Assembly (NCBI RefSeq): GCF_025854275.1
Contig: NZ_CP107567.1
Location: forward strand, 3,472,001-3,536,000
Direction: 5' to 3'
Source of the DNA: Streptomyces peucetius
GTDB taxonomy: Bacteria > Actinomycetota > Actinomycetes > Streptomycetales > Streptomycetaceae
DNA: 64,000 bases
Positions 1 through 64,000 of this stretch are shown here, piece by piece (position 1 is the stretch's first letter; every line of letters begins with the position of its first letter). Made by a program: the position numbers and the translations under genes. The notes under the pieces were generated by a model. The model worked only from the letters and a program-made list of their open reading frames with translations, had not been told where the DNA came from and made no database searches.

Positions 1-386
1 ATCAGCGCCTGAACCAGGTCGGGCCGCTTCGCGGCCAGCTGCCACGCGGTCAGGGCGCCCATCGCATGGCCGATCAAGGTTACCGGCGCGAGGCCGAGTT
101 GCTCGATCGCGGCCTCGGCGTCCGCCACGTACGCCTCACGCGTGTACGGCCCTTCCGCCGGCTTGTCGCTCCGGCCGTGGCCCCGCTGGTCGAGCGCCAC
201 CGCGCGATGGCGCTCGGTGAGCCATCGGGCCGTGGACGCCCAGTGCGAGGCACGGCCCATCAGGCCGTGGAGCAATAAGACCCCCGGGGCTTGCTCGCCC
301 TCGCCGCGGCCCTTCGGCGGGTCCGCGAACTCCCAGGCAGCCAGGCGTACGCCACCTGTTCCGGTCACGTCGATGCGCCGCACCAT
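1..386 (-). CDS. Alpha/beta hydrolase with Ala at the nucleophile position (3' end cut by window)
   Basis: The first 128 codons of an alpha/beta-hydrolase fold protein are present; the rest lies before base 1. Seen: the oxyanion-hole stretch VLLLHGLMG, the LDQRGHGRSDKP strand-turn that follows, and a nucleophile elbow reading TLIGHAMGALT. In serine hydrolases of this fold the elbow is G-H-S-x-G, but residue 108 here is Ala (codon GCG, reverse complement of bases 63-65). The protein may therefore be a non-hydrolytic member (cofactor-free lyase or binding protein) or be inactive. The ATG at 384-386 is the only start that fits the family N-terminus. A LexA-like palindrome lies about 75 bp upstream. 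The missing 3' part holds the Asp/His residues, so the rest of the triad cannot be judged. Confidence 0.85.
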   Translation of the reverse strand, partial: MVRRIDVTGTGGVRLAAWEFADPPKGRGEGEQAPGVLLLHGLMGRASHWASTARWLTERHRAVALDQRGHGRSDKPAEGPYTREAYVADAEAAIEQLGLAPVTLIGHAMGALTAWQLAAKRPDLVQAL

Positions 387-461
387 CGGTCCTGGCACCC
401 CCTTTTCTCCCCCGAGTCGGACTGGCTCGTCGCGAGCCCCGTGTCGAACCCCGCCACACTA

Positions 462-477
462 TCGAACTCGTATTCGA
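462..477. promoter_or_regulatory. LexA/SOS-box-like palindrome
   Basis: Seen: TCGAAC-TCGT-ATTCGA, an imperfect palindrome one base away from the actinobacterial SOS box core GAAC-N4-GTTC. On the minus strand it sits just upstream of a possible -10 hexamer TAGTGT (complement of 456-461) and about 75 bp before the hydrolase ATG, where a repressor could act. That LexA binds here is inference. Confidence 0.4.
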
Positions 478-559
478 AAACGCGGTTCTGCCGCGCAACA
501 CCCCTCCTTCGAGTGACCACTGACGGGGATTGACCCGCGCCGCCGAGGGGAGATCTTCT

Positions 560-700
560 GCGGGAGGCGGACCGCTCGGGGAAACAGGTCCGCGGGGACT
601 GACCCTGGGAGCTCGGGGCTCCGGGTCAGCACAGGGGAGGACAGGTCCCGGCGCCCTCGGGCGCCGGGACTCCTTCGTGCCAGGAGGTCCCTGCGGACCG
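560..700. other. Structured non-coding stretch with competing stems, inside a gap without genes (387-982)
   Basis: No gene is convincing between 387 and 982; reading frames there lack codon bias. The region is rich in designed-looking pairing: a closing stem 587-599 with 687-699 (13 bp, one G-U), enclosing a hairpin 599-605/623-629 (plus inner GGAGC/GCTCC) and a perfect 11-bp hairpin 645-655/660-670 with loop CTCG. The heptamer GCGGACC occurs at 567-573 and again at 693-699; both can pair with GGTCCGC at 587-593, so two folds exclude each other. This could be an RNA switch, a small RNA or stacked terminators. Transcription and strand are unknown. Confidence 0.35.
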
Positions 701-994
701 GGCGGCGCGACACCGGACGCGACGGTCCGTGCGGGTGCCCGCACCGGCGTCCGCTCCGGTCTACGCGCCGGTGTGCGCGCGGGGCGTACGACAGGCGCAT
801 CACCGCGATCCCCTCCCCTGCCCTCGGTGGGTTCCCCACCCCCGGCCGTGGTCATATGCCTCAGCCTCAGGGTGGCACGCGATTCGCCCGGCCGCTGCCA
901 TTCCGGACGGAAACCGGACCCCGCACACCCGGCGCACGGCGGCCGACGCCACCGGAACGGGACCGGCCCCGCTCTCAGGAGGGGATGCCGTTGG

Positions 995-2665
995 CTAATT
1001 CGCCCCGTTGAGCTTGTGCTCGGCGGGGCGAAGTGCTGTCAGGTGGGAGGTGCGGGTTCGGGCTCGGGGCCTGTTGGTGCTCCAGGCGTCCATGCGTGCG
1101 AGGTTGATCGCGGTCGCGGTGAGTTGGTGCTGGAGCCGGGTCTTGGCGAGCCCGTGGTAGCGGCATTGGCGCAGGCCGGTGACTCGGACGGCGTGGGAGA
1201 TGGTGCCCTCGATGCCGTTGCGGGCCGCGTAGCGTTCCCGCCACTCGGGGGTTCCCTCTGCGGCGCGGGCCTGCCGGATTGCTTCGTGTTCGGCGCGGGG
1301 CCGGAGCGTGATCTCCCGGTGGGGCCGGGTGGTTGAGTTGATGCACTGGGGCCGGGAGGGGCAGGAGCGGCAGTCCTTGGGTGAGAACTGGATCCGGATG
1401 ACAGGGGTGCCGCGGTGCGAGAGCGCGTCACGCCACTGGCTGGTGGTCATGCCGTTCGGGCAGGTCACGGTCTTGTTGTCCCAGTCCACGGTGAACGCAT
1501 CCTGCCCGTAGGGTCCGGCGGCCTGGGCGGTGGTGTTGCCTGCGATGGGGCCGGTCAGGGTGACGTCGTGCCGGGTCTGGGCGGTGACGATGCGGGGACC
1601 GTCGAGGTAGCCCGCGTCCAGCAGGTGTTCGCCGGGCAACAGGTCTTTGTCGGCGAGACTGTCGTGGACGGTGTCGGTGGCCTTGATGTCGGGGACGGTG
1701 GCGTCGCTGGTCAGCACGTTCGTGATCAGGTGAACAGTGTCCGGGTCGCAGGTCTCGGTGAGATGGACTTTGAACCCGTCCCATTTGATGTCGCGCTTCA
1801 CGCTCGCGCGGGCCTCGGTGTCATAGGGACTGACCAGGCGCAAAGCGCCCGGCGGGCACTCTTTTGGGTCCCGCCACCTCACCTCGCCCTCCATGTCGAC
1901 CGCGTACTGCTGCACCCACGCGCGACGCAGAATCTGGACGGCGGGCAGCTCGCGCAGCCAGCAGGGCGCGTGAGCGGCGTGCACGTTGGTGAGCAGGCGC
2001 ATTCCGTCCCGGCCGGTCTGTTCCGCCAGCTCAGTGCGCCTGCCGCGGCCCGAGGGCAGCCAGTAGTCCTCCGGCCGGGCGGCATACCGGTCGAACCATG
2101 CCGGATCGGCATGGCCGGTCAGCCACTCAGGGGCGGCTGCCGCGACCGCGTTGAGCGCCGCCCGCAGTGTCTCGATGACGAACTCCAGCCGGTTCAGCGA
2201 CCGGATCGCGGCCAGCACATGCGTGGAGTCCGTCCGCGCTCGCCCCGGCGGCTTCAGCACACCCGCCTGCCGGGCGGCGTCCAGGACCCGGTCGAAGACC
2301 ATTTGCCCGGCCTCGGCCTCGACCAGCCGGGCACGGAACTCGCACAGCACGGAGTAGTCGAACCCCGCATCGGTCAGTTCCAGGCCCAGGGCGTACTTCC
2401 AATCGATCCGGGCCCGCACCGCCAAGGCCGCCTGCCGGTCGGGCAGGCCCTCGGCGAACTGGAGCACCGACACCAGCGCCAGCCGGCCCGGCGACACCGC
2501 GGGCTTCCCCCGGGCCGGGAACAGACCGGCGAACTGCTCATCGGTGAACAGCACCCCCAGCTCGTCCCGGAGCCGGATCGCCAGACTCCCCTTCGGGAAT
2601 GCCGCCCGAGCCACCCGCACCGTCTCCGCCGGAACATCCCCCGGCTCCTCCGGCTGCATCGACAT
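995..2665 (-). CDS. IS1182-family DDE transposase
   Basis: Cut-and-paste or copy-type DDE transposase of the IS1182 family, about 556 residues, near the usual family size. Seen: an N-terminal domain with FPKGSLAIRLRDELGVLF and the segment YSVLCEFRARL; the first catalytic Asp in ARTDSTHVLAAI; the second in HLLDAGYLDGP; a Cys-rich zinc-knuckle-like stretch CRSCPSRPQC; and the catalytic Glu in ARNGIEGTISHAVR. The ATG at 2663-2665 is preceded by GGGGAGG with 6-nt spacing; TTG at 2680 and GTG at 2671 in the same frame are less likely. It is co-directional with dmdR1, so read-through from dmdR1 could reach it. No frameshift or internal stop is seen. Confidence 0.92.
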   Translation of the reverse strand: MSMQPEEPGDVPAETVRVARAAFPKGSLAIRLRDELGVLFTDEQFAGLFPARGKPAVSPGRLALVSVLQFAEGLPDRQAALAVRARIDWKYALGLELTDAGFDYSVLCEFRARLVEAEAGQMVFDRVLDAARQAGVLKPPGRARTDSTHVLAAIRSLNRLEFVIETLRAALNAVAAAAPEWLTGHADPAWFDRYAARPEDYWLPSGRGRRTELAEQTGRDGMRLLTNVHAAHAPCWLRELPAVQILRRAWVQQYAVDMEGEVRWRDPKECPPGALRLVSPYDTEARASVKRDIKWDGFKVHLTETCDPDTVHLITNVLTSDATVPDIKATDTVHDSLADKDLLPGEHLLDAGYLDGPRIVTAQTRHDVTLTGPIAGNTTAQAAGPYGQDAFTVDWDNKTVTCPNGMTTSQWRDALSHRGTPVIRIQFSPKDCRSCPSRPQCINSTTRPHREITLRPRAEHEAIRQARAAEGTPEWRERYAARNGIEGTISHAVRVTGLRQCRYHGLAKTRLQHQLTATAINLARMDAWSTNRPRARTRTSHLTALRPAEHKLNGAN

Positions 2666-2686
2666 CGACACCCTCCCCAAACGACA

Positions 2687-2729
2687 ACGTCGGCCTTCAA
2701 GACCACAACCAGGTTTTGAAGGCCGACGT
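2687..2729. promoter_or_regulatory. Hairpin between IS end and transposase start
   Basis: ACGTCGGCCTTCAA (2687-2700) pairs perfectly with 2716-2729 across a 15-nt loop. It lies 22 bp upstream of the transposase ATG. In several insertion sequences a hairpin at this place forms only in read-through transcripts and limits transposase translation; that role here is inference. Confidence 0.55.
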
Positions 2730-2769
2730 CACGCCCGGCCCCGGATTAGCCAACGGCATCCTCAGGAGG

Positions 2770-2782
2770 GAGCGGGGCCGGT
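2770..2782 (-). terminator. Right half of the split dmdR1 terminator hairpin
   Basis: GAGCGGGGCCGGT starts 24 bp beyond the dmdR1 stop codon and is the exact complement of 962-974. The insertion sequence now separates the two arms by about 1.8 kb, so the terminator should no longer work as a hairpin. Confidence 0.7.
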
Positions 2783-2805
2783 GCAGCCGAAGACGCGGCC
2801 TCGAG

Positions 2806-3498
2806 TCAGCCCTTGGCGACGAAGACGTGGGACGCCACTTCCGCCTCCAGCTCCGCCGCCTCACCGCTGCTGCCCACGAGCACCCCACCCGCGGACTCCG
2901 TCACGCTCACCACGGAACCGGGCTGCACGCCCGCCCGCCGCAGCGTGTACATCAGCTGCGCGTCGGTCTGGATCGGCTCACCGATCCGCCGCACGACCAC
3001 CGTCTTGCCGTCCACCCCCGGGTCCAGCTCGGCCAGCGAGACCATGCTGTCGTCCAGGAACGGATCGGCCTCGGCCTTCTCGCCGAGCTCCTCGAGACCC
3101 GGGATCGGGTTCCCGTACGGCGACTCCGTCGGGTGCCGCAACAGCTCCAGCACCCGGCGCTCCACCGCCTCACTCATCACATGCTCCCAGCGGCACGCCT
3201 CCGCGTGGACCTGCTCCCACTCCAGGCCGATGACGTCGACCAGCAGGCACTCGGCGAGCCGGTGCTTGCGCATCACGCGCGTGGCCAGCCGGCGGCCTTC
3301 GCCCGTCAGCTCCAGATGCCGGTCGCCGGCCACCGTCACCAGTCCGTCGCGCTCCATGCGCGCCACGGTCTGGCTGACCGTCGGACCGCTCTGGTCGAGC
3401 CGCTCCGCGATCCGGGCCCGCATGGGAACCACACCCTCCTCCTCGAGCTCAAGGATGGTGCGGAGATACATCTCCGTCGTGTCGATCAGTCCGGACAT
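2806..3498 (-). CDS. dmdR1: Iron-dependent repressor DmdR1 (DtxR/IdeR family)
   Basis: Fe2+-activated repressor of siderophore and iron-uptake genes. It has 230 residues, matching the DmdR1 length I remember. Domain order: winged helix-turn-helix (about 1-70), dimerisation/metal domain (about 70-140), and a C-terminal SH3-like domain ending SHVFVAKG. Metal ligands known for DtxR are at identical positions: Met10, Cys102, Glu105, His106 (second site) and His79, Glu83, His98 (first site). The ATG at 3498 is preceded by GAGGGG; an in-frame upstream ATG at 3552 lacks family homology. Divergent from the SIS gene, with a DasR-like site between them. Its terminator has been split by the insertion sequence. 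Confidence 0.95.
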   Translation of the reverse strand: MSGLIDTTEMYLRTILELEEEGVVPMRARIAERLDQSGPTVSQTVARMERDGLVTVAGDRHLELTGEGRRLATRVMRKHRLAECLLVDVIGLEWEQVHAEACRWEHVMSEAVERRVLELLRHPTESPYGNPIPGLEELGEKAEADPFLDDSMVSLAELDPGVDGKTVVVRRIGEPIQTDAQLMYTLRRAGVQPGSVVSVTESAGGVLVGSSGEAAELEAEVASHVFVAKG

Positions 3499-3631
3499 AC
3501 GTGCCCCTCGATGCTGTGACTTGAAATCAGTCGTCCGCTGGCCCCGCCTCAATTCTTGCGCATACCGCCGACAACCGTGCGCGCCCGGTCCGGACCGTAT
3601 TGACAGCGCAATGGTCCAGACCGCAACGTGA
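2813..3631 (+). other. Antiparallel reading frame over dmdR1 (possible adm)
   Basis: A 272-codon plus-strand frame runs across all of dmdR1, and a second frame opens at 2599-3519. In S. coelicolor an antiparallel gene adm opposite dmdR1 was reported to make protein and affect siderophore and antibiotic production. The frame here is Ser/Thr/Arg-rich, as expected for a shadow of GC-rich coding DNA, so nothing in this sequence proves it is expressed. I cannot say which frame corresponds to Adm. Confidence 0.25.
3610..3625. promoter_or_regulatory. DasR-responsive-element-like site
   Basis: Seen: AATGGTCCAGACCGCA, 12 of 16 positions equal to the DasR consensus as I remember it (ACTGGTCTAGACCACT), including the GGTC/GACC core. 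It lies 112 bp upstream of dmdR1 and 63 bp upstream of the SIS gene. Direct repression of dmdR1 by the GlcNAc regulator DasR is published for S. coelicolor; conservation of the site here is the inference. Confidence 0.6.
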
Positions 3632-3687
3632 TCCGCGACACGGGTACCACCGGTACTGACTCACCCCCCTGCGGAAAGGGCTCGGCG

Positions 3688-4443
3688 ATGAGCGAGAGCA
3701 AGCTGGCCGGTCAGTTCTTCGACGCCGCGATCGGTCTGCTGCAGCGCGTACGGGACGAGGAGTCCCCGAACATCGCGGCCGCCGGGACCGCCGTCGCCGA
3801 CACCGTCGCCGCGGGCGGCCGGCTCTTCGCGTTCGGCGCCGGACACTCCTCGCTCCCCGCGCAGGACGTCGTCTACCGGGCCGGTGGTCTCGCCCTGATG
3901 AACCTGCTCGCCGTGCCCGGCGTCGTCGGCGTCGACGTCATGCCGGCCACGCTCGGATCCGCGCTGGAGCGCGTGGACGGCCTCGCCGGCGCGGTACTGG
4001 ACTCCAGCCCGGCACGGGCCGGCGACCTGCTCGTGATCATCTCCCTCTCGGGACGTAACGCGCTGCCTGTGGAGATGGCCATGAACGCCCGCGCCCTCGG
4101 CCTCACGGTGATCGGCGTCACATCGGTCGCGTACGCGGAGGAGACCAGGTCCCGGCACGCCTCCGGGACCTTCCTCAAGGACCACTGCGACATCGTGCTC
4201 GACTCCCACATCGCGGTCGGCGACGCCGAACTGACGCACCCGGGCATCGAGGCGCCGTTCGCCCCGGCCTCCACGGTCGTGACCAGCGCGCTGATGCAGG
4301 CGACGATGGCGGCCGCGGCCGAGCGGCTGGCGGAACGCGGGATCGAACCGCCGTTGCTGCGCTCGGGCAACGTGGACGGCGGGCACGAATGGAACGGCCG
4401 CGTGATGGACGAGTACGGCGACCGGATCTTCTTCCGCCATTGA
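3688..4443 (+). CDS. SIS-domain phosphosugar-binding protein (UPF0309 type)
   Basis: Cytosolic sugar-isomerase (SIS) fold protein of 251 residues, resembling the S. coelicolor UPF0309 protein next to dmdR1. Seen: FAFGAGHSSLPAQDVVYRAGG (phosphate-binding loop near residue 50), LVIISLSGRNALPVEMAMNARALG (the second Ser-rich SIS loop near 115) and a C-terminus ending in GGHEWNGRVMDEYGDRIFFRH. Family members bind phosphorylated amino sugars; the exact substrate is not known. The ATG at 3688 follows GGAAAGG; an in-frame ATG at 3628 has no such signal. The DasR-like site upstream fits a role in amino-sugar metabolism. Confidence 0.85.
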   Translation: MSESKLAGQFFDAAIGLLQRVRDEESPNIAAAGTAVADTVAAGGRLFAFGAGHSSLPAQDVVYRAGGLALMNLLAVPGVVGVDVMPATLGSALERVDGLAGAVLDSSPARAGDLLVIISLSGRNALPVEMAMNARALGLTVIGVTSVAYAEETRSRHASGTFLKDHCDIVLDSHIAVGDAELTHPGIEAPFAPASTVVTSALMQATMAAAAERLAERGIEPPLLRSGNVDGGHEWNGRVMDEYGDRIFFRH

Positions 4444-4838
4444 CGGCCCGGCGGCGGTGTCCGCTGCGCGGGGCTTGTCCCCTCCCCGCCCCTTCCCGAA
4501 ACCGGGGGCTCCGCCCCGGACCCCGGTCCGCCCTCCGGGCGGTGTTCGGGGCTCCGCCCCGGACCCCGGTACCGCGCTTCGCGCGGTGGCCTCAATCGCC
4601 GGCCGGGCTGGATTGCCGCTTCGCGGCAATCCAGCACCGGCGGCGTGGCCAGCCCCGCCGGCGTTTGAGGCGCCGGGCTCGGGGCGGAGCCCCGACAAGA
4701 CCGGCAAGTTCCAGCCCCGCCGGCGACTGAGGCGCCGGGCTCGGGGCGGAGCCACCGGGAACGGGGCCGGGCGGAGCCGCATACCGGTACAGCGGGGAGG
4801 GGCGGGGTGGGGGAACAAGCCCGCGCAGCGGCCCCAGG
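4444..4838. repeat. Intergenic GC-rich repeat array (copy A)
   Basis: This gap between convergent genes holds no gene. It is built from short modules such as CGGGGCTCCGCCCCGGACCC, TCCAGCCCCGCCGGCG and TTGAGGCGCCGGGCTCG, several of them hairpin-forming. A 44-bp stretch at 4681-4724, containing GACAAGACCGGCAAGTTCCA, recurs exactly at 51954-51997. A further near copy of the CCCCGCCGGCG module lies at 4648-4690. The modules are the kind of mosaic intergenic repeat common in Streptomyces and may act as transcription terminators for both flanking genes. Confidence 0.8.
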
Positions 4839-6188
4839 TCAGTGCTGCGCCAGGTCCAGCGCCGACGCCGTGAGCGCCGCGACGCTCTCCGCATGGACCG
4901 CGTCCGGGCGTTCGAACGCCGGGCGCGCCGCGCCGCGGAGGAAGGTGAGGACTCCGACGGTGCGGCCGCGGCTGCGCAGGACCGTGCACAGGGCGTGCGC
5001 CGCGTCCCGCGGCCACTGGCGGCGCTCCGCCCAGTCGCCGGCCGCCCCCTCCGCCCCCGCGCTCGCCCGCACGGAGCCGACCCGCTCCACCGCCTGGAAC
5101 GCCGGGTGCCCGGGCGCGTAACGCACCGGCAGGCCGCCGCCCTCGACGCCCGCGCTGGGGCCCGGCTCGCCGACGGGCGACGCGGCGGCCCGCACCAGGC
5201 GCTCGCCGTCGTCCTCGGCCACGTCGAGCAGCACATGGTCGGCGAAGCCGGCCAGGGCGAAGTCGAGGTAGACGGTCGCCGCCTCCAGCGGGTCCTCGCA
5301 CTCGGCGGCCGCGCGCCCCGCCCGGTGCAGTTGACCGGCCCGGAACCGGAGCCGGTTCGCCTCCTGCTCCGCCAGCTTGGTGTCCGTCACGTCGTGGAAC
5401 AGCCACCCCACCCCGAGCGGAACCGGTTCCTCCGCGAGCGGGGAGGCCAGCCGGAGGAACCCGCTGCGCCAGCAGCGCCGTTGCTCCTGCCCGCCCGCCC
5501 CGGCGACGACCACCCACAGGTCCGCAAGGCCCCGCGGGGGGCCTTCCGCCAGCACATGGTGCAGCGCGCCCTCCAGTTCCTCCACGCCCTGGGCCAGCAG
5601 TTCGCCGAGCGGACGGCCCAGCACGGAGGAACGGCCCGCCCCGAGCGCACGGGCCGCCTCGCCGTTGACGACGGCGGGCCGCAGGTCCACGTCGACCAGT
5701 ACGACACCCCACGACGCGTCCTCGAACAGCGCCTCGCTGAGCGCGATGGACCGCTCCAGGTCGATCTGGGCGTGCACCTCGCTGAACGCGCAGTACACCC
5801 CGGCGGGCCTGCCGTCCGCTCCGAGCACCCGCGCCGACTGGGTCCGTACGAGCACCCGCCCGCCGTCCTTCCGCAGCAGCGCGAACTCGTGCACCTGGCG
5901 CCCCGGGGTGTCCATCGCGGCCATCAGCCGCCCCTGGACCTCGCCGGCGTCGGCGCTGCGCACGGCCCAGCCGGCGAAGCCCCGCCGTCCGACGGCCTCG
6001 CGCGCCGACCAGCCGAGGATTCGCTCCGCCTCGCGGTTCCAGTGCGTCACGGTCCCGCGGGCGTCGAAGGCGCACAGCGCCGCGTCCATCCCGTCGAGCA
6101 GCGCCGCGAGCAGATGCGCCCCCTCCGGCTCCGGCTCGGGCCCGCCGGCGCCGGGCGCGTCGGTCGTCTCACTCCTGGAAGCACTCAT
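4839..6188 (-). CDS. PAS-PAS-GAF sensor protein without an output domain
   Basis: Soluble 449-residue sensory protein. Seen: a first PAS domain (about 20-130: LDGMDAALCAFDARGTVTHWNREAERILGWSA), a second PAS domain (about 135-250: LFEDASWGVVLVDVDLRPAVVNGEAARALG, closing with GVGWLFHDVTDTKLAEQE) and a GAF-like C-terminal domain (about 270-445, ending ALTASALDLAQH). Streptomyces proteins with this front end usually carry a SpoIIE-type PP2C phosphatase or a kinase; here the protein stops after the GAF domain, so it may signal by partner binding or be a shortened member. The ATG at 6188 follows a G-rich stretch; frames upstream show no domain. Convergent with the SIS gene across the repeat array. 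Confidence 0.8.
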   Translation of the reverse strand: MSASRSETTDAPGAGGPEPEPEGAHLLAALLDGMDAALCAFDARGTVTHWNREAERILGWSAREAVGRRGFAGWAVRSADAGEVQGRLMAAMDTPGRQVHEFALLRKDGGRVLVRTQSARVLGADGRPAGVYCAFSEVHAQIDLERSIALSEALFEDASWGVVLVDVDLRPAVVNGEAARALGAGRSSVLGRPLGELLAQGVEELEGALHHVLAEGPPRGLADLWVVVAGAGGQEQRRCWRSGFLRLASPLAEEPVPLGVGWLFHDVTDTKLAEQEANRLRFRAGQLHRAGRAAAECEDPLEAATVYLDFALAGFADHVLLDVAEDDGERLVRAAASPVGEPGPSAGVEGGGLPVRYAPGHPAFQAVERVGSVRASAGAEGAAGDWAERRQWPRDAAHALCTVLRSRGRTVGVLTFLRGAARPAFERPDAVHAESVAALTASALDLAQH

Positions 6189-6361
6189 CCCGGGACCCCC
6201 TGCAGGACTGTCCACGTGCGCCGATGCCTGTCCCCATTCAACTTCAACGTGACCCAGGACACACACGGTTCCCGTAAATCCCCCGCGCCCGGATCCGGCC
6301 GGCGGCCGAGGCGCCGCCCTGCCGCCCATGAGGCCCGCGAGAAATGCGTGCCTTAAATCGC

Positions 6362-6391
6362 TTGCCTCCGTTCCGAGCCGCTTCTTAGGGT
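6362..6391 (+). promoter_or_regulatory. HrdB-type promoter of the small leader-like RNA
   Basis: Seen: -35 TTGCCT (6362-6367) and -10 TAGGGT (6386-6391) with 18-bp spacing, a good match to the Streptomyces housekeeping consensus TTGACN / TANNNT. Expected start of transcription is near 6398. Confidence 0.6.
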
Positions 6392-6423
6392 GTGGGCACG
6401 CTCAGAAAGGAGGTGATCCGGAA

Positions 6424-6462
6424 GTGATTTCTTACCGGACAAGCGAGGTGGCTGCGGGCTGA
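6424..6462 (+). CDS. 12-residue leader peptide MISYRTSEVAAG
   Basis: GTG start at 6424, TGA at 6460-6462. The Shine-Dalgarno core GGAGG (6409-6413) is 10 nt upstream within a perfect anti-16S match, making this one of the strongest ribosome binding sites in the window. The peptide has no run of a single amino acid, so it does not look like an amino-acid-sensing leader; sensing of ribosome state or of a ribosome-targeting drug would fit better. Expression is not shown. Confidence 0.5.
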   Translation: MISYRTSEVAAG

Positions 6463-6521
6463 CGCCTGCCGTCGCACTCTGTGCACCTCGGCAGTCGTCT
6501 GCCGAAACCCAAGCAGTCACC

Positions 6522-6592
6522 CGACCCGTGGGCCGCCGGTAAGTCCGGCCGGCTCCCTCCGTCCGGACGGAGGGACCAAGGCCCACGGGTCG
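6522..6592 (+). terminator. Nested terminator hairpin
   Basis: Outer stem 6522-6534 with 6580-6592 (13 bp, CGACCCGTGGGCC and complement) encloses a 22-bp perfect palindrome 6554-6575 and a short GCCGG/CCGGC stem, followed by TCTGCGTTTCC. It lies between convergent units and may also stop transcripts of the exporter operon. Confidence 0.75.
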
Positions 6593-6643
6593 TCTGCGTT
6601 TCCGGGCCCTTCCACGAACGGCCTCGTACGGCGTCGAACGGCG

Positions 6644-7471
6644 TCAGGCCAGGCTCAGCCTGCCGGTGCGTTGCGACCGGGCCTCGCCCGCCCGGAGGAT
6701 CACCGCCGCCGCGGCCACGAGCAGCGCGCTCAGGGCGGCCAGGGCCGCCAGTGTCGGGGCCAGGTCGGTGAGGGTGCGGCCCTCCAGGAGCGCGCCGCGT
6801 ACCGCGACGAGGCTGCCGGTCAGGGGGAAGACCGCGCCGACGATCTGGACGAGGGCCGGCAGCGCGAAGTTCGGCAGCCGCACGGCAGAGACGAACCAGA
6901 GGGGCTCGTCCAGGAGCGTGTAGAGGAACGCCGAGTCCCGGGAGAAGACCAGCAGGCTGTTGAGGAACGCTCCCCAGGCGACCGCGGGGACCAGCAGCGA
7001 CAGGAAGACCACCCCGTACATCCACCAGGCGGAGACGGCAAGGGTGCCGAAGCCGGTGAGGGCGGCGACCGTGAAGCAGGTCAGCAGCCAGGCATTCTGG
7101 AGGAGTGCCCCGGCGCCGTTGGCGATCATGAGGGTGAGGCGGCCCGCCGGGGAGAGGAAGAGGAGTTCGAGGGTGCCGGTGGCCCGTTCGAAGGAGAAGT
7201 GCCAGGCGGACTGGACGAGCGAGAAGAAGAACGCGTAGGCGAGGGTGCCGGTGGCCAGGAAGGCGAGCAGCCGGTCGGGGTCGGCGGCCAGGGGCCAGTT
7301 CGCGGGGGCCGCGGACGAGGTGGCGACGGGGCGCAGCGTGTAGTAGGTGGTGGCGAGTTGGAGTACGGGCCAGACCAGCATGGAGAAGACCACGAGCGGC
7401 TGGCCGAAGAGTCTGCGGTGCTGCTTGAGAGTCTCGGCGGCGAGGACGCGCAGGGCATGGGCGTTCTTCAT
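6644..7471 (-). CDS. ABC-2 type exporter permease (second subunit)
   Basis: Inner-membrane permease of 275 residues with about six hydrophobic segments (for example LVVFSMLVWPVLQLATTYY, LLAFLATGTLAYAFFFSLV, MYGVVFLSLLVPAVAWGAFL). The cytoplasmic loop FERATGTLELLFLSPAGRLTLM is the typical ABC-2 coupling region. It overlaps the ATPase gene by ATGA (stop 7468-7470, start 7469-7471), so the two are translationally coupled. With the first permease it should form a heterodimeric pore. The substrate is unknown; the HxlR-peroxiredoxin regulator next door suggests a link to redox or toxic compounds. Confidence 0.85.
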   Translation of the reverse strand: MKNAHALRVLAAETLKQHRRLFGQPLVVFSMLVWPVLQLATTYYTLRPVATSSAAPANWPLAADPDRLLAFLATGTLAYAFFFSLVQSAWHFSFERATGTLELLFLSPAGRLTLMIANGAGALLQNAWLLTCFTVAALTGFGTLAVSAWWMYGVVFLSLLVPAVAWGAFLNSLLVFSRDSAFLYTLLDEPLWFVSAVRLPNFALPALVQIVGAVFPLTGSLVAVRGALLEGRTLTDLAPTLAALAALSALLVAAAAVILRAGEARSQRTGRLSLA

Positions 7472-8442
7472 GCCGGCGCCGCCTGCGGGGTGTCGGCGAG
7501 GGTGAGGATGGCGTCCTCCAGGCTGGCTTCCGCGATCTCGAGTCCGCCGATGGAGCCGCCCGCCCCGACGATGGCGGCCGCCAGGGGGCCGGCGATGTCG
7601 TCCGGGTGGCGCAGGGTGACCAGTTGGGATCCGTCGGCCAGGAGCCGGGTGGTCGCGCCGAAGGGTGCGACGGCGGCGTCGGTGGCCTCGCCGGGGTTGG
7701 TGACGGTGATGCGTACGGTGCGGTGGCTGCCGGTCGCGGCCTTGAGCTGTGCGGGGCTGCCCTCGGCGAGGTGGCGGCCCGCGGAGATGACGTAGACGTG
7801 TCCGCACAGTTCTTCGACCTCGGCCAGATAGTGGGAGGTGAGTAGCACCCCGGTCCCGGCGGCGGCGAGGTCGGCGACGACCCGGCGCAGGTCGCGTGCG
7901 ATGGGGGCGTCGAGGCCGAGTGTGGGCTCGTCGAGGAGCAGGTAGGCCGGTTCGTTGATCAGGCCGCGGGCGATGGCGAGGCGTTGCGCCATGCCGCGTG
8001 AGTAGCGTTCGACCATGGTGTCGGCCGCGTCGGTGAGGCCGACGAGGGCGAGGAGTTCGTCGGTGCGGGCGCGCAGGCGGGCTTTGGGGACGTCGTAGAG
8101 CTGGCCGAAGTACCAGAGGTTCTCGCGGCCGGTCATGCGGGTGTAGACCATGCGTTCGCCACCGGCGATGAGGTTGATGCGCCGGCGTACGGCGCGGGCG
8201 TCGGTGACGGTGCCGAGCCCGTCGACGGTGACGCTGCCCGAGGTGGGCCGCAGCAGCGTGGCGACGGTCTTGATGGTGGTGGTCTTGCCGGCTCCGTTGA
8301 GCCCGAGCAGCCCGGTGATGCGCCCGGGCGGGATGTCGAGGTCGAGACCGTCGACGGCGGTCTTGGTGGTGCGGGGGCCGAAGATGCCCTTGTCGCGTAC
8401 GGGGAATTCCTTGCGCAGTGCGCGTACGGCGATGCCCTGCAT
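7468..8442 (-). CDS. ABC exporter ATP-binding protein
   Basis: ATPase subunit, 324 residues. Seen: Walker A GLLGLNGAGKTTTIK, Q-loop region INLIAGGERMVYTRMTGRENL, signature YSRGMAQRLAIARGL (SRGMAQR in place of LSGGQ, as in the drug-exporter/NatA group), Walker B YLLLDEPTLGLD and the switch His in LLTSHYLAEVEEL. A C-terminal regulatory extension (about 235-324) ends ASLEDAILTLAD, typical of the DrrA/CcmA-like branch. Starts 2 bp after the first permease and overlaps the second by ATGA: a three-gene operon. Likely controlled through the paired operators at 9266-9306. Confidence 0.92.
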   Translation of the reverse strand: MQGIAVRALRKEFPVRDKGIFGPRTTKTAVDGLDLDIPPGRITGLLGLNGAGKTTTIKTVATLLRPTSGSVTVDGLGTVTDARAVRRRINLIAGGERMVYTRMTGRENLWYFGQLYDVPKARLRARTDELLALVGLTDAADTMVERYSRGMAQRLAIARGLINEPAYLLLDEPTLGLDAPIARDLRRVVADLAAAGTGVLLTSHYLAEVEELCGHVYVISAGRHLAEGSPAQLKAATGSHRTVRITVTNPGEATDAAVAPFGATTRLLADGSQLVTLRHPDDIAGPLAAAIVGAGGSIGGLEIAEASLEDAILTLADTPQAAPA

Positions 8443-8444
8443 GG

Positions 8445-9248
8445 TCAGTAGGTCCTTTCGACGGCCCGGGTCTCGGCGCGGGGCAGGTACTTCAGGCCGA
8501 GGAGCAGATACCCGACGGTGAGCGCGGCGCCGGTCGCGAGACGGGGGACGAGTTCGGCGAGGGTCTGTCCGCCGGTGAGGGAGCCGTGCAGCACGTCCAT
8601 GGCGGCGGTGGTGGGGAGGGCTTCGGCGAGCCATTGGGCGGGGGCGGGCAGGTAGTCGCGGGGGAAGGTGAAGCCGCCGAGGAGGCCCAGCACGACGAAG
8701 ACGGTGTTCTGCGAGATGTGGGCCTCGCCGGCGGCGATCATCAGTCCGCCGAGTCCGACGCAGAGGGAGAAGACCGCGCAGACGAGGGCGGTCGCTCCGG
8801 CGAGTGCGCCGAGGGGTGAGGCGACGGGGACCGAGATGCCGAGGGCGGCGACGACGACGCCGAGGGTGAGGAATTCGACGAGGCTGCTGAGGACGGCGAA
8901 GGCGGTGAACCCGAGCAGGTAGGGCAGGCGCCCGGCGGGTGCGACGAGGAGCGCGGCGAGCGTCCCCTGGCGCTGTTCGGTGATCAGCGCCTTGGCCGAC
9001 CAGAGGATGAGGCGGACGGTGAACTGGAAGGCCGTCGCGCCGACCGCGATGTAGGCGAGGTAGGCGGTGGTGCCGCTGCCGCTGCTGAAGTCCTCGCCGA
9101 CGCCGCCGCCGCCGATGGCGTGGAAGCCGAGGTACGCGAGCGAGATCGTGAGTGCGGCCGGAAGCACCGTGCCGACGGCGTAGGTCCATGGGTAGGCGCG
9201 TCTGGTCGTCTGCCAGGTTCGCCATGCGGTTGCCCGGGCTGTGGGCAC
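8445..9248 (-). CDS. ABC-2 type exporter permease (first subunit)
   Basis: First gene of the exporter operon; 267 residues, about six membrane segments (YLAYIAVGATAFQFTVRLILW, LVCAVFSLCVGLGGLMIAAG, VFVVLGLLGGFTFP). The loop LITEQRQGTLAALLVAPAGRLPYLLG is the ABC-2 coupling element and GGFTFPRDYLPAPAQWLAEALP resembles the conserved segment before the last helices. GTG start at 9248 lies directly beside the operator region. Works with the second permease and the ATPase at the cell membrane. Confidence 0.87.
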   Translation of the reverse strand: MPTARATAWRTWQTTRRAYPWTYAVGTVLPAALTISLAYLGFHAIGGGGVGEDFSSGSGTTAYLAYIAVGATAFQFTVRLILWSAKALITEQRQGTLAALLVAPAGRLPYLLGFTAFAVLSSLVEFLTLGVVVAALGISVPVASPLGALAGATALVCAVFSLCVGLGGLMIAAGEAHISQNTVFVVLGLLGGFTFPRDYLPAPAQWLAEALPTTAAMDVLHGSLTGGQTLAELVPRLATGAALTVGYLLLGLKYLPRAETRAVERTY

Positions 9249-9265
9249 TGTCCCCTCCCCGAGTG

Positions 9266-9306
9266 AGTTTCCATTGGGAACTTGGAGTCAGTTTCTATCG
9301 GGAACT
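9266..9306. promoter_or_regulatory. Two 17-bp operator-like palindromes between exporter and HxlR genes
   Basis: Seen: AGTTTCCATTGGGAACT (9266-9282) and AGTTTCTATCGGGAACT (9290-9306), near-identical dyads with AGTT/AACT arms, centres 24 bp apart. They lie between the divergent genes, 18 bp from the exporter GTG start and 96 bp from the regulator. Most simply they are binding sites of the HxlR protein. Confidence 0.65.
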
Positions 9307-9401
9307 CACTCCATGGCGCAAGATGGTTCCGCACCGCACCGCAGTACCCGCCCCCGTTCCGCGCGGCGGTCGGGGCCGCACAGCCCCGGAGAGGAGACAC
9401 C

Positions 9402-10283
9402 ATGGCCAGAGCAGTACCGGAACGGGACGCCGCCTGTGCCATCGCCCAGGCCGCGGCCGTCGTCGGCGACTGGTGGAGCCTGCTCCTCGTACGCGAGACG
9501 GCCCGCGGCCGGCACCGCTTCGACGAGCTCCAGCACGAACTCGGCATCTCCCGCAAGGTGCTCACCGAGCGGCTGGCGCACCTGGTCGACAGCGGCGTCC
9601 TGGAGAAGGTCCCGTACCAGCAGGGGCCGGTGCGTCACGAGTACCGGCTCACCGCCGCCGGCCGGGCGCTGCTCCCGGTGCTGGTGTCGATGCAGGACTG
9701 GGCCGACCGGTGGCTGCTGGGCGACGGCACGTTGACGGCGTCGGCGGACGAGGACAGCGCGGAGACCCGCCGGACCCACGCACTGCCGGGCACCCGGCTG
9801 CCGCGGTTGACGCTGCCCGCGCACACCGGGACCGAGCTGGACCCGGTCGACCGCGACCGGGCGGCCACCGTGCTGTTCTGCTACCCGGCCACGGGCCGGC
9901 CCGCCCCGCTGCCCGACGGCTGGGCCGGCATTCCCGGCACGGTCGGCTGCACCCTGGAGAACCGGCTCTTCCGCGACGCGTACGGCGACTTCACCGCGGC
10001 GGGCGTCGCCGTGCGCGGCGTGAGCACCCAGCGCCCCGACGAGCAGCGCGAGTTCGCGAAGGCCGAGGACATCCCGTTCCCGCTGCTGTCCGACATGGAC
10101 GCGCGGCTGTCCGCCGCACTGCGCCTGCCGACCTTCCGGGCCGGACAGGCGCTGCGTCTCAAGCGTGCGGTTCTGGTCCTCGACCGGGAGCGCACGGTAC
10201 GGCATGTGCAGTTCCCGGTGACCGACATCCCGGAGGCCGTCCGGTCCGCCCTCCGCGTGGCCCGGGGGCTCCGGGAGCCGTAG
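9402..10283 (+). CDS. HxlR-family regulator fused to a peroxiredoxin-like domain
   Basis: 293 residues. Residues 1-105 are an HxlR winged helix (CAIAQAAAVVGDWWSLLLVRE, then FDELQHELGISRKVLTERLAHLVDSGVLEKV and YRLTAAGRALLPVL). Residues about 150-280 look like a PrxQ/AhpC-type thioredoxin fold: ATVLFCYPATG, GTVGCTLENRLFRDAYGDFTAAGVAVRGVSTQ and FPLLSDMDARLSAALRLPTF. The T-x-x-C peroxidatic motif is kept with Cys183; Cys160 and Cys12 are other candidates for disulfide formation. The fusion suggests a peroxide or thiol sensor that directly changes DNA binding, controlling the divergent exporter. The ATG at 9402 follows GAGGAG. Confidence 0.8.
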   Translation: MARAVPERDAACAIAQAAAVVGDWWSLLLVRETARGRHRFDELQHELGISRKVLTERLAHLVDSGVLEKVPYQQGPVRHEYRLTAAGRALLPVLVSMQDWADRWLLGDGTLTASADEDSAETRRTHALPGTRLPRLTLPAHTGTELDPVDRDRAATVLFCYPATGRPAPLPDGWAGIPGTVGCTLENRLFRDAYGDFTAAGVAVRGVSTQRPDEQREFAKAEDIPFPLLSDMDARLSAALRLPTFRAGQALRLKRAVLVLDRERTVRHVQFPVTDIPEAVRSALRVARGLREP

Positions 10284-10344
10284 GGGGCCGGAGAGCCGCG
10301 GGACGGCCGGGAAGCCCGCCCCGAGGGACCGACGAGCGCGGCGG

Positions 10345-11079
10345 CTACGGCGCCAGGCGTTCGACGCGCCAGCCCGCGTCCGTGCGGACGTAGCGCAGGC
10401 GGTCGTGGAGGCGGTTCTCGTGCCCCTGCCAGAACTCCACGGTGTCGGGCACGACGCGGATGCCGCCCCAGTGCGTGGGGGCCGGGATCTGTCCGCCTTC
10501 CTGGTAGCGGTCGTTCAGTTCCTCGTAGCGCCGCAGCAGTTCCGCACGCGAGGCGATCACCGTGGACTGGTCGCTCGCCCACGCACCCAACTGGGAGCCG
10601 TAGGGGCGGGTGCGGAAGTACGCGGCGGTCTCCTCGCGGCTGATGCGGGACGCCGTGCCGGTGACGATGATCTGGCGCTCGAGCGGGTGCCACGGGAAGA
10701 GCAGCGAGACATACGGGTTGGCGTCGATCTCGCGGCCCTTGCGGGACTCGTAGTTGGTGAAGAAGACGAAGCCGCGGGCGTCGTACTGCTTCAACAGCAC
10801 GGTCCGCGAGGACGGCCGGCCGTCGGGCGTGGCCGTCGAGACGATCATCGCGTTGGGCTCCAGCAGGGCGGCCGCGGCGGCCTCGGCGAACCACTGGGCG
10901 AACTGTTCCATGGGGCCCGCGGCGAGGGCGCTCTCGTCGAGCGGGGTCGAGCGGTACTGCTCGCGCATGACGGCGGGGTCCGGGACGACGAGTTCCGTCT
11001 CTGCCGGGTCGGGCGCGGGCAGGCCCGCGACGGTCACGTCCGGGGGGCCGGGTTCGGGGGCGGCGGCATGGTCGGTCAC
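10345..11079 (-). CDS. pdxH: Pyridoxamine/pyridoxine 5'-phosphate oxidase
   Basis: FMN enzyme oxidising pyridoxamine- or pyridoxine-5'-phosphate with O2 to pyridoxal-5'-phosphate, in the cytosol. 244 residues. Seen: [45 protein letters not shown] (FMN/PLP pocket), [21 protein letters not shown] segment reading [18 protein letters not shown], and the C-terminal W-R-V-E-R-L-A-P ending typical of PdxH. GTG at 11079 is chosen as start because homology begins there; a longer frame upstream is Arg/Pro-rich. Divergent from the citrate synthase gene; the 290-bp gap between them holds no gene, and I see no clear operator in it. Confidence 0.93.
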
Positions 11080-11369
11080 GAGCACATCCTGCCGCAGGGA
11101 CCGAGTTTGCCCGGCACGGAGTGCCGTCAATCCTCCCGGCACGAAATGGGGCAGTGTGCCGGATGTCACGCTTCCCCGCACCCGTGGGACCGGCCAAAAT
11201 CTTGGGTCGGGCCGCTGTGGCCTCCATACAGCAGGGGATATCGTGCCTGCCTCCCGGCGGTCCGGTGACAACCGGGGCCGCACGGGGCATCACCGGGGTG
11301 ACCGACCCACGACCGTCGGCCGCCGCATGCCGCACACGTCTGGTCGCACACGTCTTGAGGAGCCGCCTG

Positions 11370-12470
11370 ATGTCCGACTTCGTACCTGGACTCGAGGGAG
11401 TCGTCGCGTTCGAGACGGAGATCGCCGAACCGGACAAGGAGGGCGGCTCGCTCCGCTACCGGGGCGTCGACATCGAGGACCTGGTCGGGCACGTCTCGTT
11501 CGGAAACGTGTGGGGCCTGCTGGTCGACGGCGCGTTCGATCCGGGTCTGCCGCCCGCCGAGCCGTTCCCGATCCCGGTGCACTCCGGTGACATCCGGGTC
11601 GACGTGCAGTCGGCGCTGGCGATGCTCGCCCCCGTCTGGGGTCTCAAACCGCTCCTCGACATCGACGCCGCGCAGGCCAGGGACGACCTGGCGCGGGCGG
11701 CCGTCATGGCGCTGTCGTACGTGGCACAGAGTGCCCGCGGCCAGGGTCTGCCGATGGTGCCGCAGAGCGAGATCGACAAGGCGGAGTCCATCGTCGAGCG
11801 CTTCATGATCCGCTGGCGCGGCGAGCCCGACCCGCGGCATGTGAAGGCCGTCGACGCCTACTGGACCTCGGCCGCCGAGCACGGCATGAACGCGTCCACG
11901 TTCACGGCCCGCGTCATCGCCTCCACGGGCGCCGATGTGGCCGCCGCCCTGTCGGGCGCGGTGGGCGCGATGTCCGGACCGCTGCACGGCGGCGCGCCGT
12001 CCCGGGTCCTCGGCATGATCGAGGAGATCGAGCGCACCGGCGACGCGACGGCTTACGTGAAGCGCGCCCTGGACAAGGGTGAGCGCCTGATGGGCTTCGG
12101 CCACCGTGTGTACCGCGCGGAGGACCCGCGGGCCCGTGTGCTGCGCCGTACCGCGAAGGAACTGGCGGCGCCGCGCTTCGAGGTGGCGGAGGCGCTGGAG
12201 AAGGCGGCGCTGGAGGAGCTGCACAACCGCCGCCCGGACCGGGTGCTGGCGACGAACGTCGAGTTCTGGGCCGCGATCATGCTGGACTTCGCGGAGGTCC
12301 CGGCGCACATGTTCACGTCGATGTTCACCTGCGCCCGTACGGCCGGCTGGTCGGCGCACATCCTGGAGCAGAAGCGGACCGGCCGCCTGGTGCGTCCCTC
12401 GGCGCGTTACGTGGGCCCGGGCCCGCGCAGCCCGCGCGAGATCTCGGGCTTCGGGAACATCGTCGACTGA
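11370..12470 (+). CDS. Citrate synthase (actinobacterial CitA-like type)
   Basis: Condenses acetyl-CoA and oxaloacetate (or a related 2-oxoacid). 366 residues, the length of the prokaryotic dimeric type. Seen: HGMNASTFTARVIASTGAD, GPLHGGAP with His206, GFGHRVY with His245, and the C-terminal RTAGWSAHILEQ. The third catalytic residue, Asp in most citrate synthases (NVDF), is Glu298 here (NVEFWAAIML); I recall the same motif in mycobacterial CitA, so this is a subfamily trait rather than damage. It may favour propionyl-CoA or act in a special growth phase. ATG at 11370 follows GAGGAG. Confidence 0.9.
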   Translation: MSDFVPGLEGVVAFETEIAEPDKEGGSLRYRGVDIEDLVGHVSFGNVWGLLVDGAFDPGLPPAEPFPIPVHSGDIRVDVQSALAMLAPVWGLKPLLDIDAAQARDDLARAAVMALSYVAQSARGQGLPMVPQSEIDKAESIVERFMIRWRGEPDPRHVKAVDAYWTSAAEHGMNASTFTARVIASTGADVAAALSGAVGAMSGPLHGGAPSRVLGMIEEIERTGDATAYVKRALDKGERLMGFGHRVYRAEDPRARVLRRTAKELAAPRFEVAEALEKAALEELHNRRPDRVLATNVEFWAAIMLDFAEVPAHMFTSMFTCARTAGWSAHILEQKRTGRLVRPSARYVGPGPRSPREISGFGNIVD

Positions 12471-12492
12471 GCGCTGCGCATGGCGCCACCAC

Positions 12493-12518
12493 GCAAGCGA
12501 CGGGACAATAATGCTTGC
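12493..12518. promoter_or_regulatory. Inverted repeat at the toxin-antitoxin promoter
   Basis: GCAAGC (12493-12498) and GCTTGC (12513-12518) form a dyad with 14-bp spacing, overlapping a -10-like AATAAT (12507-12512). The distance places the RNA start near the antitoxin ATG, so the message may be leaderless. A typical autoregulatory operator position for a ribbon-helix-helix antitoxin. Confidence 0.45.
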
Positions 12519-12753
12519 ATGGCAATCGTTCATGTACGCGAGGTGCCGGAGGAGACGCTGACCACGCTCAAGGTCAGGGCCGCTCGCTCCGGCCAGTCCC
12601 TGCAGGCGTATCTGCTCCAGCTCCTCACGGGTGAGGCGGCCACGCTCACTCCGGAGGAGGCGGCGGAGCAGGCGCTCCATCGCTGCCCGCGGTCGGGTCA
12701 CCGCTGATGACGTCAGCGACGTCATCAGTGAGATGCGCGAGGCGCGCAGGTGA
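12519..12753 (+). pseudogene. FitA/VapB-type antitoxin, frameshifted
   Basis: The zero frame encodes 62 residues (12519-12707): MAIVHVREVPEETLTTLKVRAARSGQ is the ribbon-helix-helix DNA-binding part, followed by LQAYLLQLLTGEAATLTPEEAAEQALH and then an unrelated tail CPRSGHR. The expected family C-terminus (AARGRVTADDVSDVI..EARR) is present in the +1 frame from about 12682 and ends with TGA at 12751-12753, overlapping the toxin GTG as in intact FitAB operons. So one base was gained (or two lost) near 12680. The toxin-blocking tail is lost unless ribosomes shift. An 11-bp perfect hairpin (12704-12714/12718-12728) lies right at the premature stop. A sequencing error is also possible. Confidence 0.75.
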
Positions 12754-13154
12754 GCGCGCTCGTGCTCGACACCTCCGCCCTGGTGGAGTTCCTGGTCGGC
12801 TCGGACGAGCTTGCGGAGCGCGTCCGGTCACGCACGTCCGGTCGACGGCTGGCGGCACCGCACGCCGTCGACCTGGAGTGCGCTTCCGTGTTGCGCGGGC
12901 TCGTGCGAGGCAAGAAGCTCCCCGAGGAGGAGGCGGCACGGGCACTCGATCTCCTGGGCCGCATGCAGCTTCGCCGCTACGACCATGTCCCGTTGCTGCC
13001 ACGCATCTGGGAGCTGCGCCACAACATGTGGCCCTGCGATGCTTCGTACGTTGCTCTCGCTGAATCGCTCGGCAGCGAACTGCTCACGGTGGACGCGAAA
13101 TTCGCAGGCGCTCCAGGCCTGCGCTGCAACGTGTCGAACCTGCGCACCGCTTAG
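12750..13154 (+). CDS. PIN-domain toxin (VapC/FitB type ribonuclease)
   Basis: 134-residue PIN ribonuclease expected to cleave RNA with Mg2+/Mn2+. All four acidic residues are present: Asp7 (LVLDTSA), Glu43 (VDLECASVLRG), Asp97 (MWPCDASYVALAE) and Asp115 (LLTVDAKFA). The GTG start overlaps the stop of the antitoxin +1 frame by GTGA, showing the original coupling. The gene looks functional although its antitoxin is frameshifted. Its stop overlaps the TetR gene stop on the other strand by a few bases. Confidence 0.87.
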   Translation: MSALVLDTSALVEFLVGSDELAERVRSRTSGRRLAAPHAVDLECASVLRGLVRGKKLPEEEAARALDLLGRMQLRRYDHVPLLPRIWELRHNMWPCDASYVALAESLGSELLTVDAKFAGAPGLRCNVSNLRTA

Positions 13155-13744
13155 GCCAGCCCCTCCTCGACCAGTGCCGCCCACTGCGCCACCACTCGTT
13201 CCCGGCGGGCCGCGTCGTCCGTGAGGAGGTTCGCGAGGCCCAGACCGCGGGCCATGTCGAGCAGGCCCTGCACGGTCTCGCGGACGCCGGGGCGCGACTC
13301 GTCCGCGTTCAGCAGGCGGACGGCGATGCGGTGGGTCTCGCGGCCGACCTTCGCCTCGAGCTCGGTGACCCGCGGGCGCAGCTGCTCCTCGTTGGACGCC
13401 GCCACCCACAGATGCAGCGCGGCGCGGAACAGCGGCCCGGTGTAGAGGTCGACGAGGGCGGCGACGACCGCCGTACGGTCCTGCGAGGGGAGCTCCCGCA
13501 GCGCCTGTGAGCGCTCCTCCGCCACGTATTCGACCGCCGCGGTGAACAGGTCCTCCCTCGTCGGGAAGTGGTGCTGGGCCGCCCCGCGCGAGACGCCGGC
13601 GCGCTCGGCGACCACCAAGACCGTGGAACCCGCCCAGCCGACCTCGGCCAGGCACGCCACCGCGGCCTCCAGCAGCCGCTGCCGGGTCGCCCGGCTGCGG
13701 TCCTGCTTGGGGGCCTTGGCGGTCGGTGGCGTCACAACACCCAT
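13151..13744 (-). CDS. TetR-family regulator, last gene of the acyl-CoA operon
   Basis: 197 residues. N-terminal helix-turn-helix: RQRLLEAAVACLAEVGWAGSTVLVVAERAGVSRGAAQHHFPTREDLF. The C-terminal ligand domain is all-helical with no named subfamily that I recognise. It overlaps the enoyl-CoA hydratase gene by 13 bp and is thus co-transcribed with the operon. A regulator inside an acyl-CoA operon commonly responds to an acyl-CoA intermediate and may bind the palindrome at 23727-23744; this is inference. Start: ATG 13744; an alternative GTG lies 9 bp inside. Confidence 0.85.
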   Translation of the reverse strand: MGVVTPPTAKAPKQDRSRATRQRLLEAAVACLAEVGWAGSTVLVVAERAGVSRGAAQHHFPTREDLFTAAVEYVAEERSQALRELPSQDRTAVVAALVDLYTGPLFRAALHLWVAASNEEQLRPRVTELEAKVGRETHRIAVRLLNADESRPGVRETVQGLLDMARGLGLANLLTDDAARRERVVAQWAALVEEGLA

Positions 13745-14463
13745 GCGGGGTCCCGTCGTTCGAGGAAAGCCGTCATCCCTTCGCGCGCCTCCGACGATGC
13801 GAACAGCGACGCCGAGCGCTGGACCAGGTCTTCGGCGTCCCGGTCGAAGGCTGCCAGCACCCTAGCGGTGACCAGTCGCTTCGATGCCGCCAGCCCTTGC
13901 GGCGAGGCCCTGCGCAGCCCGTCGAGGACGGGCGCGAGGGCCGCGTCGACGTCGTCGGCGGCGAGGGTGAGCAGCCCGCTGCGGGCTGCCTCGACCGCAT
14001 CGAAACGCTCCCCCGTGAGGTAGTGGCGCTCGGCTGCCCGCGGCTCCATGCGGGGCAGCAGCGGCAGCGAGATGACGGCGGGCGCGACCCCGATGCGGAC
14101 CTCGGTGAACGCGAAGTCCGAGCCGGTGGTCGCCGCCGCGATGTCGCAGGCCCCGACCAGGCCGAGCCCGCCGGCCCGCACATGCCCGGCGACCCTCGCC
14201 ACCACCGGCTTGGGCAGGGCCACGATCTGCCGCAGCAGCGCGACGAACGCGTACGGGCTGGGCGGTGCCTTCAGGTCCGCGCCCGCGCTGAACGTCGAGC
14301 CGGTGTGGGTGAGCACCACCGCCCGTACGGACGGGTCGCCGGCGCACTCGGTGAGTGCGGCGGCGAGCTCGCCGACGAGCGCCGACGAGAGGGCGTTGCG
14401 GTTCGCCGGGGCGTCGAGGATCAGGGTGGTGACGCCCCGGTCGTGGGCGGTGGCGACGGTCAT
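13732..14463 (-). CDS. Enoyl-CoA hydratase/isomerase family protein
   Basis: Crotonase-fold enzyme, 243 residues, hydrating or cleaving an acyl-CoA. Seen: oxyanion-hole stretches FSAGADLKAPP and GHVRAGGLGLVGACDIAAA, and TEVRIGVAPAVIS where family members keep catalytic Glu. Short C-terminal part compared with typical 260-residue hydratases. The ATG at 14463 is preceded by AAGGAG, a ribosome site that belongs to a tandem duplication with the end of the ligase gene. Expected role: third step of the acyl chain degradation coded by this operon. Confidence 0.88.
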   Translation of the reverse strand: MTVATAHDRGVTTLILDAPANRNALSSALVGELAAALTECAGDPSVRAVVLTHTGSTFSAGADLKAPPSPYAFVALLRQIVALPKPVVARVAGHVRAGGLGLVGACDIAAATTGSDFAFTEVRIGVAPAVISLPLLPRMEPRAAERHYLTGERFDAVEAARSGLLTLAADDVDAALAPVLDGLRRASPQGLAASKRLVTARVLAAFDRDAEDLVQRSASLFASSEAREGMTAFLERRDPAWVL

Positions 14464-14535
14464 GCGCTACTCCTTCGTACCGGTCGTGCGCTGCTCCTCC
14501 GTACCGGTCACGGGCTATTCCTTCGTACCGGTCTC
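14464..14535. repeat. Three tandem 24-bp repeats across the ligase/hydratase junction
   Basis: Units at 14464-14487, 14488-14511 and 14512-14535 share CGTACCGGTC and the A/G-rich box that serves as Shine-Dalgarno sequence. Read on the minus strand, unit 3 encodes the last codons of the ligase (ETGTKE plus stop); units 2 and 1 are in-frame duplicates of it, and unit 1 supplies the hydratase ribosome site. The stop codon/ribosome-site segment was therefore duplicated twice. Confidence 0.85.
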
Positions 14536-16098
14536 GCGGTCCCGCAGCTCCCGTCGCAGGATCTTCCCCGACGCGGCGCGCGGGACACCGCCGATGAACT
14601 CGACCCGGCGGACCTTCTTGTACGGGGCGACGCGCCCGGCGACGAACGCCAGGACGTCGTCCTCGGTGAGAGACTCGGCGCCCGGCTGCCGCACGACATA
14701 CGCCTTCGGGATCTCGTTGCCGTCGTCGTCGTGCACGCCGATCACGGCCGCGTCCGCGATCGACTCGTGCGTGAGCAGCAGTGCCTCCAGTTCGGCGGGG
14801 GCGACCTGGAACCCCTTGTACTTGATGAGTTCCTTGACCCGGTCGACGACGTACAGCCAGCCGTCGTCGTCGACCCTTCCGACGTCGCCGGTGTGGACCC
14901 AGCCGTCCGCGTCGATCATGGCGGCGGTGGCGTCCGGCCTGCCGAGGTAGCCCTTCATCACCTGCGGGCCGCGGATGACGATCTCGCCGTCCTCGCCGGT
15001 GCCCAGTTCCCTGCCGGAGCCGTCGAGGTCGAGGATGCGCATCTCGGTGCCGGGCAGCAGCAGCCCCACCGCGCCGGGCGGGGGGTCCTCGGCGTCGAGC
15101 GGCACGGCATGGGTGCCGGGCGACAGCTCCGTCATCCCGTACGCCTGCCGTACCGGCGGCAGCCCGAGCCGCTTCGAGCACGCCTCGGCCAGGTGCGCGT
15201 CGAGCGGTGCGGCGGCGCTGAGGACGTACTCCAGGGACGACAGGTCGTACGTGGCGACCGCCGGGTGCTTGGCCAGGGCGAGGACGACGGGCGGGGCGAC
15301 GTACAGCCCGTTGATGCGGTGCTCCTGGATCGCGCCGAGGAAGGTGTCGAGCTCGAAGCGCGGCAGCACGACGACCGTCGCGCCCTGCCGGAGCGGGGCG
15401 TTCATCAGAGCGGTCGAACCGTAGATGTGGAAGAAGGGGAGGACGGCGAGGATGCGGTGCCCGACGCCCGCGGGGGCGAGAGGGGCGAGCTGCTCCAGGT
15501 TGGTGGCGATGGAACGGTGGGTGAGCATCACGCCCTTGGGGACACCGGTGGTCCCTGACGAGTACGGCAGCGCCGCGACGTCCTCGGACGGATCGATGTC
15601 GACGACCGGTTCGGGCGCGGTGGAGCCCAGCATGTCGAGCACACTCACATGCCCTTCGGCCTGGTCGCAGACGAAGATCTCCTCGACCCCGGCGGCGAGT
15701 TCCGCGGCCCGCCGGGCCACCTCCAGCAGCGGGGAGACGGTGACGATCCAGCGGGCGGAGGAGTCGCGCAGCTGCTTGGCGAACTCCTCCGCCGTGGAGA
15801 GCGGGTGGACGGTGGTGACCGTCGCACCGGCCCGCGTCGCCCCGTAGAAGACCGCCGGGTAGGCGATCGTGTTGGGGCTGTGCAGGGCCAGCACGTCGCC
15901 CTTGCGCAGACCGGCGTCGGCGAGCGCGGCGGCGATCCGACGGTGGAAGTGGTCGAGCTGCCGGTACGTGACGGTGGTGCCCTTCACACCGTCGATCAGG
16001 GCGACGGTGTCGCCGTACTCGGCGGCGCGGGCGAGCACGGTCTCGTGGATGGGTTCGACGACGGCCGGGACATCTGCGTATCTGCTGCGGAACACCAT
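14515..16098 (-). CDS. Acyl-CoA ligase of the 4-coumarate-CoA ligase type
   Basis: ATP-dependent ligase making acyl-AMP then acyl-CoA; 527 residues. Seen: P-loop LPYSSGTTGVPKGVMLTH, substrate strand ILAVLPFFHIYGSTALMNAPLR, AYGMTELSPGTH, hinge region VDRVKELIKYKGFQVAPAELE and the catalytic Lys in PRAASGKILRR. It closely resembles my memory of the S. coelicolor 4-coumarate:CoA ligase (SCO4383). Residues lining the acyl pocket suggest aryl or branched acids; exact substrate unproven. The ATG at 16098 follows GAGGGG with 6-nt spacing; an in-frame ATG lies 27 bp upstream. Should feed the dehydrogenase and hydratase of the same operon. Confidence 0.9.
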   Translation of the reverse strand: MVFRSRYADVPAVVEPIHETVLARAAEYGDTVALIDGVKGTTVTYRQLDHFHRRIAAALADAGLRKGDVLALHSPNTIAYPAVFYGATRAGATVTTVHPLSTAEEFAKQLRDSSARWIVTVSPLLEVARRAAELAAGVEEIFVCDQAEGHVSVLDMLGSTAPEPVVDIDPSEDVAALPYSSGTTGVPKGVMLTHRSIATNLEQLAPLAPAGVGHRILAVLPFFHIYGSTALMNAPLRQGATVVVLPRFELDTFLGAIQEHRINGLYVAPPVVLALAKHPAVATYDLSSLEYVLSAAAPLDAHLAEACSKRLGLPPVRQAYGMTELSPGTHAVPLDAEDPPPGAVGLLLPGTEMRILDLDGSGRELGTGEDGEIVIRGPQVMKGYLGRPDATAAMIDADGWVHTGDVGRVDDDGWLYVVDRVKELIKYKGFQVAPAELEALLLTHESIADAAVIGVHDDDGNEIPKAYVVRQPGAESLTEDDVLAFVAGRVAPYKKVRRVEFIGGVPRAASGKILRRELRDRETGTKE

Positions 16099-16158
16099 GG
16101 CGGTCCCCTCGGCGTTGGGTTGCACGGCCAGAATGCTGAACGGCCAGAATGTCGTCTG

Positions 16159-17289
16159 TCAGTACGACTTGGGGAGGCCCAGGGACTGGTGGGACACGTA
16201 GTTGAGGATCATCTCCCGGCTGACCGGGGCGATCCGGGCGACGCGGGCGGCCGCGATCAGCTTGGCGAGGCCGTACTCACGGGTGAGTCCGTTGCCGCCG
16301 AGGGTGTGCACGGCCTGGTCGACGGCCTTGACGCAGGCCTCACCGGCGGCGTACTTGGCCATGTTCGCGGCCTCCCCGGCGCCGATGTCGTCACCGGCGT
16401 CGTAGAGCGCGGCGGCCTTCTGCATCATCAGCTTGGCGAGTTCCAGCTCGATGTGGGCCTGGGCCAGGGGGTGGGCCACGGCCTGGTGGGCGCCGATGGG
16501 CGTCTTCCAGACCTGGCGGGTCTTCGCGTACTCGACGGCCTGCGCGAGCGCGAACCGGCCCATGCCGATGGCGAACGCGGCGGTCATGATCCGCTCGGGG
16601 TTGAGCCCGGCGAACAGCTGGAGCAGGCCGGCGTCCTCGTCGCCCACGAGTGCGTCGGACGGAAGCCGCACGTCGTCGAGGACGAGCTCGAACTGCTTCT
16701 CCTGCGCCTGGAGTTCCATGTCGATCGCCGACCGCTGGAAGCCTTCCGCGTCGCGGGGGACGATGAACAGGCACGGCTTCAGCTTCCCGGTGCGGGCGTC
16801 CTCCGTGCGGCCGACGATCAGGGTGGCGTCGGCGATGTCGACGCCGGAGACGAAGACCTTGCGGCCGGTGAGCACCCAGCCCTCGCCGTCCCGGCGGGCG
16901 GTGGTGGTGATCCGGTGCGAGTTCGAGCCGGCGTCGGGCTCGGTGATGCCGAAGGCCATGGTGAGGCTGCCGTCGGCGAGCCCCGGCAGCCAGCGCCGCT
17001 TCTGCTCCTCCGTACCGAAACGGGCGATGACGGTGGCGCAGATGGCGGGCGAGACGATCAACATGAGGAGCGGGCAGCCGGCGGCGCCGGACTCCTCGAG
17101 GACGATGGACAGTTCGCTGATGCCGCCGCCTCCGCCGCCGTACTCCTCGGGGAGGTTCACGCCGAGGTAGCCCAGCTTGCCCGCCTCCGCCCACAGGGTG
17201 GCCCGGTCGAAGTCCTTGCCGTGCCGGCGGCCCAGTGCGGCGACGGCCTCGCGCAGGTCCGTGTGCTCCTGGCTCTCGATGGCGTTCAT
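16159..17289 (-). CDS. Acyl-CoA dehydrogenase
   Basis: FAD enzyme, 376 residues, introducing a trans-2 double bond into acyl-CoA and passing electrons to ETF. Seen: GVNLPEEYGGGGGGISELSIVLEE, FGITEPDAGSNSHRITTTARR (flavin/substrate loop), GWVLTGRKVFVSG, and the C-terminal HTLGGNGLTREYGLAKLIAAARVARIAPVSREMILNYV. In this family the base is usually Glu near the C-terminus; assigning it here needs an alignment. Its ATG overlaps the stop of the biotin carboxylase gene (ATGA). Acts between ligase and hydratase. Confidence 0.92.
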   Translation of the reverse strand: MNAIESQEHTDLREAVAALGRRHGKDFDRATLWAEAGKLGYLGVNLPEEYGGGGGGISELSIVLEESGAAGCPLLMLIVSPAICATVIARFGTEEQKRRWLPGLADGSLTMAFGITEPDAGSNSHRITTTARRDGEGWVLTGRKVFVSGVDIADATLIVGRTEDARTGKLKPCLFIVPRDAEGFQRSAIDMELQAQEKQFELVLDDVRLPSDALVGDEDAGLLQLFAGLNPERIMTAAFAIGMGRFALAQAVEYAKTRQVWKTPIGAHQAVAHPLAQAHIELELAKLMMQKAAALYDAGDDIGAGEAANMAKYAAGEACVKAVDQAVHTLGGNGLTREYGLAKLIAAARVARIAPVSREMILNYVSHQSLGLPKSY

Positions 17290-19556
17290 GACGCGGTGTC
17301 CTCCTGTGCTTCCTCGGTGACGACGGCGAGCAGGGCACCGACCTCGACCTGGCGGCCGGGGACGGCGTGGAGCGCGGTGAGCGTGCCGGAGGCGGGCGAG
17401 AGGACCCGGTGCTCCATCTTCATGGCCTCCAGCCAGACGAGCGGCTGTCCTTGGGCGACCCGCGCTCCCTCGGTGACGCCGTCGCCGACCCGGACGACGG
17501 TCCCGGGCATGGGCGCGAGCAGCGACCCGGGCACGGCCCGGTCCTGCGGGTCGGTGAAGCGGGGCCGGACGGCGAGGGCGTGGGCGCCGACGGGCGAGTC
17601 GACGTACGCGGTGTCGCCGTGGACGGCGACGTCGTAGTGCCGTACGACGCCGTCGGTCTCGAGCGCGACACGGTCCGGCCGCGCCGACACCACCCGCACG
17701 CCGGGCCGGTCGACGAGCTCGAACCCGCCGTCGCGGGTGGGCCGGTAGCGGATCTCGTGGTCGCCGTAGGTCTTGAGCTGCGCCTGCGAGGCGAGGTTGC
17801 GCCAGGCGCCGCCGAACCGGCCCTGGCGGCCGGCCGCGTCGGCGATCGCCGCGGCGACGGCGGCGTGCGCCTCGCCGGGGGCGGGGCGCGTCAGCTCGTC
17901 GAGGTTCCGCTCGTAGAAGCCGGTGTCGAGCCGCCCGCCGGTGAAGTCGGGATGCTCCAGCGACGCCACGAGCAGGTCCCGGTTGGTCCGGGGGCCGTGG
18001 ATGCGCGCGCGCCGCAGGCTGTGCGCCAGCCGGCGGACCGCCTCCGCCCGGGTCGGCGCCCAGGCGACGACCTTGGCGACCATGGCGTCGTAGTGCACCC
18101 CGATCACGTCGCCGCCCCCGTACCCCGCGTCGACCCGCACCCAAGGGCTCCGCCCCCGGCCACCGGGATGCGCCCCGCCGGCCGCCTCGGGAGCGGCCGC
18201 AGGGCGGGGCTCGCCGGCACCCGGTGCACCCGGTGCGCCGTGCGCGGGGCCGACCGCGCCCGTGGCCCCGCGTGCCGGGGCGACGCCCTCGGCACTGGGG
18301 GACGTGCTCGCGCCGGGTCCGCTCTGAGCCGGCCCGCCGGACGTGGACCACCTCGCACCCACGGCACCGGCGGCGCCTGGGGCGCCATCCGCCGGGTGGG
18401 CCGTGCCCGCGGTTCCGGGTACCGGGACGGAGTGCCCGGCACCGGGGGGCGTGCCCGCGCGCAGCACCGGGGGGACAGCGGGGGTGTGGGGGGCGGAGCC
18501 CCTCGCGTGCAGGGGCGGGTGGGTGGGGAAGCTCAGCTCGTGCAGGGTGCCGGTCTGCGGGGCCCACCCCGCGGCCGGGTCCTCCGCGTACAGGCGCGCC
18601 TCGATCGCGTGGCCCGTCGCCGGCGGCGGGGCCGCGGGGAGCGGCGCGCCCTCGGCGACGGCCATCTGGAGGGCCACCAGATCCACCCCGAACACCGCCT
18701 CGGTCACGGGGTGTTCGACCTGGAGGCGGGTGTTCATCTCCAGGAAGTGGGCCCGGCCGTCCTCGTCGACGAGGAACTCGACCGTGCCCGCGCCCCGGTA
18801 GTCGACGGCACGGGCGGCGCCGGTCGCCAGCTCGTGCAGTTCGGCGACCAGTTCCGGCGGGAGGCCCGGCGCGGGCGACTCCTCGATGACCTTCTGGTGG
18901 CGGCGCTGCAGCGAGCAGTCACGGGAGCCGAGCGCCCATACCGTGCCGTGCGCGTCCGCCACGATCTGGACCTCGACGTGGCGGCCGTTCTCCACGTAGG
19001 GCTCGACGAACACCTCTCCGTCGCCGAACGCCGACGCCGCCTCCGAGCTCGCCGCCGCCAGCTCCCCGGGGAGGTCCGCCAGGGACCGGACGACGCGCAT
19101 CCCGCGGCCGCCGCCGCCCGCCGCGGCCTTCACCAGGACGGGGAGGTCCGCCTCCGTGAGCGACGCGGGGTCCAGGGGTGAGAGGCCCATGAGTTTCTTG
19201 GCGCGGGTCTTGGACGCCATCGCCTCGATGGCCTCCGGCGGAGGCCCGATCCACACAAGTCCCGCGTCCGCGACCGCCCGCGCGAAGCCGGCGTTCTCGG
19301 AGAGGAATCCGTACCCGGGGTGCACGGCGTCCGCGCCGGCCGCGAGGGCGGCCTTCACGATCAGCTCGCCCCGCAGATACGTCTCGGCGGGCGCCGCCCC
19401 CGGCAGCCGTACGGCCGCGTCCGCCTGCCGTACGTGCAGTGCGCCGGCGTCCGCGTCGGAGTGCACCGCGACCGTGGCAACGCCCAGTTCACGGCAGGTG
19501 CGGAAGACACGGCACGCGATCTCGCCCCGGTTGGCGACGAGCACGGTGGAAATCAC
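17286..19556 (-). CDS. Acyl-CoA carboxylase alpha subunit (biotin carboxylase + BCCP) with a long disordered insert
   Basis: 756 residues. Carboxylates biotin with ATP/bicarbonate and carries it on its own BCCP domain. Seen: N-terminal STVLVANRGEIACRVFRTC, ATP-grasp GGGGRGMRVV, EVQIVADAHG, CSLQRRHQKVIEE, EMNTRLQVEHPVTE, and the biotin site LEAMKMEHRV near residue 715. Two oddities: the stretch after KTRAKKLM (residue 123) looks several residues shorter than usual, and residues about 345-470 (bases 18146-18521) are an Ala/Pro/Gly/Ser-rich insert between GTLHELSFP and WVRVDAGYGGGDVIGVHYD, where homologs have a short link. Start GTG 19556 follows GAGGGGC; 11 bp after the beta subunit gene. Confidence 0.9.
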   Translation of the reverse strand: MISTVLVANRGEIACRVFRTCRELGVATVAVHSDADAGALHVRQADAAVRLPGAAPAETYLRGELIVKAALAAGADAVHPGYGFLSENAGFARAVADAGLVWIGPPPEAIEAMASKTRAKKLMGLSPLDPASLTEADLPVLVKAAAGGGGRGMRVVRSLADLPGELAAASSEAASAFGDGEVFVEPYVENGRHVEVQIVADAHGTVWALGSRDCSLQRRHQKVIEESPAPGLPPELVAELHELATGAARAVDYRGAGTVEFLVDEDGRAHFLEMNTRLQVEHPVTEAVFGVDLVALQMAVAEGAPLPAAPPPATGHAIEARLYAEDPAAGWAPQTGTLHELSFPTHPPLHARGSAPHTPAVPPVLRAGTPPGAGHSVPVPGTAGTAHPADGAPGAAGAVGARWSTSGGPAQSGPGASTSPSAEGVAPARGATGAVGPAHGAPGAPGAGEPRPAAAPEAAGGAHPGGRGRSPWVRVDAGYGGGDVIGVHYDAMVAKVVAWAPTRAEAVRRLAHSLRRARIHGPRTNRDLLVASLEHPDFTGGRLDTGFYERNLDELTRPAPGEAHAAVAAAIADAAGRQGRFGGAWRNLASQAQLKTYGDHEIRYRPTRDGGFELVDRPGVRVVSARPDRVALETDGVVRHYDVAVHGDTAYVDSPVGAHALAVRPRFTDPQDRAVPGSLLAPMPGTVVRVGDGVTEGARVAQGQPLVWLEAMKMEHRVLSPASGTLTALHAVPGRQVEVGALLAVVTEEAQEDTAS

Positions 19557-19567
19557 AGCTGGGCCCC

Positions 19568-21202
19568 TCACATTCGGAAGACGCCGAAGCCGCCGCGCGC
19601 GCCCTCGACCGGTGCCGTGTGGATCGCGGACAGACACAGACCGAGGACGGTCCGGGTGTCACGGGGGTCGATGATCCCGTCGTCGTACAGCCGCCCGGAC
19701 AGGAACATCGGCAGGGACTCGGACTCGATCTGCGCCTCGACCATCGCGCGCAGACCGGCGTCGGCCTCGGCAGCCTTGTCGTCGTACGGCTGCCCCTTGG
19801 CGGCGGCCGAGGCCCGCGCGACGATCGACAGAACGCCCGCGAGCTGCTGCGGGCCCATGACGGCGGACTTGGCGCTCGGCCACGCGAACAGGAAGCGGGG
19901 GTCGTAGGCCCGGCCGCACATGCCGTAGTGCCCGGCGCCGTAGGACGCGCCCATCAGCACCGACAGATGCGGCACCCGGCTGTTCGACACCGCGTTGATC
20001 ATCATCGCGCCGTGTTTGATGATGCCGCCCTGCTCGTACTCCTTGCCGACCATGTAGCCGGTGGTGTTGTGCAGGAACAGCAGCGGTACGTCACGCTGGT
20101 TGGCCAGCTGGATGAACTGGGCGGCCTTCTGCGACTCGGCGGAGAAGAGCACGCCCTGGGCGTTGGCCAGGATGCCGACCGGATAGCCGTGCAGGGACGC
20201 CCAGCCGGTCGTCAGGCTGGCGCCGTACAGCGGTTTGAACTCGTCGAAGTCCGAGCCGTCCACGATCCGCGCGATCACCTCGCGCGGGTCGAACGGTGTC
20301 TTCAGGTCCTCGGGCACGATGCCGAGCAGTTCGTCCGCCGCGTACTTCGGTGGCTCGGCGGGTGTGGGGGTCCCCCCGCCGGAGGCAGGGGCAGGATCGG
20401 CGTGCGCCTTGCGCCAGTTGAGGCGGGCGACGATCCGCCGGGCCTGCCGCAGCGCGTCGGGCTCGTCGAGCGCGAAGTGGTCGGCGAGCCCGGAGGTGCG
20501 GGCGTGCATCCGGGCGCCGCCGAGCGACTCGTCGTCGCTCTCCTCCCCGGTCGCCATCTTCACCAGCGGCGGGCCGCCGAGGAAGACCTTCGACCTGTCC
20601 TTGATCATGACGGTGTGGTCGGACATGCCGGGCACGTACGCGCCGCCCGCCGTCGAGTTGCCGAAGACGACGGCGATCGTGGGAATGCCCGCGGCGGACA
20701 GCCGGGTCAGGTCGCGGAAGAGCGCCCCGCCGGGGATGAAGATCTCCTTCTGGGAGGGCAGGTCCGCGCCGCCGGACTCGACGAGGGAGATCACCGGCAG
20801 CCGGTTGGCGAACGCGATCTCGTTCGCCCGCAGCGCCTTCTTCAGGGTCCACGGGTTGGACGCCCCGCCGCGTACGGTCGGGTCGTTGGCGGTGATCAGG
20901 CACTCGACGCCCTCCACGACTCCGATGCCGGTGACGAGCGACGCGCCCACGGGGTAGTCGCTGCCCCAGGCGGCGAGCGGGGACAGCTCCAGGAACGGCG
21001 TGTCCGGATCGAGCAGCAGCTCCACGCGCTCCCGGGCGAGCAGCTTGCCGCGCCCCCGGTGCCGGGCGACGTACTTCTCGCCGCCGCCCGCGAGGGCCTT
21101 GGCGTGTTCGCCGTCCAGCTCGGCGAGCTTGTCGAGCATGGCGGCGCGGTGGGCGGCGTATTCGGGGCCCGTCACATCGACGGCCGAGCCGAGAACGGTC
21201 AC
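19568..21202 (-). CDS. Acyl-CoA carboxylase carboxyltransferase beta subunit
   Basis: 544 residues; moves CO2 from carboxybiotin to an acyl-CoA. Seen: crotonase-like N half (KLLARERVELLLDPDTPFLELSPLAAWG, TANDPTVRGGASNPWTLKKALRA, VESGGADLPSQKEIFIPGG) and C half (TPFDPREVIARIVDGSDFDEFKPLYGASLTTGWASLHGYPVGILANAQG, FLHNTTGYMVGKEYEQGGIIKHGAMMINAVSN, GASYGAGHYGMCGRAYDPRFLFAWPSA). These match the methylcrotonyl/geranyl-CoA carboxylase branch better than propionyl-CoA enzymes, in keeping with AtuA next door. GTG start overlaps the AtuA-like gene stop by GTGA. Confidence 0.92.
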   Translation of the reverse strand: MTVLGSAVDVTGPEYAAHRAAMLDKLAELDGEHAKALAGGGEKYVARHRGRGKLLARERVELLLDPDTPFLELSPLAAWGSDYPVGASLVTGIGVVEGVECLITANDPTVRGGASNPWTLKKALRANEIAFANRLPVISLVESGGADLPSQKEIFIPGGALFRDLTRLSAAGIPTIAVVFGNSTAGGAYVPGMSDHTVMIKDRSKVFLGGPPLVKMATGEESDDESLGGARMHARTSGLADHFALDEPDALRQARRIVARLNWRKAHADPAPASGGGTPTPAEPPKYAADELLGIVPEDLKTPFDPREVIARIVDGSDFDEFKPLYGASLTTGWASLHGYPVGILANAQGVLFSAESQKAAQFIQLANQRDVPLLFLHNTTGYMVGKEYEQGGIIKHGAMMINAVSNSRVPHLSVLMGASYGAGHYGMCGRAYDPRFLFAWPSAKSAVMGPQQLAGVLSIVARASAAAKGQPYDDKAAEADAGLRAMVEAQIESESLPMFLSGRLYDDGIIDPRDTRTVLGLCLSAIHTAPVEGARGGFGVFRM

Positions 21203-22875
21203 AGCAGTGCCTCCGGGATGTCGACGTGCCGGGCGCGCAGCCACTCGCCCAGCGCCTTGCCCTGCGGATCGAAACGGGCCTGCGCGGCGACTCCCTCGCC
21301 GAGGATCCCCGCGACCGTGAAGTTCAGGGCGCGCAGATTCGGCAGGACGTGTCGTACGACGGTCAGCCCTGCGGTCTCGGGCAGCAGTTCGCGCAGCCGC
21401 TCCACGGTCAGTTCGTGGGCGAGCCAGCTCCAGGCCGCGTCGCTGCGGGCCCATACGCCGATGTTCGCGTCGCCGCCCTTGTCGCCGCTGCGGGCGCCCG
21501 CGACGAGGCCGAGCGGCGCCCGCCGGGTCGGCCCGGGCCCGGGCGGCTCGGGCAGCGCGCCCGGCCCGGGGTCCTCGAGGACCCGAGTGCGCCGCGGATG
21601 GGGCACGGCGACGCGCTCGCCGCCGGGCAGGACGGCGGTGTGCGGGACGTCGGCGGCGTCGACGTACGCGGCCTCGAACACCCCGTAGGGCGTGCCCTTG
21701 CCGGGCGGGGCGGTGACGTGGAAGCCGGGGTAGCTGGCGAGGGCCAGCTCGATCGCGGCGCCGCTGACGGCCCTGCCGACCTTGTCGGAGTCCGGGTCGC
21801 GCACGACGAGCCGCAGCAGAGCGGCGGCCCGTTCCTCGGTGTCGGCGTCCTCGTGGTCGGTGCGGGCGAGTTCCCAGCGCACTTCGGCGGGCCGCTGCTT
21901 GCCGAGCGCGTCCTCGAGCTGTTCGCGCACGAGTCGGGCCTTGGCGTCGATGTCGAGACCGGTCAGCACGAACACGACCTCGTTGCGCCAGCCGCCGAGC
22001 CTGCACAGGCCGGTCTTGAGGGTCGGCGGCGGCGCCTCGCCGCGCACCCCGGAGATCCTGACGCGGTCGGGGCCGTCGGGGTCGAGGCGTACGGTGTCGA
22101 GCCGGGCGGTCACGTCCGGCCCGGCGTAGCGGGCGCCGCCCGTCTCGTACAGCAACTGGGCGGTGACGGTGCCGATGTCGACGAAGCCGCCGGTTCCTTC
22201 GTGCTTGGTGATGACCGAGGTGCCGTCGGAGTGGATCTCGGCGAGCGGGAAACCGGGCCGGCGCACATCGCGGCCGGCCTCGGCGAAGAACGCGTAGTTG
22301 CCGCCGGTGGCCTGGGTGCCGCATTCGAGCACGTGCCCGGCAACGACGGCGCCCGCGAGCTCGTCGTACGCCTCCGGGCCCCAGCCGAACCGCCAGGCCG
22401 CGGCCCCGGTGACGAGGGCCGCGTCGGTGACCCGTCCGGTGACGACGACGTCCGCGCCGGCGCCCAGGCAGGCGGTGATCCCGGCGCCGCCGAGGTAGGC
22501 GTTGGCGGTCAGCGTGCCGGGGAAGCGGGCGGTGAGGTCGTCGCCCTCGACATGCCCGACCCGGACGGGGACGCCGACCTGGCCGGCCAGTTCCCGTACG
22601 GCGTCGGCGAGTCCGGCGGGGTTGAGGCCGCCGGCGTTGGCGACGATGCGGACGCCGCGTTCACGGGCGAGCCCGAGGGTGTCCTGGAGCTGGTGCAGGA
22701 ACGTCCTGGCGTAACCGAGATCGGGGTCCTTGAGCCGGTCGCGGCCGAGGATGAGCATGGTGAGCTCGGCGAGATAGTCCCCGGTGACGATGTCCAGCGG
22801 CCCGCCGGTCAGCATTTCACGCATCGCGCCGAACCGGTCGCCGTAGAACCCGGACACGTTCCCGATGCGCAGCAT
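21199..22875 (-). CDS. AtuA-like protein (acyclic terpene utilisation family, DUF1446)
   Basis: 558 residues. Seen: LRIGNVSGFYGDRFGAMREML at the N-terminus, GLARERGVRIVANAGGLNPAGLADAVREL, GAGADVVVTGRVTDAALVTG, and a C-terminal domain APLGLVAGARSGDKGGDANIGVWARSD. AtuA is needed for citronellol/geraniol catabolism in Pseudomonas; its chemistry is not settled. Next to a geranyl/methylcrotonyl-type carboxylase it points to branched acyl-CoA degradation. Its ATG directly follows the TAG stop of the upstream gene (22876-22878). Confidence 0.88.
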   Translation of the reverse strand: MLRIGNVSGFYGDRFGAMREMLTGGPLDIVTGDYLAELTMLILGRDRLKDPDLGYARTFLHQLQDTLGLARERGVRIVANAGGLNPAGLADAVRELAGQVGVPVRVGHVEGDDLTARFPGTLTANAYLGGAGITACLGAGADVVVTGRVTDAALVTGAAAWRFGWGPEAYDELAGAVVAGHVLECGTQATGGNYAFFAEAGRDVRRPGFPLAEIHSDGTSVITKHEGTGGFVDIGTVTAQLLYETGGARYAGPDVTARLDTVRLDPDGPDRVRISGVRGEAPPPTLKTGLCRLGGWRNEVVFVLTGLDIDAKARLVREQLEDALGKQRPAEVRWELARTDHEDADTEERAAALLRLVVRDPDSDKVGRAVSGAAIELALASYPGFHVTAPPGKGTPYGVFEAAYVDAADVPHTAVLPGGERVAVPHPRRTRVLEDPGPGALPEPPGPGPTRRAPLGLVAGARSGDKGGDANIGVWARSDAAWSWLAHELTVERLRELLPETAGLTVVRHVLPNLRALNFTVAGILGEGVAAQARFDPQGKALGEWLRARHVDIPEALL

Positions 22876-23667
22876 CTACGCCGCCCCCTTGGGCTCACGG
22901 CCCTTGCCGGGCGGGCCGGCGAACGCCTGGGCGAGGTCCAGCCAGCGGTCGGCGTCCGCGCCGTCGGCCCGCAGGGCCAGGTCGGCGCGGTGGGCGCGCC
23001 GGGTGACGAGCAGGGCGAAGTCCAGGGCGGGCCCGGTGACACGCTGGGCGGCGTCCTCGGGGCCGTACGCCCACAACTCTCCGGCCGGGCCGGTGAGTTC
23101 GAGGCGGAACGGCTCGACGGGCGGCGTCAGGCCGTTCACGCCGTATGCGAAGTCCCTGGTGCGGAACCCGATCCAGGCGATCTGAGCGAGCCGGGCCGTG
23201 GGCGTGCGGACGGCGCCGAGCCCGTCCGCGACGTCCTGGCCGTGCGCCCAGGTCTCCATCAGTCGCGCGGTCGCCATCGACGCGGTGCTCATCGGCGGGC
23301 CGTACCAGGGGAAGCGGCTGCCGGGCGGGGCGTCGCGCAGCGCCCCAAGGAGCCGTTCGCGGCCCTCACGCCAGCGGGCCAGCAGTGTGGCGGGTGGCAG
23401 CGCGGCGCCCTCGGCCGCGCCGTCGTCGACGAAGGAGTGCGGCGCGGCGAGCGCCTTCTCCGCCTCCTCGGCGAAGGCCGCGGGGTCCGTGACGGCGACG
23501 AGGGCGACGGAGTCGGTCCAGGCGAGGTGGGCGATCTGATGGGCGACGGTCCAGCCCTCGGCGGGTGTGGCGGCCGCCCATTGCTCGGGGCTCAGGTCAC
23601 CGACCAGCCGGTCGAGGTCTTCGCTTTCGCTGCGCAAGTCGTCGAGTACGACGGCCGGATGGGACAC
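22876..23667 (-). CDS. TIGR03084/DinB-like metal-binding protein, first gene of the operon
   Basis: 263 residues. Seen: DLDRLVGDLSPEQWAAATPAEGWTVAHQIAHLAWTD (first helix pair with a metal-type His), GPPMSTASMATARLMETWAHGQDVADGLG (second His pair) and RTRDFAYGVNGLTPPVEPFRLELTGPAGELWAYGPEDAAQRVTGPALDFALLVTRR. This matches the mycothiol-transferase-like maleylpyruvate isomerase/TIGR03084 fold. Function in the pathway is unknown; thiol-dependent detoxification is one option. GTG at 23667 has GGGGAG 8 nt upstream. The palindrome at 23727-23744 is 60 bp upstream. Confidence 0.8.
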   Translation of the reverse strand: MSHPAVVLDDLRSESEDLDRLVGDLSPEQWAAATPAEGWTVAHQIAHLAWTDSVALVAVTDPAAFAEEAEKALAAPHSFVDDGAAEGAALPPATLLARWREGRERLLGALRDAPPGSRFPWYGPPMSTASMATARLMETWAHGQDVADGLGAVRTPTARLAQIAWIGFRTRDFAYGVNGLTPPVEPFRLELTGPAGELWAYGPEDAAQRVTGPALDFALLVTRRAHRADLALRADGADADRWLDLAQAFAGPPGKGREPKGAA

Positions 23668-23726
23668 GGGACGCTCCCCTGTGGCACGGCGGTGTGTGCC
23701 CGGAGCATGGCAGCCCCCACAGAAAC

Positions 23727-23744
23727 AAGCAAGCATGCTTGCTT
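23727..23744. promoter_or_regulatory. 18-bp perfect palindromic operator of the acyl-CoA operon
   Basis: Seen: AAGCAAGCATGCTTGCTT, exactly self-complementary, 60 bp upstream of the first operon gene and close to the expected promoter. Size and symmetry fit a TetR-family operator; the TetR gene at the operon end is the obvious candidate. Confidence 0.7.
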
Positions 23745-23866
23745 TGATTTTACGGGGCCCGAATCCGTCGTCCACGCTTCACCGCAGGTCAACCGCATCC
23801 CGCCGCAGAATTGATTCTCTTTGAACCGCAAGGATGGTCCCTCAAAGGACTGTTGCGGCGCCCACG

Positions 23867-23960
23867 GCCCCCGCCTCACCTTGGGGGAACGCCCCCTCCC
23901 CCGGCGCCCGCGCCGTCTTCCAGGAGGACGGCAACCTCGTCATCCACGCACCGGGCGCGG
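23867..23960 (+). pseudogene. Fragment resembling a bulb-type (B-)lectin repeat
   Basis: In one plus-strand frame this stretch reads SPWGNAPSPGARAVFQEDGN followed by LVIHAPG, resembling the Q-x-D-G-N-L-V mannose-binding repeat of B-lectins. There is no plausible start and the frame then runs into a terminator hairpin. Either a gene relic or chance. The rest of the gap 23668-24038 holds the operator upstream and the terminator downstream and no other gene. Confidence 0.35.
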
Positions 23961-23963
23961 GTG

Positions 23964-23995
23964 AGCGGTCCGCCGTGGCAACACGGCGGACCGCT
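23964..23995 (-). terminator. Terminator of the EamA transporter gene
   Basis: AGCGGTCCGCCGTG (23964-23977) and its exact complement (23982-23995) with tetraloop GCAA: a 14-bp hairpin 43 bp beyond the transporter stop codon. Confidence 0.85.
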
Positions 23996-24038
23996 TGCGG
24001 CATGCTCTTCCCGGCGCCGGGCGCCCGGCGACCGCCGG

Positions 24039-25049
24039 TCAGCCGGGCGGCGCCGGCTTCTTCGCCGCCGCCTGTGTCCGGACCGCCCCCATGCTCGCCA
24101 CGACGACCAGCACGATCGCCAGCCCCTCGGGCGGCGAGAGCGCCTGGTTCAGCACCAGGAACCCGGCCGTCGCGGCGATCGCCGGCTCCAGGCTCATCAG
24201 CACCGCGAACGTCGCCGCGGGCAGCCTGCGCAGTGCCAGCAGCTCCAGGGTGTACGGCAGGACGGACGACATCAGCGCCACCGCGAGCCCCAGCCCCAGT
24301 GTCGAGGGCACGAACAGCCGCGACCCCGCCTCGACCAGTCCGAACGGCAGACTCAGCAGCGCGCCGAAGCCCATCGCCAGCGCCAGCCCGTCCGCCTGCG
24401 GGAAGCGCCGCCCGGTCCGGGCGCTGAAGATGATGTACGCCGCCCACATGCCGCCCGCGGCCAGCGCGAACGCGGCGCCGACCGGGTCCAGCCGGTCGAA
24501 GCCGCCACCGCTGAGCAGGACGACACCGCCGAGCGCGAGTCCCGCCCACAGCAGGTTCACCAGCCGCCGGGAGGCGATCACGGACAGGGCGAGCGGGCCG
24601 AGCACCTCGAGCGTGACGGCCGCGCCGAGCGGGATGCGGTCCACGGCCTGATAGAAGAGCATGTTCATGCCGCCCATCGCGGCACCGAACGTGATCACTG
24701 TGCCCCAGTCGGCACGGGAGTGGCCGCGCAGCCGCGGCCGGCAGATCACGAACAGCACGACGGCCGCGAGCACCAGCCGCAATGTGACGACGCCGAGCGC
24801 CCCGGCCCGCGGCATCAGCAGCACGGCGACAGCCGCCCCGAACTGCACGGACAGGCCGCCCGCGATCACGAGGGCGACGGGCCCGAGGGAGCGCCGGGCC
24901 CCGGAGGCCGGTTCCGGGCCTGCTCCGGGTGCGCGGGCCGCCGCGCCCGCCGCCTCCGGCAGCACGACCGCCGCGGTGCCCGCCTGCGCGTCGCCGCCCG
25001 GGCGCCCGCCGACGCCCGTGCACGATCCCGCGGACTGCGCGTCCTTCAC
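24039..25049 (-). CDS. EamA-family (DMT superfamily) transporter
   Basis: 336 residues with ten predicted membrane segments in two five-helix EamA repeats; seen are GPVALVIAGGLSVQFGAAVAV, RLVLAAVVLFVICRPR, MGGMNMLFYQAVDRIPLGAAVTLEVLGPLALSVI in the first repeat and GLGLAVALMSSVLPYTLELLALRRLPAATFAVLMSLEPAIAATAGFLVLNQAL in the second (the LEPAIA motif is diagnostic). Likely metabolite or drug exporter of the RhtA/YdcZ-like type. The C-terminal tail and an Ala/Gly/Pro-rich N-tail of about 50 residues are cytosolic. GTG at 25049 follows AGGGAGG. Divergent from a LysR gene, which probably controls it. Confidence 0.88.
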   Translation of the reverse strand: MKDAQSAGSCTGVGGRPGGDAQAGTAAVVLPEAAGAAARAPGAGPEPASGARRSLGPVALVIAGGLSVQFGAAVAVLLMPRAGALGVVTLRLVLAAVVLFVICRPRLRGHSRADWGTVITFGAAMGGMNMLFYQAVDRIPLGAAVTLEVLGPLALSVIASRRLVNLLWAGLALGGVVLLSGGGFDRLDPVGAAFALAAGGMWAAYIIFSARTGRRFPQADGLALAMGFGALLSLPFGLVEAGSRLFVPSTLGLGLAVALMSSVLPYTLELLALRRLPAATFAVLMSLEPAIAATAGFLVLNQALSPPEGLAIVLVVVASMGAVRTQAAAKKPAPPG

Positions 25050-25154
25050 CCCGGCCTCCCTGAACCGACCCGTCACCCCGTGCGTCCTCCCCACGCTACG
25101 GACCCGGGCGGCGCGCGTGAAATGCAATTCTCGCTGCGGTTATGCTCCGGACGT

Positions 25155-26012
25155 ATGAGCATCGAGCTGCGTCACCTGCGCTGCTTCCTCGCCGTCGCGG
25201 AGGAGTCGAGCGTGACCAGGGCCGCGGCGCGGCTCGGCCTCACCCAGCCCAGCGTCTCCCGCGCGCTCGCCGCCCTCGAAGCGCACCTCGCCGTCCGGCT
25301 GGTCGACCGCTCGACCCACCATCTCGAGCTCACCGCGGAGGGCCGGGCCTTCCGCGACAAGGCCGCCGTCGCCGTCGCCGCGTTCGACGAGGCACTCGAC
25401 GCCGGACGGCTTCCGCACCGGCCGCTGCGTCTCGGGCACGCCTGGTCGGCCCTCGGCCCGTACACGACCCCGCTGCTGCGCCGCTGGCGTACCGAGCACC
25501 CGGACACGGCGCTCGAGCTGCTGAGGATCGACGACCGTACGGCGGGGCTCGCCCGCGGCGAGGTCGACGCCGCCGTACTGCGCGGCCCGGTGGACACGCC
25601 CGGCGTCACCACCGAGCTGCTGTTCACGGAGCCCCGCGTCGCGGCCGTGCCGTCGGACGGTCCGCTCGCGGCCCGCGCCTCACTGACCCTGGCGGACCTG
25701 GCGGCCGGCCCGGTGGTCCTGAACTCGGTCTCCGGCCTGACCACCCTGGACCTGTGGCCCCCGGAGATCCGGCCCACGGCCACGGTCACGGTGGCCAACA
25801 CGGACGACTGGCTCACGGCGATCGCCGCGGGCCGCGGCGTGGGCGCGTCGGTCGCCTCCACCACCCAGATGCACGCGCACCGCGGTGTCACCTACCGGCC
25901 GCTGTCCGACGCCCCGCGCGCCCCAGTCCACCTGGCGTGGCGCAGCGCGTCACCGCATCCGGCGGTCCGTCATCTGGTGGCGCTGGCCCGGTCGGTGGCC
26001 GAAGCCGCCTGA
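25155..26012 (+). CDS. LysR-family transcriptional regulator
   Basis: 285 residues. N-terminal winged HTH: MSIELRHLRCFLAVAEESSVTRAAARLGLTQPSVSRALAALE. C-terminal effector domain starts near 90 (LRLGHAWSALGPYTTPLLRRWR) with ELLFTEPRVAAVPSDGPLAARASLTLADLAAGPVV. Effector unknown. A TATGCT hexamer at 25140-25145 lies just 10 bp before the ATG, so the message may have almost no leader. Divergent from the EamA transporter. Its last 43 bp overlap the convergent small membrane-protein gene. Confidence 0.9.
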   Translation: MSIELRHLRCFLAVAEESSVTRAAARLGLTQPSVSRALAALEAHLAVRLVDRSTHHLELTAEGRAFRDKAAVAVAAFDEALDAGRLPHRPLRLGHAWSALGPYTTPLLRRWRTEHPDTALELLRIDDRTAGLARGEVDAAVLRGPVDTPGVTTELLFTEPRVAAVPSDGPLAARASLTLADLAAGPVVLNSVSGLTTLDLWPPEIRPTATVTVANTDDWLTAIAAGRGVGASVASTTQMHAHRGVTYRPLSDAPRAPVHLAWRSASPHPAVRHLVALARSVAEAA

Positions 26013-26320
26013 GAACGCCCGGCATGCCCGGACGGCTGACAGCGGCGCACCAGGAGCCGCCGGGCGAGCCGGACGCCCCGTACCGCCACGATCAGCAGCA
26101 GCACCGCCACGACGCACGCCGCAGCGCCGAGCGCGCCCGTCGAGGTCCCCCGCAACAGCGAGACGACGAACGAGCCGAGGCCCCTGTCCGTCGCCGCGCC
26201 CACCGGGTCCACCGCGATCGCCGACACCAGCAGTTGCGCGACGAGTGCGACGACGAGCAGGACCGCGCCCGCCCGCGCCAGCAGACCCACGATGCCGGCC
26301 CGCCCGACGCTCCCCCGCAT
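25970..26320 (-). CDS. Small two-helix membrane protein of unknown function
   Basis: 116 residues. Two clear membrane segments: GIVGLLARAGAVLLVVALVAQLLVSA and TGALGAAACVVAVLLLIVAVRGV, then an Arg-rich cytosolic tail (RLARRLLVRRC). GAAGGGG lies upstream of the ATG at 26320. The end overlaps the LysR gene on the opposite strand by 43 bp. I do not recognise the family. Confidence 0.65.
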   Translation of the reverse strand: MRGSVGRAGIVGLLARAGAVLLVVALVAQLLVSAIAVDPVGAATDRGLGSFVVSLLRGTSTGALGAAACVVAVLLLIVAVRGVRLARRLLVRRCQPSGHAGRSQAASATDRASATR

Positions 26321-26373
26321 GGCATCCGCCCCTTCCCGCGTGGTCGGCCGCCCATCCTGCCGGATGCCGCACG

Positions 26374-29265
26374 TCACCCCGCGTGCAGGTCCCCCGGGCC
26401 GTCCGCCGACCGGTCCGCCCCGCCGTGCACGAGGCCGTCCGCGCCGTCGGCCCCGAGTCCGTCCGCCAGCACCTCCGCCAGGTGCCGGGCCCGGCGGCCC
26501 GCGAGCTGGTCGAGCTGGGTGCGGCAGGAGAAGCCGTCCGCCAGCAGTTCGGTGCCGGCTGCCGCCGACCGAACGGCCGGCAGCAGCTGGTCCTCCGCGC
26601 AGGCCACCGACACCTCGTAGTGGCCGCGCTCGAAACCGAAGTTGCCGGCGAGCCCGCAGCAGCCGCCGCTCAGCTCGCCCGTCAGGCCGGCCCGTTCCCG
26701 CAGCCGGCGTTCGGCCGCGTCGCCGAGCACCGCGTGCTGGTGGCAGTGGGTCTGGCCCGCCACCGGGCGTCCGATCAGCGGCGGCTGCCAGTCGGGCGCG
26801 CACTGCTCCAGCGTCTGGGCGAAGGTCCGCACGGACGCGGCGAGCCGGTGCGACCTCGGGTCGTCGCCCAGCAGCTCGGTCAGGTCGGTCCTCAGGGTGG
26901 CGGCGCAGCTCGGTTCCAGCACGGCGACCGGCACGTCGAGGTCGAGCAGCGGCTCGACGACGTCGAGGGTGCGCCGCATGACGTGCCGCGCCCGGTCGAG
27001 CTGGCCCGTCGATACATAGGTGAGCCCGCAGCACACCCGCCCGGGCGGCAGCACGATGTCGATGCCCGCCGCCTCCATGACCCGTACCGCCGCCCGGCCG
27101 GCCGACGGCGACAGGTGGTCGGTGAACGTGTCGGGCCACAGCACGGCGCTGCGGCCCCTCTCCAGCACCTGCGCCCGCCCGCCCAGGTGCCCGCGCAGCC
27201 AGCGGCGGAACGTCTCCGGGGCCAGACGTGGGAGCTCCCGCTGCGGCGCGATGCCGCCGAGCCGTTTGGCGAGCGCGGCCAGCGGCCGTACCCGGGCGAG
27301 GGCGTTGACGGCGGGCGCCCAGGGCGCGGCGGCGCGCAGCCACTGCGGGAGGCGGCCCATGGCGTAGTGGGCGGCGGGCCGGCGGCGGCCGGCGTAGTGG
27401 TGGTGCAGGAACTCCGCCTTGTACGTGGCCATGTCGACGCCGACGGGGCAGTCGCTCCGGCACCCCTTGCAGGACAGGCACAGGTCGAGCGCGTCGCGTA
27501 CCTCGGTCGAGCGCCAGCCGTCGGTGACGACCTCACCGGCGAGCATCTCGTGCAGCAGCCGCGCCCGGCCGCGGGTGGAGTGCTGTTCCTCGCCGGTCGC
27601 CCGGTACGACGGGCACATCAGGCCGCCGCCCGCCGCCGCGTGTTCCGTACGGCACTTGGCGACGCCCACGCAGCGGCGCACGGCCCCGGCGAAGTCGCCG
27701 CCGTCGTGCGGGTAGCCGAAGACGACGTCGACGGGGGTCGCGGGCAGCGGGGCGAAGCGGAGGTTCGCGTCCAGCGGGCCCGGGCGCACCAGCATGCCCG
27801 GGTTCATGGCGCCCGCCGGGTCCCACAGGTCCTTGAAACGGCCGAAGAGGGCGACCAGTTCGTCCCCGTACATCTTCGGCAGCAGTTCGGCGCGGGCCTG
27901 CCCGTCGCCGTGTTCGCCCGACAGCGAGCCGCCGTGCGCGACGACGAGCGAGGCGACCTGTTCGGAGAACACGCGGAAGCGCCGGACGCCGTCCCGGCTC
28001 AGCAGGTCGAAGTCGATACGGACGTGGATGCAGCCGTCCCCGAAGTGGCCGTACGGGGTGCCGCGCAGGCCGTGCTCGGTGAGCAGGGCACGGAAGTCGC
28101 GCAGATAGGCGCCGAGACGGGCGGGCGGCACGGCGCAGTCCTCCCAGCCGGGCCACGCCTCGCCGCCGTCCGGCATCCGGGTGGCGGTGCCGGAGGCGTC
28201 CTCCCGCAGCCGCCACAGGGCCCGCACGGCGGCCGGCTCGCCGACGACCGTGCCGTCCAGGGCGTCGGCCGCCCGTACGATCCGCTCCGCCCGGTCCCCG
28301 GCCTGCGCCGCGGTGGCGCCGCCGGTCTCGACGAACAGCCACGCCCCGCCGCGCGGCAGCCCGTGACCAAGGGGCACCAGGTCCTCCGCCATGCCTTCGA
28401 CGGTCAGAGGACCGAGGGGCAGCAGGCCGGCGGCGGCCTCGGCGGCGGCGCTCTCGTCGGGGTACCCGAGGACGGCGAGCGCCCGGGCGGCCGGCGCGTC
28501 CACGAGCCGTACGGTCGCCTCGGTGAGCACGGCCAGGGTGCCTTCGCTGCCGCAGAACGCGCGGGCGAGGTCGGCGCCGTTCTCCGGCAGCAGCGCGTCG
28601 AGCGCGTATCCGGAGATCCGGCGCGGGAGGCCGGCGGGGAAGCCGGTGCGCAGCAGGGCGAGGTGGCGTTCGACGAGGTCGCCCAGGCCGGGCGGGGCGC
28701 TGCCGGGCCCCAGGCCCCGGGCGAGGTGGTGGCGGGCGCCGGCGTAGGTGACGACCGACAGGTCGCGGACGTTGTCGGCGGTCGTCCCCCAGGCGACCGA
28801 GTGCGCGCCGCACGCGTTGTTGCCGATCATCCCGCCGAGGGTGCAGCGGCTGTGCGTCGAGGGGTCGGGCCCGAAGACCAGGCCGTGCCCCCGTACGGCC
28901 TGCTGGAGCCGGTCGAGGACGACACCTGGCTGCACGCGCGCGGTCCGGGCGTCCGGGTCGACGGCCAGGATCCGGTTCATGTGGCGGGTGAAGTCCAGGA
29001 CCACACCGGTGCCGGTGGCCTGTCCGGCGATGGAGGTGCCGCCACCGCGCGGCACGACCGGGACGCCGTGCCGCCGGCACACCTCCAGGGCGGCGGCGAC
29101 GTCGTCGGCGTCACGGGGCGCGACGACACCGGCCGGGACGCGCCGGTAGTTGGAGGCGTCCATGGTCGTCAGGGCCCGGGCGGCGGCCGAGAAGTCGACA
29201 TCACCGCCGACGGCGGCCTTGAGCGCGCGGGCGAGTTCGCTCGTATCCCTGATGTGTTGGGCCAT
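26374..29265 (-). CDS. FAD-linked D-2-hydroxyacid dehydrogenase fused to Fe-S/CCG domains
   Basis: About 963 residues. Residues 1-480: FAD-binding (PCMH) part with VPVVPRGGGTSIAGQATGTGVVLDFTRHM and STHSRCTLGGMIGNNACGAHS, then the oxidase C-lobe with YGHFGDGCIHVRIDF and GGSLSGEHGDGQARAELLPKMYG. Residues about 530-640: ferredoxin-like cysteines incl. DLCLSCKGCRSDCPVGVDM. C-terminus: two CCG-type cysteine motifs (GRVCCGLTYVSTGQ, ELSGGCCGLAGNFGFERGHYE). This is the GlcD-LutA-like fusion class oxidising D-lactate, D-2-hydroxyglutarate or glycolate into the quinone pool. ATG 29265 gives the family N-terminus; GTG at 29295 is possible. Neighbours give no substrate hint. Confidence 0.88.
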   Translation of the reverse strand: MAQHIRDTSELARALKAAVGGDVDFSAAARALTTMDASNYRRVPAGVVAPRDADDVAAALEVCRRHGVPVVPRGGGTSIAGQATGTGVVLDFTRHMNRILAVDPDARTARVQPGVVLDRLQQAVRGHGLVFGPDPSTHSRCTLGGMIGNNACGAHSVAWGTTADNVRDLSVVTYAGARHHLARGLGPGSAPPGLGDLVERHLALLRTGFPAGLPRRISGYALDALLPENGADLARAFCGSEGTLAVLTEATVRLVDAPAARALAVLGYPDESAAAEAAAGLLPLGPLTVEGMAEDLVPLGHGLPRGGAWLFVETGGATAAQAGDRAERIVRAADALDGTVVGEPAAVRALWRLREDASGTATRMPDGGEAWPGWEDCAVPPARLGAYLRDFRALLTEHGLRGTPYGHFGDGCIHVRIDFDLLSRDGVRRFRVFSEQVASLVVAHGGSLSGEHGDGQARAELLPKMYGDELVALFGRFKDLWDPAGAMNPGMLVRPGPLDANLRFAPLPATPVDVVFGYPHDGGDFAGAVRRCVGVAKCRTEHAAAGGGLMCPSYRATGEEQHSTRGRARLLHEMLAGEVVTDGWRSTEVRDALDLCLSCKGCRSDCPVGVDMATYKAEFLHHHYAGRRRPAAHYAMGRLPQWLRAAAPWAPAVNALARVRPLAALAKRLGGIAPQRELPRLAPETFRRWLRGHLGGRAQVLERGRSAVLWPDTFTDHLSPSAGRAAVRVMEAAGIDIVLPPGRVCCGLTYVSTGQLDRARHVMRRTLDVVEPLLDLDVPVAVLEPSCAATLRTDLTELLGDDPRSHRLAASVRTFAQTLEQCAPDWQPPLIGRPVAGQTHCHQHAVLGDAAERRLRERAGLTGELSGGCCGLAGNFGFERGHYEVSVACAEDQLLPAVRSAAAGTELLADGFSCRTQLDQLAGRRARHLAEVLADGLGADGADGLVHGGADRSADGPGDLHAG

Positions 29266-29472
29266 ACGTTCCAGGATGAGGGCTGCACCGGTCACCGCAC
29301 CGGCAGGAAACGTGCCACTTGCACACGTTGTGTGCCGGGAGAGGGGACCGGAGCCGGGCGAGAAGCGCCCCGGCCATCCCCAACTGATCGTCAGCCCTCC
29401 TATAGTGGCGACGACTTCGCCGAAGAACGGCGGCTCCAGTTGCGCCCCCCGTCACCCCGGAAGGCACCACTC

Positions 29473-31358
<1,886 letters not shown>

Positions 31359-31378
31359 CCGCGGGCTCGTACGCGGAC

Positions 31379-31414
31379 GTGCGGGGCGCTGACCGGCCGG
31401 TCGGCGCCCCGCAC
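31379..31414 (+). terminator. serC terminator
   Basis: GTGCGGGGCGC (31379-31389) pairs perfectly with 31404-31414; the loop contains a further self-complementary GACCGGCCGGTC. Located 20 bp beyond the serC stop. Confidence 0.85.
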
Positions 31415-31511
31415 GCACGTTCGCCCGATGGTGTGACGATCCGCCTTACGGACGTTTGGGCCCCCCGCGTCCTACGATGATGCTCTCGACACCAGCCACC
31501 AGGAGGCCCGC

Positions 31512-32147
31512 ATGTCTGCCGCAGCAGTCGAGCGTCCCTGCGACCCCTGCGACGGCGAGCTGCCGACGCTGCTCGAAGAGGCTGACAGCCTCATGGAGCG
31601 GCTTCCCGGCTACCGCGTCGAGATCATCGGAGGCGTCCTCACCGTGACCCCGCCCCCGGACGGTGCCCACGCCAGGGCACTCACCAAGCTCATGCGTCCT
31701 TTCCTGATGGCGGGCCTGGACGGAGGAGAGACGGAAGTCCTTCAGGCCGTAGGCCTGTGGCTGCCGGACGGCCCGGAGGATTTCGCTGTTCCGGACCTGG
31801 CTCTCGTCGACGCGGACTTCGAAGAGCATCTGGTCGAGTTCAACTGCTACGAGCCTGCCGTCTTCCGGCTCGTCCTCGAGGTCACATCCAGCAACTACCG
31901 GAACGACCTGCGGAACAAGGTTGTCGCATACGCGCAGGCCAAGATTCCCGTCTACGTGATCGTCGACCGCAAGCACAACCGGGTCCACGTCCTCACCAGC
32001 CCGCTCACCAGCGAATACGACAGTCACGAGGTGTACGCGCCCGGCCAGCAGATCATCCTCCCCTCGTCCATCGGTGCCGAGGTCAAGCTCGACGCGACCG
32101 AGTTGCTGAAGGCCGGGCAGCGGCGGACGGACACCGTCAGCGACTGA
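31512..32147 (+). CDS. Uma2 family putative endonuclease (copy 1)
   Basis: 211 residues of the Uma2 (DUF820) restriction-endonuclease-like fold. Seen: [24 protein letters not shown], the acidic site [54 protein letters not shown] (E-x-x-S..D..K core of the PD-(D/E)XK site). These proteins are strongly amplified in Streptomyces and their role is unknown. A second member is at 45170-45787. The ATG at 31512 follows AGGAGG. The 3' end overlaps the convergent permease gene by 11 bp. Confidence 0.9.
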
Positions 32148-32970
32148 GCCGCTGGAAGCGCCGTACCGCCAGCGGCAGGAACACCGCCGTGATCACCAGC
32201 GGCCACACGACCGCCATCAGCAGCGGGTGCTCCTGGACCCAGCTTCCGTCGCTCGCCACCGGGTTGCCGAACAGCTCGCGGGCCGCGGCGGCCGTCGAAG
32301 AGATCGGATTCCAGGCGGCGATCGTGCCGAGCCAGTCCGGCATCGTCGAGGGCGGCACGAACACGCTGGAGATCATCGTGAGCGGGAAGGCCACCGCGTA
32401 GAGGCCGCCGGCCGCTTCGGTGGTGGGGACCAGCAGGCCCAGCAGGACGCCTACCCAGATCAGGCAGAACCGCAGGAGCAGCAGTAGTCCGAACGCGGCC
32501 AGTGACGCGCCGATGCCGGTGTCCGTGCGCCAGCCCATCGCGAAGGCCGTCGCGGCGAGGATCGTCAGCTCGGCGCAGGCCACGATCAGGTCGTTGACCC
32601 CGCGGCCGGTGACCACCGCGGAGGGCGCCATCGGCATCGAGCGGAAGCGGTCGACGACACCCTTGGAGGCGTCGGTGACGACCGCGATCGCCGTGTTCAT
32701 GAAGCCGAAGGCCATCGTCATCGCGAACATGCCGGGCATCAGGAAGTCGCGGACGCTGCCGCCCTCCGGCGATTTCATCGCGCCGCCGAAGACATAGCCG
32801 TACAGCAGCACGGAGATGATGGGAAAGCCCAGCTGCCAGGCGATGAGGACCGGCTGGCGCTGGTAGTGCGTCAGCCCCCGCCGTACGACGTTCCAGCAGT
32901 CGGCGACCACCCAGAAGGCGCGGCCGTGCCGGTCCTCGATGCCGAGGTCCGTCACTTCGGTCGTGCTCAT
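32137..32970 (-). CDS. DrrB-type ABC-2 permease
   Basis: 277 residues, six membrane segments; seen [72 protein letters not shown] (the coupling loop), [20 protein letters not shown] and [23 protein letters not shown]. Same class as daunorubicin-resistance DrrB and antibiotic exporters. Start ATG overlaps the ATPase stop by ATGA. Forms the export pore together with the ATPase at 32967-33926. Confidence 0.9.
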
Positions 32971-33926
32971 GCGGCTTCCTCCAGTTCCGTGCCGTGTCCG
33001 GTGAGGCGCAGGAACACGTCGTCCAGGCTCGGCCTGCGCAGTCCGATGTCCTCCACGTCGATCCCGTCGTCCTGGAGGGCCCGCGCCACCTCGGTCAGTG
33101 CGGCGACCCGGTCGGTGACCGGCGCGTGGACGCGGCGCTCGAACTCGTCCGTGGCCGGTTCGGTGTCCGCGACGCGGGCCACGGTCTTGGCCACGGCCGG
33201 CAGATCGGCGGCGTCCCTGGCGACGACTTCGATCCGGTCGCCACCGACCCGGTTCTTCAGTCCGTCGGGGGTGTCGTCGGCGATGGCGCGGCCCTGGTCG
33301 ATGACGGTGATACGGGAGGCGAGCCGGTCGGCCTCCTCCAGGTACTGCGTGGTGAGCAGCACGGTCGTGCCGCCCGCGACGAGCCGGCGCACCGCCTCCC
33401 ACACCTCACCGCGCGAGCGCGGGTCGAGTCCGGTCGTCGGCTCGTCCAGGAACAGCACGTCGGGCGCGAGGATCATCGACGCGGCGAGGTCGAGCCGGCG
33501 GCGCATGCCGCCGCTGTACTTGCCGGCGCCCTTGTCGCCCGCCTCCACCAGGTCGAACTGCTCCAGCAGTTCGGTGGCCCGGTGTGCCGCGCGCCGCCCG
33601 CCGAGGTGGAAGAGGCGGCCGAACATCTCGAGGTTCTGCCGGCCGGTGAGCACCTCGTCCACGGCGGCGTACTGGCCGGTGAGTCCGATACGGCGGCGCA
33701 CCCGCCGCGGGTCGTGCCGGACGTCGACCCCGGCCACCCGCGCCCGTCCGCCGTCGAACCGCAGCAGGGTCGCGAGGACCCGTACGGCGGTGGTCTTGCC
33801 CGCGCCGTTCGGCCCGAGCAGGCCGTGCACCGTGCCCGGGCGCACGGCGAGGTCGAAGCCGGCCAGTGCGTGTCTGTCCCCGTACCGCTTCTCGATTCCT
33901 TCGGCCAGCACTGCGTATTCGTCCAC
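32967..33926 (-). CDS. DrrA-type ABC exporter ATPase
   Basis: 319 residues. Seen: Walker [44 protein letters not shown], signature [15 protein letters not shown], Walker [29 protein letters not shown], and the C-terminal DrrA signature [18 protein letters not shown] at 33926 follows AAGGGGACGGAC. Divergently placed to a TetR gene with two repeats in between, the usual layout of a drug-inducible exporter. Substrate unknown. Confidence 0.92.
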
Positions 33927-33952
33927 GTCCGTCCCCTTCGAACCAAGCAACC

Positions 33953-33990
33953 GAGTACACCGTACCCAGATGAGAGTACACCGTACCCAG
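33953..33990. promoter_or_regulatory. Two operator-like repeats between exporter and TetR genes
   Basis: GAGTACACCGTACCCAG occurs at 33953-33969 and 33974-33990, 21 bp apart (two helical turns). Each holds the dyad GTAC-ACC-GTAC. They sit 27 bp from the exporter GTG and 29 bp from the TetR ATG, so one bound protein could silence both genes. Confidence 0.7.
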
Positions 33991-34018
33991 TTCTTGCGCA
34001 CGGGATTAGGGTGAAGCC

Positions 34019-34786
34019 ATGACGACGACGGAGACGAGTGGCAGCGGCGACATCCGGCGCAGCCTCGAACTGCTCTGGGGCACCGGCGAACGGCCCTCAC
34101 GCGGCCCGAAACCGGGCCTCAGCCTCGACCGGATCGTCACTGCCGCCGTGGAGATCGCCGACGCGGAGGGCCTCGCCGCGGTCTCGATGCGCCGCCTCTC
34201 CACCGAGCTCGGCACCGGCACGATGTCCCTCTACCGGTACGTCCCCGGCAAGAGCGAGCTGCTCGACCTGATGCTCGACCGGGTCACGGGCGAACCGCTG
34301 GACAGCCAGGAGGATGCGCCCGGGGACGCCGACTGGCGGGACGCGGTGCGGGCCATGGCCGACGCGTACCGCACACTGCACCGCGCGCACCCGTGGCTGC
34401 TGAAGGTCAACCAGTCCCGCACGGTCCTCGGCCCCAGCGCCCTGCGCGGCCTCGAGACGTCACTGGCCGCACTGCACGGCATGGGCCTGCGCGACCCCGA
34501 ACTGATCTCGGTGATCATCGCCGTGCAGAGCTTCGTCTCCGGTATCGCGCGCATGGAACTGGAGGCGGCGGAAGCGGCACAGCAGACGGGGCAGAGCGAC
34601 GCGGAGTTCTGGAGGAGCCAGGAGCCTTTCCTCGACCGGGCCATGGCGACCGGCGACTACCCGCGGCTCGCGGGCCTGTCCGAGGACGCGTTCGGCTCGG
34701 ACTTCGACCACTTCGCCTTCGGTCTCGACCGCCTGATCGACGGCTTCGAGAAACTGGTACGCGAACGGGCCGCGGACCGCGGCTAG
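34019..34786 (+). CDS. TetR-family regulator of the DrrAB-type exporter
   Basis: 255 residues. HTH near 35-80: LSLDRIVTAAVEIADAEGLAAVSMRRLSTELGTGTMSLYRYVPGKSELLDLMLDRV. The C-terminal domain (about 90-245) is the TetR_C type with LHRAHPWLLKVNQSRTVLGPSALRGLETSLAAL. ATG at 34019 follows AGGGTGAAG. Its stop codon TAG lies within CTAG (34783-34786), where a mobile element begins. Probably autoregulated through the repeats at 33953-33990. Confidence 0.9.
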   Translation: MTTTETSGSGDIRRSLELLWGTGERPSRGPKPGLSLDRIVTAAVEIADAEGLAAVSMRRLSTELGTGTMSLYRYVPGKSELLDLMLDRVTGEPLDSQEDAPGDADWRDAVRAMADAYRTLHRAHPWLLKVNQSRTVLGPSALRGLETSLAALHGMGLRDPELISVIIAVQSFVSGIARMELEAAEAAQQTGQSDAEFWRSQEPFLDRAMATGDYPRLAGLSEDAFGSDFDHFAFGLDRLIDGFEKLVRERAADRG

Positions 34787-35521
34787 GCCGTGTTCTGGAA
34801 GTTTCTGCTCGGCCGGCGCCCGCTGCACCGATCCCGACGCGCGTGCGCCGGCACTCCCGGGAACTGACCGACGCGGCCGTGAGCCGGCGAAGTCCGCCAC
34901 CCGACGGCCGCGGGCGACAGGACGACGGCCGCACGGACGATCATTGCGCATCCGCCGTCGCCCCGCACGGAATCGAGCAGCAGAGCCTCAGCGGATCACG
35001 CGTCGGGGTTGATGCCCTGGGCGGTCTTCTTCAGCCGGTCGATCTGGAGCTTCGCGAGGTCGTTGCAGTCCGGCTTCTCCACGAAGGTACCGTCACCGTT
35101 CACCACGACGACGACGCTGCCGATCCGCATCATGACCGTGGTCTCGCCGTCGGCGTCCTCGAAGGCTTCGGTCTCCTCGGCGCCCGCGTCGATCTCGACC
35201 GGCTTCGCCTTCTCTCCGTCCTTCTCGGCCTTCCTGCGCTCCTCGGCTACCAGGGCCTTGTACGTGGCGCTGCCGTCGCCCGGGGTCTGGAAGGCCAGGA
35301 TGCCGAAGTCGACCTCACCGTCGCAGTCGGAGCTGTTGCTCCGGCCGCTGTCGTCCGTGTCGAAGTCGGTGGCGCCAATGCTGAGCAACCCGCCGCAGTT
35401 GGACTCGGTCGAGTCGGCGCAGTCCTCGACGGCCTCGTCCCCGTCCTCGACCCTGATGTCGTCGCACCCCGTTCACCCCGAGATCACGGGCAAGGAACGA
35501 AGCCCACTTCCACAACACGCC
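34787..35521. mobile_element. 735-bp element with IS5-like ends and CTAG duplication, no transposase
   Basis: The left end GCCGTGTTCTGGAAGT (34787-) and the right end GGCGTGTTGTGGAAGT (complement, ending 35521) match at 14 of 16 positions and face each other. CTAG stands on both sides (34783-34786 and 35522-35525). IS5-type elements with C-T-A-G/A targets duplicate exactly such 4-bp sites. The inside holds no transposase, only a lipoprotein gene without signal peptide and about 200 bp without a gene (34787-34995). Each CTAG supplies the stop codon of the flanking convergent gene, so before insertion the two genes ended on the same CTAG. Confidence 0.65.
34996..35472 (-). pseudogene. Lipoprotein gene without start codon and signal peptide
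   Basis: Open frame of 158 codons beginning TGCDDIRVEDGDEAVEDCAD, where TGC looks like the end of a lipobox (L-x-G-C). Upstream the frame meets a stop at 35473-35475, and no start codon precedes the Cys. The mature part is acidic with SATYKALVAEERRKAEKDGE and ends DRLKKTAQGINPDA. So a secreted lipoprotein lost its signal peptide at the junction with the right end of the mobile element. The TTG at 35388 could only start a shortened, cytosolic product. Confidence 0.6.
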
Positions 35522-36517
35522 CTAGTCGCGGCGCCGCCTCAGCGCCAGCACCAGCACTCCCGCGCCGCCGAGGACGAGCAGCCCGTACGTGGTGGCGCCG
35601 CCCTCGCCGTCACCTCCGGCGGCCGTGCCGTCACCCGGACCTCCGGACTTCGCACCGTCTTCCCTCGCACCGTCTTCCTTCGCCCCGCCGGAGCCGTTCC
35701 CGCCACCGCCTTCGACCGCCACCGGCTCGACGGGGCTTGCCTCCCCCTCCGTGCCGAACAGCAGCGTCGTGCCGTCGAGCGTGTACGTCACCGACTCGGA
35801 CTGCGCCTGGATCGGCCCGCGCACCCGGTGGTCCGCGCCGGGGCGGCCGTCCTGCCAGGCGTATCCGCGGGCACTGAAGTACGAACGGAGTACCAGCTCC
35901 TTCCCGTCCGGCGAGAAGGCGCCGTCGGTCACCCACGGCACCTCCCCGATCCGCCGGAAGACGTTGACCTGCCCCGTCCGCAGCGTCACCGGGCCTTCGT
36001 AGAGGCCGCCGCCGTCCTCGTTCTTCGACGCGATGTAGACCCGCCCGGTCTTCGGGTGCACCATCAGCGCCTCGGCGTTGCGCGCCCCGTCGGCGTACTT
36101 CACGTCGAACTGCGTGGCGTCCACGGTCTGGTCGCGCAACCGCTCCGGCTCGGGGAAGCGGTAGATCCAGACGTGGTCCCAGCTTCCGTCGAGGTTGTCG
36201 CCGATGTCGCCGACGTAGACGGCGCCGTCGGGTCCCACGGAGATCGCCTCCATGTCCCTGGGCTCGCCGACGCCCCGCATCGTGATCGTGGCGACGGTCT
36301 CGCCCGTCCTGCCGTCGACGGCGAAGACCCGCGGCTTGTCCTGATCGTTGTGCGTCCAGTAGATCCCGGGGTGCGCCCGGCTCGCGGCGAGCCCGCTGGA
36401 CTCGGTGATGCGCGGGTCCTTGATGGTGAACCCGGAGTGCTCGTCGGCGGCCGCGGGCACGGCGGCGGCCAGCACGAGGGCGGCCGCGAGGCCGGTGACG
36501 TACGGAAGCGAACGCAT
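35522..36517 (-). CDS. Secreted beta-propeller-like protein with C-terminal membrane anchor
   Basis: 331 residues. Signal peptide MRSLPYVTGLAAALVLAAAVPAAADE. The middle repeats strand motifs of a propeller (PGIYWTHNDQDKPRVFAVDGRTGETVATITM, DMEAISVGPDGAVYVGDIGDNLD, NAEALMVHPKTGRVYIASKNEDGGGLYEG, TDGAFSPDGKELVLRSY). A Gly/Lys/Asp-rich linker (about 265-300) leads to one membrane helix TTYGLLVLGGAGVLVLALRRRRD with a positive tail: anchored at the outer face of the membrane. Function not recognised. Stop TAG is part of the CTAG flanking the mobile element. Confidence 0.82.
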   Translation of the reverse strand: MRSLPYVTGLAAALVLAAAVPAAADEHSGFTIKDPRITESSGLAASRAHPGIYWTHNDQDKPRVFAVDGRTGETVATITMRGVGEPRDMEAISVGPDGAVYVGDIGDNLDGSWDHVWIYRFPEPERLRDQTVDATQFDVKYADGARNAEALMVHPKTGRVYIASKNEDGGGLYEGPVTLRTGQVNVFRRIGEVPWVTDGAFSPDGKELVLRSYFSARGYAWQDGRPGADHRVRGPIQAQSESVTYTLDGTTLLFGTEGEASPVEPVAVEGGGGNGSGGAKEDGAREDGAKSGGPGDGTAAGGDGEGGATTYGLLVLGGAGVLVLALRRRRD

Positions 36518-36549
36518 GGCCCAAGCCTGCCACCTCCGCCGGCCGGACC

Positions 36550-37392
36550 CTACGGGTGATCGGCGGTCGCCAGCCACGCCACGCTGCGCAGCCGGACCGC
36601 GCCGTCCCGCTCGTACCCGCGCAGGATGCCGGCCAGTTCGCGCCGGGCGCGCTCGCCCGTCTCCGGGTCGACCTGGCTCAGCAGATGGCGGCCCGGTCCG
36701 GACCCCATGAGGAACCCGGTGGCGTCCTCCGCGTCCCGGCCCCACCTGCCGTACGCCTCCACCCGCTCGATCCCGATGCCGGTGAAGCCGCCCGCGGTCA
36801 GGACCTCGCGGACCCGGTCCGGGTCGGCCAGCGAGAACATTCCGGGGCCGCCGGTGGCGCCGAAGCCGCCCATGGGGAGCAGCCCCCGCAGGCCCACCAG
36901 CGCCTGGATCCAATCGTTGCCCTCGCCGTCCGCCGCGACGACGAACGCCGCCCGGCCCCCGGGGCGCAGCCCGCTGCCGATGTTGGCGAACGCGGCCGCC
37001 GGATCGGCGAAGAACATCACGCCGAAGCGGCTGAGGACCACGTCGAAACCACGCCCCGCCAGCGGGTGGACCTGGGCGTCACCGTGCTCGAAGGTCACGT
37101 TCCCGATGCCCTCGGCGTGGGCGGTGACCCGGGCGCGTTCGAGCATCGGGCGGGACAGGTCCACTCCGGTGGCGCTGCCTTCCGCCGCGCGGCGTGCGGC
37201 GAGCCGGGTGGTGGCGCCGGCGCCGCAGCCGATGTCGAGGACCGCGTCCGCGGGGAGGATGGCGGCCGCGGTGAGGAGGACGTCGTCGAACCCCTCGTTG
37301 ATGGCGTCCCAGCGGTCCTGATTACGGGCCCAGTGGGTGCCCTCGTACCCGTTCCACGCCTGCTCCTGCTCGGTGTTCACAATGTGGGCCAT
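36550..37392 (-). CDS. Class I SAM-dependent methyltransferase
   Basis: 280 residues. Seen: SAM motif I VLDIGCGAGATTRLAARRA, motif II GSATGVDLSRPMLERAR, FEHGDAQVHPL and FDVVLSRFGVMFFADPAAAFANIGSGLRPGGRAAFV. Methyltransferase 11/25 type as in ubiquinone or small-molecule methylation; substrate not visible. Divergent from a TetR gene with two palindromes in between, so it is probably inducible by a small molecule. Confidence 0.88.
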   Translation of the reverse strand: MAHIVNTEQEQAWNGYEGTHWARNQDRWDAINEGFDDVLLTAAAILPADAVLDIGCGAGATTRLAARRAAEGSATGVDLSRPMLERARVTAHAEGIGNVTFEHGDAQVHPLAGRGFDVVLSRFGVMFFADPAAAFANIGSGLRPGGRAAFVVAADGEGNDWIQALVGLRGLLPMGGFGATGGPGMFSLADPDRVREVLTAGGFTGIGIERVEAYGRWGRDAEDATGFLMGSGPGRHLLSQVDPETGERARRELAGILRGYERDGAVRLRSVAWLATADHP

Positions 37393-37421
37393 GGCGGCGC
37401 CTCCTGGTGTCGCGACTAGAA

Positions 37422-37462
37422 TGGGCGTATGCCCAAACAGTATGGGCGCTCGCCCATACTGT
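37422..37462. promoter_or_regulatory. Two palindromes between methyltransferase and TetR genes
   Basis: A perfect 26-bp dyad at 37437-37462 has 12-bp arms ACAGTATGGGCG and CGCCCATACTGT around CT. A second dyad TGGGCGTATGCCCA (37422-37435) lies beside it. Both share the TATGGGC half site, as expected for a TetR dimer pair covering both promoters. Confidence 0.75.
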
Positions 37463-37497
37463 CCACCGCGACACCACCGAAGTCCGGAAGGTCTCGA

Positions 37498-38109
37498 ATG
37501 TCACCCCGTGGAGTAGCCGTCCCCGATGCCCGCGAGCGTCTCTTCGCGGCAGCCGAACGCGTCGTGACCCAGGGCGGTCCCGGCGCCCTGACCAGCCGGG
37601 CAGTCACCGACGAGGCGGACTGCTCGAAGGGGCTGCTGCACGCCCACTTCCCCGGCGGGCTCGACGAGTTCGTCGCGGAACTGGTCCTGGACCGGTTCGC
37701 CCGCACGGCCGCGCTGGCCGCGGAGCTCCCCGCCCGGGCGGGCCAGGACACCGTCACCGCCAATCTGACCGCCGTCGCCTCCGCCCTGCTCGACTCCGCC
37801 GGCCCGGCCCTCGCCGCCGTGGCGCTCACCCGGCCGGGCGCCGCGCTGCGCTTCCGCGACGCGATGGCCGCCGGAGCGCCGGGATTCGCCGCCGTCCAGG
37901 AGTCGGTCGCCGCCTACCTGCGCGCCGAGCGGCGCGCCGGCCGGGTCGCCGGCGAACTGGACCCGGAGGCCGTCGCCCTCGCGCTCGTCGGCACGGTCCA
38001 CCATCTGCTGATGACGACCTGGTCCTCCGCCGACCCCGACCCGCGCGAGCAGATCGGCCGGCTGATCCCGGCACTGACGGGCAGCGGCAGGCCCCGGGCC
38101 GAGAGTTGA
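37498..38109 (+). CDS. TetR-family regulator divergent to the methyltransferase
   Basis: 203 residues. N-terminal HTH RERLFAAAERVVTQGGPGALTSRAVTDEADCSKGLLHAHFPGGLDEFVAELV. Ligand domain with ALDSAGPALAAVALTRPGAALRFRD-like helices, ending GSGRPRAES. ATG at 37498 follows GGAAGG; an in-frame ATG at 37429 would lie inside the operator. Presumably binds the dyads at 37422-37462. Confidence 0.87.
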   Translation: MSPRGVAVPDARERLFAAAERVVTQGGPGALTSRAVTDEADCSKGLLHAHFPGGLDEFVAELVLDRFARTAALAAELPARAGQDTVTANLTAVASALLDSAGPALAAVALTRPGAALRFRDAMAAGAPGFAAVQESVAAYLRAERRAGRVAGELDPEAVALALVGTVHHLLMTTWSSADPDPREQIGRLIPALTGSGRPRAES

Positions 38110-38207
38110 TCCCGGCGCTGACGGGCCGCGGCAGACCACCGCCCGTGTTCAGCCTCACATCGCCGACAGGTGCCGGGTTACCGGCGGGTTCGGCGATGAT
38201 GGCGCCC

Positions 38208-38909
38208 ATGCGCTTTCTGTTCGTCGGCGATTCCATGACCATCGGAAGTGCCGGTGACCACAGCTGGCGCTACCGCATGTGGCAGCACCTCGTCTCGACC
38301 GGTGTGCCCTTCGAGATCGTCGGGCCGCGCCGCGAGCTGTACGACATCGTCGCGGACGCGCCCGTGTCCCACGCCTACGCCGACCCCGCCTTCCCCGCGG
38401 ACGCCCGCCGGCACCTGGCCGGATGGGGCGAGGGCTGGCTGCACATGGCGCCCGTGATCCGCGAGACGGTCGCCACCGAGCGGGCCGACGTCCTGCTGGT
38501 CTCGCTCGGCCTGATAGACCTTGGCTTCTACACGAACAGCGACCAGACGGCGGCGAACGCCCGCGCGTTCATCGCCGAGGCCCGCCTCGCCAACCCGCAC
38601 GTCCGGATGGTCCTGCTCCCCGTCATCCCGAACGTCCGCGCCGAGTCCGACGCGCCGTTCGCCGCCGAGTGCCTGCGCTTCAACGTGCTGCTCGCCAAGG
38701 CGGTCGCCGATCTGGACACGCCCGCGTCCCCGATCCTGCTCGCCTCGCACCCGGCGTCGTACGACATCCACACCGACACCTACGACGGCACCCACCCCGG
38801 CCCGACGGGCGAGATCAAACTGGCCGGGGCCTTCGCGACGGCGATGCACCAGGCGTGGGGACTGGGCGGGGCGTACGCCGCGCCCTGCCCCGCCCCGACC
38901 CCGACCTGA
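38208..38909 (+). CDS. SGNH/GDSL hydrolase
   Basis: 233 residues, cytosolic (no signal peptide). Seen: block I FLFVGDSMTIGSAGD with catalytic Ser, SLGLIDLGFYTNSDQT near block III (normally G-x-N-D; here the Asn is replaced in GLIDLG), and block V DTYDGTHPGPTGEIKLAGAFA with Asp and His. Esterase/lipase-like; several Streptomyces relatives act in secondary metabolism. ATG 38208 chosen because the fold starts directly; in-frame ATGs at 38196 and 38199 are alternatives. The 149 bp that follow (38910-39058) are C-rich low-complexity DNA without a gene. Confidence 0.85.
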   Translation: MRFLFVGDSMTIGSAGDHSWRYRMWQHLVSTGVPFEIVGPRRELYDIVADAPVSHAYADPAFPADARRHLAGWGEGWLHMAPVIRETVATERADVLLVSLGLIDLGFYTNSDQTAANARAFIAEARLANPHVRMVLLPVIPNVRAESDAPFAAECLRFNVLLAKAVADLDTPASPILLASHPASYDIHTDTYDGTHPGPTGEIKLAGAFATAMHQAWGLGGAYAAPCPAPTPT

Positions 38910-39058
38910 CCCGCCGCGCCCTACCCCGACCCGACTCGGCCTCAACCGCCCTGCCTCGCCCCCGACCCGGCCCGGCCTCGACCGCCGTGGGCCGGCCGCG
39001 ACCTGACCCGGCTGCGACGCCGCCCTTGTGCCGAGGTGCGCCGTTCGATGCCGCCGCG

Positions 39059-39961
39059 CTACCGCCCCGCCCGTGCCAGGACGTCCAATACGGCCTGCGT
39101 GACGACGTCGGGTCGGCTGCTGTGGAAGTGGTGGCCCGCCGCCGGGACCACCGAGTGTTCACCCGCCGGGGCCGACAGGGCGACGGACTTCTGCAGTTCG
39201 GTCCACCGCCGTCGCATGCCGTCCGGCATGCCGCGGCTCGCGCTCAGGACGGTCACGGGCACGTCCGGCAGGCTCGACGCGGCGCGGCGGCGCCGGATCT
39301 CGGCCGCCGCCTCGTTGATCATCCGGTTCTCGCCCACGGCGGAACGGACCTGCTGCCTGCCGCCCGAGGCGGCGAGCCACGCGTCGACCAGCAGGTCCCG
39401 GACGCGCGGGTCGTCGGCCGTGCGGGCGGCCTCACGCAGGGCGTGCCGGTGCCTCGACCGGCCGGTGAGCCGGAGAGCGGTTCGGGCCGCGAGCTGACGC
39501 GCGTGCATCCCTTCGGCGACGCGGCCGAGCCACGGCTGGAACTCCTCGTGCGCCGGATCGAGCAGTACGAGCCCTGCCACCAGGCCCGGTTCGGCCCACG
39601 CGACCAGCTGCGCCAGCAGGCCGCCCCAGCTGTGGCCGACGACCACGCACGGGCCGTCGCCCGCCCGGGACAGCAACGCGGCCAGATCCTCGACCGCCGA
39701 GTCGAGGGAGAGCCGATGCACCGGGTCGCTCGCGCCGAGCCCCGCCCGGTCGTAGGCGACGACCCTGGTGCAGCGGGCGAGCGGTGCCAGCACCGGAGCC
39801 CACGTCAGCGACGGCGTACCGCTCGCCGCCTCCAGCACGACCGCCGGCCCGCCCTTGCCCGCCTCGATCCAGCGCAACGCCCTTCCGTAGCGGTCCAGTT
39901 CACCCCGTAGCGCCCCGCCAGGGACCAGCGCCCCGACGGCCTTGGCAACCGCGTCGTCCAC
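39059..39961 (-). CDS. Alpha/beta hydrolase
   Basis: 300 residues. Seen: VVLEAASGTPSLTWAPVLAPL (oxyanion strand), RVVAYDRAGLGASDP, nucleophile elbow CVVVGHSWGGLLAQLVAW with Ser, LVLLDPAHEEF and a C-terminal His in VVPAAGHHFHSSRPDVV. A complete triad is therefore likely. Substrate unknown. GTG start at 39961. Upstream, 39962-40245 holds no gene. Confidence 0.87.
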   Translation of the reverse strand: MDDAVAKAVGALVPGGALRGELDRYGRALRWIEAGKGGPAVVLEAASGTPSLTWAPVLAPLARCTRVVAYDRAGLGASDPVHRLSLDSAVEDLAALLSRAGDGPCVVVGHSWGGLLAQLVAWAEPGLVAGLVLLDPAHEEFQPWLGRVAEGMHARQLAARTALRLTGRSRHRHALREAARTADDPRVRDLLVDAWLAASGGRQQVRSAVGENRMINEAAAEIRRRRAASSLPDVPVTVLSASRGMPDGMRRRWTELQKSVALSAPAGEHSVVPAAGHHFHSSRPDVVTQAVLDVLARAGR

Positions 39962-40245
39962 GACTTCCCCTCCAGATCTGCGTCCGGCGCTTGCGCCAAC
40001 GAATCTGCGAGGCCGCTGGTTCCGGACGGGCCCGTTCCCGGCGGTGCGGCGTACTCCCGTGCCGCGTCAGGAAGTTGCCATCGCGGAGTGGTCGGGCGGC
40101 CGCTTTCGGACGGCGACGGAAAGGTGCTGTTGACCATGCGGCGGCCCGACTCCAGACTTCCCACGGTGACGGCGCGTAGTAGATTCGTCACTTGGTGCAA
40201 CCTTCAAAGGTCGTTCCCCGACCACTCCCACAAATGGAGTCAACG

Positions 40246-40725
40246 ATGTCGCACAACACCCGTACAGGCGCCCTCGCCGCGTCCTTCACCCTTGCCCTCG
40301 CCCTCGTCGGGACCGTCGCCGCCGCCACCGGCGCGGGCGCCACGACCGCGGCCGAGAAGTCGGTCGACCAGTCCGTCGCCCTGGTCGTCCCCGGCACCGA
40401 GGTCGCGGAGCTGTGCGCGTCGGGCGCCGTGAGCAAGTGCGTCACCGTCGCGACCGGCCCCAGCACCGTGACCGGCACGCTCTCCGTCACGGTCTCCATG
40501 CCGAACCTCACTCCGGTCGTCGAGACGCTGCCCTGCCCGAGCGGTTCGTCAGGCGTGGTCGTGCGGGTCGGCGCCGGCACCGAGGGCGGCAGCATGACAG
40601 CCCGCTTCCAGGGCTCCGCGTCCTCGGGTGATCTGCCGGGCACGTCGATGGACAAGACCGTGTCCGCGAGCGTGCCCGACGAGAAGGACGTGCTGACGGC
40701 GTCCCTCTGCCTCGCTCGCGGCTGA
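40246..40725 (+). CDS. Small secreted protein of unknown function
   Basis: 159 residues with signal peptide MSHNTRTGALAASFTLALAL up to about residue 31 (AGA-TT). The mature part is Val/Thr/Ser-rich with three cysteines (ELCASGAVSKCVTV, LPCPSGSSG, TASLCLARG), suggesting a beta-sandwich stabilised by disulfides. ATG at 40246 follows GGAGTCAACG. The architecture resembles the other secreted protein at 43407-43883. The 226 bp that follow contain no gene. Confidence 0.75.
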   Translation: MSHNTRTGALAASFTLALALVGTVAAATGAGATTAAEKSVDQSVALVVPGTEVAELCASGAVSKCVTVATGPSTVTGTLSVTVSMPNLTPVVETLPCPSGSSGVVVRVGAGTEGGSMTARFQGSASSGDLPGTSMDKTVSASVPDEKDVLTASLCLARG

Positions 40726-40951
40726 GGTCGGGGACATCCCCCACCGCGCGGCGGCGGGATCGCCGCACCGGCGGTGAGTGACAGGCAGCCAGGCAGGCCC
40801 GGTCGTAGTCCGTCCGGAGCGCCGTCATCGCGACGGACCCGGCCGGGGCCCTGCCGCCCCCAGGGTCGGGGGTGCGGGTCCGCCGCGCCCGCCGGTGCGG
40901 GGTCAGGTCCGCCGCGGCGCCTGGTGCGAAACGCGTCGACCGCCGCGGATG

Positions 40952-41368
40952 TCAGCCGGTGAGCAGGTCCGGGTTGTCGGCCAGGGCGGCCAGGTGCCCC
41001 CGCGGATCGGCGATCAGCCGACGCGTGGTGAGGTCGAGCATGCCCGCCACGCCGGAGATCTCCGCGGCGACCGTGCCGTCGTCCTTGACGATCTGCTGCT
41101 CGACCGTGAAGGTCTTGCCCTCCCCGTAGACGAACCGGCACGTCACCCGCACCTCGTCGCCGCCGCGCAGCTCGCGCAGGTACTTGACCGTCACTTCGAG
41201 CGCGACCGGGCCCACGCCACTGGCGAGCAGCTTCTCCTGGGGAAGGCCCGCCGCACGCAGCAGTTCCCAGCGTGCGTGCTCGGCGTACTGGAGATAGACG
41301 GCCTGGTTCAGGTGCCCCTGTGTGTCGAGCTCGTAGCCCCGCACGGTCACGTCGGCGAAGAAGGTCAT
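40952..41368 (-). CDS. 4-hydroxybenzoyl-CoA-type thioesterase (hotdog fold)
   Basis: 138 residues. Seen: VRGYELDTQGHLNQAVYLQYAEHARWELL (hotdog helix with the catalytic Asp of 4HBT enzymes), VTVKYLRELRGGDEVRVTCRFVYGEGKTFTVEQQIV, then a final beta strand. Hydrolyses an acyl-CoA; substrate unknown. ATG 41368 gives the family N-terminus; a longer frame to 41488 is Arg-rich and unlikely. Divergent from the CBS protein. Confidence 0.87.
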   Translation of the reverse strand: MTFFADVTVRGYELDTQGHLNQAVYLQYAEHARWELLRAAGLPQEKLLASGVGPVALEVTVKYLRELRGGDEVRVTCRFVYGEGKTFTVEQQIVKDDGTVAAEISGVAGMLDLTTRRLIADPRGHLAALADNPDLLTG

Positions 41369-41514
41369 GCGCGCGCCAACAACAGGACATGGCCCGCTAT
41401 TCCCTGCGCCGGACCGACGCCGCGTCGCACCGTGCCGGAGACTTTTCGACGCGTGCTCGCTGGGCACCCGTCGTGGCGTCGGATGCATTCCACATTCCCG
41501 CGAGGGGAGGCCTC

Positions 41515-41949
41515 ATGGCCGGAGAGCTGCGAGCCAAGGACATCATGACCAGCGGTGCCAAGTGCGTCGGTGCGCATCAGTCGCTCCACGAGGCGGCCAA
41601 AATGATGCGGGACCTGGGCGTCGGAGCCCTGCCGATCTGCGGTGACAACAACAGGCTCACGGGCCTGGTGACCGACCGGGACATCGTCATCACCTGCTGC
41701 GCCGAGGGCGTGGACCCGGCAGAGGTGCAGGCGGGTTCCCTGGGCGGCGAGCTGCACTGGATCGACGCGGAGGCGGACGCCTCCGAGGTGCTGGCGGCCA
41801 TGGAGAACAACCACGTCAAGCGCCTGCCGGTGATCGACGTGGCCGGCGGTCACCGTCTGGTGGGCATGATCACGGAGGCGAATGTCGCCAAGAACCTGAG
41901 CGACGAGCAGATCGCGGAGTTCGCGACCCGCGTGTACGCGGAGGCGTAG
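41515..41949 (+). CDS. CBS-pair domain protein
   Basis: 144 residues consisting of two CBS motifs (about 7-60: AKDIMTSGAKCVGAHQSLHEAAKMMRDLGVGALPICGDNNRLTGLVTDRDIV; and 75-135: TLIDAEADASEVLAAMENNHVKRLPVIDVAGGHRLVGMITEANVA). Such free-standing pairs bind adenosine nucleotides and serve as energy sensors. Cys residues at 15, 42 and in ITCCAEG are notable. ATG at 41515 follows GAGGGGAGG, a strong ribosome site. Confidence 0.9.
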   Translation: MAGELRAKDIMTSGAKCVGAHQSLHEAAKMMRDLGVGALPICGDNNRLTGLVTDRDIVITCCAEGVDPAEVQAGSLGGELHWIDAEADASEVLAAMENNHVKRLPVIDVAGGHRLVGMITEANVAKNLSDEQIAEFATRVYAEA

Positions 41950-41992
41950 CGGCCACCGCTGCCGTGCGACGGGGGCGCTCCCGTACGCCGCG

Positions 41993-42739
41993 TCACCGCG
42001 CCCGCCCTCGCACGGGCGCGGTGAGGTCGGCTGCGCGTCGCTGGTCCCCCGCTGCTTCGAGAAGGATCCGGGCGAGTTCGGCGGGCCGGGAGAACATCGG
42101 CCAGTGGCCGGTGTCCATCTCGACCAGCCGCCAGTTCTCGCCGGTGAGCAGCACGGCCACGTCGTCCGCCGGTTCGGGGCCGTCGAGCAGGCACTTGACG
42201 TAGGTCGCCGGAAGTCCGTCGAGCGGGCGCGCCAGGACGGCCGGTTCGGTGAGGGTGGCGCCCGGGTGCGGTGTCGCGCCGCCCACGAGGCGCGTGGTCT
42301 GCTCGTCGGTGAGGCCCTGTCCGTCGCACTCGGCGGCGGTCAGCGGAGCCCAGAAGCCGCCGTTGTCCGCGATCGCGGCCTCCAGTTTCGCCGGGCCCTG
42401 CCACCAGCCGGAGGCGAACGACTCTCCGTCGGCCGGTACGTCGGAGTCGACGAAGACCACACGCGCCAGCCGGTCGCCGATCCGCTCGGCGGCCTGGCCG
42501 ACGGGAATGCCCGAGTAGCTGTGGCCGACCAGGACGACGTCCCTCAGGTCCAGCCGCTCGACCTCGTCGACGATGTCCCGCACATGGGTCTGCTGCCCGG
42601 CGGCCACGCCCTGCTTGTCCGCGAGACCTGACAGCGTCAACGGGTGCGCTCCGTGGCCCGCTGCGCGCAGTCGCGGCACCACGTCGTCCCACGCCCACGC
42701 TCCGAGCCACGCCCCTGCCACGAGTACGAATTCCGTCAT
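41993..42739 (-). CDS. Alpha/beta hydrolase (esterase EstC/salicylate-esterase-like)
   Basis: 248 residues. Seen: FVLVAGAWLGAWAWDDVVPRLRAAGH, the elbow VVLVGHSYSGIPVGQAAERIG with Ser, FVDSDVPADGESF and the terminal His in LVEMDTGHWPMFSRPAELARIL. This is the plant MES/EstC-like group. ATG at 42739 overlaps the stop of the HAD-like gene (ATGA), so both are translationally coupled. Substrate unknown. Confidence 0.88.
   Translation of the reverse strand: MTEFVLVAGAWLGAWAWDDVVPRLRAAGHGAHPLTLSGLADKQGVAAGQQTHVRDIVDEVERLDLRDVVLVGHSYSGIPVGQAAERIGDRLARVVFVDSDVPADGESFASGWWQGPAKLEAAIADNGGFWAPLTAAECDGQGLTDEQTTRLVGGATPHPGATLTEPAVLARPLDGLPATYVKCLLDGPEPADDVAVLLTGENWRLVEMDTGHWPMFSRPAELARILLEAAGDQRRAADLTAPVRGRAR
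41994..42023. terminator. Hairpin between convergent CBS and hydrolase genes
   Basis: CACCGCGCCCG (41994-42004) pairs with 42013-42023. It overlaps the last codons of the hydrolase gene and lies 45 bp after the CBS gene stop. Confidence 0.6.
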
Positions 42740-43278
42740 GGCGGCAACGTAGTGGAGACGTCCGACAGCCAGGCGCCGAGAGCGGCGAAGTCGGCGTCCG
42801 TCAGACCGAGTCGCGCGTCGACGCGCCGCAGCAGGGCCGGTCGGCGGTGGTGCGTCGCGACCCAGGCCCGGTCGGTGTCGGTGATCTCGTCGTCGACCCA
42901 GGCGAAGGGGCGTCCCGCTGCCCGTTCGACGAGGGTGCGGGTCTTCCAGTGCAGCCCGTCGCGTGCGTCCTGCTCGTCGGTGGCGGACCGCTCCGGCCAG
43001 GCCACCACGGGCAACGGCGGCAGTCCGAGCCTCGGCGCGACGCACTCGTTGGCGTCGGCCATCCAGGTCGTCGCCCAGACCAGCTCGCACGGCAGGGCCG
43101 CCAGCCGGGGCCCGTGCGAGGGGTCGATACGCGAGAGCAGCGGATTCCGGCCGGGCCCGCAGGGGTCGGGATCCGGCTCTTCGCCCCGGGCCGGATACTG
43201 CCGCGGCACCCCGCCGAACGGGATGAGCGGCCCGTCCACGTCGAGGAAGAGCAGCGGACGCGGCGCTGAAGTGGACAC
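42736..43278 (-). CDS. HAD-like phosphatase family protein
   Basis: 180 residues. Seen: N-terminal nucleophile motif LLFLDVDGPLIPFGG (D-x-D), the Thr motif VWATTWMADANE and the acidic motif FAWVDDEITDTD near residue 128. These are the core motifs of the haloacid-dehalogenase fold in a small, cap-less form. Forms a two-gene operon with the downstream hydrolase through an ATGA overlap. Substrate unknown. Confidence 0.83.
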   Translation of the reverse strand: MSTSAPRPLLFLDVDGPLIPFGGVPRQYPARGEEPDPDPCGPGRNPLLSRIDPSHGPRLAALPCELVWATTWMADANECVAPRLGLPPLPVVAWPERSATDEQDARDGLHWKTRTLVERAAGRPFAWVDDEITDTDRAWVATHHRRPALLRRVDARLGLTDADFAALGAWLSDVSTTLPP

Positions 43279-43406
43279 ATCTGCAGGCTAGCGGGGCCGG
43301 CCCGGCCCTCGGTGGGGACGAGGACCGGGCCGGATCAGGGCGGGACGGACGGGGACGTGCGCGTCGTGGACCTTGCGCGTCGGGACCGGTCGTGGTCGGG
43401 CAGGCG

Positions 43407-43883
43407 TCAGAAGACGAACGGTCCCGGGTTCTGCGGGGACGTCGCCGTGCACTCGGCCGTGATGCCGAAGACCACCACCGTGAGGGACTTCGCCTCGAGG
43501 CTGTCGCCCGCCGCGACCGTGCCGTCGAGCGGACCTGTGGAAACGGCGCCGCCGGCCGGGATCGCGGGGTTGGAACTGCCGGTGAACGTCGTCGTGCCGG
43601 TGCCGTTCTTGTCCAGCGTGAGCGTGGACCGGACGGAGTTCGCCCCGATGGGGATGGGAGCGGTGATGGCGTCCGTGGAGACCTCGATGGTCGCGGCCGT
43701 GCCGTCCTGCGTGGCCTTGAGCGTGGCCGTGCCGGAGCCGTACGAGCCGCAGTCGAACGACAACGTTGCCGTCTCCGGCGTCACCGCGTGTGCGACGGGC
43801 GCCATGGCGAGGGTGGTCGCGGCCAGCACGCCGAGGACGCCGAGGCCGCTGCGCTTCAGGGTGGTTCGCTCGGTGGTCTTCAT
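43407..43883 (-). CDS. Small secreted protein
   Basis: 158 residues with signal peptide (LGVLGVLAATTLAMAPVAHA, cut near 34). The mature part is Thr/Ser/Gly-rich with two cysteines (SFDCGSYGSG, TAECTATS) and looks all-beta. Same design as the protein at 40246-40725, although I see no clear sequence identity. No known domain. Start ATG 43883. Confidence 0.75.
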   Translation of the reverse strand: MKTTERTTLKRSGLGVLGVLAATTLAMAPVAHAVTPETATLSFDCGSYGSGTATLKATQDGTAATIEVSTDAITAPIPIGANSVRSTLTLDKNGTGTTTFTGSSNPAIPAGGAVSTGPLDGTVAAGDSLEAKSLTVVVFGITAECTATSPQNPGPFVF

Positions 43884-44001
43884 GGGGGGATCCGCCTTCG
43901 TGTGGGGGTCACGGGCTGGTGGTGGCATTGCGGCACGAGGGACCCCGGAAGGGAAGAGGGACACAGCCGTCAGGCACCACAACGGCCGGATCCCGTCCCT
44001 C

Positions 44002-44511
44002 TCAGAGCTCGGCCCGCGTCAGACGGTTGGCGAACGTCGACATCGTGTACGTACCGATGCCCATGACCACCTCCAGCGCGTTCTGCGAGGTGAAGCCGTG
44101 GGCGAGGAAGGCGCGCAGTTCCGCGTCGCCGACCGCGCCGGCGGTACGGAACACCTCGAGGGTGAACTGCCGTACCGCTTCGAGCCGTTCGTCGTGAAGC
44201 GCGCGCTCCTCGCACAGTGCCGCGATCAGCTCCTCGGACGCGCCGAGCGCACGCAGCTTGCCGGTGTGCATGGCCACGCAGACATGGCATCCGTTACGCG
44301 TGGCGACCGTCATCACGACCACCTCCCGGGCCATGGGGTCGAGCGTCGTCGCCTCGAAGGCGGCACTGAGCCTGAGGAACCCGTCCAGGAGATGCGGGGA
44401 GGCGGCCAGCCTGGCGACGGCGGGCGGCAGATGGCCGAGCCGCTTGACGGTCGACTCCATGGCTCGGCGGGAGGCGGGCGGCGCGGAGTCCAGGGTGTGC
44501 TCGGTGAACAT
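44002..44511 (-). CDS. AhpD-like carboxymuconolactone decarboxylase family protein
   Basis: 169 residues. Seen: REVVVMTVATRNGCHVCVAMHTGKLRALGASEELIAAL, i.e. the AhpD redox motif C-x-x-C with the following His. Expected to reduce peroxides with a thiol partner. The final segment GIGTYTMSTFANRL is typical. ATG 44511 follows AGGAG. Divergent from a MarR gene; the pair probably forms an oxidative- or electrophile-stress switch. Confidence 0.88.
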   Translation of the reverse strand: MFTEHTLDSAPPASRRAMESTVKRLGHLPPAVARLAASPHLLDGFLRLSAAFEATTLDPMAREVVVMTVATRNGCHVCVAMHTGKLRALGASEELIAALCEERALHDERLEAVRQFTLEVFRTAGAVGDAELRAFLAHGFTSQNALEVVMGIGTYTMSTFANRLTRAEL

Positions 44512-44522
44512 GGGGCCACTCC

Positions 44523-44578
44523 TACAATGGACAACATGGTTGACGAACCCGACCCGCAAAACGTAAACCAGGTTGTCG
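44523..44578. promoter_or_regulatory. Promoter and dyad at the MarR start
   Basis: TACAAT (44523-44528) looks like a -10 box placing the RNA start on or next to the ATG at 44536. GACAACATGGTT (44530-44541) and AACCAGGTTGTC (44567-44578) form an imperfect inverted repeat spanning the first codons, a possible MarR binding site. Confidence 0.4.
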
Positions 44579-45078
44579 AAGCGCGCAAGGCGCTATCCGG
44601 GCCGCCCGCCGCACCCGAGCCGCCCGGCTACGAGCTGCCGCTGCTCCTCTTCGCCGGTTTCCGCTCCCTCATCGACAAGCTGCACGCCGAACTCGCCCGC
44701 CAGGGCCACCCCGACGTCCGCCCCGCCCACGGCTTCGCGATGCAGGCCATCGGCACGGACGGCGCCACCGCCAGCGACCTCGGCCGCCGCCTCGGCGTCT
44801 CCAAGCAGGCCGCGGGCAAGACCGCCGACCGCCTGCTCGCCCTCGGTTACGCGGAACGCGCGGCCGACCCGGCCGACGCCCGCCGCAAGCTGATCCGCCT
44901 CACCCCGCACGGCCTGGACGCGCTGGCCCGCTCGGCCGCGATCTTCGACGCGCTCCGGGACGAGTGGGCGCGGGCGATCGGCCCCGACCGCCTGCGCGAC
45001 CTAGAATCCGCCCTGCGCACGGTCACCGGGCCGGAGAGCTTCCGCCTGGACGCGGCGGGCTGGCTGGGCGGCACGTGA
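44536..45078 (+). CDS. MarR-family regulator
   Basis: 180 residues from ATG 44536 (an in-frame ATG at 44527 overlaps the -10 box). Winged helix: GFAMQAIGTDGATASDLGRRLGVSKQAAGKTADRLLALGYAERAADPADARRKLIRLTPHGLDAL, with the wing D-x-R-R. Cys-free, so it is more likely a ligand sensor than a thiol sensor. Probably regulates the divergent AhpD-like gene and itself. Confidence 0.88.
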   Translation: MVDEPDPQNVNQVVEARKALSGPPAAPEPPGYELPLLLFAGFRSLIDKLHAELARQGHPDVRPAHGFAMQAIGTDGATASDLGRRLGVSKQAAGKTADRLLALGYAERAADPADARRKLIRLTPHGLDALARSAAIFDALRDEWARAIGPDRLRDLESALRTVTGPESFRLDAAGWLGGT

Positions 45079-45169
45079 CGCAGTTCGACAGCCGTGACCC
45101 GGTCACCGTGCGTATCGTTTTGCCGCGCGGTTGCCGGCGTGGCTGCGGCAGCCGGGGAGAAGCGCCACG

Positions 45170-45787
45170 ATGACCGCCTTGGACGAGCGCAGGATCGAAA
45201 TGGCCGAGAACAGCGACGAACGCACACTGGACGAGATGTTCCAGTGGCTCGAATCCGCCCCCGAAGGATTCAAGGTCGAGATCGTCGAGGGGGCCGTCTT
45301 CATGTCGCCGCAAAGGGGCAACCACTGGCAGATCATCGCGGACATCTACGAGCAGCTGCGCGAGAAGTACCCGCGCAAGCGCGTGAAGTCGGACGTGCGC
45401 GTCGACTATCCCGGCCACTTGAACGGCTTCGCCAGTGACGTGACAGCGATGGCGGAAGGCGCAGCCAAGACCGACGACGGCCGCTGGCGTCACCAGGACG
45501 TCGAGTTCGTCGCCGAGGTCATCTCCAAGGGCACCGGCCAGAACGACTACGGCCCGAAGAAGCGGGCGTACGCCACCGCGGGTGTCCCCGTCTACTTCGT
45601 CGCGGACCCGTACCAGCGCAAGTGCCACCTCTACACGGACCCGAGCGACGGTGACTGCACGTCGGACACGATCGTCACCTTCGGCAAGGACGTCGACCTC
45701 ACCAAGACCCCCGTCGGCCTCACCCTGACCACTGCAGGACTTCCCCCACGAGTGACCTCCGACGGCCCGGAGATCACCGTGTCGTAA
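45170..45787 (+). CDS. Uma2 family putative endonuclease (copy 2)
   Basis: 205 residues. Seen: FKVEIVEGAVFMSPQRGNHWQIIADIYEQLREK, the acidic site ASDVTAMAEG, DVEFVAEVISKGTGQNDYGPKKRAYATAGVPVYFVADPYQRKCHLYTDP. Paralogous in fold to the copy at 31512-32147 but only distantly similar. ATG at 45170 follows GGGGAG. Role unknown. Confidence 0.9.
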   Translation: MTALDERRIEMAENSDERTLDEMFQWLESAPEGFKVEIVEGAVFMSPQRGNHWQIIADIYEQLREKYPRKRVKSDVRVDYPGHLNGFASDVTAMAEGAAKTDDGRWRHQDVEFVAEVISKGTGQNDYGPKKRAYATAGVPVYFVADPYQRKCHLYTDPSDGDCTSDTIVTFGKDVDLTKTPVGLTLTTAGLPPRVTSDGPEITVS

Positions 45788-45892
45788 CGGATCGCCACCC
45801 GTGTACAACCGGCCGTCCCCCTCATCGATCTGGTCATCGAGCGCCGCACACGCATCCCCCGCGCTCCGCCAGGCCCAGGAGGACGACCCGCC

Positions 45893-48727
45893 GTGCCGCC
45901 GTCACGACCAGCCCGCCAGAGACGCCGCCTCGCCATCGCCGGCACGCTCGTCGCCACGCTCACCGGTGGACTGCTCGCCGCCACCGCCGGCACCGCCGCC
46001 GCGGCGGCCGTACCCGCGGCCCTGCCCACCGGCACCCAGGCCGACTTCAACGGCGACGGCTTCGCCGACCTCGCCGTCGGCGCGCCCCTCGCGGACGTCG
46101 GTACCAAGGACAACGCCGGCGCGGTGGTCGTGCTGTACGGATCGGCGAACGGCTTCTCCGGCGCCAGGCGCGTGATCGTCCACCAGGACACCCCCGGAGT
46201 GTCCGGCGCGGCCGAACCGGGCGACGCCTTCGGGCGGTCCGTCGCCACCGGCGACCTCGACGGCGACGGCTACACCGACGTCATCGCCGGCACCCCGAGC
46301 GAGGCGGTCGGCGACCGCGGCCGCGTCGGCGGGTCGACCGTCCTGTGGGGCGGCCCCAAGGGGCTGAGCGGGGCCTCCTGGCTGCCGCTCCCGTCGTATC
46401 TGAAGGACAGCTACGTCGGCCGGGGCGTCGCCACCGGTGACTTCGACGGCGACGGGCACACGGACGTCACCGTCACCGGCCACCGCGAGACCAGCACCTA
46501 CTACGGCCCGGTGCAGCGCACCGGCGCCCCCGCCCGGCACGTCTCCGAGCCCCTCGGCACCAGGTTCACCACCGTCGCGGGCGACCTCAGCGGCGACGGG
46601 GCGGCCGAACGCCTGTACCCGTCTCTCATCACCGGCGACCCGGGCGGCACCATCGCCTACATCCGTCGGGACGGGAGCGGCATGAGCGCCGATCCGGAAG
46701 ACGGCTACACCACCACCGAACTCACCGGCGCCGACGGCGACGCGTCCTCGATCGGCGACATCGACGGCGACGGTTACGGCGACCTCGTCGTGGGCGATGC
46801 CGTCGACCCGTCGGCCGCCAAGCCCACCGGCCACAAGGGCGGCCGGATCACCGTCTGGTACGGCGGCCCGAACGGCCCCGACCCGGCGCAGCAGCCCGGG
46901 GTCTTCCACCAGGACACCGCCGGTGTCCCCGGCGGCGGCGAGGCGAACGACCGCTTCGGCGCTTCCGTGTCGGTCTCGGACACCAACGGTGACGGTTACG
47001 CGGACGTCGCCGTCGGCGCGCCCGGCGAAGCCCTCGGCAGTGTCCGGGACGCCGGGGCGGTCACCGTGCTGTACGGGTCGGCCGCCGGACTGACCGCCAC
47101 CGGCTCCCAGTTCTGGTCCCAGAACTCCGCGGGCGTCCCCGGTGGCGGCGAGACGAGCGACCACTTCGGCGGCGCCGTCCGGCTCATGGACGTCACCGGC
47201 GACGGCCGGGCGGACCTGACCGTCGCCGCCCCCGACGAGAACGACTCGGGCGCGATCATTCTGCTGCGCGGCAGCGCGTCGGGCGTCACGGCCTCCGGCG
47301 CGATGTTCCTGTCCGCCGCGGCCGTCGGGCTCACCGTGAGCAACCAGGGCTGGTTCGGCTCCGCCCTCGGCGCACCGGCCGAACAGCCCCGCCCGAAGGA
47401 GAGGTTCGCGGACGACTTCAACGGCGACGGCTACCGCGACACGGTCGTCGGCGCACCGCTGGCCGAAGTCTCCGGCCGACGCGAGGCGGGCGCGGTCACC
47501 GTGCTCTACGGCGGCCCGGCGGGTCCCACCGCCACGCGCCGCCAGACACTCACGCAGGCGTCCCCCGGTATTCCGGGCGGCCCCGAGCAGAGCGACCAGT
47601 TCGGTCACTCGGTCGCGTCCGCCGACTTCGACGAGGACGGCTACGCCGACCTGGCCGTGGCCACTCCGTACGAGGACCACGGCACCACGACCGTCGACGC
47701 GGGCATGGTCACCGTGGTGTGGGGCGGCCCGCGCGGCCTGTCGGGCGCGACCGGGGTGGACGTGTCGCAGGGATTCGACCTCACGGGCCACGGCGACTGG
47801 CTGGGCATCGACCTGGCCGCCACGGGCGGCGCGCCCTACGCCCACGCCGAGCTGCTGATCGTCGGAAACCGTGCGGCTGCCCTGGTCGGCCCGTTCACCC
47901 GGGACGGTAAGGCCGCCGCGGTGCGCCCCCAGAATCCCGTCTCGAGCATCGTCGGCGCGGCCTCCGGCGACCTGAACGGCGACCGCACCGCCGACCACGT
48001 GCTCGTCGCGCCGCTCTCCGACGGGTCGGTCTACGTCAACCCCGGTGAGAGCACGGGCAACACCCCGGAGCGGCTGCCGTACGACGCGACCAACGCGGCC
48101 ATCGGCGATGTGAACGGCGACGGCTTCGACGACCTGGTGGCGGGCGCGCCCTACAGCCTGAGCGAATCGGACGGCCCCACGGTCCACAAGGGCGGTCAGG
48201 TCGCCGTCTGGTTCGGCAGCGCGTCCGGGATCGACGCCACGACGACCGCGCGCGTCCTGCACCAGGACACGCCGGGTGTCCCGGGCGCCGCTGACGGCGA
48301 GTTCGGCACCGACGTGACGGTCGGCGACATCGACGGGGACGGCATCGACGACATCGCCGTGGGCGACCCCAACAAGTGGGTGAACGGACGTGCGGAGGCC
48401 GGCAGCGTCACCGTCCTTCCCGGTCGCGCCAACGGGCCGGACGGCACCGGTGCCTACGTGCTGACACAGGACTCCGCCGACGTGCCGGGGGCCGCGGAGG
48501 ACAGCGACCTGTTCGGGTACCGGGTGCGGCTGGCGGACATGACCGGCGACGGCAGGGCGGATCTGATGGTGAGCGCTCCGGGCGAGAACCTCTTCGAGGG
48601 CGCCACGGTGTTCCTCCGCGGCAGCTCGTCCGGGCTGCGGACCGCCGGCTCGACCATGATCATGGCCAACCACGCCGGTCTCACGCAGAGCGGCCACCGG
48701 GGCTGGGGCGACGAGATCGCCCCGTAG
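45893..48727 (+). CDS. Secreted FG-GAP/integrin-alpha-like repeat protein
   Basis: 944 residues. Signal peptide MPPSRPARQRRRLAIAGTLV through about residue 38 (AAAAA). The remainder is made of roughly a dozen FG-GAP repeats, each with a Ca2+-binding D-x-N/D-x-D-G-x-x-D turn: DFNGDGFADLAVGAP, DLDGDGYTDVIAGTP, DFDGDGHTDVTVTG, DIDGDGYGDLVVGD and so on to DMTGDGRADLMVSAP. The units assemble as two seven-bladed propellers, the second starting near DDFNGDGYRDTVVGAP (residue 505). Probably a cell-surface adhesin or carbohydrate binder. GTG start follows AGGAGG. Confidence 0.92.
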   Translation: MPPSRPARQRRRLAIAGTLVATLTGGLLAATAGTAAAAAVPAALPTGTQADFNGDGFADLAVGAPLADVGTKDNAGAVVVLYGSANGFSGARRVIVHQDTPGVSGAAEPGDAFGRSVATGDLDGDGYTDVIAGTPSEAVGDRGRVGGSTVLWGGPKGLSGASWLPLPSYLKDSYVGRGVATGDFDGDGHTDVTVTGHRETSTYYGPVQRTGAPARHVSEPLGTRFTTVAGDLSGDGAAERLYPSLITGDPGGTIAYIRRDGSGMSADPEDGYTTTELTGADGDASSIGDIDGDGYGDLVVGDAVDPSAAKPTGHKGGRITVWYGGPNGPDPAQQPGVFHQDTAGVPGGGEANDRFGASVSVSDTNGDGYADVAVGAPGEALGSVRDAGAVTVLYGSAAGLTATGSQFWSQNSAGVPGGGETSDHFGGAVRLMDVTGDGRADLTVAAPDENDSGAIILLRGSASGVTASGAMFLSAAAVGLTVSNQGWFGSALGAPAEQPRPKERFADDFNGDGYRDTVVGAPLAEVSGRREAGAVTVLYGGPAGPTATRRQTLTQASPGIPGGPEQSDQFGHSVASADFDEDGYADLAVATPYEDHGTTTVDAGMVTVVWGGPRGLSGATGVDVSQGFDLTGHGDWLGIDLAATGGAPYAHAELLIVGNRAAALVGPFTRDGKAAAVRPQNPVSSIVGAASGDLNGDRTADHVLVAPLSDGSVYVNPGESTGNTPERLPYDATNAAIGDVNGDGFDDLVAGAPYSLSESDGPTVHKGGQVAVWFGSASGIDATTTARVLHQDTPGVPGAADGEFGTDVTVGDIDGDGIDDIAVGDPNKWVNGRAEAGSVTVLPGRANGPDGTGAYVLTQDSADVPGAAEDSDLFGYRVRLADMTGDGRADLMVSAPGENLFEGATVFLRGSSSGLRTAGSTMIMANHAGLTQSGHRGWGDEIAP

Positions 48728-48987
48728 CACCGCCGAAACCGCCTCACCCCTCAGGACCGGACGCCTCCGCGCGTCCGGCCCTGAGCCGTTTCCGCGTCGT
48801 CACCGGGTAAGTTCTTGCCGCCCGTCGCATGACGATGTACACACAACCGTCTTGGCATGTTCACCCCACCTCCGCGCCGCGCTGAAATGCTTTTCGATGT
48901 CCTCATCGATCGCCACCCGCGCCGCCGGGCAGTTCTTCTGCCGATCCCCTGGGGCGCGGGTGCGCCCCAGGAGCAGGGAACCCCCAC

Positions 48988-49806
48988 ATGCTTCGACTCC
49001 GTATGCCCGCCCCCCGGTCCACGCTTCTCGCCCTGGCCGCCGGCCTGGCGCTGACCTGCGTGGCGACCACGGCCCCCGCAGCCACCCCCGAGACGGCGAC
49101 GAATCGTTCCGCCACCACGCTGGACGACACGTACTACCAGGACGCGCTCGGCAAGTCCGGGCCGGCGCTCAAGGACGCGCTGCACACGATCATCAGCGAC
49201 CAGTCGAAACTGTCCTACTCCCAGGTCTGGGACGCCCTCAGGAACACGGACCAGGACCCGGACAACTCCTCCAACGTGATCCTCATCTACGCGGGTCGAT
49301 CCCAGAGCAAGTACGACAACGGCGGCGACATCGGCGACTGGAACCGCGAACACGTCTGGGCCAAGTCCCACGGCGACTTCGGCACGTCGACCGGCCCCGG
49401 CACCGACATCCACCACCTCCGCCCGTCGGACGTGCGGGTCAACTCCATACGCGGCAACAAGGACTTCGACCTCGGCGGCAGCGAGGTCGACGGCGCCCCG
49501 GACAACTACACCGACTCGGACTCCTTCGAGCCCCGCGACGCGGTCAAGGGCGATGTCGCCCGCATGATCCTCTACATGGCCGTGCGCTACGAGGGCGACG
49601 ACGGCTTCGCCGACCTCGAACCGAACGACCGGGTGAGCAACGGCTCACAGCCCTACATCGGCCGACTGTCGGTCCTCAAGCAGTGGAACGAGCAGGACCC
49701 GCCGGACGCCTTCGAGCAGCGCCGCAACCAGGTCATCTACGACCGGTACCAGCACAACCGGAACCCGTTCATCGACCACCCGGAGTGGGTCGAGGCCATC
49801 TGGTAG
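48988..49806 (+). CDS. Secreted endonuclease I (EndA/NucM family)
   Basis: 272 residues. Signal peptide MLRLRMPAPRSTLLALAAGL up to about residue 31. Seen: the His-metal motif WNREHVWAKSHGDFG and DIHHLRPSDVRVNSIRGNKDFD, the beta-beta-alpha-Me core of Vibrio/E. coli endonuclease I. It should degrade extracellular DNA with Mg2+. Start ATG 48988; ATG 49003 is an alternative. A 10-bp hairpin (48948-48957/48962-48971) directly precedes the ribosome-site region and could damp translation. The gap 48728-48987 has no gene. Confidence 0.93.
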   Translation: MLRLRMPAPRSTLLALAAGLALTCVATTAPAATPETATNRSATTLDDTYYQDALGKSGPALKDALHTIISDQSKLSYSQVWDALRNTDQDPDNSSNVILIYAGRSQSKYDNGGDIGDWNREHVWAKSHGDFGTSTGPGTDIHHLRPSDVRVNSIRGNKDFDLGGSEVDGAPDNYTDSDSFEPRDAVKGDVARMILYMAVRYEGDDGFADLEPNDRVSNGSQPYIGRLSVLKQWNEQDPPDAFEQRRNQVIYDRYQHNRNPFIDHPEWVEAIW

Positions 49807-49829
49807 GCCGCAAGGCCACTTCTTCCCGT

Positions 49830-49868
49830 GCCTCCCGCGGCGCCCTGCCGAGCCGCGCCGCGGGAGGC
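49830..49868 (+). terminator. Endonuclease gene terminator
   Basis: GCCTCCCGCGGCGC (49830-49843) pairs perfectly with 49855-49868 across an 11-nt loop, 24 bp after the endonuclease stop. Confidence 0.85.
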
Positions 49869-49930
49869 GCGCGCCCCGGACCCCGAATGCCCTTGCTTCG
49901 AGCGGACTCGAAGGCGTTGGCTAGGGCCTC

Positions 49931-50920
49931 ATGAAGTACACGCAGCTCGGACGCACGGGACTCAAGGTCAGCCGCATCGTCCTCGGGACGATGAACTTCG
50001 GGCCTCAGACCGACGAGGCCGCAAGCCACACCATCATGGATGCCGCGCTCGGCGCGGGCATCAACTTCTTCGACACCGCCAACGTCTACGGCTGGGGCGA
50101 GAACAAGGGCCGCACCGAGGAGATCATCGGCACCTGGTTCGCCGGTGACCGCAGCCGCCGCGACAAGGTCGTCCTCGCGACCAAGGTCTACGGCAACATG
50201 GCCGGCGACGGCGACCCGTGGCCGAACCACGACCGGCTCTCCGCCCTCAACATCCGCCGCGCGGTGGACGCTTCGCTGAAGCGGCTGCAGACCGACTACA
50301 TCGATCTGTACCAGTTCCACCACATCGACCGCCGCACCCCCTTCGAGGAGATCTGGCAGGCGATCGACGTCCTCGTCCAGCAGGGCAAGATCCTCTACGC
50401 GGGCTCCTCCAACTTCCCCGGCTGGGGCATCGCCAAGGCCAACGAGACGGCCCGCCGCCTCGGTTCGTACGGCCTGGTCAGCGAGCAGTGCCTCTACAAC
50501 CTCGCCGAGCGCCGCGCCGAGATGGAGGTCATCCCCGCCGCGCAGGACTACGGCCTCGGGGTCATCCCGTGGTCGCCGCTGCACGGCGGCCTGCTCGGCG
50601 GCGTGATCAAGAAGGAGAACGAGGGCAGGCGCCGGGCGACCGGACGCTCCGCCGACGCGCTCGCCAACAGCTCCGTCCGCGAGCAGGTGCAGGCGTACGA
50701 GGACCTGCTCGACAAGCACGGTCTCGAACCGGGTGAAGCGGCGCTGGCGTGGCTGCTGACCCGGCCGGGTGTCACCGGCCCGATCGTCGGCCCGCGTACC
50801 GCGGACCAGCTCGCGTCCGCGCTGCGGGCGGTCGAGCTGGAGCTGTCCGAGGAGGTGCTCACGGGCCTGGACGAGATCTTCCCCGGGCCCGGTCCCTCCC
50901 CGGAGGCCTTCGCCTGGTGA
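49931..50920 (+). CDS. Aldo/keto reductase
   Basis: 329-residue NADPH-dependent reductase of carbonyl compounds, TIM barrel. Catalytic tetrad visible: Asp48 (FFDTAN), Tyr53 (VYGWG), Lys85 (LATKVYG) and His129/130 (YQFHHID). NADPH-binding end: WLLTRPGVTGPIVGPRTADQLASAL. Resembles the YghZ/AKR11-like subgroup (KYTQLGRTGLKVSRIVLGTMNFG). Substrate unknown. Confidence 0.92.
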   Translation: MKYTQLGRTGLKVSRIVLGTMNFGPQTDEAASHTIMDAALGAGINFFDTANVYGWGENKGRTEEIIGTWFAGDRSRRDKVVLATKVYGNMAGDGDPWPNHDRLSALNIRRAVDASLKRLQTDYIDLYQFHHIDRRTPFEEIWQAIDVLVQQGKILYAGSSNFPGWGIAKANETARRLGSYGLVSEQCLYNLAERRAEMEVIPAAQDYGLGVIPWSPLHGGLLGGVIKKENEGRRRATGRSADALANSSVREQVQAYEDLLDKHGLEPGEAALAWLLTRPGVTGPIVGPRTADQLASALRAVELELSEEVLTGLDEIFPGPGPSPEAFAW

Positions 50921-50957
50921 CGTGCACGGCGGCGGCCGTGGCGGGTCGGTGCAGGAC

Positions 50958-51047
50958 CTACCGGCCCACCGCGGCCGCCACCGCGACGATCACGAACATG
51001 AGCACCAGCGCGGCGGCCATGATCTGGTTTCTGGTCTTGGGGTTCAC
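50958..51047 (-). CDS. 29-residue single-span membrane peptide
   Basis: GTG at 51045-51047, TAG at 50958-50960. The product begins MNPKTRNQIMAAALVLMFVI and goes on VAVAAAVGR: a positively charged head and one transmembrane helix with a short Arg tail. Codon third positions are G/C in most codons. It lies 9 bp downstream of the 2'-5' RNA ligase gene on the same strand, so it may be co-transcribed with it. No family recognised. Confidence 0.55.
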   Translation of the reverse strand: MNPKTRNQIMAAALVLMFVIVAVAAAVGR

Positions 51048-51056
51048 CCGTCGAGG

Positions 51057-51626
51057 TTAACCCGCGCCGCCGAGCGGCCAGGAACCGGCCACTTCGTACC
51101 GCGGCTGCTCGCCCTGTACGCCGCTGACCGGCAGATTGCTGCGGACGAGGGCGAGCTGCCCCACCTCCCAGGCCGTGCCCTCGAAGCCGTCGAGCGCGTC
51201 GACGTACGGGCGCAGGTCGGCGGCCAGGCGGGCGCGGGCGATCGTGAGGTGCGCCTGGTAGCGGCGGTGCTCCTCCATTTCGACGCCGGCACGCCGGGCC
51301 GCGGCGTCCGCGCGCTCGGCCAGCAGCCGCATCTGCTCGATCCCGCCCGCCGCCCCGACCCACAGCGCCCGGTTCCCGAACCGCCCTCCACGGTGCAGCC
51401 GCAGCGGGAACGGCGCCGTCCGGTGCGCGGCCCGCGCCAGCCGGGCACGGAGGTCGGGAACGAACTCGTCCCCGATCTCCCCCATGAACGCGAGCGTGAA
51501 GTGCCACCCGGCATGACCGGTCCACCGCAGGCTGTCGGCGTCGGGCAGCCGCTTCAGGGCGGCGACCTCGGTGGCGAGTTCGTCGACGGCCGTGGGGGTG
51601 GGGAGTACGGCGGCGAAGAGTCTCAT
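51057..51626 (-). CDS. thpR: RNA 2',3'-cyclic phosphodiesterase (2'-5' RNA ligase family)
   Basis: 189 residues of the 2H phosphoesterase fold. Both H-x-T motifs are present: His42-Phe-Thr44 (WHFTLAFMGE) and His126-Leu-Thr128 (AHLTIARARL). N-terminus MRLFAAVLPTPTAVDELATEV is typical. It hydrolyses 2',3'-cyclic phosphates and can join 2'-5' RNA in vitro. ATG 51626 fits the family start. Upstream lies the second intergenic repeat array. Confidence 0.9.
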   Translation of the reverse strand: MRLFAAVLPTPTAVDELATEVAALKRLPDADSLRWTGHAGWHFTLAFMGEIGDEFVPDLRARLARAAHRTAPFPLRLHRGGRFGNRALWVGAAGGIEQMRLLAERADAAARRAGVEMEEHRRYQAHLTIARARLAADLRPYVDALDGFEGTAWEVGQLALVRSNLPVSGVQGEQPRYEVAGSWPLGGAG

Positions 51627-51639
51627 GCCCCCCAGTGTG

Positions 51640-52110
51640 ACGTGCGCGTGCCCTTCCCCCACCCCGCCCGCTGTGCCGATATGCGGCTCCGCCGCGGGGT
51701 CGGGGCATGCCCCGGACCCCGGTCCGCCCTCCGGGCGGTGCTCGGGGCTCCGCCCCGGACCCCGTACCGGCTTCGCGCGGTGGCCTCAATCTCCCCCTAC
51801 GGCCTGGCGGCCGTGGGAGGTACCCCCAGCCGGGCTCAAATTGCCGCTGCGCGGCACCAGCCCGCCGGGCGGGCACATCCAGCCCCGCCGGCGCTTGAAG
51901 CGCGGGGACACCGGGCCACATCCAGCCCCGCCGGCGATTGAGGCGCCGGGTTCGGGGCGGAGCCCCGACAAGACCGGCAAGTTCCAGCCCCGCCGGCGTT
52001 TGAGGCGCGGGGGCCCGGGGGCGGAGCCCTCCGGAAACGGGTCCGGGCGGAGCCCGGTTCGGGAAGGGGCGGGTAGGGGACCAGCCCCGCGCAGCGGCCC
52101 CCGACCCGCG
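51640..52110. repeat. Intergenic GC-rich repeat array (copy B)
   Basis: The same modules as at 4444-4838: CCCCGGACCCCGGTCCGCCC, GGCGGTGCTCGGGGCTCCGC, TCCAGCCCCGCCGGCG with TTGAGGCG variants (three occurrences, near 51881, 51912 and 51984), and the 44-bp identical block at 51954-51997. It separates thpR from the end of the MFS gene. No gene is seen in these 470 bp. Confidence 0.85.
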
Positions 52111-52122
52111 CGCCGCAGCGCG

Positions 52123-53472
52123 CTACGCCGCCGTCACCAACCGCTCCCGTTCCACGAACCGCACCCGCGGGTGCCCCCCGTACCAGCCGACCGACAGCCG
52201 CAGGCCGCCGACACGCGCCAGCATCAGGCCGACGCCGGCCGCCGCCGCCGCGGCCACCGCGCCGCCCGCGGCGAAGCCGACGCGCGCGCCGTAGGTGTCC
52301 GTGATCCAGCCGACGAGCGGCGCGCCCAGCGGCGTACCGCCGGTGAAGACCATCATGAACAGGCTCATGACCCGGCCCCGCATCAGCGGATCCGTCGCCA
52401 TCTGGACGCTGGAGTTGGCCGTGACGTTGACCGTCAGGCCGAACATGCCGATCGGGACCATCATCACCGCGAAGATCCAGAAGGCCGGGGCGAAGGCCGT
52501 CACGATCTCCAGCACTCCGAACAGCACCGCCGCGCCGACCAGCAGCCGCAGCCTCGACGTGCCGCGCCGGGCGGCGAGCAGGGCGCCGGCCAGGGAACCG
52601 GCGGCCATCAGGGTGTTGAGCAGGCCGTATGTACCCGCGTCGCCGTGGAAGACGTCGTCGACGAACGCGGAGAGCCAGATCGGGAAGTTGAAGCCGAAGG
52701 TGCCGATGAAGCCCACGAGGACGATCGGCCAGATCAGCTCGGGCCGGCCGGCGACGTACCTGAGGCCCTCGCGCAGCTGGCCCTTGCCGCGCGGGGCGCG
52801 TTCGACCTTGTGGAGTTCACCGGCGCGCATCATCAGCAGCCCGGCGATGGGCGCGAGGAACGACAGGCCGTTGAGCAGGAACGCGTACCCGCTGCCGACC
52901 GCGGTGATCAGCACACCGGCGACCGCCGGTCCGACGAGCCGTGCGGACTGGAAGTTCGCGGAGTTGAGCGAGACGGCGTTGCGCAGCTGGTCGGGGCCGA
53001 CCATCTCGGCGACGAACGACTGCCGCGCCGGGTTGTCGACGACGGTGACGAGGCCGAGTAGGAACGCCGTCAGGTAGACGTGCCAGACCTGGACGTGTCC
53101 GCTGAGCGTGAGCACGGCGAGCGCCAGGCCGGTGAGGCCCATCGCGGCCTGGGTGGCGAGCAGCAACTGCCGCTTGGGCAGCCGGTCCGCGAGCACCCCG
53201 CCGTAGAGGCCGAAGAGAAGCATGGGCAGGAACTGCAGCGCGATGGTGATGCCGACGGCGGACGCCGATCCGGTCAGGCTGAGCACCAGCCAGTCCTGGG
53301 CGATGCGCTGCATCCAGGTGCCGGTGTTGGAGACGACCTGTCCTGTCGCGAAGAGCCGGTAGTTACGGATCTTCAGCGAGCTGAACATGCTCTGCTTACG
53401 GGCAGGCCGGGCGGTCAGGGTGTCGGGGTCGGTCGGTGCGGGGGCGGAGTCTGCTCCGGATCCCGTACTCAA
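52123..53472 (-). CDS. MFS exporter (EntS/MdtG-like)
   Basis: 449 residues, twelve predicted membrane segments. Seen: NYRLFATGQVVSNTGTWMQRIAQDWLVLSLTGSASAVGITIALQFLPMLLFGLYGGVLADRLPKR (motif A region), DNPARQSFVAEMVGPDQLRNAVSLNSANFQSARLVGPAVAGVLI, and the second half beginning ELIWPIVLVGFIGTFGFNFPIWL. Same group as enterobactin/siderophore exporters and drug exporters. TTG start with AGGAGG 8 nt upstream. Second gene of a marR-MFS operon (27-bp gap), so expression likely responds to the MarR ligand. Confidence 0.9.
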   Translation of the reverse strand: MSTGSGADSAPAPTDPDTLTARPARKQSMFSSLKIRNYRLFATGQVVSNTGTWMQRIAQDWLVLSLTGSASAVGITIALQFLPMLLFGLYGGVLADRLPKRQLLLATQAAMGLTGLALAVLTLSGHVQVWHVYLTAFLLGLVTVVDNPARQSFVAEMVGPDQLRNAVSLNSANFQSARLVGPAVAGVLITAVGSGYAFLLNGLSFLAPIAGLLMMRAGELHKVERAPRGKGQLREGLRYVAGRPELIWPIVLVGFIGTFGFNFPIWLSAFVDDVFHGDAGTYGLLNTLMAAGSLAGALLAARRGTSRLRLLVGAAVLFGVLEIVTAFAPAFWIFAVMMVPIGMFGLTVNVTANSSVQMATDPLMRGRVMSLFMMVFTGGTPLGAPLVGWITDTYGARVGFAAGGAVAAAAAAGVGLMLARVGGLRLSVGWYGGHPRVRFVERERLVTAA

Positions 53473-53499
53473 AGGGGTTCGCCTCCTCGGCGTCGGCGG

Positions 53500-53949
53500 T
53501 CATTGCAGATGCGCGAGCTTCTCCAGGACGGGGGCGGCTGCGCGCAGCTTCGCCCACTCCTCGTCGTCCAGGCCTTCGGCGAGCGCGGCCAGCCAGGCGT
53601 TCCGCTTGCGGCGGGACTCCTCGAGCATGGTCTCGGCCCGTTCGGTCTGGGTGACCACCTTCTGCCGGCGGTCGTCGGGGTGCGGCTCGAGCCGGACCAG
53701 TCCCTTGGCTTCGAGAAGCGCGACGATCCGGGTCATCGACGGCGGCTGCACGTGCTCCTTGCGGGCCAGCTCACCGGGGGTGGCCGAGCCGCAGCGGGCG
53801 AGGGTGCCGAGTACCGACATCTCGGTGGGACTCAGCGTCTCGTCGACGCGCTGGTGCTTCAGACGGCGGCCCAGCCGCATGACGGCGGAGCGCAGGGAGT
53901 TCACGGCGGCGACGTCTGCGGCGTCCGTGCCGTGGGACAGGTCAGGCAT
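53500..53949 (-). CDS. MarR-family regulator of the MFS exporter
   Basis: 149 residues. Seen: SLRSAVMRLGRRLKHQRVDETLSPTEMSVLGTLARCGSATPGELARKEHVQPPSMTRIVALLEAKGLVRLEPHPDDRRQKVVTQTE, with wing motif DDRRQK. ATG 53949 chosen; in-frame ATGs at 53955 and 53961 are possible. The upstream stretch ATTAGCATAACTCATTA contains half-site-like TTA/TAA symmetry and may be its operator. Co-transcribed with the exporter. Confidence 0.88.
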   Translation of the reverse strand: MPDLSHGTDAADVAAVNSLRSAVMRLGRRLKHQRVDETLSPTEMSVLGTLARCGSATPGELARKEHVQPPSMTRIVALLEAKGLVRLEPHPDDRRQKVVTQTERAETMLEESRRKRNAWLAALAEGLDDEEWAKLRAAAPVLEKLAHLQ

Positions 53950-54103
53950 GTTCATTAGCATAACTCATTACCCAGTCTAAAGAAAGGCGCCACCGGGCCG
54001 GTCGCTCAGTCGGTCACGGGGAAGATGCACACGTCACCCATATGAGTGAGACACATCCGGAAAGTGACGCCGGGGCGGCCGGAGTGCGGCGACCCTGATG
54101 CGC

Positions 54104-54286
54104 ATGGGATCGACAGTGCTCAGCCTGCGGATGGACGGTGAGTTGCTCGACCGGATCCGGCAGCATGCGGCGAAACGGCAAATGAGCGTCCAGGACTATG
54201 TGGTCCGGACGCTCATTCGCGACGACTTCGACGAGCGCTTCAAGGCGGCCGTCGACGAGACGGAGAAGTTCTACGACGTCACCTGA
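54104..54286 (+). CDS. Ribbon-helix-helix protein without a toxin partner
   Basis: 60 residues, MGSTVLSLRMDGELLDRIRQHAAKRQMSVQDYVVRTLIRDDFDERFKAAVDETEKFYDVT. The strand VLSLRMD plus the two helices match Arc/CopG-type antitoxins; the acidic tail could bind a toxin. No toxin gene follows: the next gene is a convergent permease. Upstream ATG at 54098 is an alternative start. Confidence 0.75.
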   Translation: MGSTVLSLRMDGELLDRIRQHAAKRQMSVQDYVVRTLIRDDFDERFKAAVDETEKFYDVT

Positions 54287-54300
54287 AGCGCGAGGCGACG

Positions 54301-54332
54301 CGCGACGGCGCGACGGCGCGACGGCGCGACGG
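54301..54332. repeat. Four tandem 8-bp repeats CGCGACGG
   Basis: Perfect 4 x 8 bp array between two convergent genes, immediately before the permease stop codon. Such short arrays vary by slippage; here it lies outside coding sequence. Confidence 0.9.
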
Positions 54333-54334
54333 GA

Positions 54335-55789
54335 CTACGTGAGCCCCAGCGCCGGCATGGCGTACGAGAAGACGAACACCGCCGACACGACGTACATCGC
54401 CGCGGGCACCTCGCGCCCGCGCCCCGCCGCGAGCCGCAGCACACTGAAGGCGATGAAGCCGATGCCGATGCCGTGGGTGATCGAGTAGGTGAACGGCATC
54501 ATCACCAGCGCCAGGAACGCGGGCGCGGCGATCGTGTAGTCGCTCCAGTCGATGTCCTTGATCGACCCGGCCAGGATCAGGAAGCCGACCGCCACCAGGG
54601 CGGGGGTCGCCGCCTGGGACGGGACCATCGTGGCGAGCGGCGTGAGGAACAGCGCCAGCGAGAACAGCAGACCCGTGACGACCGACGACAGCCCCGTGCG
54701 CGCGCCCTCGCCGACACCGGCCGTGGACTCCACGAAGCAGGTGTTGGCGGAGCACGAGGTGGCACCGCCCGCGGCGACGGCGAGGCCGTCGACGACCAGC
54801 ACCCGGTTGATGCCCGGGTAGTTGCCTTCCTTGTCCATGAGATTCGCCTCGTCGCCGACGGCGAGGATCGTGCCCATCGCGTCGAAGAAACAGGACAGCA
54901 GCACGGTGAAGACGAACAGGGCACCGGTCAGCAGGCCGACCTTCTCGAAGCCGCCGAACAGGCTGACCTCGAAGAACAGCCCGAAGTCGGGCGTCGAGAC
55001 CGGGTTGCCGGGCCACTCGGGCGTGGTCAGGCCCCAGGACTCGACGTCGGCGACGGCGTGGACGGCCATCGCGACGACCGTCATCACGACGATCGAGATC
55101 AGGATCGCGCCCGGCACCTTGCGGATGATCAGCGCGAGGGTGAGCAGCGTGCCGATGGCGAAGACGAGGACCGGCCAGCCGAGCAGATGACCGCCGGTGC
55201 CGAGCTGCAGCGGGACGGTGGTGTGGGCGGCGTCGGGGATACGGGTGACGAAGCCGGAGTCCACCAGGCCGATGAGCATGATGAACAGGCCGATGCCGAT
55301 CGCGATGGCCTTCCGCAGGCCGAGCGGCACGGCGTTCATCACGCGCTCGCGCAGCCCGGTGGCCACCAGCAGCATCACCACGAAACCGGCGAGGACCACC
55401 ATGCCCATGGCGTCCGCCCAGGCCATCTGGGGCGCGAGCTGGAGGGCGACGACCGTGTTCACGCCGAGGCCGGCCGCGAGCGCGATCGGGACGTTGCCGA
55501 TGACGCCCATCAGCAGCGTCGAGAACGCCGCCGTCAGCACGGTGGCGGTGACCAGCTGGCCGCCGTCGAGCTGGTGCCCGTACATGTCCTTGGCGCTGCC
55601 GAGAATGATCGGGTTCAGCACGAGGATGTACGCCATCGCGAAGAAGGTGGCGAATCCGCCCCGGACCTCGCGGGCGACGGTGGAGCCGCGCTCCGAGATC
55701 TTGAAGAAGCGGTCCACGCCGCCGGTGGGCTCCGGGGGCGTGGGCGGCAGGCCGGGGGATTCGACCTCGGCGGTGGCCGTGGGGGACAT
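54335..55789 (-). CDS. AzgA/NCS2-type purine permease
   Basis: 484 residues with about 13 membrane segments. Seen: REVRGGFATFFAMAYILVLNPIILG, GVIGNVPIALAAGLGVNTVVAL, GLRKAIAIGIGLFIMLIGLVDSGFV, the substrate-site region FTVLLSCFFDAMGTILAVGDEANLMD, and GGATSCSANTCFVESTAGVGEGARTGLSSVVTGLLF (the conserved TTCFVESTAG-like motif of AzgA). Imports adenine/guanine/hypoxanthine by proton symport. ATG 55789 follows CGAGG; in-frame starts upstream lie inside the operator region. Paired palindromes upstream suggest repression. Confidence 0.92.
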   Translation of the reverse strand: MSPTATAEVESPGLPPTPPEPTGGVDRFFKISERGSTVAREVRGGFATFFAMAYILVLNPIILGSAKDMYGHQLDGGQLVTATVLTAAFSTLLMGVIGNVPIALAAGLGVNTVVALQLAPQMAWADAMGMVVLAGFVVMLLVATGLRERVMNAVPLGLRKAIAIGIGLFIMLIGLVDSGFVTRIPDAAHTTVPLQLGTGGHLLGWPVLVFAIGTLLTLALIIRKVPGAILISIVVMTVVAMAVHAVADVESWGLTTPEWPGNPVSTPDFGLFFEVSLFGGFEKVGLLTGALFVFTVLLSCFFDAMGTILAVGDEANLMDKEGNYPGINRVLVVDGLAVAAGGATSCSANTCFVESTAGVGEGARTGLSSVVTGLLFSLALFLTPLATMVPSQAATPALVAVGFLILAGSIKDIDWSDYTIAAPAFLALVMMPFTYSITHGIGIGFIAFSVLRLAAGRGREVPAAMYVVSAVFVFSYAMPALGLT

Positions 55790-55834
55790 GCGGAATGACC
55801 TCGTGACGGGGATGATTTTGCCGGTTCCCTGGAG

Positions 55835-55888
55835 GTTCATACGAACGAAACCGGTCGGACGCAAACTCGTTCAGTATGAACATATATA
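55835..55888. promoter_or_regulatory. Paired palindromes upstream of the purine permease
   Basis: GTTCATACGAAC (55835-55846) and GTTCAGTATGAAC (55869-55881) share GTTCATAC arms; the second abuts a -10-like TATATA (55883-55888 region, minus strand). They read like two operator sites of one repressor. I looked for a purine riboswitch core here and did not find one. Confidence 0.5.
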
Positions 55889-56023
55889 GGGAAGATCGGT
55901 ATCTCCGCGCGTAGACCCCTGCGAGGGACCGCCCAGGGTCACCTCGCGACCGCCTCGCGACCGCCTCGGGAGCGGCCCGGGACCGGCCCGGGACGAACCC
56001 GGACCGCGACCTACACTGTCCGC

Positions 56024-56326
56024 ATGATCCGTCCTTCATCGGGATCCCCCCGTCACGAGGCACCCGAACCCCTTGAGGGGCCGATCGTCGCCACCATCAC
56101 CGGCGGCACGATCCTCTGGTTCGTGATGTTCCTCGTGCAGGTCCCCTTCTACGGCTGGTTCCACGACCGCGATCTGACGTGGTGGGTGTGGACCTGCCTG
56201 GCCGGCGCGGGCCTCGGGCTCATCGGCATCTGGTACGTCCGCAGCCGCGACGCGGCGATCAAGCGCGCACGGGCCGCCGAAGCGGCCGACGACGCCGAGC
56301 CCCGGGAGCCGGGCACGCCCGCCTGA
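56024..56326 (+). CDS. DUF2530 family small membrane protein
   Basis: 100 residues. Two helices: GGTILWFVMFLVQVPFYGWF and WWVWTCLAGAGLGLIGIWYVRSRD, followed by an Arg/Ala-rich acidic tail. PEPLEGPIVATITGGTILWF and TWWVWTCLAGAGLGL match the DUF2530 pattern I remember from actinobacteria. Function unknown. Start ATG 56024. Confidence 0.82.
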   Translation: MIRPSSGSPRHEAPEPLEGPIVATITGGTILWFVMFLVQVPFYGWFHDRDLTWWVWTCLAGAGLGLIGIWYVRSRDAAIKRARAAEAADDAEPREPGTPA

Positions 56327-56433
56327 GGCACCCCGGAGGCACGTAGTGCCCAGGGACCATTCGCGTCCTACCCCGGTCTGATCTTCCGCCGTTTCGGGCG
56401 GTGGTCCGGCACCGGCACCCGTAACGTCGAACC

Positions 56434-58836
56434 ATGACTCAGCGGGCGGACATAGCAGCCGACGGCCCCGAGCGCGGGCCCCTTGCGGACACCGGCGCCG
56501 GCCGAAGGGCCACCGGTCTGACGTCCGCCGAGGTCGCGGCACGGGTCGAGCGCGGCGAGGTCAACGACGTACCCGTGCGCAGCTCCCGCTCCGCCGTCGA
56601 CATCGTCCGCGCCAACGTCCTCACCCGCTTCAACGCCATCATCGGCGTGCTGTGGGTGATCATGTTCTTCGTCGCGCCGATCCAGGACAGCCTCTTCGGC
56701 TTCGTGATCATCGCCAACACCGGCATCGGCATCATCCAGGAACTGCGCGCCAAGAAGACCCTCGACTCCCTCGCGGTCATCGGCGAGGCGAAACCGAGAG
56801 TGCGGCGGGACGGCGTCGCCACCGCGATCAGCACCTCGGAGATCGTCCTCGGCGATCTCGTCGAACTCGGCCCCGGCGACAAGGTCGTCGTCGACGGCGA
56901 GATCGCGGAGGCGGACAACCTGGAGGTCGACGAGTCGCTGCTGACCGGCGAGGCCGACCCCGTCCTGAAGCAGCCCGGCGACCCGGTCATGTCCGGAAGC
57001 TTCGTGGTGGCGGGCGGCGGCGCCTTCACCACCACGAAGGTCGGACGCGAGGCGTACGCGGCGCAGCTCGCCGAGGAGGCATCCCGTTTCACGCTCGTCC
57101 ATTCCGAACTGCGCTCCGGGATCTCCACGATCCTCAAGTACGTGACCTGGATGATGGTCCCCACCGCGATCGGCCTGATCATCAGCCAGCTGGTCGCCAA
57201 GGACAACAACTTCAAGGACTCGGTCGCGCGGACCGTCGGCGGGATCGTGCCGATGATCCCCGAAGGGCTGGTCCTGCTCACCTCGGTCGCCTTCGCGATC
57301 GGCGTGATCCGCCTGGGCCGCAAACAGTGCCTGGTGCAGGAGCTCCCCGCCATCGAGGGTCTGGCCCGGGTCGACGTCGTCTGCCTCGACAAGACCGGCA
57401 CCCTCACCGAGGGCGGCATGGACGTCACCGAGCTGCGCCTGCTCAATGGTGCGCAGGAGCGGCACGTACGGGCGGTCCTCGGCGCGCTCGGCGCGTCCGA
57501 CCCACGGCCGAACGCCTCGCTCCGGGCCGTCGTCACGGCCTATCCGGACGGCGGCGACCACAGCTGCACCGCCGCCCTCCCTTTCTCCTCCGCCCGCAAG
57601 TACAGCGGCGCGACCCTCGCGGACGGCGACGGCACGCGTTCGACCTGGCTGCTCGGCGCACCCGATGTGCTCCTGCCCGCCGGGAACCCGTCCCTCGCGG
57701 AGGTCGACGAACTCAACCGGCAGGGGCTGCGGGTGCTGCTGCTCGCGCAGGCGGAGGGCTCCCTGGAGGCACCCGCTGAGAAGACGGCCGCCGCCCTGGT
57801 CGTCCTCGAACAGCGCCTGCGCCCCGACGCGGCCGACACCCTGCGCTACTTCGCCGACCAGGACGTCGCGGCGAAGGTCATCTCCGGCGACAACGCGGTC
57901 GCCGTCGGCGCGGTCGCGGCCAAACTCGGCCTGCCGGGCGCCGACTCGACGCTCGACGCGCGCAAGCTGCCCGCCGAGCGCGAGGCGATGGGCGCGGAGC
58001 TGGACGGGGCCGCGGTCTTCGGCCGGGTCAGTCCGCAGCAGAAGCGCGACATGGTCGGTGCCCTGCAGTCCCGTGGCCACACGGTGGCGATGACCGGCGA
58101 CGGCGTCAACGACGTCCTGGCGCTGAAGGACGCCGACATCGGCGTGGCGATGGGGTCGGGCTCCGAGGCGAGCAAGGCCGTGGCGCAGATCGTTCTGCTG
58201 AACAACAGCTTCGCGACGCTGCCGTCGGTGGTCGCGGAGGGCCGCCGGGTCATCGGCAACATCACGCGCGTCGCGACCCTGTTCCTGACCAAGACGGTCT
58301 ACTCGGTGCTGCTGGCGATCCTGGTGGTCTGCAGCCAGGTCGAGTACCCGTTCCTCCCCCGCCACCTGACGCTGCTCTCCACCCTCACCATCGGCGTCCC
58401 GGCCTTCTTCCTCGCCCTCGCGCCGAACAAGGAGCGCGCCAGGCCGCACTTCGTGCGGAGGGTCATGCGGTACGCGATCCCCGCGGGCGTGATCGCGGCG
58501 ACGGCGACGTTCGCCGCGTACCTGCTGGCCCGCGCGTACTACAGCGGCCCCGGCTCGCTGGCCGCGGAGACGAGCGTGGCGACGCTGACCCTGTTCCTGG
58601 TCGCGATGTGGGTCCTCGCGATCGTCGCCCGCCCGTACACGTGGTGGCGGATCGGTCTCGTGGCGGTGATGGGGCTGGGCTTCCTGCTGGTGCTGACGGT
58701 GCCGTGGCTCCAGGACTTCTTCGCGCTGAAGCTGGTGGGCACGACCATGCCGTGGACGGCCGTCGCCGTCGCGGCGGTGGGCGCGGCGCTGCTGGAGCTG
58801 TCGTGGCGTGTGGTGGGGCGGCGCTTCCCCGCCTGA
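56434..58836 (+). CDS. CtpE-like P-type cation ATPase
   Basis: 800 residues. Seen: actuator motif TGEAD (171-175), phosphorylation site DKTGTLT with Asp319, membrane metal motif IPEGL (275-279) in GGIVPMIPEGLVLLTSVAF, hinge VAMTGDGVNDVLALKDADIGVAMGSGSEASK. Length and the PEGL motif match mycobacterial CtpE, reported as a calcium transporter, better than KdpB or CopA. Six or more membrane spans, no N-terminal metal-binding Cys domain. Ends at a bidirectional terminator. Confidence 0.9.
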   Translation: MTQRADIAADGPERGPLADTGAGRRATGLTSAEVAARVERGEVNDVPVRSSRSAVDIVRANVLTRFNAIIGVLWVIMFFVAPIQDSLFGFVIIANTGIGIIQELRAKKTLDSLAVIGEAKPRVRRDGVATAISTSEIVLGDLVELGPGDKVVVDGEIAEADNLEVDESLLTGEADPVLKQPGDPVMSGSFVVAGGGAFTTTKVGREAYAAQLAEEASRFTLVHSELRSGISTILKYVTWMMVPTAIGLIISQLVAKDNNFKDSVARTVGGIVPMIPEGLVLLTSVAFAIGVIRLGRKQCLVQELPAIEGLARVDVVCLDKTGTLTEGGMDVTELRLLNGAQERHVRAVLGALGASDPRPNASLRAVVTAYPDGGDHSCTAALPFSSARKYSGATLADGDGTRSTWLLGAPDVLLPAGNPSLAEVDELNRQGLRVLLLAQAEGSLEAPAEKTAAALVVLEQRLRPDAADTLRYFADQDVAAKVISGDNAVAVGAVAAKLGLPGADSTLDARKLPAEREAMGAELDGAAVFGRVSPQQKRDMVGALQSRGHTVAMTGDGVNDVLALKDADIGVAMGSGSEASKAVAQIVLLNNSFATLPSVVAEGRRVIGNITRVATLFLTKTVYSVLLAILVVCSQVEYPFLPRHLTLLSTLTIGVPAFFLALAPNKERARPHFVRRVMRYAIPAGVIAATATFAAYLLARAYYSGPGSLAAETSVATLTLFLVAMWVLAIVARPYTWWRIGLVAVMGLGFLLVLTVPWLQDFFALKLVGTTMPWTAVAVAAVGAALLELSWRVVGRRFPA

Positions 58837-58849
58837 CGGGGCACATGCG

Positions 58850-58892
58850 AAGGCCCCGCCGCGCGCCGGGATCCGGCGGGCGGCGGGGCCTT
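58850..58892. terminator. Bidirectional terminator between ATPase and repeat-protein genes
   Basis: AAGGCCCCGCCGC (58850-58862) pairs perfectly with 58880-58892; an inner GCGCCGG/CCGGCG pairing extends the stem. A-run on one side and T-run on the other fit termination on both strands. Confidence 0.85.
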
Positions 58893-58903
58893 GGCGGTGG
58901 CCG

Positions 58904-61900
58904 CTACTTCACGTAGTAGCCGGCGACGTCGGCGATCAGGTTCACCGAGCCCGCGTGGTTGTAGAACGACACACGGCCGTTGACCACCGGGACGACCACC
59001 AGGTTCGGCGCCGTCTGCCCCGCCACCACGTTCAGGTTCGACGCACTCGTCCGCGTCGTCCCGTTCGGATAGACGGAGATGTACGTCGTCGCCGTCGGAC
59101 CCGTCGCCGTCACGTTCATGACCACGGCCGTCACACCCGACGCCGGAACACCGTTCTTCCCCGTCACCTGAAGCGTGACCGTCTTCCCGGCAGCCACCTT
59201 CGCCTTCGGCACACCCAGCCCGGTCCGCGTGTCCATGAACCGCGTCGGCGTCAGCGGCCGGTAGGTCGAGCCCTCGACGGACGACGTGAAGTACCCCTGC
59301 ACATCCGCGATCAGGTTCACCGAACCGGCGTAGTTGAAGAAGTTCACCTTCCCGTTCACCACCGGCACGACCACCAGGTTCGGAGCCGTCTGCCCGGCGA
59401 CCACGTTCAGGTTCGACGCACTCGTCCGCGTCGTCCCGTTCGGATACACCGAGATGTACGTCGTCGCCGTCGGACCCGTCGCCGTCACATTCATGACCAC
59501 AGCCGTCACCCCGGAGGCCGGGACCCCACCGCGACCGGTCACCTGCAGCACGACCGTCTTCCCGGCGCCGATCTTCGCCTTCGGCACACCCAGCCCGGTC
59601 CGCGAATCCATCAACCGCGTCGGCTGCACCGGCTCGTACGTCGAACCCTCACCCGACGCCGCGAAGTAACCCGACACATCCGCGATCAGATGCACCGAAC
59701 CCGCGTGGTTGAAGAAGTTCACCTTCCCGTTGACCACCGGCACCACGACCAGGTTCGGACGCGTCTCACCCGCCCGCACATTCAGGTTCGACGCACTCGT
59801 CCGCGTCGTCCCGTCCGGGTAGACGGAGATGTACGTCGTCGCCGTCGGACCCGTCGCCGTCACGTTCATGACCACGGCCGTCACCCCCGACGCCGGGACA
59901 CCGCCCTTGCCCGTCACCTGGAGCGTGACCGTCTTCCCGGCACCGATCTTCGCCTTCGGCACACCGAGCCCGGTACGCGAATCCATCAACCGCGTCGGCT
60001 GCACCGGCCGGAACGTGCCTGTCAGCTCGGGCTGCGGAGGCGTCACCGTCAGGGTGCCCGCGGTCGTCTGCCATCCGCGGTGGGAGGTGACGCTCACCGT
60101 CCAGGTGCCGGCCGGCACGGCCCGCAGATCCACCTCGGCGGTCAGCGTCCGCCAGTCGGCGGAGACGCCGGTCACGGTGGCCGGGTGGCTCTTGCCGTCG
60201 GCGACGATCGCGACCGTGTCGCTCTCGTGCAGGGCCTCGCCGCGCACGGTGAGCTCGGCGGTGGTCCCGGCGGGCGCCGAGTCGGGCGTCACGGAGTCGG
60301 CGTCGAACTGCTCGCCGCCGCACCAGCCCGAGTAGCACGCGGTCTCCACCCGGTAGGACACCTGTGACGCCTTCTCCGGCAGCGACACCATCAGGAGCGC
60401 CGGGGCCTCCTTGCTGTCCCCTTCGGAGCGAAGGCTGCACGTGTACTCGTCGCCGGACCTCATGCAGTCGTCGGTCCAGCTGCCGTCGTACACCGACACG
60501 ACGGCCCGGTCCGTTCCCCCGGAGGGGTTCGCGACGGTCACCTTCAGCATGTCGTTGCTGACCGTCGGCAGGACGGCGCACACCGCCGTGTGCTCCTCGG
60601 TGAGCGTGCCGGTCAGCGGAGCGTGGCCGTAGGCCGCGGAAGCGGCACGCGGGCACTCTGCGGCCGGACCGTCGGCTTCGGCGACGCGCCAGGCGTCCAG
60701 GCGGTGGTAGGCGTCGGGCGCCTCGAGACCGAGCGGCACCTGCATCACCACCTGGTAGGTGGTGGACCCGGTGACCACGCAGGACCGGTTGCGGAAGGAG
60801 CAGTCCGCGCTCCGCCCGTCGGCGCCCAGGGCCATGATGTTGAGCGTGCCCTTCGAGTCACGGACGTCGATCCGGACACGGTCGGTCGCCGCGGCGGTGG
60901 TGACCTTGTGGCAGCGCAGCGCCCCGGCGGTACCGCCGTAGACCCCCGGCTGGGACGGTCCGCCGACCGCGGTGGCCGCGCTCTTGGTGCAGCCCCACGC
61001 CGTCGAGGTGACGTCGCGCCGGCTCAGGGTGTAGGACGCGGCGGTGTCCTGGCCGGTGAAGACGACGGTGTGCGCCTTGCCCGGCGTGAGCGGGCAGACC
61101 GACCACCCGTTCTTCACCGAGTTCCGCTCGCACTTCAGCTCTCCGGACTCGTCGATGACGGAGAAGTTGGCGGGCGCGGTCCCCGACACGGTCCGCAGCT
61201 CGAAGAGTTCGGAGGCCGAATGGTCGGCGGCCGGGACGGCCAGGCAGTGGGTGAAGACCCCGCCGCCGGTGGTGAGCTCGGTCGCGTTGCTCGCGTCGCT
61301 GAAGGTGCTGCGCGGCATCACGGCGCAGGTGCCGGGCGGCGTGGAGTCGGTGCGCAGGAAGCTGATCGCGTACGGGCCCGGCTGCTCGCCGGCCTCGGCG
61401 TGGACGATCGCCCGGTACGGCGCGACGCCGGACAGCTGACAGTCGCCGGCGCGGAGCCCGCTCTCGTCGCACTGCAGCGCGCCGACGGCGTCCAGCACCT
61501 CGGCGCCGATGCGCGGCCCGGTGCCGGTGCGGGGCTGCCCGGAGATGCGGGAGTCCTTCGGCATGGGCAGTTCGAGGCAGTCGTACTGGCCGGCCACGAG
61601 GGTGCCCTCGTGTGTTCCCTCTGCCACGGGCACGCAGCCTTCGGTGCCGGTCCGGTCGAGGAAGGCCGTGCCGTAGCTGCCCTCGTAGACCCGGGTCGGG
61701 TCGCCCACCAGCAGCGTGTAGGAGCCTGCGGACGGGAAGGTGCACCAGCCGCCCCGGCAGACCTCGGTCGCCTCGCCGTCGTAGACGTACATCCAGAACT
61801 GGCTGTTGAACTCGTCGACCGGGTTCACCAGATAGCGGCCCGCGGCCGGCACCGTCAGGACGCGGCAGCGCACCTCCCCGGTCGGGGAGGCGGGCGGGGC

Positions 61901-62710
61901 GCCGTAGCGGCCGACGGTCACGGTGGGGCAGCCCTGCGGATCGCTGAGACGCGCGACCTGGAGCTGGTAGTCGACCGACTCGCTCTCACCGGTCACATAC
62001 GTCAGTACCCGGTACGGTCCGTCGCCCGGAAGGGCACAGCCCGGCTTGTCCGACGGGTAGGGGCAGATCCCGCGGCCCGTCTCGTCGGTGATCCAGCGCC
62101 TCGCCTGCCCGTACGCGACGGTGCTCGCATAGGCGACGACGCGCTCTCCGGGCGCCGCGTCGAGCGACTGGCAGTCGACCTGGAGGCCGTTGAGGGCGGA
62201 GCGGACCGGCACCGGCTGGTCCCACGACGTCCCGGTGGCCGGCGCGCACCGCTCCGTACCGTTCAGCGGGACGACGACGAGCCGGTAGTCGCTCTGCTCC
62301 CAGTTGTCGTTCCGTACGCGCACGGTGTAGGTGCCGTCGGCGGGTACGTCGCAGCTTCCGGCCTCGGAGTTCTTCGCGTAGCAGTCGAGGGGGCCGTCGG
62401 GGCCGTCGATCGACACGATGACGTCGTATTTCGCGCGCAGCAGCACCAGGTGCTGGCCGGCCTTCGCCTGCGTGGTGAAGCAGTCCTGCGCGCCGGTGGC
62501 GAGCGTGCCGCTCGCCACCGCGTCGCCGGGGTCACCGAACGGGGCGAGTTTCAGCGGCGCGCAGACCGCCGGCGCCGGCTCGTCGGCCGCCTGGGCCCAC
62601 GTGGCGGGCAGCAGCAGCGACACGAGCGTCGCGAGCACCAGTGTCACCAGTGCGGTCGGAGCGGATCTTCGGTTACGTGGAACACGCGGAACAGGTGCTG
62701 GTCCAGGCAT
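58904..62710 (-). CDS. Large secreted Cys-rich surface protein with TIG domain and three C-terminal repeats
   Basis: 1268 residues. Signal peptide (TALVTLVLATLVSLLLPATWAQA, cut near 42). Residues about 45-870 are several beta-sandwich units of about 120 residues, each with Cys pairs and strands like YTVRVRNDNWEQSDYRLVVVPL, resembling pre-peptidase C-terminal domains. Next comes an IPT/TIG-like domain (DSVTPDSAPAGTTAELTVRGEALHESDTVAIVADG), then three 125-residue repeats of the type PTRLMDSRTGLGVPKAK...GYF, a module common on Streptomyces cell-surface proteins. No catalytic motif seen. ATG 62710 follows a G-run. Confidence 0.85.
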   Translation of the reverse strand: MPGPAPVPRVPRNRRSAPTALVTLVLATLVSLLLPATWAQAADEPAPAVCAPLKLAPFGDPGDAVASGTLATGAQDCFTTQAKAGQHLVLLRAKYDVIVSIDGPDGPLDCYAKNSEAGSCDVPADGTYTVRVRNDNWEQSDYRLVVVPLNGTERCAPATGTSWDQPVPVRSALNGLQVDCQSLDAAPGERVVAYASTVAYGQARRWITDETGRGICPYPSDKPGCALPGDGPYRVLTYVTGESESVDYQLQVARLSDPQGCPTVTVGRYGAPPASPTGEVRCRVLTVPAAGRYLVNPVDEFNSQFWMYVYDGEATEVCRGGWCTFPSAGSYTLLVGDPTRVYEGSYGTAFLDRTGTEGCVPVAEGTHEGTLVAGQYDCLELPMPKDSRISGQPRTGTGPRIGAEVLDAVGALQCDESGLRAGDCQLSGVAPYRAIVHAEAGEQPGPYAISFLRTDSTPPGTCAVMPRSTFSDASNATELTTGGGVFTHCLAVPAADHSASELFELRTVSGTAPANFSVIDESGELKCERNSVKNGWSVCPLTPGKAHTVVFTGQDTAASYTLSRRDVTSTAWGCTKSAATAVGGPSQPGVYGGTAGALRCHKVTTAAATDRVRIDVRDSKGTLNIMALGADGRSADCSFRNRSCVVTGSTTYQVVMQVPLGLEAPDAYHRLDAWRVAEADGPAAECPRAASAAYGHAPLTGTLTEEHTAVCAVLPTVSNDMLKVTVANPSGGTDRAVVSVYDGSWTDDCMRSGDEYTCSLRSEGDSKEAPALLMVSLPEKASQVSYRVETACYSGWCGGEQFDADSVTPDSAPAGTTAELTVRGEALHESDTVAIVADGKSHPATVTGVSADWRTLTAEVDLRAVPAGTWTVSVTSHRGWQTTAGTLTVTPPQPELTGTFRPVQPTRLMDSRTGLGVPKAKIGAGKTVTLQVTGKGGVPASGVTAVVMNVTATGPTATTYISVYPDGTTRTSASNLNVRAGETRPNLVVVPVVNGKVNFFNHAGSVHLIADVSGYFAASGEGSTYEPVQPTRLMDSRTGLGVPKAKIGAGKTVVLQVTGRGGVPASGVTAVVMNVTATGPTATTYISVYPNGTTRTSASNLNVVAGQTAPNLVVVPVVNGKVNFFNYAGSVNLIADVQGYFTSSVEGSTYRPLTPTRFMDTRTGLGVPKAKVAAGKTVTLQVTGKNGVPASGVTAVVMNVTATGPTATTYISVYPNGTTRTSASNLNVVAGQTAPNLVVVPVVNGRVSFYNHAGSVNLIADVAGYYVK
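58907..60014 (-). repeat. Three tandem ~375-bp coding repeats
   Basis: Within the surface-protein gene, each copy encodes SGVTAVVMNVTATGPTATTY and TRTSASNLNV. Long stretches are identical at the DNA level, including silent positions (for example GCCGTCACGTTCATGACCAC-like segments), which suggests recent duplication or ongoing gene conversion. Confidence 0.9.
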
Positions 62711-62921
62711 GGCCCCCCCAGGGCAAGTGGCGATCGAACGAGATCTTCGCATGCGGAACCGACACCTCGAAGAGAGTTCCCGGAGCGGGCCCGCATGCGG
62801 ATTTCCCGGTACCGCTCCGCCGAATTCACCGCGCCCACATGTGCCCATCACCCGCCACCCACCGGCCGTGGTCAGGCTCCTGGTGAGCGAAGCGTCATGC
62901 ACGCGACATTAAGGAGCACAT

Positions 62922-64000
62922 GTGACCACGCGCCACCCCCTCCGTCCCGCCGTCCTCGTCACGGGCACGGCCCTCGCCGCGATCGTCGCGGCCGTGCCCG
63001 CCCAGGCCGACCCGCGGGACCGGGCCGGTCTCCCCGCCGTCCAGCCGCGGGCCGAGACGCCCACGCTGTACGACGACGAGGCCGGCGGCAACGCCGACGC
63101 CGACGACCCCGCGATCTGGCGCAATGCGGCCGCCCCCGGGCGCAGTCTGGTCGTCGCGACGGCCAAGGAAGGCGGCTTGCGCGTCTACGACCTCGACGCC
63201 CGCCAGGTCCAGTCGATCCCGGCCCCGGCCCCCGCCGCACCGGACGACGCCCCCGGCCGCTTCAACAACGTCGACCTGCTCCAGGGGGCAAGGCTCTCCA
63301 CCGGGCGGGCGGACCTCGCCGTGGTCAGCGACCGCGGCAACGACCGGCTCCGCTTCTACCGCATCGACCGCGACCGGCCCGGCGGCCCGCTCTCCGACGT
63401 CACCGACCCGGCCGCCGCGCCCGTCTTCTCCTCGGGCCAGGACGAGATCAACGACCAGAACACGGCCTACGGCCTCGCCACCTGGACCGACCGGTCGACG
63501 GGCCGCTCCTACGCGCTCGCCAGCCGGCGCAACCGGACGACCGTCGCCCTGCTGGAGATCACGCCCGGCCCGGGCGGCACGGTCGGCTACCGCAAGGTCC
63601 GCACCATCGACCTGCCGTCCGCCTTCCGCCTGCCGGACGGCACTTCCTGGACGCCCTGCGGCGAGCCGGGCGAACTCCCCCAGGTCGAGGGCATGGTCGT
63701 CGACCCGGCGAACGGCGTCCTCTACGCCGGCCAGGAGGACGTCGGCATCTGGCGCCTCCCGGCCGACCTGCGGGGCAGGCCCGTACTCGTGGACAAGGTC
63801 CGCGAGTACGGCGTCCCCGGCACATACGACGAAGAGACCGAGGAGTGCACGCCCGGCGCCGACCCCGGCCACGGCGGCAGGCACCTGTCCGCCGATGTCG
63901 AGGGCCTCACGCTGCTCACCGAGGACGACGGTGACGGCCATGTGCTGGCCTCCGGCCAGGGCGACGACTCCTTCGCCCTCTACGACCGTGAGCTCGGCGA
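62922..64000 (+). CDS. Secreted beta-propeller phytase (3-phytase), 3' end cut by window
   Basis: First 359 codons of a secreted phytase. GTG at 62922 with AAGGAG in front (an ATG at 62920 is followed at once by TGA). Signal peptide to about residue 30 (AIVAAVPAQA-DP). Seen: NADADDPAIWRNAAAPGRSLVVATAKEGGLRVYDLD, RFNNVDLL, VVSDRGNDRLRFYRID, DQNTAYGLATW and LPQVEGMVVDPANGVLYAGQEDVGIW: Ca2+/phosphate ligands of beta-propeller phytases. Releases phosphate from phytate outside the cell. Divergent from the surface-protein gene across 211 bp without a gene. Confidence 0.92.
   Translation, partial: MTTRHPLRPAVLVTGTALAAIVAAVPAQADPRDRAGLPAVQPRAETPTLYDDEAGGNADADDPAIWRNAAAPGRSLVVATAKEGGLRVYDLDARQVQSIPAPAPAAPDDAPGRFNNVDLLQGARLSTGRADLAVVSDRGNDRLRFYRIDRDRPGGPLSDVTDPAAAPVFSSGQDEINDQNTAYGLATWTDRSTGRSYALASRRNRTTVALLEITPGPGGTVGYRKVRTIDLPSAFRLPDGTSWTPCGEPGELPQVEGMVVDPANGVLYAGQEDVGIWRLPADLRGRPVLVDKVREYGVPGTYDEETEECTPGADPGHGGRHLSADVEGLTLLTEDDGDGHVLASGQGDDSFALYDRELG

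Follow-up and report, generated by a model that had tools for sequence, protein, structure and literature searches.

What might an RNA that carries the parts of a ribosome-sensing leader do when no gene follows it? This question is raised by a locus in a 64-kb stretch of Streptomyces peucetius DNA (the whole stretch analysed, here called the window). The original prediction described there a promoter, a complement of the 16S rRNA 3′ end, a 12-codon ORF, three mutually exclusive arms and a terminator, and left the choice between a free small RNA, a ribosome decoy, a small-protein gene and a leader whose target gene had been lost. The analysis described below indicated that the RNA is real, conserved and part of a known family; the reading as an attenuator that has lost its gene is out, and the reading in which the ribosome operates the RNA is strengthened. 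We give a probability of roughly 0.5 to a stand-alone, ribosome-operated structured small RNA.

The RNA Locus and Its Family

An Rfam search of the 64-kb window at gathering cut-offs returned a single family, RF02471 (Ms_IGR-5), catalogued as an actinobacterial sRNA of function unknown. The window RNA spanned the full length of the model (1-184) and scored well above the cut-off, which makes it a member. The main elements of the locus are as follows.

6362..6391 (+): promoter-like boxes, TTGCCT at 6362-6367 and TAGGGT at 6386-6391, with similar boxes, by eye, upstream of relatives
6398..6598 (+): the RNA, RF02471 Ms_IGR-5, 84.2 bits against a cut-off of 45
6404..6419 (+): putative docking site, AGAAAGGAGGTGATCC, a 16-nt complement of the 16S rRNA 3′ end, matching the host's own 16S exactly
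6522..6592 (+): terminator hairpin in predicted folds, with a side loop holding GTCC at 6543-6546

Folding showed the window strand to be more stable than its own shuffles (z -5.98). The terminator claimed originally has a 13-bp, GC-rich stem (6522-6534/6580-6592), but it lacks a U-run and a consensus scan for terminator-like sites gave 0. Likewise, the promoter boxes resemble those of relatives by eye, but the consensus scan for promoter-like sites gave 0. The RNA is flanked by an ORF for a PAS/GAF protein, 4839-6329(-), and by minus-strand ABC-transporter genes, the nearer of which matched Pfam ABC2_membrane_3 below the cut-off only. The gene next to the RNA sits on the opposite strand, and a same-strand downstream gene is absent. 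The window also encodes a DtxR-type iron-dependent repressor at 2806-3552(-) (Pfam Fe_dep_repress and Fe_dep_repr_C).

Family members are transcribed in other Streptomyces, according to the literature. The accessible part of PMC8079986 gives RNA-seq support for a member in Streptomyces lividans, and that of PMC8780764 treats the Streptomyces avermitilis member as an sRNA transcription unit. According to the accessible part of PMC4974804, the Mycobacterium abscessus and Mycobacterium smegmatis homologues carry ribosome-protected reads, and its authors caution that footprints appear on non-coding RNAs too. The original prediction would have been contradicted by a lack of any transcript and of conservation in relatives; what was found, as far as these partial sources go, is transcription in S. 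lividans and S. avermitilis, together with an ORF and a pairing partner conserved in several groups. The literature found on Ms_IGR-5, with most subscription papers out of reach, makes no mention of a mini-ORF, of a complement to 16S rRNA or of family members beyond Actinobacteria, nor do the accessible parts of PMC6429828 and PMC11133741. Two named sRNAs were considered as the identity of the window RNA and dropped: scr5239 has its own Rfam entry in the S. lividans table, and the literature search on scr4389 yielded nothing usable. A Mycobacterium tuberculosis name for the locus was not found in the literature searched.

A Complete Complement of the 16S rRNA Tail

The 16-nt anti-16S sequence of the original prediction is indeed the exact complement of the 3′ end of the host 16S rRNA. 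When its 14-nt core, AAAGGAGGTGATCC, was searched with at most one mismatch, seven occurrences were found in the 8.05-Mb genome, all of them exact: the window locus and six sites that are 16S 3′ ends. The predicted duplex between the docking site and the 16S tail amounts to -33.5 kcal/mol, compared with -7.7 and -9.5 kcal/mol for two short Shine-Dalgarno (SD) strings. The docking block was invariant or almost so in alignment A1, which comprises 51 of 206 unique members. In four loci (L264, L299, L300 and L312) GGGGGTG replaces GGAGGTG at the docking site, with ORF and H1 letters retained. A docking hairpin, H0 (SD GUCC with ORF GGAC), appears in folds but includes 0 double-change pairs, and was retained as an alternative only.

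A Mini-ORF with a Conserved Stop Position

The 12-codon ORF was confirmed, and three of its features are relevant here.

6424..6462 (+): mini-ORF of 12 codons, GTG..TGA, VISYRTSEVAAG, with its stop TGA at 6460-6462, conserved in relatives
6435..6440 (+): CCGGAC inside the ORF, predicted to contact GTCCGG at 6543-6548, a contact that covaries in relatives
6445..6451 (+): internal SD-like GAGGTGG, the last G at 6450 lying 9 nt before the stop; GAGGTG is invariant in A1

ORFs were counted by script at 306 loci representing 285 distinct RNAs; L087, L113 and six rRNA loci were excluded, and L122, L145 and L262 were skipped. A short ORF was called in 280 of the 285 distinct RNAs. Counted from the G of GAG in GAGGUG, the stop began at +15 in 265 RNAs, at +14 in 11, at +16 in one (L104) and at +4 in three, where the script's choice of start or a second GAGGTG is responsible. 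Hand reading placed the stop at +15 in all eight of the RNAs left over, namely the five uncalled (L057, L082, L232, L233 and L239) and the three at +4 (L067, L144 and L238). Members had been picked regardless of the stop, although both the pattern scan and the model favour GAGGTG. All three stop codons were used in the 280 called ORFs (TAG 212, TGA 45, TAA 23), with ATG (110), TTG (93), GTG (51), CTG (13), ATC (6), ATT (5), ACG (1) and ATA (1) as starts, and 244 of the 280 were 12-15 codons long. By these counts the mini-ORF is conserved, which is a new observation. Over the same stretch a stop occurred in the +1 frame in 177/280 and in the +2 frame in 242/280. By hand reading, several loci (L059, L061, L062, L064, L067, L069, L070, L072, L073, L088, L144 and L149) have near-cognate starts (ATT, ATC, ACG, CTG) behind a very strong SD, with the ORF at its usual place.

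The peptides commonly end in E-V (E in 265 and V in 266 of 280). The 11 RNAs with a stop at +14 (L090, L094, L095, L263, L264, L275, L279-L282 and L285) come from four families of the phylum and have near-identical RNA letters read in another frame, giving peptides like LGDHCGGGSS or LLKTSGGDCR, or SGGGCS- or GGGSS-like ends. Their stop still adjoins the same RNA position despite the changed frame, and L104 is a further, weaker case of frame-shifted reading. Since the frame-shifted families keep the RNA and the stop position, it can be argued that translation itself matters, not the peptide. The conserved unit, as far as sequences tell, looks to be the RNA together with the site where translation ends, with the peptide secondary. 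This use of another frame in 11 distinct RNAs of four families was the reason for disfavouring a peptide function as the main reading.

The End of the ORF Forms One Strand of a Covarying Helix

The original prediction overlooked a pairing of the last codons of the ORF with GCAGTCACC. The strands involved, and the three arms that had been proposed instead, are listed here.

6447..6455 (+): 5′ strand of H1, GGTGGCTGC, inside the ORF (covariation and folds)
6457..6459 (+): 5′ strand of P2a, the last sense codon (covariation)
6501..6503 (+): 3′ strand of P2a (coordinates read from the sequence)
6505..6512 (+): AAACCCAA, counterpart of a conserved AAUCC internal loop (alignment)
6513..6521 (+): 3′ strand of H1, GCAGTCACC (covariation and folds)
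6466..6504 (+): the three arms, at 6466-6471, 6489-6494 and 6499-6504 (predicted folds)

H1 pairs the codons around GUG-GCN with ..CAGUYCACC immediately 5′ of the terminator, and P2a pairs the last sense codon, in many members with the U of the stop, with the strand preceding AAUCC. RNAalifold recovered both helices unprompted, in a set of 14 pairs, six with double changes, of which the first three are a small hairpin within the SD. For H0, H1 and P2a together, 91.7% of the cells of A1 were paired, compared with 84.9% after shuffling and 22-44% in slid controls; the double-change cells numbered 56 against 17.7 ± 3.2 in shuffles, a value reached in 0/500. Two of the five covariation measures were weak, namely the pairs with a double change (6 against 4.2, reached by 49/500 shuffles) and the pair types (24 against 20.8, reached by 22/500), and the shuffles ignore the relatedness of the sequences. 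Outside the anchor letters, the first variable nucleotide was paired in 176 of 181 RNAs (shuffle maximum 116) and the second in 92/181 (shuffle maximum 73), and the third was not above chance. These 181 are the 206 unique RNAs minus 25 whose 3′ strand misfits the search expression, and some of the latter pair differently by hand, as do CGAGGUGGCCG and CGGCUGCCUCG in Bryobacterales. According to these alignments, the last codons of the ORF contribute a strand to a covarying helix left unpaired in the Rfam model, which is a new finding.

A second contact, between GGAC(N) of the ORF and (N)GUCC in the terminator side loop, also covaries. Among 216 distinct, anchored RNAs from 253 loci, an exact 5-mer complement was present in 124, compared with at most 69 when partners were swapped, and the flanking bases were paired in 101 and 91 of 134 RNAs, compared with at most 72 and 68. 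Where the core had changed, the 4-mer complement was kept in 43/68 RNAs and lost in 25/68 (random mean 25.3, maximum 38 in 1000 pairings).

Folded from 6398, the window RNA forms H1 with a pair probability of 0.93-0.94. With 6 extra 5′ nucleotides the minimum-energy fold is without H1, so the true 5′ end matters for the fold. H1 was mostly formed in the predicted ensembles of 124/181 RNAs. To imitate a terminating ribosome, each RNA was masked from its 5′ end through the ORF and on to a point 14 nt beyond where the stop codon begins. The mean unpairedness of the CAGNCACC strand then rose from 0.15 to 0.55 in the 181 RNAs (medians 0.04 and 0.56), and in 106/181 the strand before AAUCC gave up the ORF end for a local partner; these figures compare masked with free folds, without a null model. 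The minimal form read by hand in two Tsukamurella loci (L122 and L145) lacks the variable domain; the end of its ORF pairs directly with CGGCGG..CCACC, leaving the stop codon in a loop.

The three arms (CTGCCG, CGGCAG, CTGCCG) do exist and are mutually exclusive in predicted folds, arms 1 and 2 pairing in the free RNA and arms 2 and 3 when the ORF is masked. However, the exact 6-mer triple was found in 10/48 Streptomyces-type loci, so the arms do not belong to the conserved core. They are a local elaboration; what is conserved of the switch is another helix.

Distribution and Gene Context

RF02471 was found in 38/41 close-kin genomes and in 70/396 genomes of the phylum, 35 of them above the cut-off, and in none of the 14 control genomes. 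When named genomes were scanned with a degenerate pattern, at least 119 loci were obtained. Among the 119 matches listed, 18 were titled outside Actinomycetota: eight Acidobacteria types, two Nitrospirae, two ‘Deltaproteobacteria’ and six single titles (Planctomycetota, Nitrospinae, Zixibacteria, Sumerlaeota, Spirochaetia and a plain ‘bacterium’). Bin titles may mislead, as L154, titled Acidobacteriota, resembles the Acidimicrobiia form, and L113 was discarded by eye as a chance match within a gene.

A model, R1, was built from A1. With rough E-values, and with some training genomes included in every set, it matched 114/296 genomes of the host's own phylum, 45/217 of the phylum of an Acidobacteria bin, 9/198 of that of a Spirochaetia bin and 5/218 of that of a Deltaproteobacteria bin, L262 among the last looking like chance. 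Of 13 named genomes 12 matched, and eight of the loci had been in training; R1 matched the non-training loci L131, L157, L195 and L197 and missed L104 (Planctomycetota). There was one match per genome except in G035, where the second is below the cut-off, and G263, with 7% contamination. These comparisons indicate that relatives are present in Acidobacteria, Spirochaetia and ‘Deltaproteobacteria’ bins and, singly, in further groups, which is new.

The next ORF beside relatives was on the opposite strand in 117 cases and on the same strand in 72, with noisy ORF calls. Ten neighbouring ORFs were checked with Pfam; no gene was common to all, and two were without a family. The neighbours included Aminotran_4 and THAP4-like proteins (a Mycobacterium), a THAP4-like protein (an Actinomadura), an ABC transporter (Nocardioides), TauE (Acidobacteria), a beta-lactamase-like protein (Spirochaetia) and a histidine kinase with a laccase-like protein (Deltaproteobacteria). 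That no gene is common to all contexts argues against a cis-regulator. A gene for a THAP4-like heme-binding protein adjoins the RNA at L119, 3496-4152(-), and at L115, 6919-7413(+).

A mobile or phage origin was considered and rejected. The search for one found no plasmid match, and one viral contig contains the search pattern, yet scores 13.8 bits. A good copy (69.8 bits) is present at L319, 1493-1603(+), in an unannotated ‘UNVERIFIED’ Bacteriophage sp. record from human feces, which we suspect to be mislabelled bacterial DNA.

A Possible Ribosome-Operated RNA and Its Alternatives

The docking site and an ORF whose final codons supply the 5′ side of H1/P2a, the helix that closes the 3′ domain, provide the starting point of a switch model. 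A ribosome would dock at the anti-16S site, translate 12-15 codons in most members and stop at a fixed distance from the internal SD-like GAGGUG. There, the terminating ribosome would open H1/P2a and the ORF-loop contact, freeing the CAGUYCACC strand that adjoins the terminator; in the absence of translation the RNA would close. In this way the RNA would report translation as a structural state. The mechanism up to the opening of the helix is inferred from comparison and structure prediction. As a guess only, the freed, anti-SD-like UCACC strand might act in trans on mRNAs, or its release might alter the lifetime of the RNA. The internal GAGGUG, which is complementary to 16S CACCUC and ends 9 nt ahead of the stop, or 8 nt in shifted RNAs, may help to keep the terminating ribosome in place. 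Its GA takes no part in the pairing of H1 but does not vary in A1, which fits such a role; the loss of the G or GA in two shifted RNAs, L282 and L285, does not.

Other explanations use parts of the same evidence. The RNA could be a decoy whose anti-16S site binds 30S subunits to sequester or report them, ORF translation being a by-product; a 16-nt complement that is unique in the genome outside 16S genes, forms a duplex of -33.5 kcal/mol and is (near-)invariant in A1 would suit it, but a decoy would not account for the conservation of the stop position, for a closing helix built from ORF codons or for the ORF-loop contact, and we consider it unlikely. A trans-acting base-pairing sRNA with an untranslated ORF would account for ORF letters conserved for structure only, as they serve H1 and the ORF-loop contact, and for a C-rich 3′ strand adjoining the terminator. 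It does not predict that all three stop codons are used at a single position and in two frames, or other frames blocked in 177/280 and 242/280 RNAs, and is quite unlikely.

The high frequency of C-terminal E-V (265 and 266 of 280 peptides) could point to the messenger of a functional micropeptide. However, E-V overlaps paired and SD-like letters, the remainder of the peptide varies, and the frame-shifted families end in GGGSS-like sequences instead, which makes a messenger role improbable. Very improbable is the reading proposed originally, a ribosome-sensing attenuator with a lost downstream gene. A leader ORF, exclusive arms and a terminator are present in cis, and some relatives have a next ORF on the same strand, but the neighbouring or downstream gene is inconsistent, and the RNA is nearly always single-copy and stands alone in several groups. 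That no gene follows is not a sign of a lost target, as the next ORF of relatives lies on either strand. Of the original suggestions, the analysis supports a small free RNA that has a complete anti-16S sequence, a mini-ORF that looks translated and a fold that would be altered by a ribosome.

It is a more tentative idea, doubtful as it stands, that the ribosome-operated RNA represents a new and ancient class of RNA switch with translation itself as its input. If so, a complete anti-16S site would recruit ribosomes to a free RNA and the mini-ORF would set its fold; frame and peptide would be free and the stop fixed relative to the internal SD; and the RNA would serve as a readout of ribosome or termination/recycling activity, with an action in trans in its open state. 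The sRNA, filed as actinobacterial, seems to belong to a far broader class that has at its core a mini-ORF interlaced with the RNA's own fold. If translation does operate the RNA, bacteria possess, in a stand-alone RNA, a sensor for ribosome activity. The 16S complement, the start codon, the closing helix and the stop position can each be tested by single mutations.

Comparison with Known Systems

The Rfam consensus of RF02471 draws the CAGUCACC strand unpaired. The family cut-off was reached by 3/20 more distant loci, and R1 finds more members; the partly accessible material found on the family describes no role for an ORF. The Caulobacter sRNA CC2171 (RF01867) has a 5′ GAAAGGAGGUGAUCC in common with the window RNA. 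Its model scored 19 bits at 6397-6475(+), below the cut-off of 75 and with 104 inner positions outside the comparison, and gave 0 matches in the host genome of the window at E 0.001. Judging from the shared sequence, CC2171 may be a distant relative.

Leader-peptide attenuators of the erm and trp type have a leader ORF, alternative helices and a terminator. The window RNA shares with them a leader ORF and, by prediction, exclusive helices and a terminator; attenuators have a regulated same-strand gene downstream, whereas the window RNA is without one, and relatives have no consistent gene there. Dual-function sRNAs such as SgrS and RNAIII are small RNAs that also carry an ORF, and a conserved ORF inside a small RNA is common to them and to the window RNA family. 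Unlike in SgrS and RNAIII, the ORF codons of Ms_IGR-5 appear to form a strand of the core helix, and both peptide and frame are changeable.
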